From Methanoregula boonei 6A8 (GTDB lineage: Archaea > Halobacteriota > Methanomicrobia > Methanomicrobiales > Methanospirillaceae), in assembly GCF_000017625.1 (NCBI RefSeq), contig NC_009712.1, positions 1,736,001 to 1,800,000 of the forward strand: 64,000 nucleotides of DNA, in the 5' to 3' direction. The position numbers and the translations under genes were made by a program. Under the pieces are notes generated by a model, which saw nothing but the letters and a program-made list of their open reading frames with translations, searched no databases and was not told where the DNA came from. Shown one piece after another: positions 1-64,000 of the stretch (positions are counted from its first letter, which is position 1; each line of letters opens with the position of its first letter).

Positions 1-328
1 CCCCCCATTCAAAGAAGGTCATCTGGCTGCCCGCATCGTCAGTAAACATAAAGGCTGTCGGCGTATGCGTGCCGGGGACCTCGAAAAACTGCCGGCGGAT
101 ACCCAGCCCGTCCATCCATTTTTCATAAGCACTGCCGGAAAAGTCGTCACCGACACAGGAATGAAGCGTCACCTGTTCACCAAGGGTAGCGATCCCTGCC
201 GCAATATTGGCTGCACCGCCACCGAAAAAAACCTGACGGTCTGTGATATGGGTGGACTTGTTGGGCTCCGGGAGGTGATGTACCTTTGAGATATGATCGA
301 CCGCGGTGTGGCCTACTACATGGATCAT
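1..328 (-). CDS. PfkB/ribokinase-family sugar or nucleoside kinase, N-terminal part
   Basis: About 109 N-terminal residues are visible; the rest lies beyond the left edge. The protein begins [13 protein letters not shown] and has the glycine-rich [10 protein letters not shown] stretch at residues 34-43 followed by GDDFSG, the typical substrate-binding start of PfkB-family kinases, which phosphorylate sugars or nucleosides with ATP. The C-terminal DTxGAGD catalytic motif is outside the window, so the substrate cannot be judged. The start overlaps the stop of the upstream DUF555 gene as ATGA, so the two are probably translationally coupled. Confidence 0.85.
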
Positions 329-663
329 AGTTCCTGCACATCCAGCAGCTTCAACGGGATCTCGTGAAGGGCTTTCCCGATCACCGATTTTGCAATCCGG
401 CTGGCGTGCTCCTTTGACTCGGCACGGAACACTTTCATCTCCAGGATAAGGCCCACGAGCGCGGTATCGGCAACAACAATGGCGCTGGAGAGTTCCCGCT
501 CGCAGAACGGGCAGGCAAGCATACCTGCCTCGACCTCGACAAACTTCGCCGAGGGATTAAGGCGTTTTCCCGCCTCACTGATCGCGATCCCGATTGCATC
601 GTCAAGCGTCTTTGCTTCCTTGATATACCACGCTGATTCAAGAGTTACCAGATAGTCAGGCAT
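325..663 (-). CDS. DUF555 (UPF0212) family protein
   Basis: A 112-residue protein that I recognise as the archaeal DUF555/UPF0212 family, known mostly from methanogens and without an established function. It carries a CPFC pair at residues 51-54 inside an otherwise mixed alpha/beta sequence, which could bind a metal. It sits between the nitroreductase (25 bases upstream) and the PfkB-type kinase, whose start codon overlaps its stop. Length is normal for the family. No function is claimed. Confidence 0.8.
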
Positions 664-687
664 AATGTTCTCCCCTGCTCTTTTCCA

Positions 688-1215
688 TTACCATGTCTCA
701 TAATGGAGGTGCTCCCCGATCTCCATGCGCCCGGCACGCCGGGACGGCTCACGGCCGTACCCGGTTGCAAGGAGCGCAAGCGGCCGCACGTGCGGGGGAA
801 GATCAAGGATCTCCCGCACGTCATCCTCCTCAAATGCGCCGGTCCAGCAGGAGGACAGGCCATGGGAATGGGCTGCAAGCATCATGTATGTGCAGGCAAT
901 CGTAGCGTCCTGCACCGCGTACAGGATACCCCGTTCCCCGTACTGGGACATCGAACGCACGTAATTGGCACATACTACAAAAAGGGCCGGGGCAGCGCCC
1001 ACATGCTCCTGCCCGAATGCCGCTTTTGCAAGCGCAAACCGGGCCTCGGCATCGGTCACCACCACAACATCCCATGCTTCAAGATTGCCGGCACTGGGAG
1101 CTGTACCGGCACAGGAAACAATATACGAGATCTCATCTTCACAAAGCGCGGTCTCCTGGAAGTCGCGCACCGAAACCCGGCCGGAAACAAATTTTTTGAA
1201 ATCAGAGGAGTCCAT
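688..1215 (-). CDS. nitroreductase-family FMN protein
   Basis: A 175-residue nitroreductase-fold protein. The N-terminal RVSVRDF (residues 13-19) and APSAGNLEAWD (about 39-49) are the usual FMN phosphate and isoalloxazine contact regions, and the C-terminal half has the LLATGYG-type strand. Such enzymes reduce nitro groups, quinones or flavins with NAD(P)H; the substrate is unknown here. I chose the ATG at 1215, which overlaps the end of the upstream gene, because the family homology begins there and the longer reading frame upstream adds an arginine-rich non-homologous segment. Confidence 0.85.
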   Translation of the reverse strand: MDSSDFKKFVSGRVSVRDFQETALCEDEISYIVSCAGTAPSAGNLEAWDVVVVTDAEARFALAKAAFGQEHVGAAPALFVVCANYVRSMSQYGERGILYAVQDATIACTYMMLAAHSHGLSSCWTGAFEEDDVREILDLPPHVRPLALLATGYGREPSRRAGRMEIGEHLHYETW

Positions 1216-1567
1216 GAAGAGAGAGCACCTGCCATGCATTCTGCGCCGGGGTGGTCGTAGCGCTGATGGCCTGAGCAAGTTTCTCTGTGGCCTGCTCAGG
1301 GCGATCCCCTTCCACAAGCGAGATCGCCTCGTTTATGGCATTGACCGCCTTTCCAAAATCTGCAAGTCCCGTGCTCTTCTCGGCAAATGCCACCTCTGTC
1401 CTTACCTGTTCCATGAGGAGGAGGAGCATCTTTTTGCCGCCGCTCTTCTGGGTATCAGGAAAACCGGTAAGTGCGACGCAAAGCTGGGAGACTACGATCA
1501 GTTCGGATTTTGCCCGCTCACCGAACTGGAAACTGTTCACTGCGGTCGGAAGATCCATACTCACCAT
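1202..1567 (-). CDS. conserved hypothetical helical protein
   Basis: A 121-residue protein of unknown function. It is predicted to be almost entirely helical, with no membrane segment and no cysteine cluster beyond a single Cys near residue 30. It overlaps the nitroreductase start by 14 bases, which supports a real coupled gene. A second ATG nine bases in (1558) is an equally possible start. I do not recognise the family. The 150 bases upstream hold no other gene and separate it from the RGG-rich gene. Confidence 0.6.
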   Translation of the reverse strand: MVSMDLPTAVNSFQFGERAKSELIVVSQLCVALTGFPDTQKSGGKKMLLLLMEQVRTEVAFAEKSTGLADFGKAVNAINEAISLVEGDRPEQATEKLAQAISATTTPAQNAWQVLSLHGLL

Positions 1568-1720
1568 GGTTTCTGGAGATAAATGATAATTATGATTCGG
1601 ATGTTTCCGGCCAGACCCCGGATATAATACCCGGCCGCATAAAACACAAAAAAATGTCCATGACGGGGCGTTGCCCCGTTATTTGCCGCCGGTCATGCAC
1701 AATCCCGGCTGCAGTTCACC

Positions 1721-2056
1721 TTATTTTCCGGATTTTGCCTTTGCGCCCAGGGCGGAGACTTTTGCCCTGCGCATGCGCCGGCGGATGAGCGGGCTTGCCG
1801 TGGATTCGTTCATGCCTGAGCCACCGGACCGGTCGCCTCCGCGCCTTCCGCCGCGGCCGCCGCGCCGTGCCCCGCCACCCCGGCCACCGCGCTGCTCTTC
1901 GGCTGCGGCCTGATCGATCTTCTTTAAGTTGATACTGGACTTGAACCGCTGGTTGGGTCCCGGGCTCTTGCGCTCCCCTTCCTTTTTGGGAACGAGCCGG
2001 ATCTGGCCCTTGACGCCTTTAACCTGTGACCAGAGGGTTGTACCTGTCTTGCCCAT
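1721..2056 (-). CDS. small basic RGG-rich protein (DUF5350-like)
   Basis: A 111-residue, very basic protein. The first ~60 residues (MGKTGTTLWSQVKGVKGQIR onward) form a compact conserved-looking region. Residues ~70-92 are an RGG/GGR repeat tract like those of RNA-binding proteins, followed by a basic tail. I believe it belongs to the methanogen DUF5350 family, but this is from memory. The start at 2056 has a GGAG ribosome site nine bases upstream; a longer frame adds residues with no such support. Role probably in nucleic-acid binding (inference). Confidence 0.6.
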   Translation of the reverse strand: MGKTGTTLWSQVKGVKGQIRLVPKKEGERKSPGPNQRFKSSINLKKIDQAAAEEQRGGRGGGARRGGRGGRRGGDRSGGSGMNESTASPLIRRRMRRAKVSALGAKAKSGK

Positions 2057-2138
2057 AAACGTGAACTCCTTATCTAATTCTGCCGTGCCGCAGATAAAGG
2101 TTGGGGAGAATCCGTCCCCCTTTTTTTTAAAAACACAC

Positions 2139-2870
2139 TCACTCTGCCGGTTTCTGTGCATCCACGCAGATATTGTACGTCAGCTGGGGGATCCTGCGCT
2201 CGATAAACGGCTCCATCCGCTGTGCAAGATTGAAAAGAGGGTCACCCATGTCGATATGGGCAAACGAGCACCAGCTGACCTTTACATTGCAGAAGCCGGC
2301 ACGGGAAAAGAGTGCCCTCATATCCTCTTCGTCATAGTAATGTTCGCCGAAATCCTTCATGACCACATGGGGGATCCGGATCTTCTCGCTTACCTTGTAG
2401 AGAACCGGAATGCCGCTCGTGAGCAGTTTTTTCCCCAGCGTACAGATCGAGATCGCCCCACCGGGGCGCATCACCCGGTACGCCTCGTTGAGCATGGATT
2501 CAGGATCCCGCACATAGCTGAAAACAAGAAGGCTCGCAACAGCATCAAACGAGTTATCGCGGAACGGAAGAGATTCGCCGGTCCCAAGGGTGAAACCGCA
2601 ACAGCTGCATCGCCTGCGTGCCCGCTCGATCATGTTCCTGCTGAGATCAATGCCTACAGCGGAACCGCCATGGTGGAGGTATTTTTCCACAAAAAGGCCG
2701 GTACCACAACCAATATCAAGGAGAGCCCCACCCCGGGGGAGTGCCTCCATTACATGACGGCTGATGCGGGTATGGTACGTCCTGCCGCGGGGGTGGTCGT
2801 AGTGGAGATCGTATACCTCAGCAATTTCATCGTAATGCTGCTGGATCTTCTCCCGTTTTGCAACTGTCAT
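2139..2870 (-). CDS. class I SAM-dependent methyltransferase (UbiE/Methyltransf_11 type)
   Basis: A 243-residue methyltransferase. LLDIGCGTGLFVEKY is motif I for SAM binding, GIDLS is motif II with its acidic ribose contact, and YRVMRPGG is the usual post-motif III segment. The acceptor substrate is unknown. The start at 2870 has a strong GGAG site and lies one base after the stop of the RFC-like gene, so they form one transcription unit. A cysteine-rich RRRCSCCGF segment sits after motif II, which is uncommon in the family. Confidence 0.8.
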   Translation of the reverse strand: MTVAKREKIQQHYDEIAEVYDLHYDHPRGRTYHTRISRHVMEALPRGGALLDIGCGTGLFVEKYLHHGGSAVGIDLSRNMIERARRRCSCCGFTLGTGESLPFRDNSFDAVASLLVFSYVRDPESMLNEAYRVMRPGGAISICTLGKKLLTSGIPVLYKVSEKIRIPHVVMKDFGEHYYDEEDMRALFSRAGFCNVKVSWCSFAHIDMGDPLFNLAQRMEPFIERRIPQLTYNICVDAQKPAE

Positions 2871-2871
2871 T

Positions 2872-3867
2872 TTAAAAAATCTCCTTAAGACCGGTGGCAA
2901 AGGCATCGATCTGGACATATTCGTTGTTCGCGTGTCCGAGCCGGGCATCTGCTCCAGCAAGGGCGGTCGCGAGGAGCGGATGGTTGTACTCCCTCCGGGC
3001 CACAGACCGGATCTCCGAGAGAACCTCACGGCCCGAGAGCCCGTAATCGATCATCAGGGCTTCGAGCTGCCGGATCCCTCCCCTGACATCACCATCCCTG
3101 ATGAGAAGGATGGCTCCTGCGGCAACGGTCTCGGTCTCCGACTGTGACAGCGCGGCAAGGCCGTTACATGTACCGGCGCCGGAGACTGCCTGAAGGAGCA
3201 GGATTCCCCGGCGCAGGTCACCCTGCGCGGCCTCGGCAATCAGCTCAATATCGTCATCGGTGCATGCGGCCTGCATTCCCTGCGTCTCCCGGACCCGGAT
3301 AGATCTCAGCTGTGCGGCAATCACGTGGGCCGGCAGGGGTGCAAAGAAGAGCGGGAGGCAGCGGGAGCTGATTGCCGGGATGATCGCGCTCGGGTTGGTA
3401 GTGGAAAAGACAAAACGGCAGGTGCTGCTGTACCGCTCCATGATCCGGCGCAGTCCCTGCTGGGCATCCCGGGAAAGGGCATGCGCATCCTCAAAGACCA
3501 TCAGCTTGAAACCGGCATCCAGCGGGCGCATCGAGGCATACCACTTCAGGATGTACTTGAAGTTGACAATCAGGCTCTGGCCTTTCTGGTACAGGTGGGC
3601 ATACCGCTCGTCCTCCTCAAAGACCTTTTTACCCTGGGAGAAGATATCTGCGGTCTGGAAGATCGTGGTATTTGCTTCCCAGTTTTCCCCATAAAGTTCG
3701 CCGGCAAAACATCGGATCGCTGCACTTTTCCCGGTCCCGTGCGGGCCGGCAAGCAGCAGGTGCGGCGCGTTTTTTGAAGCAGCACAGGATGTAAGAAGTG
3801 CGGTGACCCGGTCCTGTCCTACAATATCGGAGAACTGTGACGGGCGGTAACGTTCAGTCCAGAGCAT
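2872..3867 (-). CDS. RFC small-subunit paralogue with degenerate Walker B
   Basis: A 331-residue AAA+ protein related to the clamp-loader small subunit; it begins MLWTERYRPSQFSDIVGQD like RfcS. The P-loop GPHGTGKS (41-48) is intact and an SSRC arginine-finger motif (167-170) is kept. The Walker B reads FEDAH (125-129) where the canonical RfcS in this window has LDEAD, and the sensor-1 asparagine region is STTN rather than SCN. A longer, divergent segment (~70-115) replaces the NASDERG region. It probably serves as a second RFC subunit with weak or no hydrolysis (inference). The gene overlaps the phosphopantoate ligase end by 14 bases. Confidence 0.8.
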   Translation of the reverse strand: MLWTERYRPSQFSDIVGQDRVTALLTSCAASKNAPHLLLAGPHGTGKSAAIRCFAGELYGENWEANTTIFQTADIFSQGKKVFEEDERYAHLYQKGQSLIVNFKYILKWYASMRPLDAGFKLMVFEDAHALSRDAQQGLRRIMERYSSTCRFVFSTTNPSAIIPAISSRCLPLFFAPLPAHVIAAQLRSIRVRETQGMQAACTDDDIELIAEAAQGDLRRGILLLQAVSGAGTCNGLAALSQSETETVAAGAILLIRDGDVRGGIRQLEALMIDYGLSGREVLSEIRSVARREYNHPLLATALAGADARLGHANNEYVQIDAFATGLKEIF

Positions 3868-4585
3868 GAGAAAGCCTCCCTGCCATTTCGATTCCCGCCT
3901 CTTTGAGAAAAACGCGGTTGTCCAGCATGGCCACCAGCTCACGGCACTCTTCCGCGCTCAGGGTAGCACAGGCTTCCGCAATGAGCGGCAGGGCCCGGGT
4001 CACTTCGTCCACAATGGTCAGCGTTGCCGTCCGTGCAGTACGGGAGAGGGGATTAAGATCGATCGCGATCACCTTTTTTCCCATCTCCACAAGGACACCG
4101 CACCGATCCCCGTCTTCGAGGGGGACAAGGACGACATCGGCCCTGTACATCCCGTCACGCCGGCACCAGGCCCGGTCATGCGAGAGCGGGAGCAGGCGTT
4201 CTGCTTCACCGGAAAAGACATCCGCTCCTGCATCGCAAAGCAGGGATTCTATCTGCGCCACACGCTCAGGGGTCCGGTGGAAAAGGTTGACCTCGACAAG
4301 GGCTCCGCTTGCCTTCTGGAGCCCGGCAATCTCGCGGGCGGCCAAGGCCGCCGTATTGCCGTTTACCGAGATAACCGGGTAGCGGGCAGTACGGAGCAGG
4401 GCCGCCGCCACACGGGCGGCCCGTCGTGCACTGTCGCTTGTCTTTTCCCCGAGCAGGTAATCGAACGCCTCGCCGCGACCATGGGAGATGAGACCTTCCC
4501 ATGAGACAATTCCCGATCGTGCACACTCTGCAAGGTGCTCCCGGGTGACAAGCGACTGGTACCGCGGATGGTCGTGCGGGATCAT
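3854..4585 (-). CDS. 4-phosphopantoate--beta-alanine ligase
   Basis: A 243-residue protein of the archaeal phosphopantothenate synthetase family (DUF137). It joins 4-phosphopantoate and beta-alanine with ATP to give 4'-phosphopantothenate, replacing the bacterial PanC/CoaA order. VISVNGNTAALAAREI (71-86) is the conserved nucleotide-binding region, and GKKVIAIDLNPLSRTA is the late conserved motif. The start overlaps the pantoate kinase stop as ATGA, so the two consecutive steps of the pathway are encoded by coupled genes. Length matches the family. Confidence 0.9.
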   Translation of the reverse strand: MIPHDHPRYQSLVTREHLAECARSGIVSWEGLISHGRGEAFDYLLGEKTSDSARRAARVAAALLRTARYPVISVNGNTAALAAREIAGLQKASGALVEVNLFHRTPERVAQIESLLCDAGADVFSGEAERLLPLSHDRAWCRRDGMYRADVVLVPLEDGDRCGVLVEMGKKVIAIDLNPLSRTARTATLTIVDEVTRALPLIAEACATLSAEECRELVAMLDNRVFLKEAGIEMAGRLSHALD

Positions 4586-5448
4586 GCTGCACCCTCGACG
4601 ATATGCACACCGGCTTTGGCCATATCCATGGGGTATACTTCACCAAACGACCGGAGCACCGTACTGGCACGTTTTCCACAGGCAAAAACGCCATCGCCAA
4701 GCATCGTCATTGCGGCAAGAACACCCTGGCGGTCGCATTCCTCGAGCACACGTCGCACCGCTACGGTCTCAAGCCCGCTTGCAGCCGAGAATTCCCGGCA
4801 GCAGGTAAAAAATTCCACAACGTTTTCCGGCTGCTTTTCCGGGAATGCAGCAGCCACCTGTGCCATCCGGGCCGGGGATCCCAATACATCGGGTGTACGG
4901 ATCGGGCCAAAACTGACTGCACAGACCGGAGTATCAACGTCGAAGCTCCGCAGGATCGTACCGTGGATGCCCGGGTCGGTCCGTACCACCCGTCCGCCAC
5001 CCTGGCAGGCGGCAACATCACCAAGGCCGGTCCGGAACAGGACCTCGGTCTCGTGGGCCCGCTCTGCAATCCCGTCTGCGCCGAGCCTGAGGTCCAGCAG
5101 GTGGTCGGCAGCGGCAAGTGTTGAAAGCAGCGCCGCGGCAGAGAGACCAAAACCGGCACTGATAGGAAGCCGGCAGATGGTTTCAACGGCAACCGTAACG
5201 CCCAGCTGGTCCAGTGCGTATGTGAGAGGAGAGGACTCGCGGGAGATCTCCCGTATCGTCCCATCAGCGCACCGGTTCCGCACAAGAACGGAGGAACGGG
5301 CAGCAGATTTTACCGTGGCAGTCACTCCCTCACTTATCACGATACCGGCGCCGATGCTCCCTGTTGTTGACGGATTGGATCCGTCCACCCTCTTGAAGTA
5401 ACCGGAGATATGGCCGGGGCAGAACACTGTCACGGATGCCGCTGTCAT
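4582..5448 (-). CDS. pantoate kinase (GHMP family)
   Basis: A 288-residue GHMP-superfamily kinase. PISAGFGLSAAALLST (95-110) is the glycine/serine-rich ATP loop, and the N-terminal CPGHISGYF is typical of archaeal pantoate kinase. It phosphorylates pantoate with ATP to 4-phosphopantoate, the step before the coupled ligase gene. Its place between coaBC and the ligase gene makes the assignment firm. The start at 5448 leaves a 42-base gap to coaBC. Confidence 0.9.
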   Translation of the reverse strand: MTAASVTVFCPGHISGYFKRVDGSNPSTTGSIGAGIVISEGVTATVKSAARSSVLVRNRCADGTIREISRESSPLTYALDQLGVTVAVETICRLPISAGFGLSAAALLSTLAAADHLLDLRLGADGIAERAHETEVLFRTGLGDVAACQGGGRVVRTDPGIHGTILRSFDVDTPVCAVSFGPIRTPDVLGSPARMAQVAAAFPEKQPENVVEFFTCCREFSAASGLETVAVRRVLEECDRQGVLAAMTMLGDGVFACGKRASTVLRSFGEVYPMDMAKAGVHIVEGAA

Positions 5449-5490
5449 GGCAGTCAGGTACCTGTCATATCAATTGGTGGCCCGGCGCTA

Positions 5491-6684
5491 TTAGGAATTG
5501 TGCTGCCGGGAACGTGGGGCGGCAGTATCCTTCTTTATCCCTTCAAGGATGGCATCCCAGATCCGGGCGGCGATCGCCTCTTTTGTGCCGGAAACGGCGG
5601 TGCCGGCCTTTGCCCTGCCAGACAGGATGCGATACGAACCGTCCGCACATCCCATGCTCTCAGGCGTATTGGTCACCACCATCCATGCACCGCGCGCAAG
5701 AAATGCCCGTGCCTCCGGGAGGGGATCTCTTGCGATCTTGAATGCAACCACCCGGGTCTTCCTTTCTGCCAGAAGTGTATCGATCAGCTTTGGAATCGGC
5801 GCGAGATCAAGAGTGACACGTTTCCCGCTTTTGATCTTCCCCTGAACCTTTTCCGGGGCAAAATCCGAGATTGCCGCTGCGCTGATATAAATGTCGGGAT
5901 GCCTCTTTTTCAGGTACCGGGTGACTGCTGCCCGCATGTCCCGGGCCGTTTCCACGGGAACATTCTCTACGCAGGGCAGGGAACCGTTGTGGACAAGGGT
6001 GACCTCTGCTCCGAGACGGTACGCTGCAAGCGCGAGCTCCTTGCCCATCCTCCCGCTCGACCGGGTGGTGAGCACCCGGACATCGTCCACGGGTTCCCGG
6101 CAGGCACCACCCGTGATGAGCACGTTTTTTCCGGCAAGCGGCTTTCCGATGAGGGTCCGTTCGCACCGGAGCACAATCTCGTCAATATCGGCGATCTTTG
6201 CCTTCTCTTCTTCTATCCGGGGACCCACAAAACCAACGCCCCACGATACAAGGGTTTCGATATTCTTCACCACCGCCGGGTGGCGGTACATGCTGTGGTG
6301 CATGGCAGGAACAGTGAGAACCGGCATCCCGCTCCCAAGTGCGGTCGTGGCAAACGTAGTGACCGGGGTATCATCGATCCCGCATGCGATCTTCCCGAGC
6401 GTGTTTGCCGTGCAGGGTGCCACAAGGAGGAGCGAAGCGCTCCCTCCATCACCGCAGTACGTCACGTGCTCGACAAGACCCGTGATCCGGGTAATCGCAG
6501 GCCTGCCGCTCGCATACGTGAGCGCATCGGGATGGATAATCCCCTGCGCTGCCGCGCTCATCACCGGCTGGACCGTGGCCCCTTTCCTGCGCAGCGCATG
6601 GACCAGTTTTACCGTTTCAACCGCTGCGATACTCCCGGTGACAGCAAGCACGATCTCTTTTCCGGCAAGGGTCTTCTGAGTCAT
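5491..6684 (-). CDS. coaBC: bifunctional CoaBC (phosphopantothenoylcysteine decarboxylase / phosphopantothenate--cysteine ligase)
   Basis: A 397-residue fusion. The first ~180 residues are the FMN-dependent CoaC decarboxylase (VTGSIAAVE near 15, PCTANT at 90-95, PAMHHSMYRHP near 126), and residues ~185-397 are the CoaB ligase (VLITGGACREPVDDVR near 188, SSGRMG near 210). It converts 4'-phosphopantothenate plus cysteine to 4'-phosphopantetheine. The ATG at 6684 overlaps the tRNA-modification gene stop as ATGA and was preferred over an upstream in-frame start. Together with the next two genes it covers most of the central CoA pathway. Confidence 0.93.
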   Translation of the reverse strand: MTQKTLAGKEIVLAVTGSIAAVETVKLVHALRRKGATVQPVMSAAAQGIIHPDALTYASGRPAITRITGLVEHVTYCGDGGSASLLLVAPCTANTLGKIACGIDDTPVTTFATTALGSGMPVLTVPAMHHSMYRHPAVVKNIETLVSWGVGFVGPRIEEEKAKIADIDEIVLRCERTLIGKPLAGKNVLITGGACREPVDDVRVLTTRSSGRMGKELALAAYRLGAEVTLVHNGSLPCVENVPVETARDMRAAVTRYLKKRHPDIYISAAAISDFAPEKVQGKIKSGKRVTLDLAPIPKLIDTLLAERKTRVVAFKIARDPLPEARAFLARGAWMVVTNTPESMGCADGSYRILSGRAKAGTAVSGTKEAIAARIWDAILEGIKKDTAAPRSRQHNS

Positions 6685-7559
6685 GACAGGGTCACATCCT
6701 GCACGATATGCCATTCGTGCGGGCGGTATTTCTTTACCTTATGTACATTGATTGAGGGAGAAAAACCTGCGCCCTCCGCAAGATCCTGTATTGTCCCGGA
6801 TACATCACCGATGCTGTGCACATGGATCACGCTTCTCCCATGGACATGGGAAAAAACTGCGGGCAGCATAGTTACGGCATCGAAGTGTCCCATCACTACC
6901 CGGTCGTACGTGCCGGAGAGATGTACACGACAGTCCCCACAGGAAACCTGTACTCGGCCGGCAAGGCCGTTTGCCGCAATATTGCGTTCCAGGTACGCAC
7001 AGGCTACCGGGTTGATCTCCATGGCATGGACTTTCGCCCCGCTACCGGCCATCGGGATAGCGAAGTACCCGATGCCGGCAAACATATCTGCCACCCGGGC
7101 ACCGGCCGGACTTTCACGGACGAGCCGGGCCATCCGCATTTTTTCGTCCCGGTTTCCCTGCGCAAACATCACCCGGCCGGGATCGAGATAGTATGTATAC
7201 CCCTCCTCCCGGTGACAGACCTCTCCTGCACTGCCCCACAGGATCTCGGTCACCGGTGTCCGGGTGACCCCGTCAAGCGATTCGATCCAGAGCACCCCGC
7301 GCGGGTGCCGGAACCGGACAATTCCTGCAACCTCTTTTTCTGCAGGCCGGTCCCCACGCACGACCGCCACGTCGCCCAGCATGAAATAACCCCTGCCAGC
7401 GTATGCGTGGCGTTCCGGGATCTCGCGGTCGAAAGCAAATCCTTCCCTGACCGGTACCCAGGCAGTTTCCCCTTCAACGTAGGGGTGCCGGGTCAGGTCA
7501 ACCCACACCTCACCGCTCACGGCACCCAGCCGATCTGTCCGGACTTCCCGTACCCGCAT
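6681..7559 (-). CDS. Trm5/TYW2-family tRNA-modifying transferase, probably Taw2
   Basis: A 292-residue class I SAM-binding protein of the Trm5/TYW2 family. VADMFAGIGYFAIPMA (156-171) is SAM motif I, and MEINPVAC (180-187) is motif II. At the position where Trm5 methylases have an NPP-type motif this protein reads DRVVMGHFDA (219-228), as I recall for Taw2, the aminocarboxypropyltransferase that extends the wyosine base at G37 of tRNA-Phe. That subfamily choice is an inference; a Trm5-like m1G37 methylase is the alternative. Confidence 0.75.
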   Translation of the reverse strand: MRVREVRTDRLGAVSGEVWVDLTRHPYVEGETAWVPVREGFAFDREIPERHAYAGRGYFMLGDVAVVRGDRPAEKEVAGIVRFRHPRGVLWIESLDGVTRTPVTEILWGSAGEVCHREEGYTYYLDPGRVMFAQGNRDEKMRMARLVRESPAGARVADMFAGIGYFAIPMAGSGAKVHAMEINPVACAYLERNIAANGLAGRVQVSCGDCRVHLSGTYDRVVMGHFDAVTMLPAVFSHVHGRSVIHVHSIGDVSGTIQDLAEGAGFSPSINVHKVKKYRPHEWHIVQDVTLS

Positions 7560-7575
7560 AGGATTACCCGGGAAC

Positions 7576-8619
7576 TTACCGCATCACGACCATTGTGTCG
7601 CCATCGCGGAGCACCTGCACATTCTCCCCTGCGCTCACCGCCATCCACTGACGTTCCGTGACCTCGATGGTTGCACCTGTTGCCGGATCAAGGAGCCCAA
7701 ACATCCCGTGCGCAATATATGCCACAAGCGCCGGCACGGCGTTTCTTGCATTGCCCACCAGCCGCACGATATCTTCCTCTTTTACCGTCCGGTTCCTGCC
7801 CTCATAGAGATCAAATACCCGGATTGTGCGGGAATCCGACTGCTCAATCTCCGCGTAGGTCCGGGGCAGCTTTACCACATCATGCCGCTGGTACCGGGGC
7901 AGCCGGACAAGATACGTGATCCGGAAGAGCTGCCGCCCGTTCTTCTCGCCGACCAGTTTTGGGTGGGTCGTATACCTCCCGCCAAGCTGCGCCGTGATCC
8001 CCTGCACGATCAAAAGGCCGATATGCTGGGAGCCTACTGTGACATCAAGGCCATCCCGGGTCTCGGCCATATCGGAGATAAACGACAGCCGTTCCCCGCC
8101 CTGCTGGAGCGAGTCCTCGATCTGGGTCGCAATTGCCGCTGCCTTCTGCATTTCAAAGGGGCTCATGTCGCGTCCGTCAGCACGCACCTGCACAATCCCT
8201 TCATAATAACTTCCGGTGATCCGGTTGCACCGGTCGCACTGCTCCCGGTGCCAGGCGATCTCCACGGTGCACTCTTTTTCTACGGGCTGACCGTACAGGG
8301 TTCCGCTGATCTTCAGGTAGGCCCGGGAACGGTTGGAACTAAGCTCGCGGATCCTGACCTCGATCAACCGCTTTTTTACGTCCGGGTGGAAATGCACCGC
8401 GCTGCGTGCCAGATCCGGGGCCAGATCTTCACGCTCCCGGTTCGTATCGGTCCACGTGTTCACCTGCTTTGTTGCCCCGCAGCCGGGGCAGTGGATGCTT
8501 GTTACCCGCGTATCGCAGGTGGCCCACTGCGTGTCCGCTACCCGGCAGGCCGCACAGAGCCCGTCTGAATCTGAAGGTTTGCCGCACTTGGGGCAGAACC
8601 GGTCCTGTATGGAGGTCAT
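7576..8619 (-). CDS. archaeal NMD3-like ribosome biogenesis protein
   Basis: A 347-residue homologue of eukaryotic Nmd3, the 60S export adaptor. The N-terminus has zinc-binding CxxC pairs at residues 9/12, 22/25 and 44/47, plus a later CDRC pair. The rest matches the NMD3 core with an eIF5A-like C-terminal part (RTIRVFDLYEGRNRTVKEED). Archaea have no nucleus, so a role in large-subunit maturation is inferred. I chose the ATG at 8619, which overlaps the DUF424 stop as ATGA. Confidence 0.88.
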   Translation of the reverse strand: MTSIQDRFCPKCGKPSDSDGLCAACRVADTQWATCDTRVTSIHCPGCGATKQVNTWTDTNREREDLAPDLARSAVHFHPDVKKRLIEVRIRELSSNRSRAYLKISGTLYGQPVEKECTVEIAWHREQCDRCNRITGSYYEGIVQVRADGRDMSPFEMQKAAAIATQIEDSLQQGGERLSFISDMAETRDGLDVTVGSQHIGLLIVQGITAQLGGRYTTHPKLVGEKNGRQLFRITYLVRLPRYQRHDVVKLPRTYAEIEQSDSRTIRVFDLYEGRNRTVKEEDIVRLVGNARNAVPALVAYIAHGMFGLLDPATGATIEVTERQWMAVSAGENVQVLRDGDTMVVMR

Positions 8620-8909
8620 AGCCGGTAGATCTGGGCATGCGGGACGCTGCCGATCATGATGCAATCAGCCCGGGTGATCAGTCCCATCTTCACGGCAACC
8701 CCCACGGCACGCTCTCCCATGAGGTTGACGTTGTCTCCCCGCAAAAGGGCTTCAGTGACAGCGGCCTCATCTGCATGCGTAGTGCCGTAGAAGCCCTCAG
8801 TCACCGTGACCCTGAGGTCTCCGTGGGTGATGGTGGTGTTGAGCAGTTCGCGGTCACAGACCGCAACCACATCGCCCATCTCCGGCGAGTGGTGGATTTT
8901 TAAGAACAT
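8616..8909 (-). CDS. DUF424 family protein
   Basis: A 97-residue protein of the archaeal DUF424 family (MFLKIHHSPEMGDVVAVCD start, RGDNVNLMGERAVGVAV core). Its function is not established. Coupling to the NMD3 gene by an ATGA overlap fits the usual suggestion that it works in translation or ribosome assembly, but that is only context. There is no clear ribosome-binding site; 56 bases separate it from the TatD-like gene. Confidence 0.8.
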   Translation of the reverse strand: MFLKIHHSPEMGDVVAVCDRELLNTTITHGDLRVTVTEGFYGTTHADEAAVTEALLRGDNVNLMGERAVGVAVKMGLITRADCIMIGSVPHAQIYRL

Positions 8910-8965
8910 TAATCAGATCGTTTGCAGGGCTGACCTGATAAAAGATGGGAAGGCAACCGGTGCAT

Positions 8966-9793
8966 CTACAGCACGATGCGGACGCCGTACACCTTCTCCA
9001 CGGTCTCCCCATGGATGCGCCAGCAGTCCTCTTCGGTAATAGTACCCGATTCAAGCAGTTTTTTTGTGATCCTCGGGACCGACTTTGGGCCCGTCACAGC
9101 GCCGGGCCGCGAGTTTTCGTCCATGAAGTCACTCTCCATGGTAAAGGGGCGGCGTTCGCGGGCAAGGACCGGCACCGCCTCGTGCCGGGCCACAAGCGAG
9201 GGATGGAGAGGGGTATCCGGAGATCCGTAATGCTTGATGACGCGCCCCGGGTCCATGCCGGCATTCCGTGCCATGTCGACGACATCGGCGCACGGGCCGC
9301 TCTCCGCGTGGATCTGGAGGGCGCACCGGTATCCTGCGGCAAGGGAGAGCGCATGAGAGAGCACGACATTTGAGGCAGAGAACACTTCGGGGCTGACCTC
9401 GTAGTGCGGCCGCCCGCTCTTGAGCGCCACAGCCTTTCCCTCACGGACATAGCCGGCAGCGCAATCGAGACCCCCCTTCATTACCAGTACCGCATCCTCA
9501 AGTGGCATTCGTTCCGTAAGCCGGCTGATCTCGGCCGGGTGGATCCCAAGGATGGGAAAGACCACAAGGCCGGTCTCCCGGATCAGCCCGGCGATACGCA
9601 GGGTCTCGTCAAAGACTCTGGCGTAATCGTTCCCTGTTACCGGCTCGACCCCGAGCGACCACGAGGGTTTGGAGACAAGGAAAAGATGCGTTCCTCCCCC
9701 ATGCAGGAAATCCTTTGCCGCTTCGACCCCGCGCCCGTTTACCGGGTCGAAATGGATATGATCGTCAGTGATCGGAAAGAGCCGCGATCTCAT
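8966..9793 (-). CDS. TatD-like archaeal metal-dependent hydrolase
   Basis: A 275-residue amidohydrolase-fold protein. The metal-binding start is DDHIHFDP (His12, His14); LGIHPAE near residue 101, an HAESG segment in the middle and SDFMDE near 215 supply the other expected ligands. The family is annotated as TatD-related nucleases or hydrolases; the archaeal branch has no confirmed substrate. The start at 9793 lies inside the end of mptD (29-base overlap), so they are probably cotranscribed. Confidence 0.8.
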   Translation of the reverse strand: MRSRLFPITDDHIHFDPVNGRGVEAAKDFLHGGGTHLFLVSKPSWSLGVEPVTGNDYARVFDETLRIAGLIRETGLVVFPILGIHPAEISRLTERMPLEDAVLVMKGGLDCAAGYVREGKAVALKSGRPHYEVSPEVFSASNVVLSHALSLAAGYRCALQIHAESGPCADVVDMARNAGMDPGRVIKHYGSPDTPLHPSLVARHEAVPVLARERRPFTMESDFMDENSRPGAVTGPKSVPRITKKLLESGTITEEDCWRIHGETVEKVYGVRIVL

Positions 9794-10142
9794 GGCACTC
9801 CAGGACCTTCATGAGAGGGTAACCGTTCTCCGGTGCAAGAGTGGCCCGGCAGTACCAAAAGCCTACCCGGGTCACGATCTCCACATCAAACATGAGACCG
9901 GAAAGTTCGCTGTACCCAAATACATTCTTTTGCATCCGAAAACGATCGAGCCTCACCGTGATCTCCTCGACAAAAGGCTGGAGGACCACTGCCTTTTCAA
10001 TCGCGGATTCCACGCTTGCCGCAGATTCCTGTGCAATCGGGGTTCCCACCCACTGGTGGTAGAGCGCCCCCAGTTTGATCCCGGCTTCAAAGATAGCCTG
10101 CTCCCGGTCTGTTGGCCTGTCGTGTTCGTGTGCTCCTTCCAT
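9765..10142 (-). CDS. mptD: archaeal-type dihydroneopterin aldolase MptD
   Basis: A 125-residue protein of the MptD family. It cleaves 7,8-dihydroneopterin to 6-hydroxymethyl-dihydropterin and glycolaldehyde in tetrahydromethanopterin synthesis. The conserved core ALYHQWVGTP (26-35) and FGYSELSG (75-82) match the family as I know it. I chose ATG 10142 because a GAGGTG ribosome site lies six bases upstream; an upstream GTG at 10151 lacks this. It follows mcm by 10 bases. Confidence 0.83.
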   Translation of the reverse strand: MEGAHEHDRPTDREQAIFEAGIKLGALYHQWVGTPIAQESAASVESAIEKAVVLQPFVEEITVRLDRFRMQKNVFGYSELSGLMFDVEIVTRVGFWYCRATLAPENGYPLMKVLECHEIAALSDH

Positions 10143-10152
10143 GATCTGCACC

Positions 10153-12264
10153 TCATATCAGCTGGATGATCCCCGACTTTGGCTCCATGGCCTCGCCATG
10201 CCGCAGGAGCATCTCGATTCCTTCCCTTACTTTGTCGTGGGCAAAGCCCTTTGCCGCTGCAGCCTCGATCACCTGATCGATGGAAGCGCGCCGGCCTTCG
10301 CCACCAATGTCCCGGATCGCATCCTTGATCACCCGGACAATGTCGCGCTTCTCCTTGGAGATACCGGTGGCCACCTTGTCAATATCGAAGTTACCGGTCT
10401 TTGCATCGTAGGCGATCTGGCGCAGGCAGGCGTCCACGATGTGGATCACGCGCTCCGCGTCGCCGGCCTCGATCTTATCAGAGAGCCGTATCCGGGCGCT
10501 TGCCTCTGCAAGCCGGACGAGCGCTTCCAGTTGCCGGGCCGTTACCGGGACAGGCTTGTTGGGCTCCGCGATCCCCCTGAGCTTGAGATAGTAACCGACA
10601 ATCGCCTCCTTTGCCTCCGCAGAGAGGATGGGAAAACAGGTACGCTTGGAGTACGCTACGTACTTCCGGAAAAACGCAGGATCGATATCCGGCATGACCG
10701 GCTTGAGCTGCTGCTCGATAAACTCCTGGGTGACACCGGGGATCGGCGTCTTTTTGTGCTGGGCGATCAGCTCCCCGACGCCGTGTGCTTTAAGGATGTG
10801 CTCGGCAATGGCAAGGTCCCGTTTCTGCTCCGGCTGATCGGTCATGATAAAGATGAGGTCGAAACGCGAGAGGAGCGAAGGAGGCATGTTGATCTGGTCG
10901 GCAATATCGCCGTACATATCAAAGCGCCCGTACTTCGGGTTCGCCGCGCCTAAAAGGGCGCACCGGGACTTGAGTGTAGCGGTGATGCCGGCCTTTGCCA
11001 CGCTGATGGACTGCTGCTCCATTGCTTCATGAAGGGCTGAACGATCCTCTTTTTGCATCTTGTCCATCTCATCCACCGCTGCAATACCCATATCGGCAAG
11101 CACGAGCGCACCAGCCTCAAGCGTCCAGCGCCCTTCGCCAAACTCGTCCTTGACCGCGGTTGCGGTAAGACCGGCCGATGTGGAGGATTGCCCGCTTGTG
11201 TAAATGGCCCGGGGCGAACATTTCACGATATAGCGGAGCAGCTGGCTTTTTGCAATACCGGGGTCGCCTATCAGGAGCACGTGAATGTCTCCTCTGAGAT
11301 GGCTCCCGTCCGGCATCTCTTTTGCGATCCCGCCGAAGAGCTGGAGGGTGATCGCTTCCTTAACGTCCTCGTTCCCGTAGATAGTCGGGGCGATCGAATG
11401 GGTGACCATACGATAGATCATAGGATCCTTGGAGAGTTTTTTGATCTCATCCTCGGCCTCCTCATCGATCTCAACTTCCTCGAACTCTTTTTCCGCGATC
11501 TCGATCGAGTTGCATTCGAGGAAGATGTCAAAGACCGTGCTCTTCTCACCCTTGACCACCCGCTGCATGGACCGGAGGATCCCGTTGATTACGACCCGGT
11601 CCCCGGGCGCAACCGTGCCGGTAAGGTCATCAGTCACATCGATATCAAGCGTCTGCGGCTGCTCGCCGCCCCGCAGGCCCTCGGGGGATTCCTGCACCCG
11701 GAGTTTCTGGGAATCGACAAAAGTGGAACGCTTGGGCACGAGCTCGACCTTCTTGAAAGTACAGCCATCTGTGGCACAGCCATCCGGCTCGATGAACTTG
11801 CCGTACTTCTGGGTCTTTTTGGTGAAATGGCCGGCCGGGCACTTAAAAACAGCCTCCACGATCCGGGGGCGGACCTCGGTGGTCTTCCGGAGGATCCCCT
11901 CGACCGAGATAAACCGGTTGATATCCTCGGACCGGATCTCGCGGATTGCCGTCTTTTTGGGGAGGTTTGTGAACCGGATATTGAGGGCCTTTGGCTCCTT
12001 GCCATCCCGTGTCCTGACCAGCTGGTTGTTTTTTATTGCATCCCAGACATCCTCGAGCACCTTGCCCGGGTTCTCCAGCAGCTCATCGGCGAGAGTGATA
12101 CCGGCTTTGCCGAACCTCTCGATCTGGCGGTAATCAACAACAAGCGATCGCCTGTGCGGGTAAAGGCGCGAGATCTCGCCAAGCTCCTTCTTGTACCGGC
12201 TTTTCAGAAACCGGCCCCAGTCATCGGCACGATCGCCCTGGTGTAGTTCGGGTACCTTCTCCAT
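10153..12264 (-). CDS. mcm: replicative DNA helicase MCM
   Basis: A 703-residue MCM protein without an intein. The N-terminal domain has a zinc site formed by Cys142, His146, Cys163 and Cys168. The AAA+ core has Walker A GDPGIAKS (333-340), Walker B AAVDEMDK (395-402) and an LLSRFDLIF arginine-finger region near 460. A C-terminal winged helix starts about residue 630. It forms the hexameric replication helicase. The start has a clean GGAG site, and rfcS ends nine bases upstream, placing two replication-fork genes in one unit. Confidence 0.97.
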   Translation of the reverse strand: MEKVPELHQGDRADDWGRFLKSRYKKELGEISRLYPHRRSLVVDYRQIERFGKAGITLADELLENPGKVLEDVWDAIKNNQLVRTRDGKEPKALNIRFTNLPKKTAIREIRSEDINRFISVEGILRKTTEVRPRIVEAVFKCPAGHFTKKTQKYGKFIEPDGCATDGCTFKKVELVPKRSTFVDSQKLRVQESPEGLRGGEQPQTLDIDVTDDLTGTVAPGDRVVINGILRSMQRVVKGEKSTVFDIFLECNSIEIAEKEFEEVEIDEEAEDEIKKLSKDPMIYRMVTHSIAPTIYGNEDVKEAITLQLFGGIAKEMPDGSHLRGDIHVLLIGDPGIAKSQLLRYIVKCSPRAIYTSGQSSTSAGLTATAVKDEFGEGRWTLEAGALVLADMGIAAVDEMDKMQKEDRSALHEAMEQQSISVAKAGITATLKSRCALLGAANPKYGRFDMYGDIADQINMPPSLLSRFDLIFIMTDQPEQKRDLAIAEHILKAHGVGELIAQHKKTPIPGVTQEFIEQQLKPVMPDIDPAFFRKYVAYSKRTCFPILSAEAKEAIVGYYLKLRGIAEPNKPVPVTARQLEALVRLAEASARIRLSDKIEAGDAERVIHIVDACLRQIAYDAKTGNFDIDKVATGISKEKRDIVRVIKDAIRDIGGEGRRASIDQVIEAAAAKGFAHDKVREGIEMLLRHGEAMEPKSGIIQLI

Positions 12265-12273
12265 TTTTGCTCC

Positions 12274-13242
12274 TCACCGCTTCCTTGTACCGGCAAGAAC
12301 AAACCTGGCAATCAGCGCCTCCATCTGGATGTCGCTGCTCGCCCCTTCAGAGAGACGGAAATCCGTTTCGCCAAGCGCGTCGATGAGTTCCACCTTGAGC
12401 ACCCGGTCCATATCCCTTTTGGTGAGGGCACGGTAACACTGGTTGATCAATTCGTTGGGAGCGATACCCCGCTCGCGCAGGAGCCGGGTGAGCAGCGCCT
12501 CGGCCCCATCGAAATCCCCGGAGAGAGAGAGCGTTAAGAGCTCCCCGATCTCTTCCGGCCGGGCATTGGACGTGATCGCGTACACCATCGGGGCCTCGAT
12601 CGTTGCACTGAGGATCGCTGCACCCTGGAGGGCGTTGATGGCTTTGCGCATATCCCCCTGAGCGATGTATACCATTGCATCCATTGCCTCCGGTGTCACA
12701 TCTAAGTGCTCCCTTGCGGCAATCCGGGTGATCTCCTCTTTTACTGCCTGCGGACCGAGAGGCCGGAACCGGTAGATCGCGCACCGGCTCTGGATGGGGT
12801 CGATGATCTTTGAGGAGTAGTTGCAGGAGAGGATGAAACGGCAGGTCTTGGCATAGCTCTCCATTGTCCTGCGCAGTGCTGCCTGAGCATCGGTGGTGAG
12901 TGCATCGGCTTCGTCCAAAAAGAGGATCTTGAATGCCGCATCACCTGCAGGCCGGGTCCGGGCAAACTCCTTGATCTGGTTGCGCACTACATCGATACCC
13001 CGTTCATCAGAGGCATTGAGCTCGCGGAAGTTCATCTGCCACGAGTCCCCGAAGAATTCCCGGGCCAGGGTGACTGCGGCGGTGGTCTTTCCCACCCCGG
13101 CACTTCCCGTGAAAAGGAGGTGGGGAAGGTTCCCGGACTTTACATAGGATGAGAGCCGCTCTACTATATCGTCCTGACCGACTATATCGGCAAGCTTTGC
13201 CGGCCGGTACTTCTCTATCCAGATAGTGTGAGACTCATCCAT
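12274..13242 (-). CDS. rfcS: replication factor C small subunit
   Basis: A 322-residue clamp-loader subunit. Walker A GSAGVGKT (46-53), NASDERG (77-83), Walker B LDEAD (109-113), sensor 1 SCN (139-141) and SRC (152-154) are all intact, so this is the catalytic RFC subunit that loads the sliding clamp. It contrasts with the degenerate paralogue at 2872-3867. I chose ATG 13242, with GGTGAT eight bases upstream. It appears to be the first gene of the long minus-strand block. Confidence 0.96.
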
Positions 13243-13420
13243 GAGAAAGATCACCCAGTAGGTACCCACTAGGTTGGTGCCGGACTATTTTTGCATTTTC
13301 GTTTCACATAATCAAAAAAACAGTGTACCTGCAGAGAGGAGGAGCTAAAAAAAGAAAAATTCTTTTGGGAACCCCCGGATTGTCATAATCTTTATCATAA
13401 GCGTTTTGAAATTACTCTTC

Positions 13421-14440
13421 ATGTTACGGTGCCCTATTTCCCTTGGTCTCCTCCTCATTGCAATCCTCCTCATCCTGCCCGCCCAGGCGAGTCTTACAAA
13501 GATCGCTGCGGGCGCCCCGGTCTTTATCGGTGAAAACAACGTGGATATCTCCGCGGGGCTGAACGGCCATTCAGTGATCGCGTGGTGGCCGGCGGGTGCG
13601 GATACAAGTGGCACCCCGGCGCAGACGATAACAATATCAGGAAATCCCCATTCTTATTATATCGACCCCGCCCTTTTCGAAGGGTATACGGGGATATGGT
13701 ACTCGCATGATGTAAAACCTGATATCCCTGTTTTGAATGTATATCAGCCCCAGATCAATCTCTCGGTATGGGACACCGATACTAACACGGACGTTACCGG
13801 CCAATCGGTTCCGTTATCCGCCAATGTTACTTACCGCATTGATACGAACCTGTACCTGGCACTCAACTATACCTACCGCCCGAATTTCAATCCCGCAGAT
13901 GGTTTCTTTACCGTAACGTTGACCTCGCCATCCGGAGGGAATATGCCCTCTGTTTTTACCGGGAATGTGGGAAATTCTGCCACACAGATCATCCCCTTTG
14001 ACAGCAACCCGATGATTACCTCCTCACCGTATTTCTGGCAGAACGGACCTGCATGGGACCGGAACGCAAAAAGCACTGACGGGAGCGCGGTGTACCAGCC
14101 CGGAACTTACACTTTTGTGGCAACGGCAAATCTTAACGGTATGACCGGCAGCTTTACCGGTGATGCTGCAATCGGCAATGTCACGAGCGGGAACAGAACG
14201 GTAACCTTCCTGCCCGCGGCCTCTTTTGCTACCCCGACCACAATCCCGCTCACGCAGGCCACACCTAATCAAACCACCAATATAACCGCCGCAGCAACCA
14301 TTACACCTGTACCGACAACAGTACAACCAACCGCAACCATCATCCCAAAAAAGACTACCTTTACCCCTCTGCCTGACGGGATTGCCATCGCCGCTTTCGG
14401 CATTGCGACATGCGCAATCGTGGCAGGACGGAAGTATTAA
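13421..14440 (+). CDS. secreted DUF3821-type surface protein
   Basis: A 339-residue exported protein. A signal peptide (hydrophobic ~8-22, ending PAQA) is followed by the KIAAGAPVFIGENNVDIS segment that I associate with DUF3821, a domain common in Methanomicrobiales surface proteins. Next comes a Thr/Pro-rich region (~270-310) and a C-terminal membrane helix (~318-335) ending RKY. The ATG at 13421 lies about 26 bases after a TTTATCATA TATA-like box (13391-13399), so the mRNA is probably leaderless. A TTG at 13406 is a weaker alternative start. Confidence 0.78.
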   Translation: MLRCPISLGLLLIAILLILPAQASLTKIAAGAPVFIGENNVDISAGLNGHSVIAWWPAGADTSGTPAQTITISGNPHSYYIDPALFEGYTGIWYSHDVKPDIPVLNVYQPQINLSVWDTDTNTDVTGQSVPLSANVTYRIDTNLYLALNYTYRPNFNPADGFFTVTLTSPSGGNMPSVFTGNVGNSATQIIPFDSNPMITSSPYFWQNGPAWDRNAKSTDGSAVYQPGTYTFVATANLNGMTGSFTGDAAIGNVTSGNRTVTFLPAASFATPTTIPLTQATPNQTTNITAAATITPVPTTVQPTATIIPKKTTFTPLPDGIAIAAFGIATCAIVAGRKY

Positions 14441-14469
14441 TCAGTCTCCTGTCCCTTTTTTTGTACGAT

Positions 14470-14997
14470 ATGAGCAGTAAGAAAAAAACAAGTTCTGAGG
14501 AAAAGCCCAGCACAAGGATACCACGAAAATACGTTATTGCACTCGGTGTGATAATCGTAATCTGTATCGCGATCGTTGCCGGCCTGGTGCTCACAAAGCA
14601 GGGACCGTGGGCAGACGCTACAGCAAATATCCCGGTAACTGACGAGGCAAGTTTTATGTCTGCAGGGGCCCTGTACTGCCAGAGCGTTGACCTGGCAAAC
14701 GAAGGGAATTATACCGGAGCACTCGCTGATGCCAATGCCGCGCTTGCATATAATGTCCCTTCGCTCATTCCCCTGATCCAGTCCAACCGGGCGGGGATTC
14801 TGGTGGAGACGGGAAATTACAGTGAAGCGATCGATGCAGCCGATGTGGCGATCAGCGCGCCCGGGAACCTGACCACGCTCCGGGCCATTGCATACTACAA
14901 TAAGGCAAATGCTCTTGAAGCGCTGGGACGGACCAGCGAGGCAGATGCGAATTACGCAAATGCATCAGCACTGGATCCGACACTCAAACACCCATAA
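14470..14997 (+). CDS. membrane-anchored TPR protein
   Basis: A 175-residue protein with a charged N-terminus, one membrane helix (about 21-43, YVIALGVIIVICIAIVAGLV) and an extracellular part with three TPR-like repeats (AGALYCQSVDLANEGNYTGA, the NYSEAIDAADVAI region, and YYNKANALEALGR). TPR domains mediate protein contacts; no partner is evident. The start at 14470 is 29 bases after the DUF3821 gene stop, which suggests cotranscription. Confidence 0.72.
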   Translation: MSSKKKTSSEEKPSTRIPRKYVIALGVIIVICIAIVAGLVLTKQGPWADATANIPVTDEASFMSAGALYCQSVDLANEGNYTGALADANAALAYNVPSLIPLIQSNRAGILVETGNYSEAIDAADVAISAPGNLTTLRAIAYYNKANALEALGRTSEADANYANASALDPTLKHP

Positions 14998-15120
14998 TTT
15001 TTATCCAATTACCTGATCGTTTTTCGATCCGGGAAACATTCCTGATACAATCCGGCATCCCGGCCGGTTATCAATGCCTATACCTTGAAGAACTCTCTTT
15101 TGCAAGTACTGATCACAACG

Positions 15121-15894
15121 ATGGAAGGTGCAGCCCGGGTTTTTGCCGGAGATTATGCGCAGGCAACGCTGTCAGTACCTGCGGATGAACCCGGGAATGC
15201 GGCATGGGTGGTCACCCCGGGCGGTGCCTGGTGCCGGTCGCTCTATCTCTGCGGTGCGCTCACCGAGATCACAGAGGTGGCAGATGTCCTGTACTGCCGG
15301 CTTGCCGATCCGACCGGGGCTTTTGACCTTGTCGCAGGAGGCAGGCGCGGGGTTGTGGCGGGACAGATCCGTGCGATCCCGGTACCGTCCTTTGTTGCGG
15401 TAACAGGGACCGCACAGCTGTACCGGAAGGGCGGAGGGTGTGTAGTCCAGGTCCGGCCGGAATTCGTGGAGACGATCGATAAAGCCGGACGGAACCGGTG
15501 GGTTATTGCAACCGCAGACATGGCAATCGCCCGTCTCGAAGGGCTGCTATCCGCCATTGAAGGAACCACCGGGGACGACCGGGCAGCCCGGGTTGTCCGG
15601 CACTACAGCCTCACCCGGGAGAATCTCCGGGACATGGCCGCACAGATCGAAGTGGCGCTCGCCGGTGCCTGCACCGTTCCCGATGCGCCACCGGCCACGG
15701 AAGAAGATATCAGTGCAGCAGTGATGGAGATCATCCGCACGGAAAGCGGCCCCCGGGGCGTTTCCGTAGAAGATGTGCTCACAAAGGCCGGCGTGCTCGG
15801 GCATACTCAAAGGGCGGTGCTTGCCGCGATCGAGACACTCATCACGAACGATGACTGCTACCAGCCCCAGAAAGGATACATCAGGCCACTATGA
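15121..15894 (+). CDS. RPA-associated OB-fold protein (COG3390 type)
   Basis: A 257-residue protein resembling the archaeal RPA-associated proteins. The N-terminal OB-fold (MEGAARVFAGDYAQATLSVP through the EFVETIDKAGRNRW region) is followed by a helical linker and a C-terminal winged-helix-like segment (about 195-257). It probably binds single-stranded DNA together with RPA (inference). ATG 15121 is preferred to the upstream TTG at 15085. The stop overlaps the phosphoesterase start, so the genes are coupled. Confidence 0.78.
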   Translation: MEGAARVFAGDYAQATLSVPADEPGNAAWVVTPGGAWCRSLYLCGALTEITEVADVLYCRLADPTGAFDLVAGGRRGVVAGQIRAIPVPSFVAVTGTAQLYRKGGGCVVQVRPEFVETIDKAGRNRWVIATADMAIARLEGLLSAIEGTTGDDRAARVVRHYSLTRENLRDMAAQIEVALAGACTVPDAPPATEEDISAAVMEIIRTESGPRGVSVEDVLTKAGVLGHTQRAVLAAIETLITNDDCYQPQKGYIRPL

Positions 15895-16673
15895 AACTGG
15901 AGTTTATCCGTGACGGCCCGGCGCTCGTAATCGAGAACACCGAGCGCCTGCTCGTCGTGGCCGATCTCCATTTCGGGATCGAGGCCGATCTCGCCTCCCA
16001 TGGCATGCACTTCCGGAGCCACAGCCGGGAGCGCCTTGACCGGCTGATGCAGACCGTGGAGGCAACCAGGCCCGATCGGCTTATCCTCCTTGGGGATGTC
16101 AAGCATAGTATCCCCTCGCTCACCCGGCAGGAATGGGCAGAGATCCCGGGCATTCTTGATACGATCAGGCAGCGCGTCCCGGTCCTTGTCTTCCCGGGAA
16201 ACCACGACATAGGAATTGAGAGGTTCCTTCTTCCCGGCGAGATCCAGCCAAAGGAAGGGGCAGTGATTGATGGGGTTGCATATCTTCACGGCCATACGTA
16301 CCCGGCGCCGGGCCTTGCCGGACGCCTGCTCGTTACCGGGCATCACCACCCCCAGGTAAGCCTGCGCGACCAGGTGGGCTGTTCGCTTGTGGCGCCGGCC
16401 TTCCTGCGGGCGGCGATAAATGCACTGGCGCTCGGCCTTGAAGGAGGATATACGGGAACGACCCGTGCCCTGTTCGTGCCCGCTTTCAACGAGATAGCGG
16501 GGTACGATATTGTCAGGATCGCCAAAGACCCGTTCTCGCCAATCTCCCGGTGCATACAACAGGAGGATGCGGAGGTCATTCTCGCCGACGGCACGCTTAT
16601 CGGTCCGCTTGCAATGCTGCTTGACGATGACCGGGAAGACGAGAATGAGAGGGGGGATTGCCCTGGCGCTTGA
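15891..16673 (+). CDS. calcineurin-like metallophosphoesterase (COG1407)
   Basis: A 260-residue metallophosphoesterase. The metal ligands are visible in order: VADLHFG (near 23-29), LLGDVKH (near 66-72), FPGNHD (near 100-105) and GHHHP (near 149-153). It is of the archaeal ICC-like type that is commonly next to Lhr helicases. The substrate is unknown but likely a nucleic-acid phosphodiester (inference). It overlaps both neighbours, supporting an RPA-phosphoesterase-helicase unit. Confidence 0.85.
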   Translation: MKLEFIRDGPALVIENTERLLVVADLHFGIEADLASHGMHFRSHSRERLDRLMQTVEATRPDRLILLGDVKHSIPSLTRQEWAEIPGILDTIRQRVPVLVFPGNHDIGIERFLLPGEIQPKEGAVIDGVAYLHGHTYPAPGLAGRLLVTGHHHPQVSLRDQVGCSLVAPAFLRAAINALALGLEGGYTGTTRALFVPAFNEIAGYDIVRIAKDPFSPISRCIQQEDAEVILADGTLIGPLAMLLDDDREDENERGDCPGA

Positions 16674-19356
16674 ACTGCTTGGCGACCACGTGCGAGCCTG
16701 CATAAAAAAACGCGGGTTTGCCGGTCTCTCTCCTGCGCAGGAACAGGCAATTCCCCTTGTCCTGCAGAAGAAAAACCTGGTGCTGATCGCCCCGACCGGC
16801 ACCGGCAAGACCGAGAGCGCAATGTTCCCGGTCTTTGATTCCCTTGTAAAGATGCCGGCAGGCGGCGGGATCCGTGCGATCTACGTAACACCGCTGCGCT
16901 CACTTAACAGGGATATCCTCTCGCGGATGGAATGGTGGTGCCGGGAGTTGGGCCTTAAAGTCGGCGTCCGGCACGGGGACACCCCTATGGCCGAGCGCAG
17001 GAAACAGGCACTCTCGCCGCCTGATCTGCTCATAACGACTCCTGAAACGCTCCAGGCGCTCTTCATGGGAAAGAGGCTGCGCAAGCATCTCGAACACGTG
17101 GAATTTGTCATCATCGATGAGATCCATGAGATGGCCGCAAGCAAGCGGGGGGCGCAGCTCGCGGTGGCACTCGAACGCCTCGCAGAATACGCCGGGGAGT
17201 TCCAGCGCATCGGGCTTTCCGCAACGGTAGGCAACCCCGAGACAATTGCCCGGTTCCTCTGCGGGGCCCGGCCCTGTGCGATCGTACAGGTGCCCGTGGC
17301 AAAACAGCTGGAGATCGCGGTACATTTTGTGGGGGATGATTTCAAGCACCAGGTCCGGGCGCTCGAACAGGCGCTGGACCGGGAAGGCTCGACCCTTGTC
17401 TTTGTCAATACCCGGGTGACTGCCGAAGCGCTCGGCCATGCCCTGTACCCCAGGGGGGACGTGGAAGTACACCATGGCTCGCTCTCAAAAGAGATCCGGA
17501 TCGATGCTGAGGACCGGTTCAAGAAGGGCGAGATCCGGACCCTTATCTGCACTTCGTCCATGGAACTGGGGATCGACATCGGGAGAGTTGACCATGTGAT
17601 CCAGTTTGGTTCCCCCCGCGAGGTGGCCCGGCTGGTCCAGAGGGTGGGCCGGGCCGGCCACCAGCTCAATACCATCTCGCGCGGCACCATCCTCACCACC
17701 GGTTTTGACGATCTGCTGGAGTCGCTTGTGATTGCGCGGAGGGCGCGTGCAAACGAGATCGAGCCGGTGGTGCCTGAGGCAAGTGCGGCAGATGTGCTCG
17801 CAAACCAGGTCGCGGCGATTGCCGTGGAGTATGGCGAGATCGAGCGGTCCCGGATCCGCACAATAGTGGAGCGCACCTCCCTTTTTGCCGGCTCCGGCAC
17901 ACTCCTTGACGATGTCTGTACCCAGCTTGAGGAGCACCGGCTTGTCCGGCTCGATGGCAGCCGGATCGTCACCACGGCACGGGCCAGGCGATACCTCTCG
18001 GGTAACCTCTCGATGATCCATGACGAGCGAAAGATCCCGGTCTTTGACATGGTCTCGCGCCGGACCGTGGGAACCCTCGACGAATCCTTTGTTGTCGGCT
18101 GGGTGCACACCGGGGCGGTCTTCATCACCAAGGGCCAGCTCTGGCGTGTACTGGAGATAAACGATGGCCGGCTTACGGTCGAGCCGGCCAAAAAGGCAAT
18201 CGGCGAGCTCCCTTCATGGGAAGGCGAGCAGATCCCGGTCCCGTTTGCAGTGGCCCGGGAGGCAGGGACAATCCGGCGCGAACGCACAACGGGAAAGTAC
18301 ACGCAGGAAAAAGAAGGTATCGCATTTGCAGATCATGTCCTTTCCGAGATGGAGAAGAACCGGTGCAAAATCCCGACAGACCGTCTCATCACCTTCGAGA
18401 ACATCGATGACGGCGTGGTCTGCAATGTCTGCGCCGGCCACAAGTCAAACGAGGCGCTCGGCCGCGTACTCTCGATCCTGATCTCGGCGCGGTATGGGAC
18501 AACGGTAGGAATCGAGCTTGACGCGTACCGGATCCTGCTGCGCCTGCCTTCCGAAGTCCGGGCGGCCGATGTCCGCGACTTTTTCCTCTCGCTCGAACCC
18601 GCCCATATGCCCGGCATCCTGAAGCTCGCCCTCAAGCGTACGGCACTTTTCAAGTGGAAGCTCGTACAGATCGCAAAGAAGTTCGGCGCAATCGACCCGG
18701 ACGCGGACTACGAGAAGATCAGCATCCAGCGGCTGCTCGATTATTTCGACAACACGGTCGTGCAGCGCGAGGCGTATCGCGAGCTCCTGTCCGGCTACAT
18801 GGACGTGGACGCAGCAGCAGAGATCGTACGCCGGGTAAAAGCCGGCGAGATTGAGCTGGCCATCGGGCCCCATTCGATCATCGGGGCGGACGGGATCCTC
18901 TCTTCCCGGGACCAGATCCCACCCCCCACCGCAGACCAGGCTGTGCTTGCCACCCTGAAGCGCCGGCTTGACCAGGACGAAGTGGTGCTCGCGTGCATGA
19001 ACTGCCGGAACTGGAAGAGCCGGACCGTGGTCTCCCGGGTACCGGAGATCCCCCAGTGTCCGAAATGCGGGGCCCGGCTGATTGCCGTGCTCAAGCCGTA
19101 CGAGGCAGACACGTACGAGACTACCGCAAAGAAGAACAAATCCCCGGAGGAGCGGGCAACCGAGCAGCGCCTGCTCCGGAGTGCAAATATCGTGCTCTCG
19201 AGCGGGAAGAAGGCGGTGATTGCACTTTCGGCCCGGGGCGTGGGGCCAGAGAATGCGTCCCGGATCCTTGCAACCTTAGCGGATGGCGATGCCTTCTACC
19301 GCGAGATCCTCAAGGCAGAACGGAATTTTATCCAGACACACCGGTACTGGTCGTAG
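16645..19356 (+). CDS. Lhr-type superfamily 2 helicase with C-terminal zinc site
   Basis: About 903 residues of an Lhr helicase. APTGTGKTE is Walker A, IIDEIHEM is motif II, GLSATVGN is motif III, and QRVGRAGH is motif VI. The core is followed by the Lhr winged-helix/beta-barrel region and, near the C-terminus, a CMNC...CPKC zinc site that not all Lhr proteins have. It unwinds RNA:DNA hybrids or forked DNA in repair. Starts at 16627 and 16645 are both possible; each overlaps the phosphoesterase gene. Confidence 0.92.
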   Translation: MRGGIALALELLGDHVRACIKKRGFAGLSPAQEQAIPLVLQKKNLVLIAPTGTGKTESAMFPVFDSLVKMPAGGGIRAIYVTPLRSLNRDILSRMEWWCRELGLKVGVRHGDTPMAERRKQALSPPDLLITTPETLQALFMGKRLRKHLEHVEFVIIDEIHEMAASKRGAQLAVALERLAEYAGEFQRIGLSATVGNPETIARFLCGARPCAIVQVPVAKQLEIAVHFVGDDFKHQVRALEQALDREGSTLVFVNTRVTAEALGHALYPRGDVEVHHGSLSKEIRIDAEDRFKKGEIRTLICTSSMELGIDIGRVDHVIQFGSPREVARLVQRVGRAGHQLNTISRGTILTTGFDDLLESLVIARRARANEIEPVVPEASAADVLANQVAAIAVEYGEIERSRIRTIVERTSLFAGSGTLLDDVCTQLEEHRLVRLDGSRIVTTARARRYLSGNLSMIHDERKIPVFDMVSRRTVGTLDESFVVGWVHTGAVFITKGQLWRVLEINDGRLTVEPAKKAIGELPSWEGEQIPVPFAVAREAGTIRRERTTGKYTQEKEGIAFADHVLSEMEKNRCKIPTDRLITFENIDDGVVCNVCAGHKSNEALGRVLSILISARYGTTVGIELDAYRILLRLPSEVRAADVRDFFLSLEPAHMPGILKLALKRTALFKWKLVQIAKKFGAIDPDADYEKISIQRLLDYFDNTVVQREAYRELLSGYMDVDAAAEIVRRVKAGEIELAIGPHSIIGADGILSSRDQIPPPTADQAVLATLKRRLDQDEVVLACMNCRNWKSRTVVSRVPEIPQCPKCGARLIAVLKPYEADTYETTAKKNKSPEERATEQRLLRSANIVLSSGKKAVIALSARGVGPENASRILATLADGDAFYREILKAERNFIQTHRYWS

Positions 19357-20028
19357 GGGATCCTAACAGGGGTTCATTTCCCGTTATCCGAGAAGAGTTT
19401 TGAGGACAAATAACGTGCCTTTAGTACCGGATACCAGTTCCTGCCTCCCTGAAAGGCTCCGGATGACAGATCGCAGGATTTTCACGAAAAACACAGGTGA
19501 CCTCGTTTCCCGGTACAGAACCCCCGAAATTTTCGGGCCCTGTCCGCGTTTTTAGCCCTGTTTTGCAATCTGCATAACCAATTTATCATCACGATTTTCG
19601 TAGCCCGAAAAAACGCTTCTAATTTGCACGGTCTGTTCCCGATTAAAACAGCCTGTTTGGGAAAATAACCATTTATACGAAAAATCGAGGATTGGGTTGG
19701 CACCCTTGCCACATTAACCGTCCGGGTCCGGATCCGGTCCGGAAACTCTCCGACGGAGAATAGATCCCTGATGAATGCGGGTCCGGCTACTCTCTTTCAC
19801 AAAGGAGGTAGTGGTCAGGTAAAGAAGAAATACGCGGAACAGGTTATCTTCCGTATCTTTACAGCAGGGGAGTATGTACAGGATATAAAAAATGCCGGGT
19901 CCCTGTGAAAGGCAGAAATAACGTCGTGGAGATGGGTCACGCGAACAATAATCTCTGTTGTATCCGGTTGTCCGAGATATAAAGAGATTCAGGAAAAAAA
20001 GATCGCGGTACCAGAACGGTACCGGTAT
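19357..20028 (-). other. 672-base non-coding stretch between lhr and the TBP gene
   Basis: The two flanking genes converge here. I see no convincing gene. A 76-codon minus-strand reading frame at 19482-19712 has no homology that I recognise. Visible structure includes a 7-1-7 perfect inverted repeat at 19523-19537 (CCCGAAA/TTTCGGG), the palindrome CCGGATCCGG at 19728-19737 inside a run of TCCGG units, and TCTCCG-A-CGGAGA at 19747-19759. Confidence 0.5.
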
Positions 20029-20583
20029 TTACATGATACTTTCAAGTTTCTGTTCCAGGAAATCAAGACCTTTCTTGATATCGTCCAGGTTTTTCCCGCC
20101 GGTTAAGATGATCTTACCAGAGGAGAAGAGAAGTGCAACTATCTTCGGATCCTTGATCCGGTACACAAGGCCCGGGAACTGCTCGGGTTCGTACTCGATA
20201 TTTTCAAGGTTGAGGGTGACAACGACCTTGTTGAGGTTGATGTACTTGCCGATATCATAGGAACAGACAATATTGGTGATATTGACCCGGGGTTTCTCCA
20301 GTGTCTCGACCCCGGCCTCTTTGAGGGATTTTATGATGATTGCAAGGCCGTCCTTTAACGCCTTGTCATCACGGATGCCGGTGAGCACCACTTTTCCCGA
20401 GGAAAAAATCAGGGATGCAATCTTGGGGTTCTCGATGCGGTACACTGCACCGGGGAACCTCTTGGTATTGAGTTCGCAGCTCTTGATCTTGGCAGAGACC
20501 TCGTTAAGGTCAATGGATTCGGCGATGACTCCCGAAGCCACGACATTCTCAATTTTCAATGAATCGTACCGTTTGTCAGCCAT
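20029..20583 (-). CDS. tbp: TATA-box-binding protein
   Basis: A 184-residue TBP made of the two usual saddle repeats: residues ~8-93 (IENVVASG...FPGAVYRIENPK...LIFSSGKVVLTG) and ~99-184 (ITNIVCSYD...FPGLVYRIKDPK...LLFSSGKIILTG). It recognises archaeal TATA boxes and recruits TFB and RNA polymerase. Length and spacing are standard. The divergent acyl-CoA ligase gene begins 191 bases away. Confidence 0.97.
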   Translation of the reverse strand: MADKRYDSLKIENVVASGVIAESIDLNEVSAKIKSCELNTKRFPGAVYRIENPKIASLIFSSGKVVLTGIRDDKALKDGLAIIIKSLKEAGVETLEKPRVNITNIVCSYDIGKYINLNKVVVTLNLENIEYEPEQFPGLVYRIKDPKIVALLFSSGKIILTGGKNLDDIKKGLDFLEQKLESIM

Positions 20584-20724
20584 CCTGTATACTATGCAGT
20601 CTGTCGAATCATAATACTAATGGAGAATCTTTATGTCCCTGCCTGATTCCCTGACGTAAATGAGGAGACCTGAAACGTGATACTCCCGGGGAAATGGCAG
20701 AGAATAAGAAACGCCAAAAGACAG

Positions 20725-20747
20725 ATTGAAATGGAAAAACTTTCAAT
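20725..20747. promoter_or_regulatory. inverted repeat upstream of the first acyl-CoA ligase
   Basis: Perfect 7-base arms ATTGAAA (20725-20731) and TTTCAAT (20741-20747) with a 9-base spacer lie 27 bases before the start of the ligase gene, where an archaeal promoter would be. A repressor site is possible; no binding protein is identified. Confidence 0.35.
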
Positions 20748-20774
20748 ATTCCGGCATTATCCAGGCTGATTTGT

Positions 20775-22442
20775 ATGGGCGAAGACCAGCACAACATGGA
20801 AGACTACGACAAGACGATGGCAGCATTTAAGATCGAAGTTCCCGAACATTTCAACTTCGGTTTTGACGTAGTCGATGCCTGGGCAAAAAAGGACCGGAAC
20901 AAACTGGCCATGATCTGGGCAAACCAGAAAGGCGAGGAGAAGAAGTTCAGTTTCCTTGATATGTCCAGCCTCTCCAACCAGGCGGCAAATGTCCTCTTAA
21001 AATACGGGATCAACAAGGGCGACCGGGTCCTGATCATGCTCCCCCGGATCCCCGAATGGTGGATCTTTGTCGTGGCGCTCATCAAGCTCGGGGCCGTCGT
21101 CTGCCCCTGCCCCACAATGCTTACCCCGAGGGATATCAAATACAGGGTGAACAAGGGGAAATTCCGGATGGTGATCACCGATCTTGAAAATGCAGGCAAG
21201 GTCGAGGAGATCTGCAACGAGTGCCCGACGCTCACCTGCCGGTTCCTTGCAGATGGCGAGCGTAAGGGCTGGGCAAGCTGGCCTTATGAGCTCCTGTACC
21301 CGGCACCGGTCTCCCACCACACCCCGAGCATTCCGGACGATCAGAAAACAAAGAGCACCGACCCGATGCTGATCTACTTTACCTCAGGCACCGTGGGAGA
21401 GCCAAAGATGGTGCTCCACAACCACGGCCACCCGCTGGGCCAGACCGTGACCGCCCGGTTCTGGCAGGACCTCCGGCACAACGATCTCCACTTCACGGTC
21501 ACCGATACCGGCTGGGCCAAGTGCGGGTGGGGCAAGATCTTCGGCCAGTGGATCGAAGGGGCCTGCATCTTTGTCTACAACTTTACCGGGAAGTTCAACG
21601 CAACCGAGATCCTGCCCCTCCTGGAGAAGTACCAGATCACCACGTTCTGTGCCCCGCCTACGATCTACCGGATGCTGATCCTTGCCGATCTCGACAAGTT
21701 CGACCTCTCATCATTGCGGCACTGCACGAGTGCCGGCGAGCCTCTCAATCCCGAGGTGATCCGGGTCTGGAAAGCGGGAACCGGCCTTGATATCCGCGAA
21801 GGCTACGGCCAGAGCGAGACCTGCTGCTGCGTTGCCGAGTTCCCGTGCATCGAAGTCAGGCCCGGCTCCATGGGCAAGCCCTCGCCCGGCTGGAACGTGG
21901 AGATCCATGACGAGGAGGGCCGCCCGGTTGGCGTCCGCGAGGAGGGCAGGATCGCAATCTCCGTTACTCCGCCCCCAGCAGGCCTCTTTGTGGAGTACCT
22001 GGACAACCCCGAGGAGAACAAGAAGTCGTTTGTGAACGGCTGGTACTATACAGGCGACAAGGTGTACAAAGATGAAGACGGGTTCTTCTGGTTTGTGGGC
22101 CGGGACGATGACGTGATCAAATCGTCCGGCTACCGGATCGGGCCTTTTGAAGTGGAGAGTGCGCTTCTTGAACACCCGGCCGTGCAGGAGGCCGCAGTCA
22201 TCGGTGCACCGGACCGGCTCCGGGGGCTGATCGTGAAGGCCTTTGTGGTCCTCAACAAGGGATATGACCCCTCGGAGACGCTCATAAAAGAGATCAAGAA
22301 TTACGTGAAGAAGACCACGGCGCCGTACAAGTACCCCCGGGCGATCGAATTCGTGGCCGAGCTCCCCAAGACCCATTCCGGCAAGATCCGGCGAGCCGAG
22401 CTCCGCGAACGGGAACTGAGGAAGTACCGGGAATTCCGGTAA
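20775..22442 (+). CDS. acyl-CoA ligase (acetyl/medium-chain AMP-forming type)
   Basis: A 555-residue member of the AMP-forming adenylate family. YFTSGTVGEPKMV (201-213) is the phosphate loop, EGYGQSET about residue 343 binds adenylate, YYTGDKVYKDEDGFFWFVGR is the hinge region, and PKTHSGKIRR at the C-terminus holds the catalytic lysine. It activates a carboxylic acid to acyl-AMP and then acyl-CoA. The sequence resembles the methanogen medium-chain/branched acyl-CoA synthetases; the exact acid is unknown. The paralogue 308 bases downstream is about as long apart from its extra N-terminus. Confidence 0.9.
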   Translation: MGEDQHNMEDYDKTMAAFKIEVPEHFNFGFDVVDAWAKKDRNKLAMIWANQKGEEKKFSFLDMSSLSNQAANVLLKYGINKGDRVLIMLPRIPEWWIFVVALIKLGAVVCPCPTMLTPRDIKYRVNKGKFRMVITDLENAGKVEEICNECPTLTCRFLADGERKGWASWPYELLYPAPVSHHTPSIPDDQKTKSTDPMLIYFTSGTVGEPKMVLHNHGHPLGQTVTARFWQDLRHNDLHFTVTDTGWAKCGWGKIFGQWIEGACIFVYNFTGKFNATEILPLLEKYQITTFCAPPTIYRMLILADLDKFDLSSLRHCTSAGEPLNPEVIRVWKAGTGLDIREGYGQSETCCCVAEFPCIEVRPGSMGKPSPGWNVEIHDEEGRPVGVREEGRIAISVTPPPAGLFVEYLDNPEENKKSFVNGWYYTGDKVYKDEDGFFWFVGRDDDVIKSSGYRIGPFEVESALLEHPAVQEAAVIGAPDRLRGLIVKAFVVLNKGYDPSETLIKEIKNYVKKTTAPYKYPRAIEFVAELPKTHSGKIRRAELRERELRKYREFR

Positions 22443-22634
22443 GCGGACCCATCAACCATTCTCTTTTCCCAAAAATCCGTGCAGAACCGGTTCCTGGCCA
22501 TAATAACCGGAACTATGAGATGATGCACCTGATCGCTGTCGTTGTCATAACAGAACTTTTCGGTCAATGCTGCAGTTATCAGGACCAATGGATGCAGTAT
22601 TTTGTTTTGGAAATCCAAAAAATCCGCCAATGTA

Positions 22635-22758
22635 GTGCACCATCGACGTGATACTCATGTAATGAGAGCCCGGTTTTTCCAATAAACACACGTTTTTGGT
22701 GCACAATAAAGGCAAACAATGATAATACGCACCACTAAACAGATCATGCATGGTGCGC
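22635..22758. promoter_or_regulatory. cluster of four TGGTGC(A/G) half-sites before the RHH-ligase gene
   Basis: Four copies lie in 124 bases: GTGCACCA at 22635-22642 (minus), TGGTGCAC at 22697-22704 (plus), CGCACCA at 22728-22734 (minus) and TGGTGCGC at 22751-22758 (plus, overlapping the start codon). The last two are a perfect 7-base inverted repeat with a 16-base spacer, a geometry like the NikR ribbon-helix-helix operator. Since the downstream gene encodes its own RHH domain, autoregulation is the simplest reading (inference). Confidence 0.55.
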
Positions 22759-24579
22759 TACTCAATTTCCATGGATGATACCCTCACGGAAAAGATCGAT
22801 CGGCTCTGCGAGCAGAAGAAGATCTCGCGCTCTGACTGGATCAGCGAGGCCTGCACCGGCCACCTGACCACCAGTGCAACGGGCCCTGCCGGCACCCTGC
22901 CGGTACCCGCTGCCTTCCGGCACAACATGGAGGACTATGATACAACATACCGGGATTTCCGGATCAATGTGCCCGAGTACTTCAATTTTGGTTTTGACGT
23001 AATCGATGCATGGGCAAAGAAGGACCGGAACAAACTTGCCATGATCTGGACCAACCAGAAAGGTGAGGAGAAGAAGTTCACCTTCTGGGATCTCATGCGC
23101 CTTTCCAACCAGATCGTGAACATGCTCATCAAGTACGGCGTCAGCAAGGGCGACCGGGTCATGATCATGCTCCCAAGAGTCCCCGAGTGGTGGATCGCTA
23201 CTATCGCACTCATCAAACGTGGTGCAGTGTACTGCCCGGCCCCGACCATGCTCACCGAGCACGACCTGAAATACCGAATTAATGCCGCAGAGATTAAGAT
23301 GGTGATCACTTCTCAGGACCAGGCAGACAAGATCGATGCGATCAAGAACGACTGCCCCTCCCTCTCCTGCCGGTTTTTGATCGATGGCAAGCGCGACGGC
23401 TGGATCAGTTACCCGGTCGAACTCGATTACCCGGCACCGGTCTCGGCAAAACTGGTCAACCTCCCCGGCATGAAAAAGACCAAGGCCACCGACCCGATGG
23501 TGATTTTCTTTACCTCAGGCACCACAGGTGAAGCAAAGATGGTGGTCCACAGCCAGAGCTATGCCCTTGGCCATATCACCACCTCCCGTTTCTGGCACGA
23601 CGTCCATGAAAACGATCTTCATTTCACCTTCTCGGATACCGGCTGGGCAAAGAGTGCATGGGGGAAACTCTATGGCCCGTGGCTGGAAGGCGCTGCAATC
23701 TTTGTGTACGATATCCGGGGCCGGTTCAACGCCACCGAACTTCTCCCGCTGATCGAGCGGTATGGGATCAATACGTTCTGCTGCCCGCCCACGATCTACC
23801 GGATGCTGATCCTTGCTGATCTCGATAAGTTTGACTTCACCGAGCTCCGGCACTGCGTTAGCGCCGGTGAACCGCTCAACCCCGAGGTGATCAAGGCATG
23901 GAAGGATGCCACGGGGCTGACAATCTACGAAGGATATGGCCAGACCGAGACCGTGCTCTGCATCGGGACATTTCCCTGCATGGAAGCACGCTATGGATCG
24001 ATGGGCAAGCCTTCGCCCGGCTGGGTCATCGAACTCCATGATGAGAAAGGCAAACCGGTGGGCATCCATGAAGAGGGGAGGATCGCCATCAAGGTCGAGC
24101 CCTGGCCGGTGGGGATGTTCACGGGATACCTTGAGAACCCGGAAGAGAACAGCAAGTCGTTTGTGAACGGCTGGTATTACACCGGGGATAAGGCCTACAA
24201 GGATGAGGACGGGTATTTCTGGTTTATCGGCCGCGACGATGACGTGATCAAGGCATCCGGTTACCGGATCGGGCCCTTTGAAGTGGAGAGTGCACTTATC
24301 GAGCACCCCTCGGTCCAGGAAGCTGCCGTGGTCGGATCGCCCGATGATATCCGGGGCCTGATTGTCAAGGCCTTTGTGATCCTCAAACCGGGATTTGCAC
24401 CTTCGGATGCGCTGGTCAGGGATCTCCAGACCCACGTAAAAAAGGTCACGGCGCCGTACAAGTATCCCCGGGCGATCGAGTTTGTCGATTCACTCCCCAA
24501 AACCATCTCCGGCAAGATCCGGAGGATCGAACTGAGGGACCGGGAACTCAAGAGGTTTTCCGCCGGCCAGAAACAGTAA
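22750..24579 (+). CDS. ribbon-helix-helix domain fused to acyl-CoA ligase
   Basis: A 609-residue protein. Residues 1-40 (MVRYSISMDDTLTEKIDRLC, then KKISRSDWISEA) fit a CopG/NikR-type ribbon-helix-helix DNA-binding domain. A short Ala/Pro/Thr linker (~41-57) leads to a complete AMP-forming ligase that aligns with the paralogue from NMEDYD at residue 59. Ligase motifs are intact: FFTSGTTGEAKMV, EGYGQTET, YYTGDKAYKDEDGYFWFIGR and PKTISGKIRR. There is no stop or ribosome site between the parts, so they should be one polypeptide. PutA is the known precedent for an enzyme carrying an RHH domain. A bifunctional enzyme-repressor is inferred. Confidence 0.87.
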   Translation: MVRYSISMDDTLTEKIDRLCEQKKISRSDWISEACTGHLTTSATGPAGTLPVPAAFRHNMEDYDTTYRDFRINVPEYFNFGFDVIDAWAKKDRNKLAMIWTNQKGEEKKFTFWDLMRLSNQIVNMLIKYGVSKGDRVMIMLPRVPEWWIATIALIKRGAVYCPAPTMLTEHDLKYRINAAEIKMVITSQDQADKIDAIKNDCPSLSCRFLIDGKRDGWISYPVELDYPAPVSAKLVNLPGMKKTKATDPMVIFFTSGTTGEAKMVVHSQSYALGHITTSRFWHDVHENDLHFTFSDTGWAKSAWGKLYGPWLEGAAIFVYDIRGRFNATELLPLIERYGINTFCCPPTIYRMLILADLDKFDFTELRHCVSAGEPLNPEVIKAWKDATGLTIYEGYGQTETVLCIGTFPCMEARYGSMGKPSPGWVIELHDEKGKPVGIHEEGRIAIKVEPWPVGMFTGYLENPEENSKSFVNGWYYTGDKAYKDEDGYFWFIGRDDDVIKASGYRIGPFEVESALIEHPSVQEAAVVGSPDDIRGLIVKAFVILKPGFAPSDALVRDLQTHVKKVTAPYKYPRAIEFVDSLPKTISGKIRRIELRDRELKRFSAGQKQ

Positions 24580-24639
24580 CGGCCCGGCCTCCCTTTTTTC
24601 CCTTACCTTTATTAAACCGTGAACATAATCTATACAGGC

Positions 24640-24724
24640 GCGAGGGTAGCCAAGCCAGGTCAACGGCGCCAGGTTCAGGGCCTGGTCTCGCAGGAGTTCT
24701 TGGGTTCGAATCCCATCCCTCGCA
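24640..24724 (+). tRNA. tRNA-Leu (anticodon CAG)
   Basis: An 85-base class II tRNA. The acceptor arms GCGAGGG (24640-24646) and CCCTCGC (24717-24723) pair, with discriminator A at 24724. The anticodon stem CCAGG/CCTGG encloses the loop TTCAGGG, giving anticodon CAG. A long variable arm and the GGTTCGAATCC T-arm are present. No CCA is encoded, which fits the CCA-adding enzyme gene in this window. A TATA-like TTTATTAAA lies about 30 bases upstream. Confidence 0.95.
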
Positions 24725-24728
24725 TCTC

Positions 24729-24755
24729 TGGCCATGATGGCCGGAACTTTTTTTT
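24729..24755 (+). terminator. terminator after tRNA-Leu
   Basis: A short inverted repeat (TGGCC...GGCCGG) directly after the tRNA is followed by a run of eight T at 24748-24755, the signal at which archaeal RNA polymerase usually stops. Confidence 0.6.
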
Positions 24756-24818
24756 GTCGTTCTGGAACTTATTTGTCAAAACACATATCAGAGCCCGGCA
24801 TCGATTGTACCTGTACCC

Positions 24819-25559
24819 ATGAGCGGCCCGGCACGGTACCCGGAGATTGATCTCCTCCGGGGGATCGCTCTCCTGATGATGATCCTCTTCCACACGCTCT
24901 TTGATCTTGCATTCTTCCGGATCGCACCGGTCGATGTTTCTGACGGTTTCTGGCGGTACTTTGCCTATGCCACCGCTTCGCTCTTCCTCCTGATAGTAGG
25001 GGTGTCGCTTTCTGTCAGCCATGCCCGGGCCGCACGCCGGCTCCAGGGCCGTGCACTTGTGCAGAAATTCCTCCTCCGTGGAGGCGGGATCTTCTGCTGT
25101 GGACTTCTGGTAACCGTTGCCACCTGGTGGTACCTGCAGGAAGGCTACGTGATCTTTGGTATCCTCCACCTGATCGGGCTTGCCGTCATGCTCTCGCCGC
25201 TCTTCTTCCGGTTCCGCACGTGGAACGCGGTGATAGGGATCGTTTTTATCGCTATCGGGTGGATTCTTGCCACCATCCCCGGGCCGATGGAGCTTTTGGT
25301 TATCGGCATCCACCCGCTCACCTTCCAGAGCGTTGATTACACACCCGTCTTCCCATGGATGGGCCTGGTACTGATCGGTCTGGCCATCGGGGAGTTTGCC
25401 TACCCCGGGGGAGAACGGTGGTGGACGCTCCCAAAACTTCCCGAACGGGCGATCGCCCCGGTCACGTTTATCGGCAGGCACACCCTTGTCATCTATCTGG
25501 TTCACCAGCCGGTGATCCTGCTCATCCTGTACCTGGTAAACGGGGCACCGGTGCTTTAA
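24819..25559 (+). CDS. DUF1624 multi-spanning membrane protein
   Basis: A 246-residue protein beginning RYPEIDLLRGIALLMMILFH, the signature start of the DUF1624/heparan-alpha-glucosaminide acetyltransferase-like membrane domain. Seven to eight membrane helices are visible. The conserved pattern includes the early Arg-Gly, FPWMGLVLIGLAIG and a late GRHTLVIYLVHQPV motif. It may transfer acyl groups across the membrane, but the archaeal members have no proven substrate. A poly-A/T convergent junction separates it from the next gene. Confidence 0.8.
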   Translation: MSGPARYPEIDLLRGIALLMMILFHTLFDLAFFRIAPVDVSDGFWRYFAYATASLFLLIVGVSLSVSHARAARRLQGRALVQKFLLRGGGIFCCGLLVTVATWWYLQEGYVIFGILHLIGLAVMLSPLFFRFRTWNAVIGIVFIAIGWILATIPGPMELLVIGIHPLTFQSVDYTPVFPWMGLVLIGLAIGEFAYPGGERWWTLPKLPERAIAPVTFIGRHTLVIYLVHQPVILLILYLVNGAPVL

Positions 25560-25574
25560 AAAAAAGACGGGATT

Positions 25575-26747
25575 TTATTCCTGCGGTTTTTTTGCCGGAT
25601 CTTTTCTTACCGGCTCCCTGATGCTGAATGTCCCAAGGATATCCAGGGAAATCTTTGTCCCAAGGGTGGGCTGGAGCGATTCGATCCAGAGGAAAAATCC
25701 CACCCGGGACGGGGTCGGCCGCTCGAACCGGAAGTGACCTTCCTTTGTCTGCACCATCTTGAAATACTCTTTTTTCTCCCGGGACCTGAGGTAGATGATC
25801 AGCTCAAAACCGGGAAGATCGGTTGCGATGATCGCTTTGGAAAAGTACCGGAAGAATTCACCCCATTCCACGCGCCGGCCCCGGACCACAAGGCCGTACT
25901 GCTCGCAGACCGCCTTGATCGCACGGGGGTAGAGTGCCCCATAGAGGATCTTTTTGACCAGTGCTTCGGATCCGGTGGACGGCGACAAGTCTTTTTTTGC
26001 CCGGCCCCGGCCGATCTCAGAGAAGATCCGGTTCCGGAACCCGTCGTGGAAAACCCGGTAATCAATCGGGTGTTTGAGAGGGATGTCGGTAGCCTGTACC
26101 AGCTTGGGGTGGTCGGCCGGTTTCGTGTACAGGATCCGGGGACGGTAATGTTTTACGAGCGCCTTAATCTCTTCGCAGGAGCTGGTGTGGATGATCGCGT
26201 TGTCCGGATCCTTTGCCAGGCGTTTTACCACGGAATAATTGGAGATGTCAAAGGAAGACACAAGAATGAACGGGACGTGCTCCTGGCCGTAAAGGTACCC
26301 GAGCAGCCGCTTTTTAAACGCGATCTCGACTTCAAACTCCTTGAGATCGGCCGGGGAGGTGACCACCTCCCCGAATGCAACCCGATCCTGCGCATCCACT
26401 AAAAGGAGGTCAAACTCCGCGAGATCCTGGCCGTTGCCCCGGAACGTGATATCCCCGTACCGGGAGTAGAATATCCCGTTCTGGCCGAGCCGTGCAACTG
26501 CACCAGCCCGCGGGGCATCGGCACCTTTGCGTGCGAGGTACTTAATCTGAGAAGATTTTTGCGAGATCTCCAAAAACATCTCGTACACGATAGCCTCAAA
26601 CCAGCGGCCTTCGGCAGTCCGCATTGGTTCGATATCCGGGGAGAAAAGTTTTTTGCGCTCGGCAGTGTTCATGTGCCGTGTAGCATTAAGGGCAATGGCA
26701 GCCGTGGGTTTGAAATTTTTAAAATTGGAGTTCAGCCACGGGATCAT
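25575..26747 (-). CDS. unknown protein with a possible PD-(D/E)XK nuclease-like core
   Basis: A 390-residue protein of unknown function, soluble and basic. Residues ~110-150 (AEFDLLLVDAQDRVAFGEVV, then an EVEIAFKKRLLGYL helix) resemble the core strand-turn-strand of restriction-endonuclease-like folds, with Asp and Glu placed as in the D...ExK pattern, but the lysine is not where it should be. The following LVSSFDISNY segment would be the next strand. The match is by eye only. It stands alone, converging on the DUF1624 gene. Confidence 0.55.
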   Translation of the reverse strand: MIPWLNSNFKNFKPTAAIALNATRHMNTAERKKLFSPDIEPMRTAEGRWFEAIVYEMFLEISQKSSQIKYLARKGADAPRAGAVARLGQNGIFYSRYGDITFRGNGQDLAEFDLLLVDAQDRVAFGEVVTSPADLKEFEVEIAFKKRLLGYLYGQEHVPFILVSSFDISNYSVVKRLAKDPDNAIIHTSSCEEIKALVKHYRPRILYTKPADHPKLVQATDIPLKHPIDYRVFHDGFRNRIFSEIGRGRAKKDLSPSTGSEALVKKILYGALYPRAIKAVCEQYGLVVRGRRVEWGEFFRYFSKAIIATDLPGFELIIYLRSREKKEYFKMVQTKEGHFRFERPTPSRVGFFLWIESLQPTLGTKISLDILGTFSIREPVRKDPAKKPQE

Positions 26748-27069
26748 GATGGAATATGATACATTTCTACGGGAAGGCTAAATAATAATCTGCAAAAAGG
26801 CAGGTCCTTTGACCAGGGGCCGGACCCGGGGCCGAACATGCAATAAGATCGCGCCCTGTCTTCCTGTGCATCCGGCTGGCATGCGCAGGGAAGCAGGAGG
26901 ATAATTGTTCCCGGAATAAATCGGAAAAAAAACGGCTGTCCCTGGCAGGGACAATCCGGCCACGGTGCCTTAACGTGAGGAAAAAGCAGGGATGAGATGC
27001 CCTGCCTTTCCTGGCCCCGCACTTTTGTGCGTAGCACACTCCTGACGGTACACGTTTTTGTGGTCGTTT
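26748..27069. other. 322-base non-coding stretch
   Basis: Between glnK (ending at 27070) and the unknown gene at 25575-26747, whose start faces it. It contains GCAGGG...CCCTGC inverted repeats near 26985-27005 and several short overlapping frames without recognisable products. I see no RNA gene or well-formed operator. Confidence 0.5.
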
Positions 27070-27417
<348 letters not shown>

Positions 27418-28626
27418 TCAGGCCCGCTCCCCGTGCTGGGAGATGTCGAGCCCGACATATTCCTCTTCCTCGGTCACGCGCAGGCCAATCGTTTTGTCCA
27501 CGATGACTGCAAGGATGTACGTGACCACGAACGCATAGATCACGGCCGAGCCGGCCCCAACGATCTGGGCAACGAACTGGTGGACGTTACCCTCGATAAG
27601 ACCCGAGGCACCGTTCACTGCTGCGGATGCAAAGATACCTGTTGCAATAGCACCCCACAGGCCGCCCATACCGTGGACTGCCCACGCGTCGAGACTCTCA
27701 TCAACACCTTTGCTCTGCCTCCAGAGCATGATGAAGTAGCACATCACGCCTGCGACCGCACCGATTGCGATCGATGCCATCGGCGTAACGTAACCGGCAG
27801 CGGGAGTGATCGCGACAAGGCCTGCTACGGCACCCGAGATAAACCCGAGAGAACTGGGCTTGCCGCCATGGAACCACGATACAAGCAGCCATGCCATTGC
27901 AGCAACTGCAGTTGCGGTGTTGGTGGTCACAAAGGCGTTGACCGCAAGACCGTTTGCGGCAACTGCACTGCCCGCGTTAAACCCAAACCAGCCAAACCAC
28001 AGGAGCACGGCACCGAGGATTGACCACGGAATATTGGCCGGTTCCATTGCATACTTTCCATATCCCACCCGTTTACCGATCACAAGTGCCAGGGCAAGTG
28101 CGGCAAAACCCGAGCTGATGTGCACGACCGTGCCGCCCGCGAAATCGATTGAACCGAACTGTGAGGTCCAGCCACCGCCCCACACCCAGTGGGCGAGCGG
28201 GTCATAGACAATCGTTGTCCAGATCAGGGCAAAGATCAGGTACGAGCTGAACTTGATACGCTCGGCAAACCCGGACGTGACAATCGCCATCGTAACCGTG
28301 GCAAACACGAGCTGGAATACCATGTACAGCATTCCCGGTACGAGCGTACTGTACGGGCCGGGGTCGGTCATGCTTACGCCGTTTAAGCCTAAGTTGCTCA
28401 GGTTTCCGATAAACCCGCCGACATCAGGGCCAAACGCAAGCGAGTACCCGAAGAGTACCCACTGGATGCTCACGAGGGCAAATGCCACAAACGAGAGCGT
28501 GATCATGTCGATGAAGTTTTTCTTGCGGACAAGACCGCCATAAAAGAACCCGACTCCCGGCGTCATGATCATGACGAGCGCCGTGGAGGCAAGCACCCAT
28601 GCAATTGCTCCAGAATCCAAAGCCAT
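27418..28626 (-). CDS. amt: ammonium transporter Amt (glnK-linked)
   Basis: A 402-residue Amt/Rh channel with eleven membrane segments. Conserved stretches include [17 protein letters not shown] near the N-terminus, [20 protein letters not shown] in the pore, and [15 protein letters not shown] with the second pore histidine. It conducts ammonium into the cell. ATG 28626 has an AGGTGA site five bases upstream. A TATA box and a perfect GGAA-N6-TTCC operator about 220 bases upstream point to nitrogen control. It is followed by glnK. Confidence 0.95.
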
Positions 28627-29043
28627 GTAGTTCACCTGGTATCATGAATCAGATTTCTGCCAGCTACGCGAACCGGATAATTTTCCGGTTGCACAAGCCG
28701 GCAGCGGATCTCTTCCCGTGCATGGCACCCCGGCCAAATGCCGGCGACATACTCCGGGAAGAAAGTCCGGTGTCACCCATACCATTTGATACCTGCACCA
28801 GCGGGAAAGAGTCCATGTTGAAATGCTCACTAAGATTGTAGGAAGGAAGTTCTATTCCTATACATATAAATGTTTTGATTTTGTGCTCTCGATACCCGAG
28901 GTCCGCAATATACCCATGGAAGTCACTATATTACAGACAATCGTCCAGGATCCTGAAAAGGCCCGTTTACATCGGGGGCGGAATACCCGGAATGTAAATA
29001 GCGCAACAGTGAGGTTGCATCAGCCAGATTATAAAAAAAAAAG
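28627..29043 (-). other. amt promoter and ~215-base leader
   Basis: The minus-strand promoter at 28862-28871 would start RNA near 28841, leaving a leader of about 215 bases before amt. In it, AACCGGA-TAATTT-TCCGGTT (28671-28690) is a perfect 7-base stem. No other gene is convincing. The stretch from 28872 to 29043 towards the second amt gene shows nothing clear. Confidence 0.4.
28845..28871 (-). promoter_or_regulatory. amt promoter with NrpR-type operator
   Basis: On the minus strand the TATA box ATTTATATGT (28862-28871) is followed by GGAA-TAGAAC-TTCC (28858-28845). GGAA-N6-TTCC is the established operator of the methanogen nitrogen repressor NrpR, and its position between TATA and the expected start of transcription suits repression. 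The nrpR gene itself is not in the window. Confidence 0.7.
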
Positions 29044-30243
29044 TTATGCCCGTTCGCCGTGATGGCAGATATCGAGCCCTACATATTCCTCGTCCGGGGT
29101 GACTCGCAGACCAATGACCCGGTCAAGGATCCACGCGATAACAAAGGTCATGACAAATGCGTACGCCACTGCTGCCAAGGCGCCGATCGTGTTTGCCACC
29201 AGCTGGTGGGTATTACCTTCAAAAAACCCGGAAAAGCCGGCCACGGCTGCAGCAGCAAAGAGACCGGTGGCAAGCGTCCCCCAGACCCCGCCCATGCCAT
29301 GAATCGCCCATGCATCCAGGCTCTCATCAAGCTGCCTGCTGATCCGTAAAAGCATCATGCCAAAGCAGAGCACGCCGGCTACGGCACCAATAAGGACAGC
29401 TACAAGAGGGGTCACAAAGCCGGCTGCAGGAGTGATTGCCACCATCCCGGCAATGGCCCCGCTTACCATGCCCAGTGAACTGGGCTTGCCCTTGTACCAG
29501 CTGGCAAACATCCACGCGAGGGCACCTGCAGCAGCCGCGGTGTTCGTGTTCACAAAAGCCGTAACCGCACTCGCATTCACCGCAAGGGCACTCCCGGCAT
29601 TAAACCCGAACCACCCAAACCAGAGCAGGGCCGCACCCAGGAGAGCTATTGGGATATTGTGCGGTTCTAGCGAGTATTCGCCAAAGCCGGCCCGTTTCCC
29701 TATTACCATCGCCAGAGCAAGGGCCGCAAAACCTGAGCAGATCTCAACGACTGTCCCGCCGGCAAAATCAATAAGGCCCATCTGCTGGGCCCAGCCGCCT
29801 CCCCATGCCCAGTGTGCGATCGGGCAGTATACGATGGTCAGCCAGATCAGGGAAAATACGATAAACGACGTCAGTTTGACCCGTTCGGCAACCGCGGAAG
29901 TCACGATGGTAAGCGTGACCGAGGCAAAGAAGAGCTGGAATACCATGTACACCAGCGGCGGGTAGGCCGCAACGCCGGTGGCGGTGGCGCTCACGCCGGA
30001 AAGCCCCAGGTACTGGAGGTTGCCGATAAATCCCCCCACATCAGGGCCAAACGCAAGCGAGTACCCATAGAGGATCCACTGGATACTGGTAAGGGAAAGC
30101 ACCAGGAACGAGAGGGCAATCATCGAGATGAAGTTCTTTTTGCGTACAAGTCCGCCATAGAAAAACCCGACGCCCGGGGTCATGAGCATGACCAGCAGCG
30201 CCGAGACCATGAGCCAGGTGGTAACACCGGTATCAAGAGCCAT
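29044..30243 (-). CDS. amt: second ammonium transporter Amt
   Basis: A 399-residue Amt channel closely similar along its length to the upstream-numbered paralogue (MALDTGVTTW start, [46 protein letters not shown]). The pore His pair region is retained. Unlike the other copy it has no glnK beside it and I see no GGAA-N6-TTCC site before it. ATG 30243 has a GGAG site ten bases upstream. Residue VVEICSG replaces VVHISSG at the end of the DFAGG segment. Confidence 0.93.
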   Translation of the reverse strand: MALDTGVTTWLMVSALLVMLMTPGVGFFYGGLVRKKNFISMIALSFLVLSLTSIQWILYGYSLAFGPDVGGFIGNLQYLGLSGVSATATGVAAYPPLVYMVFQLFFASVTLTIVTSAVAERVKLTSFIVFSLIWLTIVYCPIAHWAWGGGWAQQMGLIDFAGGTVVEICSGFAALALAMVIGKRAGFGEYSLEPHNIPIALLGAALLWFGWFGFNAGSALAVNASAVTAFVNTNTAAAAGALAWMFASWYKGKPSSLGMVSGAIAGMVAITPAAGFVTPLVAVLIGAVAGVLCFGMMLLRISRQLDESLDAWAIHGMGGVWGTLATGLFAAAAVAGFSGFFEGNTHQLVANTIGALAAVAYAFVMTFVIAWILDRVIGLRVTPDEEYVGLDICHHGERA

Positions 30244-30501
30244 ATCTTTTTCTCCTGTAACTTTTAGTGGGGTGGCCCGTGTCTGGATCCTGCGGGGAAA
30301 AACCGGGGGCCTGCAAGGAACAGGTTTATGCACACGTCAGCGTGCGAAGTACGTACCTGTACAGCATGCGGCAGGGTGCCCCGGCCGTTTTATCCCTCTT
30401 TCCCGGATCCTGAACGGGCGACGGGCAGTTACCGGATAAAAAGTCCAGCCTGTCCCGATATGCGGGAAAAATTTTGGGAGATTATGGAGTTTTTTTAAAG
30501 A

Positions 30502-31827
30502 TTAGTAGGTAGCGAGGTACCGGTCCAGTTCCCACGGGTGAACCGCGAGACGGAACGCATCGGTCTCTGCCTCTGCAATAGTAGCAAGGGTCTCAAGGAT
30601 GTGCGGGCCGAGCGCTTCGCAGATGACCTTGTCCTTGACAAGTTCTGCCTGGGACTCCGCAAGGCTGCCGGGCAGCATATCGATCTTCATCTTCTTTCTC
30701 TCTTTTGCGGAAAGATGGTAGATGTTGGTGTTGGTAGGGTCTGGCGGCATAATCTTGTTTTTGATACCGTCAAGACCAGCAGCGAGCAGGCAGGCAAACG
30801 TGAGATACGGGTTGCACATCGGGTCCGGGCTCCGGAACTCCGCACGGGTGCTGTTGCCGCGGGCGGCCGGAATACGGATCTGGGCCGAGCGGTTGGTGGT
30901 GCTCCACGAGATATAGCAGGGTGCCTCGTAACCGGGGACAAGCCGCTTGTAGGAGTTGATCGTCGGGTTTGCAACCCGGGTGATGGCCTTTGCATGCTTT
31001 AAGAGACCGCCAATGTAGTAGAGAGCGGTATCGGAGAGGCCGTCTTTTGCATTTGCATCATAAAATGCATTCTTGCCGTTCTTTGCAAGCGAGCCGTGGG
31101 TGTGCATGCCGCTGCCGTTGATTCCGGCGATCGGCTTTGCCATGAAGGATGCGTGCAGGCCATGCCTGAGCGCGATTGCCTTTGCCGCAAACTTATACGT
31201 CATCACCCGGTCCGCGGTGGTCAGGGCATCGGCGTACTTAAAGTCGATCTCGTGCTGGCTTGCCGCAACTTCGTGGTGGGACATCTCGATCTCAAGACCC
31301 ATGCTTTTCAGGGAGAGGACAATTTCCCTGCGGACGTCTTCTGCCTTGTCCATAGGAGCAAGATCAAAGTAGCATCCCTGGTCGGCAAACTGGGTGGTCG
31401 GCTTCCCGTCAACAAGATTGAAGAGGAAAAACTCGAGTTCGGGACCGGTGTTGTAGGTGTAACCCATCTTTGCCGCATCTGCCAGGACCTTCTTGAGCAC
31501 GTAGCGGGGGTCGCCTTCAAAGGGTTTGTTCCCGTAGGTGTACACATCGCACATGAACCGGGCAACCTTTCCTTCCTGGGGCCTCCATGGCAGGAGCGCG
31601 TACGAGGCAGGGTCGGCCTTTAAAAGCATATCAGATTCCTCGATCCGGGTGAAACCCTCGATAGAGGATCCGTCAAACCAGGTCCCGTCGGTCAGGGACT
31701 TTTCTGCCTGGGCAACCGGGATTGCGGCATTCTTGGGCATGCCGGGTACATCGGTGAACTGGAGCCGGATGAACTGTACGTCGTCCGCTTCAATCTTTTT
31801 GAGCAGTTTGGTAACATCCGCAGACAT
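30502..31827 (-). CDS. glnA: glutamine synthetase type I
   Basis: A 441-residue archaeal GlnA. It makes glutamine from glutamate, ammonium and ATP. Visible elements are the N-terminal latch VTKLLKKIEADDVQFIRLQF, WFDGSSIEGF (Asp50-loop type), the metal-binding MSHHEVAASQHEIDFKY, GSGMHTHGSL, and NRSAQIRIP. The shorter length is of the alpha type without the adenylylation loop. A TATA-like AAATATAAAT lies about 30 bases before the ATG. The glutamate synthase operon is divergent from it. Confidence 0.95.
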   Translation of the reverse strand: MSADVTKLLKKIEADDVQFIRLQFTDVPGMPKNAAIPVAQAEKSLTDGTWFDGSSIEGFTRIEESDMLLKADPASYALLPWRPQEGKVARFMCDVYTYGNKPFEGDPRYVLKKVLADAAKMGYTYNTGPELEFFLFNLVDGKPTTQFADQGCYFDLAPMDKAEDVRREIVLSLKSMGLEIEMSHHEVAASQHEIDFKYADALTTADRVMTYKFAAKAIALRHGLHASFMAKPIAGINGSGMHTHGSLAKNGKNAFYDANAKDGLSDTALYYIGGLLKHAKAITRVANPTINSYKRLVPGYEAPCYISWSTTNRSAQIRIPAARGNSTRAEFRSPDPMCNPYLTFACLLAAGLDGIKNKIMPPDPTNTNIYHLSAKERKKMKIDMLPGSLAESQAELVKDKVICEALGPHILETLATIAEAETDAFRLAVHPWELDRYLATY

Positions 31828-31932
31828 AACGGCAATAATTTTCCTACCAATTACATTTATATTTTCTTAACTTATTTCATGGGAGAATGGTTACATTCAA
31901 TTCTGGGAACGTACCAATACTATACGTTTCAA

Positions 31933-31948
31933 TTTCCCGGCAGGGAAA
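31933..31948. promoter_or_regulatory. palindrome in the glnA / glutamate synthase divergent promoter
   Basis: TTTCCC-GGCA-GGGAAA at 31933-31948 is a perfect 6-4-6 inverted repeat in the 170-base gap. It reads TTCC-N6-GGAA, the reverse order of the NrpR consensus, so it is not a standard NrpR site. A shared operator is possible. Confidence 0.35.
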
Positions 31949-31997
31949 GTACGGCCGGGGATAATAGAAGAACCAGACATCCCGATTGTGATTGAAA

Positions 31998-33047
31998 ATG
32001 TGTGGAATTATCGGTGTTATCGACAAACGCCGCCGGCCCATGGACGGCAGTAAGATACGGGAATCGCTTGCCCAGATGGACGAGCGGGGAAACGGGGAAG
32101 GCGCCGGTTACGCGGCCTACGGCATTTACCCTGACTACAAGGATGCCTACGCCCTCCATGTCTTCTTTGACAATGTAAAGGAGAACAAACCGGCCCTGGT
32201 AAAAGAGCTCGAATCATGGGGTACGATAGTCCATGATGAACCCATTCCCACTTTCGAGGCCGGGATAAAGAAAGTCCACACTCCCTGGCGTTTTTTTTTC
32301 AAGCCTGACATCAGCCGTGCACAGGAACCCGGAGAGACCGCAGATGAAATTGTCATGCAGCTGGTCATGCGTGTCAACACCGCACGCAGGGGTACGCTTA
32401 TCTTCTCATCGGGAAAGAACATGGGCGTCTTCAAGGCTTCGGGATGGCCTGAACAAGTTGCCGACCTGTACCGGATCCAGGACTACCAGGGATATCTCTG
32501 GATCGCCCACAACCGCTACCCCACAAATACTGCCGGCTGGTGGGGCGGGGCACACCCGTTTAACCTGCTTGACTGGAGCGTTGTCCACAACGGGGAGATC
32601 ACTTCGTACGGCACCAACCAGCGCTATATCGAGAGCTACGGGTACAGGTGCACGATGTACACCGACACCGAAGTTGTTGCTTACCTCGTCGATCTCCTGG
32701 TGCGAAAGCACGGGCTTTCCGAGAAACTGGCGGTCAAAGCCCTTGCCCCGCCGTTCTGGGACGAGATCGATGTGATGCCGGCAAAGGAGCAGGAACTCAA
32801 CCGGGCACTCCGGCTCACGTACGGTCCGGCGCTCATGAACGGACCGTTTGCGATCTGTGTTGCCACTCCTGACATGCTCCTGGGTTTTACCGACCGGATC
32901 AAGCTCCGCCCGCTTGTTACCGGTGAACATGGCGATCGGCTCTTCATCTCCAGCGAAGAGGCCGCCATCCGGCGCATCGAACCGGAGATTGCTGACGTGA
33001 GTATGCCCAAGGCCGGCGAACCTGTGATCGGGAGGGTCATCGCATGA
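31998..33047 (+). CDS. glutamate synthase class II glutamine amidotransferase subunit
   Basis: A 349-residue Ntn-type amidotransferase. After Met removal Cys2 of MCGIIGVID would be the nucleophile. HNRYPTNTAGWWGGAHPF, VVHNGEI and YTDTEVVAYL are the class II signature segments. It releases ammonia from glutamine for transfer to 2-oxoglutarate. In archaea this domain is a separate protein, as here. Its stop overlaps the next start as ATGA. Confidence 0.9.
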   Translation: MCGIIGVIDKRRRPMDGSKIRESLAQMDERGNGEGAGYAAYGIYPDYKDAYALHVFFDNVKENKPALVKELESWGTIVHDEPIPTFEAGIKKVHTPWRFFFKPDISRAQEPGETADEIVMQLVMRVNTARRGTLIFSSGKNMGVFKASGWPEQVADLYRIQDYQGYLWIAHNRYPTNTAGWWGGAHPFNLLDWSVVHNGEITSYGTNQRYIESYGYRCTMYTDTEVVAYLVDLLVRKHGLSEKLAVKALAPPFWDEIDVMPAKEQELNRALRLTYGPALMNGPFAICVATPDMLLGFTDRIKLRPLVTGEHGDRLFISSEEAAIRRIEPEIADVSMPKAGEPVIGRVIA

Positions 33048-34555
33048 GTATCGGGAGCATCCCGCTCAGGTTCAAGGTAGAGCTTGACACCGGGCAGTGC
33101 ATGAACTGCGGGCGCTGCATCGAGAACTGCTCGTACGGCGTGTACCGCCGGGAGGGCGACCGGATCGTGGTCAACTCGCGCAACTGCGTTGCCTGTCATC
33201 GCTGTACCGCATTCTGTCCCCGTGATGCGATCAGCATCTACGAGAAGCCCACGGACTACCGGAGCCACCCGGTCTGGACCCGCGAGGTCAGGGAGGCAGT
33301 CTTCAACCAGGCAAAAACGGGAAAGATCATCGTTGCCGGTATGGGCAACGTGCTTCCCTATCCTATGATTTTTGACCGGCTCCTGCTCGATGCCTGCCAG
33401 GTCACCAACCCCTCCATCGACCCGCTCCGCGAGCCCATGGAGCTGCGCACCTATATTGGGAAAAAGCCCGCTGCCCTCTCCGTAAAAGAGCACCCAAACG
33501 GCGACACGGATCTCCTTACCACGCTCGCGCCGAACCTCAAGCTCGAGACCCCGATCATGATCGGCCACATGAGTTATGGTGCGATCAGCCTGAACGCCCA
33601 GACCGCCCTTGCAAAAGCGGCAAAGAAGATGGGCACCTTCCTTGGCACCGGTGAGGGAGGATTACACGAGTCGCTCTACCCGTACCAGGACCACATGATC
33701 GTGCAGGTCGCGTCGGGCCGGTTCGGGGTTGACATCAACTACCTTGAACGGGGAGCGGCAATCGAGATCAAGATCGGCCAGGGCGCAAAGCCGGGTATAG
33801 GTGGGCACCTGCCGGGCGAAAAGGTCTGCGCAGATGTCTCCTGTACCCGGATGATCCCCGAAGGAAGCGACGCAATCAGCCCGGCACCGCACCATGACAT
33901 CTACAGTATCGAGGACCTAAAACAGCTCGTGCACAGCCTCAAAGAGGCAACCGAGTGGAAGAAGCCGGTCTTTGTCAAGATCGCAGCCGTGCACAACTCT
34001 GCCGCGATTGCAGCCGGCATTGCCCGCTCGGGCGCCGATGCCGTGGTCGTGGACGGGTTCCGCGGCGGGACGGGAGCTGCCCCCCGGGTCTTCCGTGACC
34101 ACGTAGGCATCCCGGTCGAGGCGGCAGTTGCAAGTGTCGATGAAAAACTTCGCAAACAGGGGATCCGCAATGAGGTCTCGATCATCGCAAGCGGAGGGAT
34201 CCGGCAGAGCGCGGATATCGCAAAGGTCATCTGCCTTGGGGCTGACGCAGTGTACATCGGCACCTCCGCACTCGTTGCGATGGGCTGCCGGGTCTGCGGT
34301 ACCTGCAACCGGGGAGTCTGCGCGTGGGGGATCGCGACCCAGAGGCCGGAGCTCACAAAAAGGCTTGACCCGGAGACAAACGCGGTGCAGGTTGCAAACC
34401 TGATCCACGCGTGGACCGACGAGATTGCAGAGCTGATGGGCGCAGCCGGCATCAACTCAATCGAGAGCCTGCGGGGCAACCGCGACCGGCTCCGGGGCTA
34501 CATGCTCGACGAAGGCCTGCTCAAAGTACTGGATGTAAAAACCGTGGGGGCGTAA
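33044..34555 (+). CDS. glutamate synthase FMN/Fe-S catalytic subunit
   Basis: A 503-residue protein. Two [4Fe-4S] ferredoxin motifs (Cys 19/22/25/29 and 48/51/54/58) precede the FMN-binding glutamate synthase barrel, with HMSYGAIS, GEGGLHES, GQGAKPGIGGHLPGEKV and FRGGTGAAP. A CRVCGTCNRGVCAWG region near 420 is the [3Fe-4S] site. It condenses 2-oxoglutarate with ammonia to glutamate. The amidotransferase, GXGXG and F420 subunits are encoded by its neighbours. Confidence 0.93.
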   Translation: MSIGSIPLRFKVELDTGQCMNCGRCIENCSYGVYRREGDRIVVNSRNCVACHRCTAFCPRDAISIYEKPTDYRSHPVWTREVREAVFNQAKTGKIIVAGMGNVLPYPMIFDRLLLDACQVTNPSIDPLREPMELRTYIGKKPAALSVKEHPNGDTDLLTTLAPNLKLETPIMIGHMSYGAISLNAQTALAKAAKKMGTFLGTGEGGLHESLYPYQDHMIVQVASGRFGVDINYLERGAAIEIKIGQGAKPGIGGHLPGEKVCADVSCTRMIPEGSDAISPAPHHDIYSIEDLKQLVHSLKEATEWKKPVFVKIAAVHNSAAIAAGIARSGADAVVVDGFRGGTGAAPRVFRDHVGIPVEAAVASVDEKLRKQGIRNEVSIIASGGIRQSADIAKVICLGADAVYIGTSALVAMGCRVCGTCNRGVCAWGIATQRPELTKRLDPETNAVQVANLIHAWTDEIAELMGAAGINSIESLRGNRDRLRGYMLDEGLLKVLDVKTVGA

Positions 34556-34560
34556 AACCG

Positions 34561-35304
34561 ATGGCAGCAGTACGCATTGATGCAAAGGACCTGCACTATA
34601 CGCCGCTCAACCAGCAGATACGAAAAGCGATCTGCGATGGCGCAAAGGAGATCGTAATCGACAATGTGCTCGGCCAGCGGTTTATCGGGGACGGCCTCAG
34701 GGGAAATGACGTAACCATAACCGTCAACGGTGTTCCCGGAGGAGACCTTGCGATGTTCATGAGCGGGCCGACCGTAATTGTCCACGGCAACGCCGACCAT
34801 GCGCCGGGCAACACGATGAACCAGGGCAAGGTGATCATCCACGGAAGTGCCGGCGATGCAACAGCACACTCCATGCGGGGCGGGAGGGTGTATGTCCGGG
34901 ACAATATCGGGTACCGGGGCGGTATCCACATGAAGCAGTACATGGAGAAACGCCCGATCCTTGTGGTCGGCGGCTCTGCCCGGGCGTTCCTTGGCGAGTA
35001 CATGGCCGGGGGCCTTCTCATTGTCCTTGGCCTTAACGGCCAGCCACCGGTTGCGGAACGGGGTGTAGGCAGCGGGATCCACGGCGGCGAGATCTATGTC
35101 CGCGGGAAAATAGACACAAAGTATCTCGGGGTTGGTGCAAAGCAGGAGCCGGCAACTCCCGATCAGATGGCGATCCTAAAGCCCATCATCGAGGACTTTG
35201 CAAAGGCATACGGGATCGATGCAGCACCCCTCGTTTCTGCATCCTATTCCCGGATCGCGGCAGTAAGCGCACGGCCGTTTGCAAGCAAGTATACACCGGA
35301 GTGA
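34561..35304 (+). CDS. glutamate synthase GXGXG (alpha-subunit C-terminal) protein
   Basis: A 247-residue right-handed beta-helix protein equivalent to the third domain of GltB. The repeating glycine pattern is visible in LGQRFIGDGLRGND, GNADHAPGNTMNQGKVIIHG, GRVYVRDNIGYRGGIHMK and GGEIYVRGKID. It is structural and helps to hold the ammonia channel and subunits together. It starts five bases after the catalytic subunit. Confidence 0.9.
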   Translation: MAAVRIDAKDLHYTPLNQQIRKAICDGAKEIVIDNVLGQRFIGDGLRGNDVTITVNGVPGGDLAMFMSGPTVIVHGNADHAPGNTMNQGKVIIHGSAGDATAHSMRGGRVYVRDNIGYRGGIHMKQYMEKRPILVVGGSARAFLGEYMAGGLLIVLGLNGQPPVAERGVGSGIHGGEIYVRGKIDTKYLGVGAKQEPATPDQMAILKPIIEDFAKAYGIDAAPLVSASYSRIAAVSARPFASKYTPE

Positions 35305-35310
35305 GAAGCG

Positions 35311-36333
35311 ATGGCAGAAAAGAGTTATCTCGATTTGAAAAGCGAGGTCTGGGATGAGAAGAAATGCTCGGGGTGCGGTGCCTGCGTCGCGGTCTGCCCG
35401 GCCGATGCCCTCTCCTTTGCCGAAGGGGAGATGGTGACAAGCCCGAGGAGTAACGGCTACTGCAAGCAGGCGACCGACAATGTCCCCTGCGGGGCGTGCT
35501 ACGCGGTCTGCCCCCGGACCGGCGAACAGTCCACCGGGACCCTCGGCGCACATCTCGATCTGTTCACGGCAAAATCGACCTTTGCAATCCCGCACCGGCA
35601 GAGCGGCGGCGCGGTGACCGCGATCCTTGCAAATGCCCTCGAACAGGGCCTGATCGATGCCGTTGTCACGGTGACCGAAGATCCCTGGACGCTCAAACCG
35701 TCATCAGCGGTCATCACAAAGTCCGAAGTTCTCATCCGCGAAGCCGGCAGCCGGTACGGCTGGTGGGTACCGCTCCTTGCCGCGCTTAAAGAAGCATGCA
35801 TTACCCGGAAGTACACGAAGGTTGCCGTGATCGGGGTTCCCTGCGCAGTACAGGCAGCGGCCCGGATCCGGTCGAGCGACAACGATCTCCTCCGCCCGTA
35901 CGCAAAAGGGATCCGGCTCGTTGTCGGTCTCTTCTGCACGGAGACTTTCGATTACGCGGGGCTCGTGCACGGCAAGCTCGAAAAGAAATACCATCTTGCC
36001 CCCCACGAGATAAAAAAACTGGACGTAAAGGGCAAGCTCGATATCCTCAAACAGGACGATTCCCATCTCTCCATCCCGCTTGCGGATCTTGAAGAGACCA
36101 TCCGGCCGGGCTGCCGGATCTGCACGGACTTCTCCTCGCTCTCTGCCGATCTTTCGGCAGGGTCGGTAGGGAGCCCGGCGGGATACACAACGCTTGTGGT
36201 CCGCACCGATACCGGCAGAGGCTTTGTGGAGAGCGCTCTCCGGAACGGGAAACTGGAGAAAGGACCCGGGGTCGATACCGCTGCGATCGAGAAGCTTGCG
36301 GCGACAAAGATCCGGAAGAACGCAAAAAAATAA
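35311..36333 (+). CDS. FrhB-like F420-interacting Fe-S flavoprotein of glutamate synthase
   Basis: A 340-residue member of the coenzyme F420 hydrogenase/dehydrogenase beta family. A [4Fe-4S] motif CSGCGACVAVCP (19-30) is followed by a CGACYAVCP segment, then the FrhB N domain (HRQSGGAVTAILANALEQG) and C domain (IGVPCAVQAAARIR, LFCTETFDY, GCRICTDFSSLSADLSAGSVG). Such proteins move electrons between F420 and Fe-S clusters. As last gene of the glutamate synthase unit it suggests that reduced F420, rather than NADPH, is the donor (inference). Confidence 0.88.
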   Translation: MAEKSYLDLKSEVWDEKKCSGCGACVAVCPADALSFAEGEMVTSPRSNGYCKQATDNVPCGACYAVCPRTGEQSTGTLGAHLDLFTAKSTFAIPHRQSGGAVTAILANALEQGLIDAVVTVTEDPWTLKPSSAVITKSEVLIREAGSRYGWWVPLLAALKEACITRKYTKVAVIGVPCAVQAAARIRSSDNDLLRPYAKGIRLVVGLFCTETFDYAGLVHGKLEKKYHLAPHEIKKLDVKGKLDILKQDDSHLSIPLADLEETIRPGCRICTDFSSLSADLSAGSVGSPAGYTTLVVRTDTGRGFVESALRNGKLEKGPGVDTAAIEKLAATKIRKNAKK

Positions 36334-36348
36334 TTTTTTTCTTTTTTT
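36334..36348 (+). terminator. T-rich terminator after the glutamate synthase unit
   Basis: Directly after the TAA stop lie seven T, a C and seven more T (from 36334), a strong archaeal oligo-T termination signal. The next 250 bases carry no gene. Confidence 0.6.
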
Positions 36349-36597
36349 ACCCGTGTACCCTGCGTGGCTGGTCCCTTTGCAGCGGAAATGCATAATCCCC
36401 GGGACATGAAATTCCCCCGCCTGCCACAACAGATGCACAGTCAACTGCCGGGGATACTCTACGGTAAATACAAGGACATTATCCCCGTAACCGGCTCCTG
36501 CAAAGGCCCCTTTGCACCAGGTGAGCCAAAACTGACCGTAAGTGGGGTTAATTTTCAAAAGCGTTATCCCTGAAAGGATCCAATATAGCGAGGGATT

Positions 36598-37206
36598 ATG
36601 AACATACTATCTCTGTTCGCTGCATTCATACCGTGGATCGCTTTTGCCCTTGTTGCTGAAGCACCCCTGGGCAATCCCGGCCTCAGCCTGATTCTTGCGT
36701 TTGTGATCGCTATCGCACTCACCCTCCTGACCAGTTACCACCAGATCCTCAAAGGGTATATCCTTGCCATAGTGTCGCTTGCATTCTTTGCCGTATTCTT
36801 TGTCCTCATTATCGGACTCAAGTACTATTATCTTGCAAATTACATCGCAGTGCTGTCAATGCTGCTCCTGACGATTGTCTGCTGGGCCACCATCCTGTTC
36901 CGGTTTCCCTTCACCCTCCAGTATTCGCGGGAAGGAGTGGAACCCGAGCGGGCCAAGAGCGCCCCCTTCCTGCGGGTCAATTATATTATCACCGCCGTCT
37001 GGGCAATCGCGTTTACCCTGGGTTTTGCAATAGACGCTTTCCTGCTGGTGTACCCATCACCGGGCTTACTCTTCTGGGACAACCTGAAATGGGTTTTCAT
37101 GGTAATCGCGATCATCTTTACCGTATGGTACCCCGCCCGTGTACACAAACAGCGGGCACTGGAAGCACTGACAAAGTACCGTCCGGATATCCTGAAAAAA
37201 GCCTGA
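36598..37206 (+). CDS. multi-spanning membrane protein of unknown family
   Basis: A 202-residue hydrophobic protein with about six membrane helices: ~4-22, 27-46, 52-73, 80-102, 128-150 and 160-180. A short charged loop (REGVEPERAKSAP) lies between helices four and five. The C-terminus is basic and cytoplasmic-looking (PARVHKQRALEALTKYR). I do not recognise the family. It stands alone between the glutamate synthase unit and the orphan PII gene. Confidence 0.65.
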   Translation: MNILSLFAAFIPWIAFALVAEAPLGNPGLSLILAFVIAIALTLLTSYHQILKGYILAIVSLAFFAVFFVLIIGLKYYYLANYIAVLSMLLLTIVCWATILFRFPFTLQYSREGVEPERAKSAPFLRVNYIITAVWAIAFTLGFAIDAFLLVYPSPGLLFWDNLKWVFMVIAIIFTVWYPARVHKQRALEALTKYRPDILKKA

Positions 37207-37403
37207 TATCCCCTTATCACATTTTTACAGGGACGGGTCTGTTCACAAAATTCGGAAAAGGCACCCGGACCCTGCCTTTGAGATTTTTTGTCCCTTGTAC
37301 ATTCCCGAATTCTTTTAAGGGATGCCTTCCTCATTCTATGTTACCGGAAAAATCCGGGCACAGGCGCTAAATATGCCCGTCCCTCTCCCGGCAGGTGAAT
37401 ACC

Positions 37404-37742
37404 ATGAAGATGATCAAGGCAATGATACGGCCCGAGAAGTTCGAAGATGTCAAAGCCGCCCTGGACACGGCAGGATTCGGGGCGATGACAATCTTCGATG
37501 TGGAAGGCCGCGGGGTCCAGCGGGGGATCAAGCAGCAGTACCGGGGCGCCGAGTATGTTGTCGACCTGATCCCCAAGCGCGAACTGGAGATCGTTGTCCC
37601 GGACGAGTCAGCAGAGACCGTAATCGAGACTATCAGGAAAGCCGCATACACCGGGAAGGTCGGCGATGGCCAGATCTTCGTTCTGCCGGTCGAGGACTCG
37701 ATCCGGGTCCGGACGGGCGAGCGGGGATCCAAGGGGATCTGA
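37404..37742 (+). CDS. orphan PII-family nitrogen regulator
   Basis: A 112-residue PII protein (MKMIKAMIRPEKFEDVKAAL start, T-loop QRGIKQQYRGAEYVVD with Tyr46 and Tyr51, GKVGDGQIFVLPVEDSIRVR near the end). It differs from the GlnK at 27070 in the T-loop and in a longer RTGERGSKGI tail. It has no amt or nif neighbour, so its target is unknown. ATG 37404 has an AGGTGA site seven bases upstream and a TATA-like CTAAATATGC at 37367-37376. Confidence 0.9.
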   Translation: MKMIKAMIRPEKFEDVKAALDTAGFGAMTIFDVEGRGVQRGIKQQYRGAEYVVDLIPKRELEIVVPDESAETVIETIRKAAYTGKVGDGQIFVLPVEDSIRVRTGERGSKGI

Positions 37743-38731
37743 AACTGTTTACAGATCCATACGTTCTTTTTTACTCTTCTCCCGGGTCTGGCCCGGCAAC
37801 GTGCTTTCACGCAATTTTGGACCGGCGGTTCTTTTACCGGCGATGAACCATTTCCCCTCCCGTTTAATTTTCCCGATGATCTGCCCTTAAAACAGCCTCT
37901 TCTTTTCCTGTTCACTCTACGGGCAGCCAGCCGGGAAAAAGTGCAGGTAAAATAAGCCCTATACGGGCCCGGATTCCCGATCCGGTGGTCCCGTTTTCCG
38001 GTTCCACAGGAAATGGTGTCCACGCCTATGAAAAATTCTTTTTTATTTGGGTATTTTTGGAAAAAAACGAGTTTGCGGGGAGTTCAAACCTGCAATATAG
38101 CGGCTTTTTTTCGGCCCCGGTTTTCCGGATGTGCCGGAATAGGGGGCAAGTGTAAAAAAGGGTGATATTGCAGAGATTTCAACCCGGAAAAAAGATCGCA
38201 ATATCCGCGTTTTTCCGGCCTTTTTAGGTACCGGATGGGTAAAAGCATGGGTCAAAATTGACCGAGATTTTAGGGCCCGTAGTGGCCATTCTTTGACATC
38301 GAAATCAGGCGCATTTCGGCAAACAGGGCTAGTATATGGTCCCTTTTCCACGCGAACCAAAACGGAGGGCAATACGGAGTTTTCCGGGAGTGATCGGGAT
38401 CCAAAATCCGGAAAAGAAGCCCGATTCGGGCTTATTCTCCCGCTTCCGGTCTAACCCCTGTTTTCAAGGTACCCCGGAAAGCGAAAAGGTGTTTCTCTCT
38501 CATATTGAGGTGGTTCTATCAGTCCGTTTTCGGTGTATTTCTGGGAGAGTCCCCAAATTTTCTTCGGAGGTTTATTCCCAAACTTTCTTTATTGCACCAG
38601 ATCCCGTGGGCGCAATTGCGCTTTCAAAGATATCAGCCATGCTGAATTTTGATCTTTCAAAGAAAAATAACGAATCACCTGATACCGTTGGGCAAAAGTG
38701 TCAGGGTTCTAAAATAACAGCCGGCATAAAA
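37743..38731. other. 989-base non-coding stretch with dispersed repeats
   Basis: I see no convincing gene. It contains repeat element copy A (37968-38164), a related GCAATAT...TTTTTCCGGCC piece near 38196-38225, and an 18-base segment (38348-38365) whose reverse complement recurs at 62617-62634 with one mismatch. A 161-codon plus-strand frame at 38336 runs through the repeat and into the antisense of the TMEM175 gene, so I do not call it. Confidence 0.5.
37968..38164 (+). repeat. dispersed 197-bp repeat, copy A
   Basis: It matches copy B at 49959-50154 over its full length, best in the first ~57 and last ~75 bases, with a diverged A/T-rich middle. It holds two potential hairpins: one with arms TTTCCGG/CAGGAAA (one mismatch) near 37996 and a perfect TTCCGG-ATGTG-CCGGAA at 38123-38139. 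No protein is encoded by both copies. Confidence 0.75.
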
Positions 38732-39394
38732 TTAATCGACCTCAGCGGAAACCAGCAGATCATTCCGGTAAAACCATTTGTTTACCAGCCATATGAGGAT
38801 CCCAATAAAAATCCACGATAATTCGGCAATATAGGTGTTAAATACTGCAATTCCTATCGAAATGAGAAATACTCCTGACCCGCCCAGCAGGCGTATGAGC
38901 CGGTAATGCACATATCCGTCAGTGATATCAGAGTCCGAAAGTCTGCGATGTTTTGTTGCATACCACCAGAGAGCAGCAAGAACAACACCGGCACATGCCT
39001 GGGTCATCGCATAAAATATCACAGCAACCGGAGTCTCGGGATACTCGATAATAAGCGAGGTGTGGAACGGGATGAGGGTAATAAAAAAAAGGAATGAAAA
39101 GTTCAGTACGCTAACGGTCCGGTCCAGTTTTCTTATATGCTGGAAAATGTGGTGATGGGCCATCCACCATTCGCTGATAATGACAAAACTAATGGCATAG
39201 ATCAAAAACGTCGGCCATTCACTGATGAGATGTACCGGGAGTTCCGCGGCGATATTACCTTTTGTAACAACAGGAACGGTAAGCGAGAGGACCATCAGGG
39301 TTATTGCAAATGCGAATATACAGTCCGTGAGATTAATCAGGCGTTCGAGGTTCTTGAAAAACTGGTATGTTGAATGGGATTTTTCCGGTGGCAT
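38732..39394 (-). CDS. TMEM175-type (DUF1211) membrane protein, potential potassium channel
   Basis: A 220-residue protein with six membrane helices. The first helix LERLINLTDCIFAFAITLMVLSL has the acidic residue and small-residue pattern of the TMEM175/DUF1211 family; prokaryotic members form tetrameric potassium channels. The canonical FSD motif is replaced by LTD here. ATG 39394 is chosen for an AGGT site near it; a longer frame starts at 39445. It follows the receiver gene by 25 bases. Confidence 0.82.
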   Translation of the reverse strand: MPPEKSHSTYQFFKNLERLINLTDCIFAFAITLMVLSLTVPVVTKGNIAAELPVHLISEWPTFLIYAISFVIISEWWMAHHHIFQHIRKLDRTVSVLNFSFLFFITLIPFHTSLIIEYPETPVAVIFYAMTQACAGVVLAALWWYATKHRRLSDSDITDGYVHYRLIRLLGGSGVFLISIGIAVFNTYIAELSWIFIGILIWLVNKWFYRNDLLVSAEVD

Positions 39395-39419
39395 AATTAC
39401 CTGATCTCCGGTTCTCTCA

Positions 39420-39914
39420 TTAAATCTCGCTTCTGACAGGTTCACGGTCGATATCTTTTCGGTTCCTTTCGTAATTGTCTTCCTGCCTTACCTGGTGCGT
39501 GTCTGGATCGAGGCATTCGGATCGCTTCGAATCCTTATCATACAGAACTGCCCAGTATACGGTCCTGATAAGGGTGCGGATCGTATTTTTTTCTGCCGAA
39601 TTTTTACCGACAACGCTGAAAGCACCACGCCGGTATGCCGCTTCTTTGATGCTGTCATCGTCATTATAGGAGGTAAAAAGAATAAATGGGGTCATGTTGC
39701 CACGGGAACGCAATTCCTGTAAAAACTGGATCCCATTCATTCCTGGCATCTGGTAGTCGGCGATGATGCATTCATACGAGTGGGAACTCATCTTTTTATT
39801 TGCCTCATATACCGATGATGCAGTATCGATCTCTATCTCCCCGGTCCGTTCGAAAAATAAGGTGCAGATTTCAAGCAGGCCGGGGTCATCGTCCACGTAC
39901 AGTATTGGTATCAT
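39420..39914 (-). CDS. stand-alone response regulator receiver protein
   Basis: A 164-residue protein with one CheY-like receiver. YVDDD gives the acidic pocket (Asp8-10), IIADYQMPGMNG holds the phosphoacceptor Asp near 53, FILFTS the conserved Thr near 80, and VVGKNS the Lys near 103. The C-terminal ~45 residues are charged and not a known output domain. It overlaps the upstream receiver gene as ATGA. A histidine kinase is not encoded nearby. Confidence 0.88.
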   Translation of the reverse strand: MIPILYVDDDPGLLEICTLFFERTGEIEIDTASSVYEANKKMSSHSYECIIADYQMPGMNGIQFLQELRSRGNMTPFILFTSYNDDDSIKEAAYRRGAFSVVGKNSAEKNTIRTLIRTVYWAVLYDKDSKRSECLDPDTHQVRQEDNYERNRKDIDREPVRSEI

Positions 39915-40438
39915 GGGTGATACTCCCGTGACTTGTAGAATTCCCGGGCCTCATGACATGACCCGGGACACTTCAAAACAACGTGGATCAGCCTTTTAAG
40001 TTCCTCAATCCCGGAAAGCGTGTGATTTCGCACCCACTGCATCTGCCCGGATTGCCGTGCCTCTTCCTCAGCAACTGAGGGTGAAAGGGCAAAAAAAATA
40101 AACGGCGTCGATATCCCAAATTCCCTTTTGAGCTGGAACAGAACAGTGCCGGTTGTTTCCCCCATTTGGTGGTAATCGATCACCACGACATCTATCCGGC
40201 AGATCCCGATTTTCTGGACCGCGTCTGCAATGGACTGTGCAGACTCCACAACTATCCCTCCCCCGCTCTCAAGGTACCATTTGACCACATCAAGCAGAAA
40301 CGGGCGGTCCTCCACGTACAGGACGGAAATTTTTGCCCCGGGTTTTTTGGGGGCTTTTTCCGTTACCTCGCTCCCGGAGGAAGGTATGCATATACTGGGG
40401 CTTATCCCGACAGCCGGTCCATCGCGCACTTGTCCCAT
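39911..40438 (-). CDS. degenerate receiver-domain protein
   Basis: A 175-residue protein. After a ~35-residue disordered start it has a receiver fold: SVLYVEDRPF with the acidic pair, VVVIDYHQM with a candidate phosphoacceptor Asp, and STPFIFFALSP. The conserved Thr after strand four is Ala here and the lysine after strand five is replaced (WVRNHT), so phosphorylation switching is doubtful. Start 40438 overlaps nothing and lies 19 bases after the COG1361 gene stop. Confidence 0.75.
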   Translation of the reverse strand: MGQVRDGPAVGISPSICIPSSGSEVTEKAPKKPGAKISVLYVEDRPFLLDVVKWYLESGGGIVVESAQSIADAVQKIGICRIDVVVIDYHQMGETTGTVLFQLKREFGISTPFIFFALSPSVAEEEARQSGQMQWVRNHTLSGIEELKRLIHVVLKCPGSCHEAREFYKSREYHP

Positions 40439-40457
40439 GATGACTGCCCTTTTTACT

Positions 40458-41771
40458 TTACCTGTTTTTCCGCCTCGTATGGATGACACCATAGATGATA
40501 CCGATGAGAACTGCGATAATCAGGGAGACATACACTGGATTGGAGATGATACCCTGGATACCGGTAAGGTTTTCCACGCTGATGGAAACCTTCACGGGGT
40601 CGGACACATAGGTATCTCCGAGCGCACTGTTGTACCGGATCTCGGAATCAAGGCCGTACTGCTTGAGTGTGGCAGCCTGTGCAACGCTGATCTCGTAAGA
40701 AGCAACCGCGGTCTGTCCCGGGGCAAGTTCGCCGATATATGCAACAGCAGATGAGCTGGAAAAGGGAGCGACCACGCTTACCCGTGCCTCGGCATTGTAG
40801 ATCGTACTATCCCCGGTGTTTTCGTATTCGACCTGGATCGTGTTCGTGCTGCCCGGGCTCATGATGACCTGGGGTGAGAGGATGACAAATGTCACCCTGT
40901 TTCCGACTGGTACTCCCGCGGTCTTGGTCTGAGAGGAGATAAAGTCGCCTTCATCGTTCTGGTAGAGTACGGTCACATCCACCGGGTAAGTCTTGTTTTC
41001 AGCATCCTTTGCAACCGAGACCTTGTACTGGCACGAGACCGTGCTTCCTGCCGGGAAATCTCCGATGTACACGCTGGAGTCCACAGGGCTTACCGGGCTG
41101 TCGTCGTGTTGTGTGATCTGGACCGTTGCCTTTGTGCCGTCAAGCGACCCGGTATTTGCAATCGTTAAGTTCACGTACCCGCTGGAACCTGCCACCAGGT
41201 TCTCGGACGTTGCCGATACGATCTCCGGGATCACCTCAGATTTAATGACCAGCGGCACAGTGAGCGTCATGTTCACCGGTACGTAATAATACCGGAACGA
41301 TCCCATGTTATCAAGCTGGTCAACGGACGAGAACTGCGTGAAATTGATGGTGAGCGGAAGCGTGTATGTACCGCCCGGGGCGTTCTCGTTGACTTTCGCT
41401 GAGAATACGACGGTCTGCTGTGCCTGGCTGGGGATATCGCCAATCATCTGCGGATCGGTCTTGACGGTGACCGGCGCATTTCCTGCCCCCATCGCAATCG
41501 TTACAAATTTCGCAGTAGTGGGGACATCTGCCCGGTCCACGATATCCGGGGATACTTCATAATTATCGTCGATTTCTGTGTTTTTGATTACTACCGGGAT
41601 CTGGATCTCGCTTCCCGCTGTAAACTGGTCGGTGCCGGCTATGTATGCCGTCAGGTTCGGGCTGCCTCCAAAGAACCGTGTACCGGCCTGCGCCGGTACA
41701 ACCAGAAGGACTGCTGTCATGAGAAGGAGGATGATTGCAATCCGGCTTTTTTGTGGGAATGTTATTTCCAT
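40458..41771 (-). CDS. COG1361 S-layer-like extracellular protein (paralogue 3)
   Basis: A 437-residue exported protein. A signal peptide (~12-29, ending PAQA) leads to GGSPNLTAYIAGTDQFTAG, then three or four Ig-like beta domains of the CARDB/NEW3 type (GYVNLTIANTGS, VYIGDFPAGSTVSC, IQVEYENTGDST), and a C-terminal membrane helix (~409-428) with basic tail RRKNR. It should be anchored with its domains outside. It is one of three paralogues around the RND exporter and may be its external partner (inference). A GGTGAT site precedes the ATG. Confidence 0.82.
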   Translation of the reverse strand: MEITFPQKSRIAIILLLMTAVLLVVPAQAGTRFFGGSPNLTAYIAGTDQFTAGSEIQIPVVIKNTEIDDNYEVSPDIVDRADVPTTAKFVTIAMGAGNAPVTVKTDPQMIGDIPSQAQQTVVFSAKVNENAPGGTYTLPLTINFTQFSSVDQLDNMGSFRYYYVPVNMTLTVPLVIKSEVIPEIVSATSENLVAGSSGYVNLTIANTGSLDGTKATVQITQHDDSPVSPVDSSVYIGDFPAGSTVSCQYKVSVAKDAENKTYPVDVTVLYQNDEGDFISSQTKTAGVPVGNRVTFVILSPQVIMSPGSTNTIQVEYENTGDSTIYNAEARVSVVAPFSSSSAVAYIGELAPGQTAVASYEISVAQAATLKQYGLDSEIRYNSALGDTYVSDPVKVSISVENLTGIQGIISNPVYVSLIIAVLIGIIYGVIHTRRKNR

Positions 41772-41782
41772 GGTAAATCACC

Positions 41783-43075
41783 TCACTGTTTCCTCTTGGC
41801 GCGGATCAGGGCATAACCGGCGATCACTGCAATGATACCAATCCCGGCAATCTCAAGAACCATAACAAACGGGGATGCAGGAGGTTTGGGAGCGACCGTG
41901 ACGTTTGCCGTAAAGATATCAGATACCTTGCTGTTATCGAGGTCGTCGCGGTACCTGATCTCGGTGTTTAAGGTATAGGTGCCGGGTGCGGTGTTTTCGG
42001 CAGCGGAGATGGCGTACCGGGCATTCACGGTCCCTCCGGGAGGAAGATCGCCAAGGTAGGCAAGGGAGTCCGGGCCCGAAAGCGGACCATAGAGTATCAG
42101 CCGTGCCTCGGCATCATGCGCCATGATCGCACCGGTGTTTTTGTACGTGATGTTGACCACGGCATCTGAGCCCGGGGTAATTGCCTCCGGGGGCGAAACC
42201 ACGGCAAAGGTAAGCTTGCCGGCCACCGGGATACCCACGGTATCGATCGCGGAGGTCACGATGTTACCGTCCGAGTTTGTGTAGATCACTTCCACATCGA
42301 CGGGGTAGGTCTGCTGCTGTGCTTCGTTGGAAACGGAGACCTTGTAGAGACAGGTAACGATCCCGTTTTGCGGGAAGTCCCCAACGTAGACGCTGTTATC
42401 GGTCGGGATAATGGCGCTCTCCCCATGCTGCAGGATCTTTACCGTTGCCTTTGTCCCGTCCTGGTAGCCGGTATTTTCGATAGTCAGGTTAACGTAGCCC
42501 TCTGTCCCCACGGCAAGATCCGTGGCCTGTACATCGAGCACGTGGATATGGACCACCGGCTGGATCATGACCGTGAGCGGGATCGTCACGTTCACGGGAG
42601 TATACACGGACTGGACCACATCACTGGTGGGTTGATTTGCGAGGCTGTTGGAGAGATACTCGTACTGCACCGCGAGAGGCAGCGTGTAGGATCCCATATC
42701 TGCATCAGAAGTGATCTTGGCCGGGAAACTTACGGTGGTGACCCCGGGGCTTGGTATATCTCCCAGCGCCAGGGGACCGGAGGTAATGTTGATCGGGGCG
42801 CCCCCGCTGGAGAGTCCGACGGTAACTAATTTTGCCGTGGTGGGGAGATCTGTCTGCGGCAGCGTGCCCTGGTCGGTGAACATCACCGCCTCTGTTCCGC
42901 TGTTCCGGATTTCCACCATGATGGTGGCGTCCTCGCCGGGGAAGAAATCGTTTGTCCCGGCTATGTAGGCAGTCACCCGGGGGGAGCCCCCAAGGTACTT
43001 TTCCTGTCCCAGGACCGGCATCACGCAGAGAACGGCGGTAAGGAGCAGGACCGCACATGTTGTGTAATTTTTCAT
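41783..43075 (-). CDS. COG1361 S-layer-like extracellular protein (paralogue 2)
   Basis: A 430-residue protein with the same plan: signal peptide (~5-23), GGSPRVTAYIAGTNDFFPGE, repeated Ig-like domains with GYVNLTIENTGYQDGTKA and VYVGDFPQNGIVTC, and a C-terminal membrane helix followed by RAKRKQ. It lies 22 bases after the exporter and 11 before paralogue 3, so all are probably one unit. The ATG has a GAGGT site. Confidence 0.82.
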   Translation of the reverse strand: MKNYTTCAVLLLTAVLCVMPVLGQEKYLGGSPRVTAYIAGTNDFFPGEDATIMVEIRNSGTEAVMFTDQGTLPQTDLPTTAKLVTVGLSSGGAPINITSGPLALGDIPSPGVTTVSFPAKITSDADMGSYTLPLAVQYEYLSNSLANQPTSDVVQSVYTPVNVTIPLTVMIQPVVHIHVLDVQATDLAVGTEGYVNLTIENTGYQDGTKATVKILQHGESAIIPTDNSVYVGDFPQNGIVTCLYKVSVSNEAQQQTYPVDVEVIYTNSDGNIVTSAIDTVGIPVAGKLTFAVVSPPEAITPGSDAVVNITYKNTGAIMAHDAEARLILYGPLSGPDSLAYLGDLPPGGTVNARYAISAAENTAPGTYTLNTEIRYRDDLDNSKVSDIFTANVTVAPKPPASPFVMVLEIAGIGIIAVIAGYALIRAKRKQ

Positions 43076-43097
43076 GTCATTTACCTCTGTAATTTTT

Positions 43098-45431
43098 TTA
43101 ATTCAGGCCGGGCTCTCCGGTTTTTGTGGCAATCTCCGGTCCTGCCTGGTACTGGTGTTTTCTCTTTTCAAGCCATTCGGTGAACCCGCCCATGAGGGAG
43201 AGTACCGCCGGCATCACAAAGATCGCGCCAAAGAGCGAGAATCCGACCGCGATCAGGGTACAGATCCCGAAGTTACTGATAATGGGGAAACTGGAAAGAC
43301 AGAGCGCAGAGAAACCAAAGAATGTCGCAAGACCGGAGACCGTAATGGCAGATCCAATCTTGCTGACGCTCTCCTGGATGGCGGCGATATGGTCGCCGAG
43401 TCTCTCCTCCTCTTCGGAATAGCGCTCCATCACAAGGATGGTATATTCGGCGGCAACCCCGATCGTCATTGAGGCAAGGGTGGCAGTCATCGGTGTGTAG
43501 GCAATGCCAAGCACATACATCACCACCGAATTCCAGCCGACAATGAAGATGATCGGGATAAGGGGGGAGATTGCGTGGATGTGCCGGTACACCAGCAGGA
43601 GGTACACAAAGATGAAGGCAAATCCCAGGTAGGTCATCTCGTCCTTGGATGCGACAAGCGAAGAGATAACTGTCGTAAAGACCTCGAAATCCCCTACCGG
43701 GCTCAGGGTAATTCCTGGCGGGGGATCAAGGAACGTTATATCGTTCTGGAGCTGATTTTTCAAGTCCTGCTGCTGGGGAATCTGGAGATTTGTTGTTGTG
43801 AACACGATCAGGCCACGCGTGGACCCGCTGAGGTACTGATCCCTGATGCTCTCCGGGATTTTTTCCAGTGCTGCATCGGCTTCGCTCTGGGTCTGGGGCA
43901 TTGTTCCGCCGTTGTAGGCCATAATGTAGGTCACAATGGAGGTTGCCGAGGTAATGTGGGACTGGTGGGAGAGTTCGTAATCCTGGAAATTTTTTATCCA
44001 TTGGAGCGTATCAAGATCGGTAACCCGGGCACCCTGGATATAATAATCCGCAGTTACCGTAGAGCCAAGGATGTTTGTGACGGTGTCCAGGTCGATTTTT
44101 GCCGGCAGGGTGCTGGGGACAAAGTCTTTCTGATCCGCATTGATAGGGATGAGCGGGTCGATCTGGAAGCCGATGACGGCAATAACTAACCCGATGAGCA
44201 GGATAGGGATCGGATTTTTGGCGATCTTCACCGCGCTGTCGGTAAGGAACTGGCTGTAGGACCAGGATTTTTTCCTGGGAGTGGCAGGTGGCAGGGACTC
44301 GCAGGCATCTTCGCCAACCGCATAACATACCTTAGGGGTCTGGGCTTTAGGCTTGTAGTGGATGACAAGAGCGATCGCCGGGAGTCCCACAAGCGAGACG
44401 CAGTAACAGCTCATGATACCGATCATCGCCACAAGGCCAAAGGAACGGATCATGGGCACGGTCGAGACGAACATCGCAGCAAACCCGAGGGATGTAGCAA
44501 GCATTGCATACATAACGGCAGGCCCGGTGCGAGTGATGGTCATGAACACTGCATCTTCAAGCGATCCTTTGCGGGCCTCTTCGTCAAGCCGGGCATGGAA
44601 CTGGATCGCATAATCGATGCCAAGGCCGATCATGACCGGGAAAGCCCCGAGCACGGCAAGAGTAAGCTGAATGCCGGCAAGCCCCATGATGCCCATCGCG
44701 GTGGTAAGGCCCAGCCCGACAAAGAGGACCGGCAGGAACCGATGGCTGACGTACGAAAAGAGCAGGCCCATCATGATTACCATCAGGATCATTGCTGCAC
44801 CGATGAGCACGCCCATCTGGGATCCCATCGTTGCCTCCAGCTGGGCATGGAACGCCGGCATTCCGGATATTGAAATTCCTAATCCGGGTGGCGGATTCGA
44901 CTGGTCAACTACCTGCTGGACCGTGTCAAGGACCGTAGTCTGGGTGAGTTTTGCCGAGATCCCGGTATAGGGATCCACTTCCATTAAGACCAGGACATTA
45001 GAGGGCAGGTAAATTTCCCTGGCAGATGGCGGGAGCTGGCCTACGAGCGCATCGATCTCACCCTTTGTCTGGGGGAGGACCCCATGGTTCTCCTGTTTTA
45101 GGATATCAACGATACTGGAAACACCGGAAATATAGCGCTGCTGCCGGAGATCCCCTTCCAGCCGGTCCATGTAGTTGAGCACGGCGGGGCTCGTCGGGTC
45201 GCTGGTCTTGATAATCAGGACAAATACGTCTTTGTTGATCGTTTCGGTGTAGTGATTATTGGTGATGCCCTCCGGCGATGTTTTATCTATGTACACATTG
45301 TTGCTGGTGTCCATGGTGATCATGGTCATGCCATAGAGGGCAATGACAAAAAGCACCCCTATTGCAGCGATTATCACCTTGGGATGGCGATTGACCCCAT
45401 GGGCAATGGCGGAAAAGATTTGATCGATCAT
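43098..45431 (-). CDS. RND/MMPL-family exporter (HAE3-like)
   Basis: A 777-residue transporter with the duplicated RND plan: one membrane helix, a large outer loop, then five or six helices, twice. Signature segments are GLGIDYAIQFHARLDEE in the first half and GVAAEYTILVMERYSEEEE in the second, the acidic residue in each being the expected proton-relay position (Asp in the first, Glu in the second). It likely exports hydrophobic or lipid-like compounds using the ion gradient. Substrate unknown. The start has a GGAG site five bases upstream. Confidence 0.9.
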   Translation of the reverse strand: MIDQIFSAIAHGVNRHPKVIIAAIGVLFVIALYGMTMITMDTSNNVYIDKTSPEGITNNHYTETINKDVFVLIIKTSDPTSPAVLNYMDRLEGDLRQQRYISGVSSIVDILKQENHGVLPQTKGEIDALVGQLPPSAREIYLPSNVLVLMEVDPYTGISAKLTQTTVLDTVQQVVDQSNPPPGLGISISGMPAFHAQLEATMGSQMGVLIGAAMILMVIMMGLLFSYVSHRFLPVLFVGLGLTTAMGIMGLAGIQLTLAVLGAFPVMIGLGIDYAIQFHARLDEEARKGSLEDAVFMTITRTGPAVMYAMLATSLGFAAMFVSTVPMIRSFGLVAMIGIMSCYCVSLVGLPAIALVIHYKPKAQTPKVCYAVGEDACESLPPATPRKKSWSYSQFLTDSAVKIAKNPIPILLIGLVIAVIGFQIDPLIPINADQKDFVPSTLPAKIDLDTVTNILGSTVTADYYIQGARVTDLDTLQWIKNFQDYELSHQSHITSATSIVTYIMAYNGGTMPQTQSEADAALEKIPESIRDQYLSGSTRGLIVFTTTNLQIPQQQDLKNQLQNDITFLDPPPGITLSPVGDFEVFTTVISSLVASKDEMTYLGFAFIFVYLLLVYRHIHAISPLIPIIFIVGWNSVVMYVLGIAYTPMTATLASMTIGVAAEYTILVMERYSEEEERLGDHIAAIQESVSKIGSAITVSGLATFFGFSALCLSSFPIISNFGICTLIAVGFSLFGAIFVMPAVLSLMGGFTEWLEKRKHQYQAGPEIATKTGEPGLN

Positions 45432-45470
45432 GATTGCTCCCTTTTGTCGTAACGGAGAAAGTCCGAAAAT

Positions 45471-46874
45471 TTACCTCGGCTTAAACCACCTGAGGTAGGC
45501 ACCGTATCCGGCAGCCGCGAGCACGGCAAGGAGGATCACAATAAGGGCCGGCAGGCCGATCAGGTTAACCGGGTTAAATGGCGGGACAACCTGGATATTT
45601 GCCTTGAGCGGATCAGAGGTGAACTGGTTATCAAGGGAGTCGCGGTAAAGAACCTCGGCATCCATGCCGTAGTCCTTTACCGTCGCATCGGAGTCGGCAG
45701 TGATATCGAATGAGGCCGTCCGGGTCTCTCCCGGGGCTATGGTACCCAAAAATGACGTATCATCGTTGCAGGTAAAGGGAACGATTGCGCTGATCCGGGC
45801 TTCGGCGTTGTATGCCGTGGTACCACCGACATTCTGGACCTGGTAGGTAAGGACCGTCTTTCCTCCCGGAGACATCGACGCGTCCACCGGCGTCATGGTA
45901 AATTTTACCTTCTGGCCAACCGGGACACCCACCGTTTCTATGGGCGAGTCCACGTAGTCACCCTCATAGTTTTTGTAATAAACGAGCACGTCAAGCGGGT
46001 AGGTCTTCTGCTGTGCATCATGATCCACCGTTACCCGGAACGAACAGTTGGTCACCACACCCACCGGGAAGTCCCCGATATAATTGCTTCCTTCAGTAGG
46101 GACAAGTGGGCTGTCCTGGCTCTGCCGGACCTGGACCACGGCATTCTGGCCGTTATCCGATCCCACATTCTTTACGGTCAGATTGACATACCCCTCGATA
46201 CCGGCGTTGAGGTTGTCAGCCTGAACATCGGAAACTGCAATTTCTATCTGGGGTTTTATGTGGATAGGGACGAGAATGGTCTGGTTGACGCTTTTGTACT
46301 GGTAATTGAGCGTCTCGCTGCCTTCCTGGTTAGCCTGGTACAGGTAGGTGTAATTCAGGATTACCGGCAGCTGATAGACCCCGGCCGGAGCATATTTGTT
46401 GACCGTGATGTGGAATGCTTCCGTGGCACTCTGGCTTGCCGGCAGGTCTCCGGCAATCTGCGGGTCTGCCTTGACCACCAGCGGTGCATCCCCGGCTCCC
46501 AGCGTAACCGTCAGCTGCTTTGCCGTGCTCGAAAGATCACCCGGGCTTATGATCCCCGACTTGACGATCATAAATTCATTGAGCCCGGTATTCTCTATCT
46601 CTGCCTGGAGACTGAGATCGTCACCCGGGGAAAATTCGTTTGTTCCCACGATATGAGCCGAGAGCTCCGGGTTGCCTGCCATCACCTGCTCCCCCGCTGA
46701 CACCGGAGAAACGGCGATCAGGAGGAATACAGCAAGAGCCGCACATAAGATCCAGAGGATGCCCCAGGCACCCTCCGAACCATTCCGGGAGCCTTTCAAA
46801 GACACCGATCTTTTGTACGATCCGCAATTATTTCCTTTAGGTTCGCCATTGCGCAAAACCGCTGAATATACCAT
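45471..46874 (-). CDS. COG1361 S-layer-like extracellular protein (paralogue 1)
   Basis: A 467-residue protein that begins the exporter unit. Unlike its paralogues it has about 36 charged residues before the membrane/signal helix (~38-58). AGNPELSAHIVGTNEFSPGD, Ig-like repeats (GYVNLTVKNVGSDNGQNA, NYIGDFPVGVVTNC) and a C-terminal helix with WFKPR follow. A T/A-rich stretch near 46900 could be its TATA box, making the mRNA nearly leaderless. It is divergent from the tetR gene at 47126. Confidence 0.8.
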   Translation of the reverse strand: MVYSAVLRNGEPKGNNCGSYKRSVSLKGSRNGSEGAWGILWILCAALAVFLLIAVSPVSAGEQVMAGNPELSAHIVGTNEFSPGDDLSLQAEIENTGLNEFMIVKSGIISPGDLSSTAKQLTVTLGAGDAPLVVKADPQIAGDLPASQSATEAFHITVNKYAPAGVYQLPVILNYTYLYQANQEGSETLNYQYKSVNQTILVPIHIKPQIEIAVSDVQADNLNAGIEGYVNLTVKNVGSDNGQNAVVQVRQSQDSPLVPTEGSNYIGDFPVGVVTNCSFRVTVDHDAQQKTYPLDVLVYYKNYEGDYVDSPIETVGVPVGQKVKFTMTPVDASMSPGGKTVLTYQVQNVGGTTAYNAEARISAIVPFTCNDDTSFLGTIAPGETRTASFDITADSDATVKDYGMDAEVLYRDSLDNQFTSDPLKANIQVVPPFNPVNLIGLPALIVILLAVLAAAGYGAYLRWFKPR

Positions 46875-47068
46875 TAAGCACTCACTTCCCTTTTTTGGCT
46901 TTTTTTAATCTGATGCATTCCGGCATGATCTGGGCTTTTTGTACAGGGAGATCTTCCCCGCTCGTTCCTGCACCATCCATGCGTACGGATGATAGGTATA
47001 ATGTATCTTTGTTCAAATTATTAAACCTTTGTTTACTTTGAAAACATAAATACAATTTATTGGATAAC

Positions 47069-47080
47069 GTTTAATTAAAC
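47069..47080. promoter_or_regulatory. palindrome between the exporter unit and tetR
   Basis: GTTTAATTAAAC at 47069-47080 is a perfect 12-base palindrome 46 bases before the tetR start, in a very AT-rich gap. It is a plausible TetR operator; none is proven. Confidence 0.35.
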
Positions 47081-47125
47081 AAACACAAAGAGAATATAGT
47101 TGGAACAGTATACAGTTACAGAATC

Positions 47126-47725
47126 ATGCCCAGAATCAATACGGAATACCGGGACGAGGCCAAAAAGAAGATTATTGCTGCTGCGATGGAGATTGCAGCC
47201 ACTGAAGGATGGCATGCAGTAACACTGGAATCCATTGCGCAGAAGATCGGCGTGACCAAGGGAGCCTTTTATTCTTATTTCGAGAGCAGCAATGCATTAA
47301 CCCAGGAAGTGATCGTGACCATTATTAAGGATCACCAGGGCCAGCAGGTTTCTGCGTTTGCCCGGACCACTGATATCAACACTGCACTCGATCACGCGGC
47401 AAATGTTCTCTTCATTAAACCCAGACGATACATCCCGCTCTACATCCAGACTATTGTCACCTGCATGCCCCAGGAGCCTGAATTCCGGAAAGAAATTTTT
47501 TCCCTGATCGATGAAAGTGTGACCCGGTTTGCAGAAGCACTCCTCCCGTTCCAGGAATCAGGGCAGATCGCCAAAGACGTGGATCTTGCTTCAGCAGTCC
47601 GGGGAATTTATGCCATGAATCTGGGTCTTGATATCATGATGTATGTGCTGGGTGGCGGGGATCCGGAGACTGCAAAGGAGACCTGGATTGCTCATACCAA
47701 AGAGATCTTACACATCACTACGTAG
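47126..47725 (+). CDS. TetR-family regulator (first)
   Basis: A 199-residue TetR protein. Residues ~1-60 are the DNA-binding part (MPRINTEYRDEAKKKIIAAA, then TLESIAQKIGVTKGAFYSYF as the HTH); the rest is the helical ligand-binding and dimer domain. It is divergent from the RND/COG1361 unit, the usual arrangement for a local efflux repressor, so that unit is its likely target (inference). It is paralogous to the regulator at 49255. The inducer is unknown. Confidence 0.88.
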   Translation: MPRINTEYRDEAKKKIIAAAMEIAATEGWHAVTLESIAQKIGVTKGAFYSYFESSNALTQEVIVTIIKDHQGQQVSAFARTTDINTALDHAANVLFIKPRRYIPLYIQTIVTCMPQEPEFRKEIFSLIDESVTRFAEALLPFQESGQIAKDVDLASAVRGIYAMNLGLDIMMYVLGGGDPETAKETWIAHTKEILHITT

Positions 47726-48089
47726 GAACGGTCAGCACTGTTTTTTCTTTTATCCCTGATCGTACCGTTCCGGCCGCGAGGGCGCCCGGCATATGCGTAC
47801 CGATAAAAACGCGATAAAATAGATCTCCCAATTACGGTTAAACGCAACAACCCGGCCAGGGATTTCCTGTAATAGTCCAGAGGCAGCACCTTTGAGGGGG
47901 GCCAGTACACCTCACCCTGCCAAATAGCTAACGGTACAGGGTTTACCTGCACAGTTACCCTACCCACGCCCGGCTGCGGACAGATAGAAAACAGGTAAGG
48001 GAAGAACCATTCATTTGCTCATGGGTTCTTCTGGAAGAAATCCTGATCTTCCCGGGTTTTTCCCAGACCTGTTTTTTTAAAAAAAAGTG
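47726..48089. other. 364-base non-coding stretch
   Basis: Between two converging genes. I see no gene or RNA. There is a poly-T/poly-A junction near 48070-48100 that may terminate the minus-strand membrane protein gene. Confidence 0.5.
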
Positions 48090-48776
48090 TTACTTTTTTA
48101 AGATGCCCGAAAGTACCTGGTCCATGATCTCCCCGCTGCGATCCTTGAGACCAAACCCGACGATGATCGCAATCGCGGCGCCAAGGCCAAGGCCAATACC
48201 CCATGCGACCGGGGTAACAAACGTATAGATGATAGTGAGGTCGAGTTCCAGCTGCGAGAGGGCGAGAATTACCGTGATAAAATACAAAAAGACCCGGAGA
48301 AGGACCAGGACGGGCCTGATAAACTCGACATCCTTCTGGGCATAATACCGGTTAAGGAAATCGATAAACGCGTCAATTAAGAGGAAGCCGGCCACCAGAA
48401 TAATGACAAAGACAACCACGTGCGGGATGTAATTGACAATCTCCATCATCAGCTGGGACAGGTAATCCAGGTTCAGAATATTAACTGCTGCAAGAAGCGC
48501 TATCAGGTATACTACGATACGGACCGTAATATCGCCGATATATCCCAGCGTCAGCCCGGCACTTTTCATAGAGCCGCGGATCGAAGCAAGGTCTGCCCCT
48601 TCTTCCACGACATGTTGTTCACCGATCTTGTCAAGAATAATCCGGGCAGCCTTGCCCAGGAGACGGCCGACAATCCAGCCGAGAATAAGGACGACGAGCG
48701 CACCTATGATACCAGGGACATACGTCGCCAGATTATGGTAAGTACCACTAAAGAATGTATCCGTTACAGGAGCCAT
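48090..48776 (-). CDS. membrane protein with conserved TM-helix repeats (MscS-related type)
   Basis: A 228-residue protein with four to five membrane helices. The start AtYVPGIIGALVVLILGWIVGRLLGK-like helix and later helices match the conserved TM-helix repeat found in CmpX-like and MscS-related proteins, but there is no MscS beta domain. A role in osmotic response is possible but not shown. I chose ATG 48776, ten bases after a GGAGGT site; an ATG at 48785 is too close to it. Confidence 0.75.
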   Translation of the reverse strand: MAPVTDTFFSGTYHNLATYVPGIIGALVVLILGWIVGRLLGKAARIILDKIGEQHVVEEGADLASIRGSMKSAGLTLGYIGDITVRIVVYLIALLAAVNILNLDYLSQLMMEIVNYIPHVVVFVIILVAGFLLIDAFIDFLNRYYAQKDVEFIRPVLVLLRVFLYFITVILALSQLELDLTIIYTFVTPVAWGIGLGLGAAIAIIVGFGLKDRSGEIMDQVLSGILKK

Positions 48777-49254
48777 TGTTGTCATAACCTCCACGATTAA
48801 CTGCAGAACAGGGATCTTTCCTTTTATTTCGCGAGTGAGCCCATCAGGTTCATTCTCTTTTTCGTTTTCCCCGGTAAATCCTGTCGCGTGTTAACGTACT
48901 TTTTGTGTGCCGTTTACCCTTTCATGAAAGACCGTATCGCGAAAAGCGGGTTGGAGTGTTTTTCTGTGGGGGACATTTTTTTTTGCTTTTCGCGAATTCC
49001 GGTCAGGCTAAAGTCTTTTTGCGGATGAATGCCCTCCGACCCGGCACCTGACGATGCCTGAGAGGGTTGGAGTTTATCATCAGATCTGGTGTCTGTATCC
49101 GGGTTTTCGGGCATATCCGCGGGACTGGCACCATTGTCCCAAAATACTATACATACTTTTACTATATCAAAATATCTGTCAACTTTCTAAACGAAAGTTA
49201 AATTAAGTGAAACGATGTAGATATAATGGAGGATATCGCAGGTAGCAGACGGAC
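48777..49254. other. 478-base stretch, mostly non-coding
   Basis: It holds the promoter region of the second tetR gene. A 66-codon minus-strand frame at 48914-49114 would give a polar, disordered peptide; I cannot tell whether it is real. The last 120 bases are AT-rich with the inverted repeat described at 49181. Confidence 0.4.
49181..49199. promoter_or_regulatory. inverted repeat before the second tetR gene
   Basis: AACTTTC-TAAAC-GAAAGTT at 49181-49199 is a perfect 7-5-7 inverted repeat 55 bases before the tetR start. Size and place suit a TetR auto-operator. Confidence 0.5.
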
Positions 49255-49866
49255 ATGCCACGAATCAATGCTGAATACCACCGCGACGCAAAAAGGAAAA
49301 TTATTACAGCGACGCTTGATATCGCCCGTGAGAGCGGCTGGAGTACGGTGACGCTGGAGGCTGTTGCACGAAGGGTGGGCGTAACAAAAGCCGCACTGTA
49401 TACCTACTTTGAGAACAGCAGTTCCCTAACAGAAGAGGCCACCTTCGAACTTATCCGGAAACTCTGGGGACGCATTCTCGCTGACACAGAAAAAGAGAAC
49501 GTCGGGATCCGCGAATCGATTGAACATATCGCTGAGATCCTTTATTCCCGTGGCGATCCTATTGCACCGCTCTTTTTACAGGCGTTATCGGCAATTATCC
49601 GGGATAAGCAGTTCCGCGAGCAGGTATACCGGCAGTATGACGAAGTGCTTCTTGCTCTCTCCAGAAAACTTTTAGAGCGACAAAGATCGGGAGAGATCTC
49701 AACAATGATCGATGTGTACGGAGCAATCCGTGCTATTAACGGATTAACCCTGGGTCTTGCATTTATCTATATCCTGTCGGAGGAAGATCCGCAGGAAGCA
49801 AGAGTGATCTGGATAGACTCGGTGGAATGTATCCTGCAGTTAAAGCCTTATCAAGATTCGGATTGA
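49255..49866 (+). CDS. TetR-family regulator (second)
   Basis: A 203-residue TetR protein, similar through the DNA-binding domain to the one at 47126 (MPRINAEYHRDAKRKIITAT, then TLEAVARRVGVTKAALYTYF). The C-terminal domain is more diverged. No exporter lies next to it; the nearest gene upstream is the TM-helix protein, divergent at 48776. Target and inducer are unknown; self-regulation through the inverted repeat at 49181 is likely. Confidence 0.87.
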   Translation: MPRINAEYHRDAKRKIITATLDIARESGWSTVTLEAVARRVGVTKAALYTYFENSSSLTEEATFELIRKLWGRILADTEKENVGIRESIEHIAEILYSRGDPIAPLFLQALSAIIRDKQFREQVYRQYDEVLLALSRKLLERQRSGEISTMIDVYGAIRAINGLTLGLAFIYILSEEDPQEARVIWIDSVECILQLKPYQDSD

Positions 49867-49958
49867 GGGTTCAGTTGCATTTGCGGACCGGGCAGAGATA
49901 TAGGGGATCATCCATGTCCTTCGGGATCTTGGCTATGCTTTTCCGGGCCCAAATTAAA

Positions 49959-50154
49959 CCCGGATTCCCGATCCGGGGGTCCCGTTTTCCGGTTCCACCG
50001 GAAAGGGTGTCCACGTCCACGGAAAAAATGGCAATTTGTCCTTTTTTTCAAAAACCGGCCAAAAATGAGGGCCTTCAAACCTGCATTATAGCGGGCTTTC
50101 TTTTGCCCCGGTTTTCCGGATGTGCCGGAATAGGGGGCATGTGTAAAAAAGGGC
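49959..50154 (+). repeat. dispersed 196-bp repeat, copy B
   Basis: Second copy of the element at 37968-38164, in the same orientation and almost the same length. Its two hairpins are perfect: TTTCCGG-TTCCA-CCGGAAA (49986-50004) and TTCCGG-ATGTG-CCGGAA (50114-50130). It fills most of the 378-base gap between tetR and the CCA gene. No other gene is seen there. Confidence 0.75.
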
Positions 50155-50244
50155 GTTATACGAAGATCCCTTCTAATACCTTCTCTCCGGAGGGGAAAGG
50201 ATGATGACCCCCGGTCCGGATGCCCTCATTCGCAGCAGCCCGGT

Positions 50245-51627
50245 TTATTCCCGGCCCGGCCTGTCCCGCTCGATCCTGACAAGCGGCGATCGCCGGGAAA
50301 AGAACGTGGCAATAAACCCGGAGAACTCTTCCTGCCAGCAATCGGCGCCCTCAAGCACGCACCAGTCTTTCCCGAGCGACTCCCGCACGTGCCGGCCGGT
50401 TCCCACGGAGAGAATGGCAGGTGAGCTTATGAGATCCCCGGCCCGGGTAAATTCCCGGGGCACCTCGGTCACGTACCGCCCGTTCTCGATAAACGGCCCG
50501 GGCAGGGGCGAAGTGCGGTACTTCTCCCGGAACTTCTCCGCGTTTACCCGGTTCCAGACCGGCGGTCCTTCGTGGCGGCGGATGGGCGGAAGCTCATCAA
50601 TTATGAGCTCGAAGAGGAGCATGCACCGCCCCGGCCCCATCCGGTAATGGGCGTGGTGTACGGCAAAACCGCTCCGGTCCAGGAGATCCGATATTGCTCC
50701 CGTGCTCCGCTTGAGCTGGGGCACCACGATCTCCTCAATGAACGGTGGGGTGGCAAACGTGACCGCATAAAGCGAGGTGCCCCGCGAGGCAAGCAGTGCC
50801 GCAAGATCGGCCGGGCAGCACGGGTATTCCTTTCGGATACGGAAAAATTCCTCCGAAGGTGCATCGCGGTAGCCCCGGGCTAGCTCCACGAACTCTGCCA
50901 TCCGGTCAAGCGAGACCGCCGCTGCTACGTTGCGCCGGGGATCCACCGGGTCAATTACCACAAGCGGCTCATCGAATTTCTTTGCCGCATGCTTCCCGAT
51001 ATCGATAATCACCGGCGGTCGCCACTCTGCTGCCGCGGCAAGGAGCGGGGCAAACCCGCCGTAATGGAGGACGAGAAGCTCGCAAAGATAGCCCGAGAAA
51101 CCTTCGGTCATCTGGTCGGACCCATAGATCCCCCCGGCCTTTGCGAACTGTTTTAAGAGGAGCACATCGTCGGTCAGGCCGTTGATCTTGTCCGTGATGT
51201 ACCGGGTATGGAATGGTGTCCGGTCCACCGCGCTCTGGATATGTTCAGCGCTTGCCACGTTGTAGCAGGGCACGAGATCCACATCGATCCCCTCAACGTT
51301 TGCATTGATGTACGGGTGTTCGGCGTACTTCTCGTGGAACATGGGAGTAAACGCCCGTGCGATGCTCCGGGCAAGCGCAAGACCCTCGGTTTCGAGTGCC
51401 TCGCGGGGCATCTCCGGGGAAAAGAGCAGGAAGACATCGAGGTCGCGGTCGCCTTTTACCCAGGTGTTCCGGGCAATCGAGCCGACCACCATCCCTGTTG
51501 CTTTCCCGCTCGCATTGATCGCATCAAGCAGCCGGCGCGCAACCCCGGCAATGTACTCGCGCTCCTCTGCGGAAGGGCGGAGCTGCCCGGAAAGGAGCTG
51601 TTCCTCAAACGGGAGCCGGCCGCTCAC
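50245..51627 (-). CDS. cca: CCA tRNA nucleotidyltransferase (archaeal class I)
   Basis: A 460-residue class I CCA-adding enzyme. It builds the CCA end on tRNAs, needed here since the tRNA-Leu gene lacks it. VGSIARNTWVKGDRDLDVFL (48-67) holds the nucleotidyltransferase GS...DLD motif with Asp62 and Asp64; GIDVDLVPCY supplies the third carboxylate. The middle and tail regions match the archaeal body and tail domains. Start is GTG 51627, overlapping the thpR stop. Confidence 0.94.
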   Translation of the reverse strand: MSGRLPFEEQLLSGQLRPSAEEREYIAGVARRLLDAINASGKATGMVVGSIARNTWVKGDRDLDVFLLFSPEMPREALETEGLALARSIARAFTPMFHEKYAEHPYINANVEGIDVDLVPCYNVASAEHIQSAVDRTPFHTRYITDKINGLTDDVLLLKQFAKAGGIYGSDQMTEGFSGYLCELLVLHYGGFAPLLAAAAEWRPPVIIDIGKHAAKKFDEPLVVIDPVDPRRNVAAAVSLDRMAEFVELARGYRDAPSEEFFRIRKEYPCCPADLAALLASRGTSLYAVTFATPPFIEEIVVPQLKRSTGAISDLLDRSGFAVHHAHYRMGPGRCMLLFELIIDELPPIRRHEGPPVWNRVNAEKFREKYRTSPLPGPFIENGRYVTEVPREFTRAGDLISSPAILSVGTGRHVRESLGKDWCVLEGADCWQEEFSGFIATFFSRRSPLVRIERDRPGRE

Positions 51628-52163
51628 CAGGCCACCTCTGCAATATCCTCGTACACCGGTCCGTTGGGAGTGAGCGTGCTCTTCTTAAGCTTGAGACCGG
51701 CAACCATGCAGCTGCCGCAGGGGGCGGTCTTCACTTCCTCCAGGCACCGGAAAAGTGCCGGGTTTGCCACTTTGACCCGGGCGAGCGTTGCATGGGGGGT
51801 AAACGCCCGGGTCTCGCGGGCAAACCCGAGCGGCGCAAGAACGCTTTCGACAGCGCCAAAGACCTCGCGGCCCTTCCCGGCATCGTCGATTGCGCACCAG
51901 ACTGTATGCGGGCTTTTGAAATTGTTGACCGTGATCCGGCTGCCTTTTGCGGCAAACGGCACGGCCTTTATAGTATTTAAGGCACTGATGACCAGCGGGA
52001 TCTTACGCTCGTCTACTTCGCCAAGGAACTTGACCGTGATATGGATGAGCGGGGGATCGACAAATGTGAGCCGTGATGAACTCTTTTTGAACGTATCCTG
52101 CGCTGCTCTCAGGAGCTCCCGCATCTCCTCTGATATCTCGAATGCCACAAACGCCCTGACCAT
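51624..52163 (-). CDS. thpR: RNA 2',3'-cyclic phosphodiesterase (ThpR)
   Basis: A 179-residue 2H phosphoesterase. The two catalytic motifs are HIT (41-43, in HITVKFLG) and HAT (124-126, in FTPHATLARV). It opens 2',3'-cyclic phosphates at RNA ends, for example after tRNA splicing. Coupling to cca by a four-base overlap supports a role in tRNA ends. I chose ATG 52163, so that the protein starts MVRAFVAFE as relatives do; ATG 52175 is the alternative. Confidence 0.9.
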   Translation of the reverse strand: MVRAFVAFEISEEMRELLRAAQDTFKKSSSRLTFVDPPLIHITVKFLGEVDERKIPLVISALNTIKAVPFAAKGSRITVNNFKSPHTVWCAIDDAGKGREVFGAVESVLAPLGFARETRAFTPHATLARVKVANPALFRCLEEVKTAPCGSCMVAGLKLKKSTLTPNGPVYEDIAEVAW

Positions 52164-52334
52164 GACTGTATGCATTGGTTAGTCAGTCCACAATGGTAAT
52201 CGTTTCCATGAAAGAACCCGGTACCAGGCAAAAACCGGGTTTAGCCAGGTACAATTACCCGGGTTTACGGCGGCAGGGATCGTCTTTTATCCAAAAAAGT
52301 GCATATTGCTAAAATGAAAGAGAGGTTAGTGTCC

Positions 52335-52604
52335 ATGCCGGAATCCGTACCCCTGATTGTCTATTCCCTTGAGATGTGCCCGCACTGCGAGATGCTCAAA
52401 AAATTCCTCAAAAACAAGGGATATGCGTATTCCGAAAAGGACCTCTCCACCGCAGAGGCCCTTACCGAGCTCCGGGTAAACGGCGTCTTTGTCAATGAAG
52501 CGCCGGTCCTCCAGCGCGGTGAGGACTTCTACACCACTGATGACATCTTCCCGGCAGGATCGCTTGACGAGAAAAAACTCGGTGCGATACTCTCGGGTGC
52601 ATGA
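52335..52604 (+). CDS. NrdH/glutaredoxin-like redoxin
   Basis: An 89-residue thioredoxin-fold protein with a CPHC active site (Cys15 and Cys18). The stop overlaps the class III ribonucleotide reductase start as ATGA. In methanogens with the NrdD2 type of this enzyme, an NrdH-like redoxin is the known reductant (Methanosarcina barkeri precedent), so this is probably the dedicated electron donor (inference). ATG 52335 follows an AGAGGT site. Confidence 0.85.
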   Translation: MPESVPLIVYSLEMCPHCEMLKKFLKNKGYAYSEKDLSTAEALTELRVNGVFVNEAPVLQRGEDFYTTDDIFPAGSLDEKKLGAILSGA

Positions 52605-54793
52605 TGCCGGCCCGAAGGGAGACCCGGCAACTGACCTTTGGTGGCGGCTTTTCCCCGGCCCTGCCCCCGGTCCGCACAACCGACGGCCACATCGTTGACT
52701 GGGACCGGAACCGGATCGCCGAGCAGATCAAAAAGGAAACAAAACTTGTCGAGTCTTTTTACGGGTACGAGGGCGCAGACGACGCAACCGCACAGGAGAT
52801 CGCAAGGGAGGTCGAGCAGCGCATCCTTGCGCTCGGCCTCAAGTCACTCTCGGGCCCGCTCATCCGGGAGATCATGAATATCACGCTCCTCGAAAAAGGC
52901 ATGGTGCAGTACCGTAACGTCTGCACCCGGGTGGGAACACCTGTCTACGATGCGCACCAGATCGATGTGGGCAAGGGCTTTGAGGCCCACGACAACGCGA
53001 ACCTCCAGGAGAATGCCGAGACCAGCCACAAGAAAAAGGCGGACAAGATCTCTAAAGAACAGTACCTGCTCCAGCTCCCCCCGGAGCTTGCCGACCATCA
53101 CCTGTGCGGTGAGATGCATATCCACGATCTCGAATACTTCGGCACCCGGCCGTTCTGCCAGGACTGGGACCTGAGGTATTTCTTTTATTATGGCCTCATG
53201 CCGGACGGGAACGGGACAAAGGCTTCTGTCGCCGGCCCGGCCAAACGTGCAGAGGTCGCAATCCTCCATGCGGTAAAAGCGCTCGGGAGCGCCCAGACCA
53301 ATTTTGCCGGCGGGCAGGGTTACTACAACTTCCTCACGTTCCTCGCGCCCTACATGGAGGGCATGAGTTACGACGAGATCAAGCAGAACATGCAGATGTT
53401 TGTGTACGAGATGACCCAGATGATGGTGGCCCGGGGCGGCCAGCTCGTCTTCTCATCCGTCCAGCTCTCACCGGGCGTCCCGACGCTCTGGCAGGACAAG
53501 CCCTGCGTCTTTAAAGGAAAAATCTGGGACGGGAAAGAGGCCCCGCGCCGCACCTACGGAGAGTTTGAGCGGGAGGTCCGGCTGCTTTTCAAGGCGCTCA
53601 TGGACGTAATGATCGAGGGCGATTACTGGGGAAAGCCGTTCAACTTCCCCAAACCCGAGATCTCCATTGAGCCGGACTTCACAAAAGAGCGCGAGGAGTT
53701 CAACCGGAACCACCCGGATCTCCCGACATTCCGCGATCTTTATCTCATGACATTTGAGCTTGCCTCCAAGTTCGGGACGCCGTACTACGACAACCAGCTC
53801 CCGGCGTACCGCGGCGCAGGCAAGGGGATCTCATGCTACCAGTGTTGCGCGTACCAGTTCTCCACAGTGGCAGACAAGGACTCGGAGTTTGACAAAAAAC
53901 TCCTTTTCGAAGGTGGCCGGCATTTCTCGATGGGCTCGTGGCAGGTGGTCTCGGTCAACTGCCCGCGTGCAGCCTATAATGCGGAGGGGAAGGACGAACG
54001 GCTCTTTGCTGAACTTCGGGCGCTCATGGATGTGGCCGTCGAACTCTTCAAGATAAAACGCCGGTGGATGAATAATATCCGGGCGAGCGGGCGGATGCCG
54101 TTTGCCATGCAGCGGCCAAAGGACCCCAACACCGGTGATCGCGGGGCAATTGCCGTTGATCTCGAAGGTCTTGTGTACACGATCGGTGTCGTGGGGGTCA
54201 ACGAAATGGTCCAGCACCACACAGGCCAGCAGGTCCACGAGTCAAAGGCGGCATTCAAACTTGCCATCCGCGCCATGACCGAGATGGAACTGTATGCAAG
54301 GAAACTCTCGGCAAAGAACAACATGACCATAGCCCTTGCCCGCACCCCGGCCGAGACAACCGGCCAGCGCTTTGCGGTCGCCGATCTCATTGATAAGCGG
54401 TACCACGACATGGCGGCAAAGGTGATCAAGGGCGACCTCGATTATGCACTCAATAACCTGGGAAAGACCCGCGACCTCCCGATTTACTACACGAACGGGA
54501 CACACGTGGCACCGGGCGCCAATGTCCCGCTCACAAAAAGGATGGAGATCGAGCATGTCTTCTTCCCGATCGTGGACGGCGGAAACATCTTCCACATATG
54601 GCTCGGGGAGGCCCGGCCCGATCCGCGTGGGCTCATGGATATGGCCATGAACCTCTGCCGGAACACGCAGATCGGGTACTTCGCATTCACCCGGGATCTC
54701 ACCGTGCCGCTCCGGCAGTTCCGTGAGTTCCGGCCGGAAAAGAGGGCGGAAGGATCGTGGATGCCACCGGCAGATGTGCCGGCAAAGGCATAA
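52601..54793 (+). CDS. nrdD: class III anaerobic ribonucleotide reductase-like protein lacking the C-terminal glycyl-radical segment
   Basis: A 730-residue NrdD-family protein. Barrel motifs are present: QTNFAGGQGYYNFLTFLAPY, Cys454 in SVNCPRAAY as likely thiyl-radical cysteine, Cys186 in RPFCQDWD, and a CYQCC cluster (412-416). After NTQIGYFAFTRDLTV, where other NrdDs continue into a four-cysteine zinc site and the RVxGY glycyl-radical loop, this protein has only about 33 unrelated residues and stops. The other two forward frames downstream also show no such motif. No nrdG activase is adjacent. It should reduce ribonucleotides anaerobically if the radical domain is provided elsewhere. Confidence 0.88.
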   Translation: MMPARRETRQLTFGGGFSPALPPVRTTDGHIVDWDRNRIAEQIKKETKLVESFYGYEGADDATAQEIAREVEQRILALGLKSLSGPLIREIMNITLLEKGMVQYRNVCTRVGTPVYDAHQIDVGKGFEAHDNANLQENAETSHKKKADKISKEQYLLQLPPELADHHLCGEMHIHDLEYFGTRPFCQDWDLRYFFYYGLMPDGNGTKASVAGPAKRAEVAILHAVKALGSAQTNFAGGQGYYNFLTFLAPYMEGMSYDEIKQNMQMFVYEMTQMMVARGGQLVFSSVQLSPGVPTLWQDKPCVFKGKIWDGKEAPRRTYGEFEREVRLLFKALMDVMIEGDYWGKPFNFPKPEISIEPDFTKEREEFNRNHPDLPTFRDLYLMTFELASKFGTPYYDNQLPAYRGAGKGISCYQCCAYQFSTVADKDSEFDKKLLFEGGRHFSMGSWQVVSVNCPRAAYNAEGKDERLFAELRALMDVAVELFKIKRRWMNNIRASGRMPFAMQRPKDPNTGDRGAIAVDLEGLVYTIGVVGVNEMVQHHTGQQVHESKAAFKLAIRAMTEMELYARKLSAKNNMTIALARTPAETTGQRFAVADLIDKRYHDMAAKVIKGDLDYALNNLGKTRDLPIYYTNGTHVAPGANVPLTKRMEIEHVFFPIVDGGNIFHIWLGEARPDPRGLMDMAMNLCRNTQIGYFAFTRDLTVPLRQFREFRPEKRAEGSWMPPADVPAKA

Positions 54794-54903
54794 CTTTTTT
54801 TTGACGGGAACTTCTCTAAGGCAGGAGAGAAACGGGCTGTGCCCGCAAGACCGACCGTAAAGCGGTTGGTTAAAAAGCGCCTTCTGCCGCGAAAAAGAAA
54901 AAT

Positions 54904-55323
54904 TTACTGGTAGTCCGGTACCTTCCGGAGCGTGATGTCCATCACGCCGCGGTGCACCCGGTACGTGCTGTGGATCACATCGATTGCCTTTTCGAGCTCC
55001 ACGGGGGTCTCGCGGTCATCAACGCAGATACGGACCGCGTGCGGCTGGATGTCCGCGTAGGGGGCGTGCTTTGCCTCGGGCGGGATCGCGGCGGTGACAA
55101 AGATGTGGGTATCGGATTCCTGTACCTCGTACGGGATGTCGTCCTCGCTGTCCGGGGTTCCCCCGGTAAAGATCCCGGGCTCGCCGGGCATCTGCCGGGT
55201 TACGATGGTATACCCGATGACACGGGCGTGCTCGGCTTCGGGCATGGAGCGCACGATCTCCTCGACGATTTTCGAGAGGTTGCCAAACACTTCATCGTAG
55301 GGATTATTGGGATTGGTCTGCAT
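54904..55323 (-). CDS. Hsp20-like small heat-shock/CS-domain protein
   Basis: A 139-residue protein with a short alpha-crystallin-like domain in its C-terminal half (THIFVTAAIPPEAKHAPYAD, HAVRICVDDRETPVELEKAI, MDITLRKVP) as in small heat-shock proteins. The N-terminal half is helical and charged. Start 55323 lies 20 bases inside the end of the ArsR gene; ATG 55389 is the alternative. The coupling to a repressor suggests stress-regulated expression. Confidence 0.75.
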   Translation of the reverse strand: MQTNPNNPYDEVFGNLSKIVEEIVRSMPEAEHARVIGYTIVTRQMPGEPGIFTGGTPDSEDDIPYEVQESDTHIFVTAAIPPEAKHAPYADIQPHAVRICVDDRETPVELEKAIDVIHSTYRVHRGVMDITLRKVPDYQ

Positions 55324-55945
55324 GGACTCCTCGTAAGTGTATCCGGTTCTTTGTTCTTCCTGCAATTCCTCGTTGTACGAACTCTGCAACCACCGGCTCC
55401 AGCTCTTCTTGCGTATACCCGGTGGCCTCCCGCAGTTCTTCGGGAGTCAGGGGTTCGTGGGAGAGGGCAATTGCCACAGATAGTTCTCGTTCGCTTTTGA
55501 ATAAATCATTATGGTTGCGGGCAAGATCGGCCAGTTTCGTGTCGATGTCATGGTTGAGCTGCTCAAGATGGGTAACGAGCTGGTCGTGGGCCTGGACCAT
55601 CTTTGCAAGCATGACAACCGCCTGACGTGTCCGCTCGTTTTCCATATTTTTTCCCTCCACATCCAGCCCGATCATAGCGCTCTGCAGGCTGCGAAGGGAG
55701 ACATCCACGAGAATGTCATTTGCGAGGTAGTAGTACTTGCGCCGGCGGTCATCTGTCTGGCAGGAGAGGATCTCCTCACGCTCCATGAGCTGAAGATGCT
55801 CGATGACGGCTTTGGGTGAGATCATCAGCGTCTCCGATATCTCGGTCACAAAGCAGGGCTTCTGCCGCAGGAGGCCGATGATGCGCCGCCGGTTCCGGTT
55901 CCCGAGGATATCGAGCAACCGGGCAACTTCTGCGAGATCCTCCAT
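55304..55945 (-). CDS. ArsR-type winged-helix regulator
   Basis: A 213-residue protein with an N-terminal ArsR winged helix (~1-80: LLDILGNRNRRRIIGLLRQ, EISETLMISPKAVIEHLQLM, RRKYYYLANDI), then a coiled helical stretch and a second small helical domain (~165-210). It probably represses its own gene and the Hsp20-like gene. A TATA box TTTTATATT and a TGTTA-N6-TAACA repeat precede the start. Confidence 0.85.
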   Translation of the reverse strand: MEDLAEVARLLDILGNRNRRRIIGLLRQKPCFVTEISETLMISPKAVIEHLQLMEREEILSCQTDDRRRKYYYLANDILVDVSLRSLQSAMIGLDVEGKNMENERTRQAVVMLAKMVQAHDQLVTHLEQLNHDIDTKLADLARNHNDLFKSERELSVAIALSHEPLTPEELREATGYTQEELEPVVAEFVQRGIAGRTKNRIHLRGVHADQSQ

Positions 55946-55955
55946 GTTTACTTTA

Positions 55956-55980
55956 TGTTAGTGTTGTAACAATATAAAAT
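55956..55980 (-). promoter_or_regulatory. ArsR-Hsp20 promoter and candidate operator
   Basis: On the minus strand the TATA-like TTTTATATT (about 55973-55980) is followed by the inverted repeat TGTTA-N6-TAACA (55971-55956), then by the start codon at 55945. A repressor bound between TATA and the start would block transcription; autoregulation is inferred. Confidence 0.5.
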
Positions 55981-56099
55981 AAGATGAAGTGTGCAGTCTG
56001 ATGCGTTTCAGGCACTATCTTAAGGGTAAATGCCGGCATATCTTTCCTTTAAATTCTACTCCCGAAAACTACAATTGTTTAAAAAAAGAAGGGACCTGT

Positions 56100-56528
56100 A
56101 TGGTGGGCACCGAAGAGGCACAATTCATCACGGAAACATTTGGTAAGCCTGCCCCATTTGCCCGGCTGAAGAAAAAATTCAGGCAGTTGTTTACCAGCAG
56201 ATCGGCGATTGCCACAATGCGCAACCGGTTGATCATGGAATATAAGCAGCCGTTTGCGGACCGCATAACCATAGATTCCCTGGATTTTGAGGAGGCATGG
56301 ACCAAACGGATGATCATTGATCACTTCGACGACCGGGTCAAAACATTACCGGATGATATCATCCTGGATCTTTACGGGGATTACCTAAAAGCAGGAACGA
56401 TGAGAACCCGGTCGGGAAGAGATGCTGTTAACAATTATATCCTGCATTTCCTCGATCTCAGTTACAACCGCGATGGCTGGTTTGATAAAGAAAAAATGGG
56501 GGCAATGAACAGGAAAAAGAAATTCTGA
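56100..56528 (+). CDS. hypothetical protein
   Basis: A 142-residue basic, mostly helical protein without membrane segments or recognised motifs. It ends in NRKKKF. ATG 56100 follows a weak GGGACC site; an upstream frame adds 37 residues with odd composition, so I left it out. I do not recognise the family. It stands between the ArsR promoter and a converging lipoprotein gene. Confidence 0.5.
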   Translation: MVGTEEAQFITETFGKPAPFARLKKKFRQLFTSRSAIATMRNRLIMEYKQPFADRITIDSLDFEEAWTKRMIIDHFDDRVKTLPDDIILDLYGDYLKAGTMRTRSGRDAVNNYILHFLDLSYNRDGWFDKEKMGAMNRKKKF

Positions 56529-56586
56529 GGGGAACCTATAGAACGTTCCCGCGAAAGAAAAACAGGATCCGGTCCGGACACCCCAT

Positions 56587-57543
56587 TTAGCTCGCATTAA
56601 AGAGCAGCGCTGCCGACGGCCCGGCCATGCCTGCCTCATCGTGGCCAACACCCGGGACGATGTGATACTCCCAGTTGAGCGGGACGCCAAGCGTCGCTGC
56701 CTGTGCCTGTGCGTTTGCGTAATAGGCCTGTGCCCGGGCAAACCGGGTGCTGCCCTCTGCCTCAGCGGCCGGGAAATTTGCAAGGCTCGAATCGTTCGGG
56801 TTTGTATCGAGGCTGCCGGACATGATGATCAGTTTCCGGGAGAGAACCGTCGCAAGCTCGCTTTGTGGGAGCGGAGAATCCTCAAGGCCCAGCGGGTACG
56901 GGATTGTGTAGTCCGGCATCACATACAGGCCGGCATTTGCCGCAACCGCCCTGCTGTACCGGGCATCGGGCAGGAAGGTCACCAGCCGGTGGACGAACTG
57001 GCCACCAGCACTATGGCCGTCAAGAAGGTAGGTCGGCGTTGTTGCGCCGGTTTCGTTCTTCACGTAATCAAAAAGATGTTCAATGGCCATGTAGGTCCAG
57101 TTCGTTTTGGGCTCCCACGTAGAACCGTAGATGTACCCAAGCGGATAGAACATGTCACCGGGATAGTACTGCTGCGAAAATTCAGGAACAAGGACAATGC
57201 CTGAGTACTCGTCCGCGTACGGTACCCATGTGTCCCGCGGAGACTCGCCGGTCCGGCCGGCACCGGGCATCACGATCAAGATCGGCCCGGACTGGTTCCA
57301 CGAGGCCGGGCGGTAGCAGTAGACCGTGATCGGGCGGTCAGCATTCCCGAGCGTATCGGTAAAAACAAACTGGCTCCGTCCCACAGGAATTCCTGTCACG
57401 GGACTCCCGGAAATTCCTGATGCGGGTGAAGTGGTGATGGCAGAGGTAACAGGGCCGGCAGGGTTACCCTGCGGGGCTGACGACAGGCAGCCGCAGGTAC
57501 CGGCAGCAAGAAGGAGGATCAGGCAGAAAAGGAAGGACTTCAT
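56587..57543 (-). CDS. secreted alpha/beta-hydrolase lipoprotein
   Basis: A 318-residue protein. The N-terminal signal LILLLAAGTCGC is a lipobox-like end, followed by a Ser/Thr/Pro linker to ~55. The hydrolase domain has ILIVMPGAGRTG (oxyanion strand), LLDGHSAGGQFVHR with nucleophile Ser, and PGVGHDEAG with the catalytic His. It resembles feruloyl-esterase/PHB-depolymerase-like enzymes; substrate unknown. It should sit outside on the membrane. Confidence 0.8.
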   Translation of the reverse strand: MKSFLFCLILLLAAGTCGCLSSAPQGNPAGPVTSAITTSPASGISGSPVTGIPVGRSQFVFTDTLGNADRPITVYCYRPASWNQSGPILIVMPGAGRTGESPRDTWVPYADEYSGIVLVPEFSQQYYPGDMFYPLGYIYGSTWEPKTNWTYMAIEHLFDYVKNETGATTPTYLLDGHSAGGQFVHRLVTFLPDARYSRAVAANAGLYVMPDYTIPYPLGLEDSPLPQSELATVLSRKLIIMSGSLDTNPNDSSLANFPAAEAEGSTRFARAQAYYANAQAQAATLGVPLNWEYHIVPGVGHDEAGMAGPSAALLFNAS

Positions 57544-57702
57544 GTAATGAAGAATAGGACAGGCATATCATATAGATCGTGTTTTTACCGGCCTTTGGGA
57601 AACAATAGGGAAAAACCGCAGGTTACGGCTGCCCATTTCCACCAACACATTGCTTTGGTTTTATAAAAACCGTTAACTATCCAAAGCGCATATGGTTCCG
57701 CG

Positions 57703-57927
57703 GTGATACTTGTGGAAAGACTTGCCGTTAAATCCTGTATTCTTCGCTCCGTGGGATATGATGCCGCGCAAAAAAACATGGAGATCGAATTTTCTTCGGG
57801 ACTTGTCTTCCAGTATGCGGGTGTCCCTGCAAAAATCTACGCGGATCTCATGAGTTCTGATTCGGTTGGAAAATACTTTTCCGAGAAGGTCCGGAACCGG
57901 TTCCGGGCAAGAAAGATAGGGGCATAG
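57703..57927 (+). CDS. KTSC-domain protein
   Basis: A 74-residue protein that fits the KTSC domain: VKSCILRSVGYDAAQKNMEI, FSSGLVFQYAGVP and the terminal SVGKYFSEKVRNRF. The domain is small and of unknown role, often near nucleic-acid-related genes. Start is GTG at 57703, since the ATG at 57692 is out of frame and closes at once; a second GTG lies at 57712. A TTTATAAAAACC TATA box lies at about 57659. Confidence 0.75.
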   Translation: MILVERLAVKSCILRSVGYDAAQKNMEIEFSSGLVFQYAGVPAKIYADLMSSDSVGKYFSEKVRNRFRARKIGA

Positions 57928-58030
57928 AATCAATCGCTAAGATACGAAAATACGTTCCTTTTTCCCGGTTTTGGAATTTTTTTGTACCCGCTCCGGGTAC
58001 CGGATAAAAAAATGAATGCAAAAGAGATTG

Positions 58031-58651
58031 TTATTTCTTAAGGTGCGTGATGAACTGCTTGTTTACCGCATCCCAGTTTGTGAGGTTCCAGAACGCCTCG
58101 ATGTACTTAGCCCGGTCGTTCTTGTAATCCAGATAATACGCGTGCTCCCAGACATCGAGCACAAGCAGGATCCGGAAGCCCGGGTATACGTTCACGTTGT
58201 GCTTCTCGATCTGGTTGATCAGGAGCCGAGGGGTGGTTGTACTTGCCGTCAGTACCGCCCAGCCCGAGCCTTCCACGCTCGATGCCGCTGCGGTAAACTC
58301 CTTTTTGAACCATTCAAACGATCCGAATTCCGCATCTATGGCTTTGGCAAGTTCCCCTTCTGGCTGGCCGCCACCGCCCTTACCGGCCGGGGCAAGGTTC
58401 TCCCAGAAGATGTCATGGAGCCGGAAGCCCCCGATATGGAACGAGAGCTCCTTTAAGGTTGCCTTCTGGTCAAGGTCAGTTTTCTCTTTTCGTGCCTTGT
58501 CCAGTTTCTCGAAGATCGCGTTTGCACCGGTCACGTACGCCTGGTGATGTTTGGTATGGTGCAGGGTGAGCTGTGCTTTTGAGATGTAGGGTTCGAGCGC
58601 CGCATAATCGTACGGCAGCTTCGGGAGGGTATAGAGTTTTTCGCTGGTCAT
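58031..58651 (-). CDS. sod: superoxide dismutase (Fe/Mn type)
   Basis: A 206-residue iron/manganese SOD. The metal ligands are visible: His31 in [13 protein letters not shown], His79 in FRLHDIFW, and Asp and His in [14 protein letters not shown] near 165-170. It turns superoxide into oxygen and peroxide, protecting this anaerobe from brief oxygen exposure. ATG 58651 has a GGAA site at a suitable distance; ATG 58657 is too close. Confidence 0.95.
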
Positions 58652-58767
58652 ATGCATCGCTTCCTTACACGAAGGGATACACGGATACTATTCCCGCCCG
58701 GCTATTTGATGGTCTGCATAGGGGCAGAAAATGGACCTTTGTGGAGAAAAGAATTCAGGAGAAAAAG

Positions 58768-60237
58768 TTACTCGAAGAGCCGGTAATTCGGCGCCTCGTC
58801 CGTGATGAGGATATTGTGCGGATGGCTCTCGGTCATGCCGGCGTTTGTGATCCGGACAAACCGGGCCTTGGTGTGCATCTCGGCAATCGTGGATGCCCCT
58901 GAATAACCCATAGCGGACTTAAGCCCCCCCACCATCTGGTAGATCACTTCGCCCACGGGCCCGACATACGGGGTCACGCCCTCCACGCCTTCGGGCACAA
59001 ACTTTGTCGCCCCGATTCCCTTCTTCTGGAAGTACCGGTCGCTGGACTGGCCCGAGCTCATGACCCCAAGCGACCCCATGCCCCGGTACTGCTTGTAACG
59101 CCGGCCCTTGATAGTGATCACCTTGCCGGGCGCTTCGTCGGTGCCGGCAAACATGCTCCCCATCATCACGGTGTCTGCGCCGGCCGCAAGCGCTTTTGCC
59201 ACGTCGCCCGAATACCGCACGCCGCCATCGGCAATCACCGGTACGCCGGCCGGGGACGCAACATCGGCTACCTGCGCAATCGCGGTGATCTGGGGGACAC
59301 CAGTTCCCGCCACGATCCGGGTTGTGCAGATCGAACCCGGGCCGATCCCGACCTTGATGCCATCAACACCGGCGTCGAGCAGGGCCTCTGCCGCGGAACT
59401 GGTAGCGATGTTTCCTGCAATCACCTCGGCATTTACGCTGCCCTTGATGTTCTTGACTGCCTCGACCACTTTCATATTATGGCCATGGGCGCAGTCCACG
59501 ACAAGCGCATCCGCACCATGGGAATCAAGAAGGGTTGCCCGGGTAAAATCAAAGGGCCCGACCGCGGCAGCAACCCGCAGGTTGCCTTTCCTGTCCCGGG
59601 TTGCCTTGGGGTACTGGCGCTTTTCCAGGATGTCCTGCATGGTAATAATCCCGGTCAGCCGGCCGATTTTATCGGCTACCGGCAGCCGTTCGACCTTGTT
59701 TGTGTACATCACTTCAAGCGCTTTTTCTGGCGTGATGTCTTCGCTTGCCGTGATCGGCTTTTTGGTCATGATAGTCCGGATGCTCTCTTCACCGCACCGG
59801 GAAACGATTGCCCGCACGTCCCGGCGTGAGACAATCCCGATGATCTTCCCCTTCCCCACAACAGGAAGGCCACCGATACTGTACTGGTTCATCAGTTTCT
59901 CGGCATCGGAAACCGTGGCCGTATCCTCCACAAAAAGCACGTCGCGCTCGATGAGCTCCTCGGCCTGCTTGACCACATTGACTTCCTGGACCTCATGCTC
60001 GGCGGTCATGTTCCGGTGGATCACGCCGATCCCGCCTTCACGGGCAAGCGCGATTGCCATCATCGCCTCGGTCACCGTATCCATCGCGGAAGAGACTAAC
60101 GGAATATTGAGCCCGATATTTTTGGAAAACCGGCTCCTGGTATCAGTCTCGGCCGGTTCGATCCATGATTCGCGGGGTTCAAGCAGCACATCATCGAACG
60201 TGAGAGAGAGGGGAACATCCAGTTTGTTTTGAAACAT
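58768..60237 (-). CDS. guaB: IMP dehydrogenase
   Basis: A 489-residue IMPDH. It oxidises IMP to XMP in GTP synthesis. The barrel begins [10 protein letters not shown], two CBS domains (~90-205) are inserted, the catalytic cysteine is in [11 protein letters not shown] near 300, and the flap ends in [11 protein letters not shown]. Length is standard. It starts 16 bases after the mfnB stop, with an AGGTGT site, so the two are probably cotranscribed. Confidence 0.97.
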
Positions 60238-60253
60238 TACACACCTGTTTTTG

Positions 60254-60940
60254 TTAATGGATCCGGGCAAGGGCGGTCTTTACGAGATCCTCCCGGATAG
60301 TCGCGTTCCGGTCGCCGCCGCAGACCATGCCCCGGACGCCGATGATCTCCGGGTTGATCCGTTTGAGGGCGTCGATGTCGGCAAAGACAAGCGAGCCGGC
60401 AAGAGCGGTGCCAATCCCCAGCTCCCGGTTTTGTTTCGTGAACCGTGCAAGGGTTGTCTCGTCCATGAAGGAGAAGGTGCTCCGCCCGTCTTTTATCCCT
60501 GTGTCCACCATGGCATAGTCGGCTCCGCATGCGGCGGCAAGGGGGGCAATCTCGAACGGGGAGATCGATCCCATCCGTTCGTAATCGGAATACCCGGCAA
60601 TTACCACGAATTTTTCGGGAAACTCGTCCTTTACGGCTTTTGTCACTGCCTCGATCACTTCGCGGGCCTTGTCCTTCCCGGAAAACGCAAGACCGATCTT
60701 CACATAGTCAGCTCCTGCGCAGGCAGCCCCGTATGCCGCAAGTGCAGCGCCACCCGGTTTGTGCGGGAAATCGCCAATCGCTGCACTCACGGGTTTGTTT
60801 GCAAACGATTTGATCTCCCGTATCACCCAGGGAAAGTTGGCACCAAGCGAGCCCTCGGAGGGTTTTTTGACATCGATAATATCTGCAGCGACAGAAGAGT
60901 GAGCCTCGGAAATAGAGCTGGGGCTGACCAACAATTGCAT
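60254..60940 (-). CDS. mfnB: (5-formylfuran-3-yl)methyl phosphate synthase MfnB
   Basis: A 228-residue TIM-barrel enzyme (formerly DUF556). It makes the furan precursor of methanofuran from two glyceraldehyde-3-phosphates. DVKKPSEGSLGA with the catalytic lysine (25-26), a VKIGLAF lysine strand and TGIKDGRSTF are the conserved active-site pieces. It starts 47 bases from the divergent HisA-like gene, and guaB follows. Confidence 0.92.
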   Translation of the reverse strand: MQLLVSPSSISEAHSSVAADIIDVKKPSEGSLGANFPWVIREIKSFANKPVSAAIGDFPHKPGGAALAAYGAACAGADYVKIGLAFSGKDKAREVIEAVTKAVKDEFPEKFVVIAGYSDYERMGSISPFEIAPLAAACGADYAMVDTGIKDGRSTFSFMDETTLARFTKQNRELGIGTALAGSLVFADIDALKRINPEIIGVRGMVCGGDRNATIREDLVKTALARIH

Positions 60941-60987
60941 AAGCTTTAATGATCTTTTATCCTAATAGTGGTTTTGGGCAGGCGACG

Positions 60988-61665
60988 ATGGAACTGGTGC
61001 TCGCGCTGGATTTGCAGCATAATATGGTTGTACACGGAAAATCCGGGCAGCGTGCGACCTACAAACCGCTGGACTGGGGGCTTTCCCCGACGGCGGAACC
61101 GATCGGTTTTGTAAAAGCGACAGCACCGAAATTCCTCTATATCGCCGATCTCGACCGGATCGAAGGGAAAGGAAACCATGATGCCCTGATACGGGGCTGT
61201 GCCGATCTTGTCGAGCGCTGTTACGTGGATCGGGGAGTGCAGACACCGTCAGACCTGCTAACCGGCCCGCATCTCAAAAATATTATCGGCACCGAGACCA
61301 GTCTTGCCAAGCTCTCGCAGTACCACGGAGGGTACCTGAGCATTGATGTGATGAACGGGAAGGTGATCCCAACCGGAGATTCCCCCGAATCCGTGCTTCG
61401 GGAGGCACGCGGCTGGGATTTTGAGGGCTGCATTCTTCTCAATCTCGGATTTGTGGGAACGGAGAACGGTATTGGGGAAGGGACCGGGCCGCTTGCCGCA
61501 TGGCGCTCCGCGTACCCGGGCCGGCTCCTGTATGGAGGCGGAGTTGCCTCACCTGCCGATCTTGATACGATAAAAAATGCCGGCTTTGACGGGGCCATTA
61601 TCGCAACGGCACTTCACAAGGGGGCTGTGCCGGCCGAAGCAATCCGGAGGGGCACATGGTCCTAG
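60988..61665 (+). CDS. HisA-related TIM-barrel protein (COG1411 type)
   Basis: A 225-residue barrel related to HisA/HisF (VLALDLQHNMVVHGKSGQR, LYIADLDRIEGKGNHD, LYGGGVASPADLD and AIIATALHKG phosphate loop). HisA itself is shorter on the metabolite loops. The methanogen group has no proven role. The divergent mfnB hints at C1-cofactor biosynthesis, but this is only context. ATG 60988 begins the homology. Confidence 0.8.
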   Translation: MELVLALDLQHNMVVHGKSGQRATYKPLDWGLSPTAEPIGFVKATAPKFLYIADLDRIEGKGNHDALIRGCADLVERCYVDRGVQTPSDLLTGPHLKNIIGTETSLAKLSQYHGGYLSIDVMNGKVIPTGDSPESVLREARGWDFEGCILLNLGFVGTENGIGEGTGPLAAWRSAYPGRLLYGGGVASPADLDTIKNAGFDGAIIATALHKGAVPAEAIRRGTWS

Positions 61666-62276
61666 TCACACTCGAAGGGATCGACGGATCGGGAAAGAGC
61701 ACGCTGCTTGCAGCCCTTAAGGAATCACTCGAAGATCTCTCGCCGGTCTTTACCCGTGAGCCGGGGGCCACGTGGGTGGGAGATTCTGTGAGACGGGCAA
61801 TTGCCGAACAGATCGATCCGGTCTGCGAGGCAACGCTCTTTGTCGCTGACCATGCAGCCCACCTTGCAACGGTCGTGCGCCCGGCGCTTGCGGAACATAA
61901 ACTCGTGATCTCGGACCGATATTCTGACAGCCGGTTCGCGTACCAGGCAGTCACGCTCGAAGGCGTTATCCCGGAACCGGAGCGCTGGCTCCGGGCAATG
62001 CATGACGGGTGGTCCATTGTCCCGGACAAGACCTTCCTTCTTGCCATCCCGATCGATGACGCGCTCGCCCGGCTCTCGAAAAAGAGCGGGCGGGAACACT
62101 TCGAGCGGCGCGACGTGCTGGAGAAAGTCCAGAACCGGTACATGGAGTTTGCCCGGGCGGAACCGGATCGGTTTGTGATTGTAGATTCCATGCTGGACAA
62201 GGATGCAGTCGCGGAATTTGTCGCGGGTGCGATCCGGCAGGTTGTGGCGGAGGGGAAGAAGAGGAGGAGGAAATAA
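61656..62276 (+). CDS. tmk: thymidylate kinase
   Basis: A 206-residue P-loop kinase. GIDGSGKST (8-16) is Walker A, EPGATWVGD is the substrate-binding region, and SDRYSDSRFAYQ the conserved DR(Y/H) segment; FERRDVLEKVQNRY is the lid-following part. It phosphorylates dTMP to dTDP. It overlaps the HisA-like gene by ten bases. It ends in a basic KKRRRK tail. Confidence 0.93.
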   Translation: MVLVTLEGIDGSGKSTLLAALKESLEDLSPVFTREPGATWVGDSVRRAIAEQIDPVCEATLFVADHAAHLATVVRPALAEHKLVISDRYSDSRFAYQAVTLEGVIPEPERWLRAMHDGWSIVPDKTFLLAIPIDDALARLSKKSGREHFERRDVLEKVQNRYMEFARAEPDRFVIVDSMLDKDAVAEFVAGAIRQVVAEGKKRRRK

Positions 62277-63240
62277 CCGGGGCACGGTTTGGTTAACATT
62301 GTAATGGCATACTTTTCTCAGACATTTTATGAGGGACCCCACCCCCTTCGGGGGTCGCTCGGGCGCCTCATCGGGCCCTCGCTGGGCAAGGACGCTTTCA
62401 AAAAATACATTGCAAGCTTGTGAATTCCGGAAAATGGACCGGTCAGCAGTTGAATATTTCAAAATCCCCGGCTGCCGGATCGATCTTTTTTTTTAAATTC
62501 TCAGATCGTGGACCGGACTTTTCCGGAAATCTATGAATTGAGTCGAACAATTTGGAATCAGAGGGGAAGACGAAAACTGGGGGACACCACCCCCAAAAAT
62601 ACGCCCGTAAAACCGTCCGTTTCGGTTCGCGTGGAAATAAAGCCATTAAATTGATTTATTTGCCAAAACACGCCCAAATTAAGCCCCATATAATGCCCAT
62701 TGCCGGGCAATAGCGGCCTTTTTTCGGCCTCTTTTTCCGGGAATGAACAAATGCCCGTTTGAGGTGAGAACAGGGCAGGAAAGGGCCGTTATGAGGCTCA
62801 TTAAAATCGTCCGTTTGTAAAAATAAGGCTTATTTGGGCTCTGATTTAAACGGAGCCCAAATTGGGCTTATCCGGATCTGGAAATGAACCATCCGGGCTC
62901 AATACGGGCCCGGATTAGGGTATCTCAGATCGTGGGATCCGGGGGTTTTGTCCCCATATACCCCCCAGGGAGGGGAGCTACCACATCCGACAGGAGTTCC
63001 CGTGCCGGACGATGAAAAATGATCTGATCACGCGACAGGAAAACGAATGAACCAATTTTGAAATGAGAGAGAAAGAATTTCACAGAAGTTTTCCAGGCCG
63101 CTGAAACGATGCGAGGCTCTACGCGCAAAACGCCTCGTCAGGTTTTGCGCTACGCACTTACCGGGATCCCAACGCGTAATCGAATTGGGTTGAAGGGATT
63201 GTGTGAGCAAAAAGGTGACGAAATAATTCTACGATTAAAA
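62277..63240. other. 964-base non-coding stretch with hairpins and repeat pieces
   Basis: No convincing gene. It has the perfect hairpin ACCCCC-TTC-GGGGGT (62341-62355), a segment (62617-62634) matching the reverse complement of 38348-38365, a GCAATAGCGG...TTTTTCGGCC piece (62707-62740) resembling the dispersed repeat, and nested inverted repeats at 63112-63150. Base composition falls towards the AT-rich HNH gene at its right end. Confidence 0.5.
63112..63150. repeat. nested inverted repeats
   Basis: CGAGGC (63112-63117) pairs with GCCTCG (63132-63137), and GCGCAAAA (63123-63130) pairs with TTTTGCGC (63143-63150). The two stems overlap and exclude each other. It could be an element end or attachment site next to the AT-rich gene, but I have no direct proof. 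Confidence 0.4.
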
Positions 63241-64000
63241 TTAAGATTTTACAATTTTTTTCAACTCTTCGATGCTTAACATTTTTTCAGGTTTATGTAT
63301 TATCCGATGACAATTTGAGCAAAGTGGGATAAGGTCTGTTTCAGGATTGATTTCAGATTCTCCTTTAATTTTATGCTCTGAATGAGGAACAAGGTGATGA
63401 ATTTCGATGTAACCCTCACTTAATATCCCATATTTTTTAGCGAAATTAAAACCACACACTGAACACGTAGTTCCGTGCATTTTTATGGCCATCTCTCTTA
63501 GTTTTGAATTTCTTTCATAAATTGTTTGGATTATTTCTCTCTCTTTTCCTTCGGTAAAATATTCCGGACAAGTGAATATTTCCTCATATTTTGTTAAAGT
63601 TCTTTTTTCAATCTCTTTGGAAAGTATATCCCATTCGGATTCTGTAACGGGGAAATTTGTTCCATTATGTTGTCGCATAATAGAGAGTGAAAACAATTCA
63701 CGAATTTGTTTAAGTTCCGATTCAAGCAATGGCGGCTTTAAAATCGTCATAGGTCCTAATTCGACCATTAATTCCTCAGTTTTTCCATCTGCGGATCTTT
63801 TAGGATTAACCCAAGAATCTGTGAAGTCAACTTTTTCCATTTTAGGTTTAGAAATAATATCCGCAGTCGCGTAAATTCCTCGATTCTCACCAGATACCCA
63901 CAATAAAGCCAAATCTCCTTTCTCGATTTTATTTTTCTGCTGTCTTATAGGCCAGCCAGATTCCATCCTTGTCAGTTCACCTAAATCACGAATGAGATCA
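63241..64000 (-). CDS. EVE-HNH endonuclease, N-terminus outside the window
   Basis: At least 253 residues; the frame stays open to the right edge, and the homology suggests that the true start is beyond it. The visible N-terminal part (LIRDLGELT, then KNKIEKGDLALLWVSG and GIYATADI) fits an EVE domain, which binds modified bases. The C-terminal part is an HNH nuclease: CSVCG, IEIHHLVPHSE, DLIPLCSNCHRIIH, with four cysteines for zinc. Such fusions act as modification-dependent restriction enzymes. The gene is strikingly AT-rich compared with its neighbours, a sign of transfer. Confidence 0.83.
   Translation of the reverse strand, partial: DLIRDLGELTRMESGWPIRQQKNKIEKGDLALLWVSGENRGIYATADIISKPKMEKVDFTDSWVNPKRSADGKTEELMVELGPMTILKPPLLESELKQIRELFSLSIMRQHNGTNFPVTESEWDILSKEIEKRTLTKYEEIFTCPEYFTEGKEREIIQTIYERNSKLREMAIKMHGTTCSVCGFNFAKKYGILSEGYIEIHHLVPHSEHKIKGESEINPETDLIPLCSNCHRIIHKPEKMLSIEELKKIVKS

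What the first reader, a model, noticed from the sequence alone, without database searches (positions are those of the whole stretch)
52335..54793. Class III ribonucleotide reductase without its glycyl-radical segment, coupled to a CPHC redoxin
The barrel and the thiyl cysteine are present, but the zinc site and RVxGY loop expected after DLTV are missing, and neither forward frame downstream restores them. A class III enzyme cannot work without a glycyl radical, so the domain must be supplied separately, replaced, or the enzyme is not a normal RNR.
Basis: partly seen in the sequence, partly recalled or inferred. Interest (0 to 1): 0.62.

Follow-up and report, generated by a model that had tools for sequence, protein, structure and literature searches.

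The report
Anaerobic nucleotide reductase split in two
In this methanogen, and in every sampled relative of its order that keeps the enzyme, the anaerobic enzyme that makes DNA building blocks is encoded as two separate proteins, the catalytic body here and its radical-carrying tail in a gene far away, an arrangement I found no published account of and that some viruses carry as a compact operon.

Summary
The 730-aa NrdD at 52601-54793 keeps the whole class III catalytic body but stops before the zinc/glycyl-radical domain (GRD). It is neither an error nor a pseudogene. The missing domain is a separate 120-aa gene 1.6 Mb away (genome 177845-178204, minus strand) with zinc cysteines and RVTGY.

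Both halves occur in 100 of 120 genomes of the order (apparently Methanomicrobiales). The 16 genomes lacking both are one genus, which has also lost the NrdG activase. All 131 body columns invariant in fused relatives are retained; the 14 lost columns are all in the GRD, and the small protein carries that motif set. Eleven genomes with the split enzyme, one a closed chromosome, have no class I/II reductase. Two viral contigs carry small subunit, redoxin and truncated NrdD as a tight operon.

Best reading: an obligately two-part class III ribonucleotide reductase whose glycyl radical sits on a separate subunit. Related stand-alone GRDs coexist with intact NrdD in other methanogen families, suggesting it began as a YfiD-like spare part. 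Complex formation and radical transfer are inferred, not shown. New variant of a known kind; prior description cannot be excluded, because key papers were not held.

The parts
52299..52604 (+). NrdH/glutaredoxin-like redoxin with CPHC (likely start ATG 52314 or 52335); stop overlaps the nrdD start
   Evidence: Pfam Glutaredoxin 4.3e-7; homologue with CPHC/CPNC directly upstream of the truncated nrdD in 29 of 30 loci of the order, and upstream of fused nrdD in 11 loci of other families
52601..54793 (+). nrdD large part ('NrdD-L'): weak ATP-cone match plus complete class III catalytic body, no zinc/glycyl-radical domain
   Evidence: Pfam NRDD 1-510/562; all 131 body columns invariant in 17 fused NrdDs are retained, 14 GRD columns absent
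54662..54793 (+). C-terminal junction and tail: GYFAFTRDLTV, where fused relatives continue C...CPNCGS...RVTGY; here PLRQFREF... and stop
   Evidence: alignment; the tail L-[KRH]-[QER]-[FY] recurs in relatives, and loci of family f3 keep the first zinc Cys (DLTVCLK...)

Best explanation
This is the large subunit of a naturally split class III (anaerobic) ribonucleotide reductase. The partner is a 120-aa protein ('NrdD-S', genome 177845-178204 minus, outside the window) with an N-terminal zinc ribbon plus a complete GRD. Proposed working: S docks non-covalently where the GRD of ordinary NrdD sits; the radical-SAM activase NrdG2 makes a glycyl radical on Gly95 of S; the radical passes to the finger-loop cysteine of L (SCYQCCAYQF), which attacks the ribonucleotide; the CPHC redoxin, fed by a ferredoxin-disulfide-reductase (FDR), re-reduces the active site. 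S probably descends from a stand-alone spare-part GRD that predates the order and became obligatory when L lost its own tail. Shown by sequence: the split, its conservation, co-loss, viral operon. Inferred: the complex, the radical site, the electron route, the origin.
For: (1) S exists, with 10 invariant Cys and invariant R92, T94, G95, Y96, W103, N104, K107, E110, L111 and R114 in 38 sequences; median dN/dS 0.09. (2) The columns of fused NrdDs missing from L are exactly GRD columns, and S carries that motif set. (3) Both present in 100 of 120 genomes, two L only, two S only (all four draft assemblies), 16 neither; the 16 are one genus and all 16 also lack NrdG2. (4) 11 genomes with L and S have no PF02867 reductase, including G109, a single closed contig; NrdG2 found in 10 of the 11. 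(5) Viral contigs L241 and L243 carry S, redoxin and L within 2.8 kb; in L243 a FeThRed_B gene follows; L241 has tail and baseplate genes. (6) Fused relatives have redoxin-nrdD-nrdG operons, so the parts list is the same.
Against: No complex was modelled or measured. S alone gives a poor model (pLDDT 64, GRD about 50), so docking is by analogy. In the cellular genomes of the order examined S is not next to L; it lies between pyrF and cbiZ. S has an extra zinc ribbon of unknown role and might also do something else.
Confidence: 0.92

Rival explanations
1. S is only a YfiD-like spare part and L is a decayed or inactive NrdD; class II RNR does the work.
For: A PF02867 (class I/II) gene is present in this genome and most relatives. 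Stand-alone GRDs beside intact fused NrdD occur in families f8 and f24.
Against: No L-type NrdD in the order has its own GRD, so there is nothing to be a spare for. L retains every invariant body column. Eleven genomes, one closed, have no class I/II RNR.
Confidence: 0.04
2. The two genes are joined after expression (split-intein trans-splicing or RNA-level joining), restoring an ordinary full-length NrdD.
For: Inteins do occur in L of some relatives.
Against: No intein (Hint) family match in L or S. S begins with a conserved zinc-ribbon domain that would have to be removed; L ends in a short tail. Zinc cysteines of S upstream of the GRD are invariant.
Confidence: 0.02
3. L plus S is a glycyl radical enzyme with a different substrate.
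For: Unusual architecture.
Against: The body exceeds the strict class III RNR model (TIGR02487 470 bits against a cut-off of 326); redoxin, FDR and activase partners as in RNR operons; only RNR candidate in some genomes.
Confidence: 0.02

Closest known systems
NrdD3-type class III RNR with NrdH redoxin and ferredoxin-disulfide-reductase (Methanosarcina barkeri; Wei et al. 2015, from memory, paper not held)
   Same: Same catalytic body family as fused NrdDs of other families of the phylum by alignment and tree; same accessory genes: redoxin upstream, NrdG2, FeThRed_B protein with rubredoxin-like domain
   Different: There the GRD is the C-terminus of the same chain; here it is a separate gene with an added zinc ribbon
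YfiD/GrcA spare-part protein of pyruvate formate-lyase (PMC8683613)
   Same: Small stand-alone GRD supplied in trans to a glycyl radical enzyme body
   Different: YfiD repairs oxygen-cleaved PFL, which has its own GRD; here the body never has one. S is of NrdD type (zinc site), not PFL type
Split class II RNR NrdJa/NrdJb of Pseudomonas aeruginosa (PMC4520616)
   Same: An RNR naturally encoded as two polypeptides, both required
   Different: B12 enzyme; the small part mediates dithiol exchange, it does not carry the radical. [quoted passage not shown]
Class I RNR (NrdA/NrdB)
   Same: Stable radical kept on a separate subunit
   Different: Unrelated radical subunit and chemistry; analogy only

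Membership tests
Class III RNR (NrdD), as L plus S | NRDD catalytic barrel family | tested here: met
   PF13597 446 bits, TIGR02487 470 bits
Class III RNR (NrdD), as L plus S | Finger-loop cysteine motif and NxN flap motif of NrdD | tested here: met
   GISCYQCCAYQF and NAN retained and shared with the fused NrdDs of the same type; NxN role per PMC11226230
Class III RNR (NrdD), as L plus S | Glycyl-radical domain in the same chain | tested here: not met
   Absent from L in all 30 loci read; on S instead
Class III RNR (NrdD), as L plus S | NrdG radical-SAM activase in the genome | tested here: met
   TIGR02495 above cut-off, genome 1663025-1663576
Class III RNR (NrdD), as L plus S | Glycyl radical and dNTP formation | not testable with these tools
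   Needs EPR and an activity assay
NrdD3 subtype | Redoxin in the operon and FDR in the genome | tested here: met
NrdD3 subtype | Third active-site Cys without Glu | not tested
   Definition known only through PMC4493059; residue positions not mapped onto a structure
YfiD/GrcA spare part | Stand-alone GRD | tested here: met
   120-aa ORF
YfiD/GrcA spare part | PFL-type GRD | tested here: not met
   Only NrdD families (and a weak zinc ribbon) match
YfiD/GrcA spare part | Partner enzyme has its own GRD | tested here: not met
   No listed L-type NrdD in the order extends past HMM position 516

The most novel reading that the evidence does not exclude
A glycyl radical enzyme whose radical cofactor is obligately a separate, exchangeable subunit, evolved from a spare-part protein for class III RNR that still exists as such beside intact NrdD in other methanogen families and has been taken up by viruses with or without the large subunit; exchange of S could replace oxygen-cleaved radical domains.
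Probability: 0.55. Interest if true: 0.8.

Novelty: new variant of a known kind. Interest (0 to 1): 0.7.

Why it matters
The glycyl radical enzymes described in the papers I read keep the radical on the catalytic chain; YfiD is only a repair part. Here nearly a whole order of methanogens depends on a radical supplied in trans, in some genomes as the only visible route to DNA precursors. It gives a natural, stable system for studying how a glycyl radical is loaded, docked, regulated (in P. copri NrdD the GRD becomes mobile with dATP, PMC11226230) and replaced after oxygen damage, and a traceable path from spare part to obligate subunit. Annotation pipelines are likely to score L as truncated and S as a fragment.

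Tried and rejected
Frameshift or pseudogene: rejected by order-wide conservation. Split intein: no Hint match. Descent of the S N-terminal ribbon from the DNA polymerase DP2 zinc region: single-sequence hits of E about 1e-5 in large frames (recognised as DP2), but a profile of the ribbon finds nothing of that size in the own genome at E up to 1, only a weak 27-residue hit; weak Spt4-like resemblance only. AlphaFold of S: low confidence, so no fold search was run. A first alignment of S mixed strands and was discarded. No structure job for L: the tool's stated list of allowed sources did not name genome-search loci, and a single-sequence model would be poor. Literature: no paper found that describes a split NrdD; Wei 2014 and 2015 not held. 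A first tree of GRDs included body columns in the fused rows; repeated on 40 shared columns.

Full report
What was checked. The ORF at 52601-54793 is a class III ribonucleotide reductase body: NRDD positions 1-510 of 562, TIGR02487 2-529 of 581. It stops right after GYFAFTRDLTV plus a short tail. The window is C1:1736001-1800000 of a 2,542,943-base single-contig genome; the size equals what I remember for Methanoregula boonei 6A8 (identification from memory and from nearest relatives named Methanoregula). A six-frame NRDD search of the whole genome gave only two places: this gene and a second one matching only positions 521-562.

The missing piece. The second place is an open reading frame of 120 aa on the minus strand at 177845-178204: MDWSTEQ...KCHTCHLIVDQNPCPNCG...MCPLDNCHCSH...YCPLCGKPVCPECGSHDVVQISRVTGYLQDVSGWNSGKQQELKDRMRYSVA. 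It overlaps the start of a gene with CbiZ and cysteine-rich domains. Its C-terminal part is a glycyl-radical domain of NrdD type; it adds an N-terminal zinc ribbon. In 38 relatives, ten cysteines, one histidine of the cluster and R-TGY are invariant, and median dN/dS is 0.09.

Conservation. In 120 genomes of the order, 102 have L, 102 have S and 100 have both; the four unmatched are draft genomes; no listed L-type NrdD in the order carries its own GRD. The remaining 16 genomes are one genus (g23) and lack L, S and NrdG2. Outside the order, the listed NrdDs of the phylum run through position 560-562, apart from hits cut at contig ends or by inserts. In an alignment of 30 L with 17 fused NrdDs, 145 columns are invariant in the fused set; all 131 in the body are retained (129 at 90% or more, two at 77-87%), and all 14 that are lost lie from the first zinc cysteine onward. 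S carries the corresponding CPxC, R-TGY, WN, K, EL and R. The L proteins and fused proteins of other families form neighbouring groups in the tree; the tree needs one or two changes of state, so a single split is the simplest reading.

Function must be retained. Class I/II reductases (PF02867) are absent from 11 of the 109 genomes tested, all 11 holding L and S. One, G109, is a single contig of 1,949,073 bases, the length of the record titled Methanoregula sp. SKADARSKE-2 chromosome, complete genome. NrdG2 was found in 10 of the 11 (one of them just under the curated cut-off); the exception is an 86%-complete draft in 580 contigs. Unless they import deoxynucleotides, these cells need the split enzyme.

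Context. A CPHC/CPNC redoxin lies directly upstream of L in 29 of 30 loci. In other families fused nrdD follows the same redoxin, and in several it is followed by nrdG. A FeThRed_B protein with a rubredoxin-like domain is in the genome. S itself lies in a conserved block deoxyhypusine synthase - pyrF - S - cbiZ - OB-fold protein in the 17 loci compared, with an insertion in two of them.

Independent pairing in viruses. Two IMG/VR contigs carry the pair as near neighbours: L241 (127,665 bp; S 7324-7725, redoxin 7756-7995, L 8001-10070) and L243 (135,061 bp; S about 7490-7786, redoxin 7786-8004, L 7974-10013, FeThRed_B 9997-10266). Both L proteins lack the GRD. L241 has baseplate and tail-fibre genes close by. 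This is the strongest non-homology evidence that S belongs with L, the redoxin and the disulfide reductase. Further viral contigs carry S with no L within about 5 kb (L217-L223), and others carry fused NrdD (L224-L226, L239, L240, L242).

Origin. Stand-alone GRDs related to S (118-131 aa, one in a 194-aa frame) also occur in family f8 (genera g56, g41) and f24, in genomes whose NrdD is intact and fused. They share with S a tight CPxC-x4-CPxC-xxH arrangement that the fused GRDs lack, and stand-alone and fused GRDs fall on opposite sides of one branch even on 40 shared columns (support 95/93, rough). This fits a spare part that became obligatory after loss of the covalent GRD better than simple gene fission, but it rests on few columns.

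Mechanism, and what is inferred. Docking of S at the usual GRD site, radical on Gly95, transfer to the finger-loop cysteine and reduction through redoxin and FDR follow from the established mechanism of class III RNR and of YfiD/PFL (PMC8683613, PMC11226230). None was tested here. S folds poorly on its own in AlphaFold2, as might be expected of a domain that needs its partner, but this proves nothing.

Comparison. It works like a class III RNR; as a single-chain member it fails one defining feature (GRD in the chain). It resembles YfiD in supplying a GRD in trans, but is not a repair part in this order. It resembles split class II NrdJab in being a two-gene RNR; [quoted passage not shown] The YfiD authors state that only PFL spare parts are validated and speculate that others exist (PMC8683613). 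I found no description of a split class III enzyme, but the library holds only open-licence papers, and the two most relevant ones were not held.

Noticed in passing
L241:7324-10070 and L243:7490-10266 (IMG/VR contigs): Viral operons S - redoxin - truncated NrdD, in L243 followed by a FeThRed_B gene: a portable split class III RNR.
   Followed up: yes
L217-L223: Viral contigs encode S-like stand-alone glycyl-radical domains with no NrdD within about 5 kb; they may supply the host's large subunit, or L lies elsewhere on the contig.
   Followed up: partly
L227:4915-5271, L232:4859-5212, L233:114-503, L234:4906-5487: Stand-alone NrdD-type GRD proteins in genomes with an intact fused NrdD (L237, L238): candidate spare-part protein for class III RNR.
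   Followed up: partly
L235:4819-5160: A stand-alone GRD in genome G173 whose C-terminus after RVTGY diverges (GWLERVKKAG): probably decayed.
   Followed up: no
L211:2204-5887, L212:1-4521: Intein-like inserts in the large subunit placed just before active-site cysteines (RPF/CQDWD and CYQ/CCAYQF); long frames with the same breaks in many other genomes.
   Followed up: partly
genus g23 (16 genomes): Whole genus lacks NrdD-L, NrdD-S and NrdG2; the two genomes checked have one FeThRed_B gene where the others mostly have two or more.
   Followed up: partly
L101:2677-4383: Genome G001 has an extra single-chain NrdD (569 aa) of a different type next to its own NrdG-like gene.
   Followed up: no
window:50245-51627 and 51624-52175, minus strand: CCA-adding tRNA nucleotidyltransferase next to a LigT-like 2'-5' RNA ligase, upstream of the redoxin gene; ordinary archaeal neighbours.
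   Followed up: no
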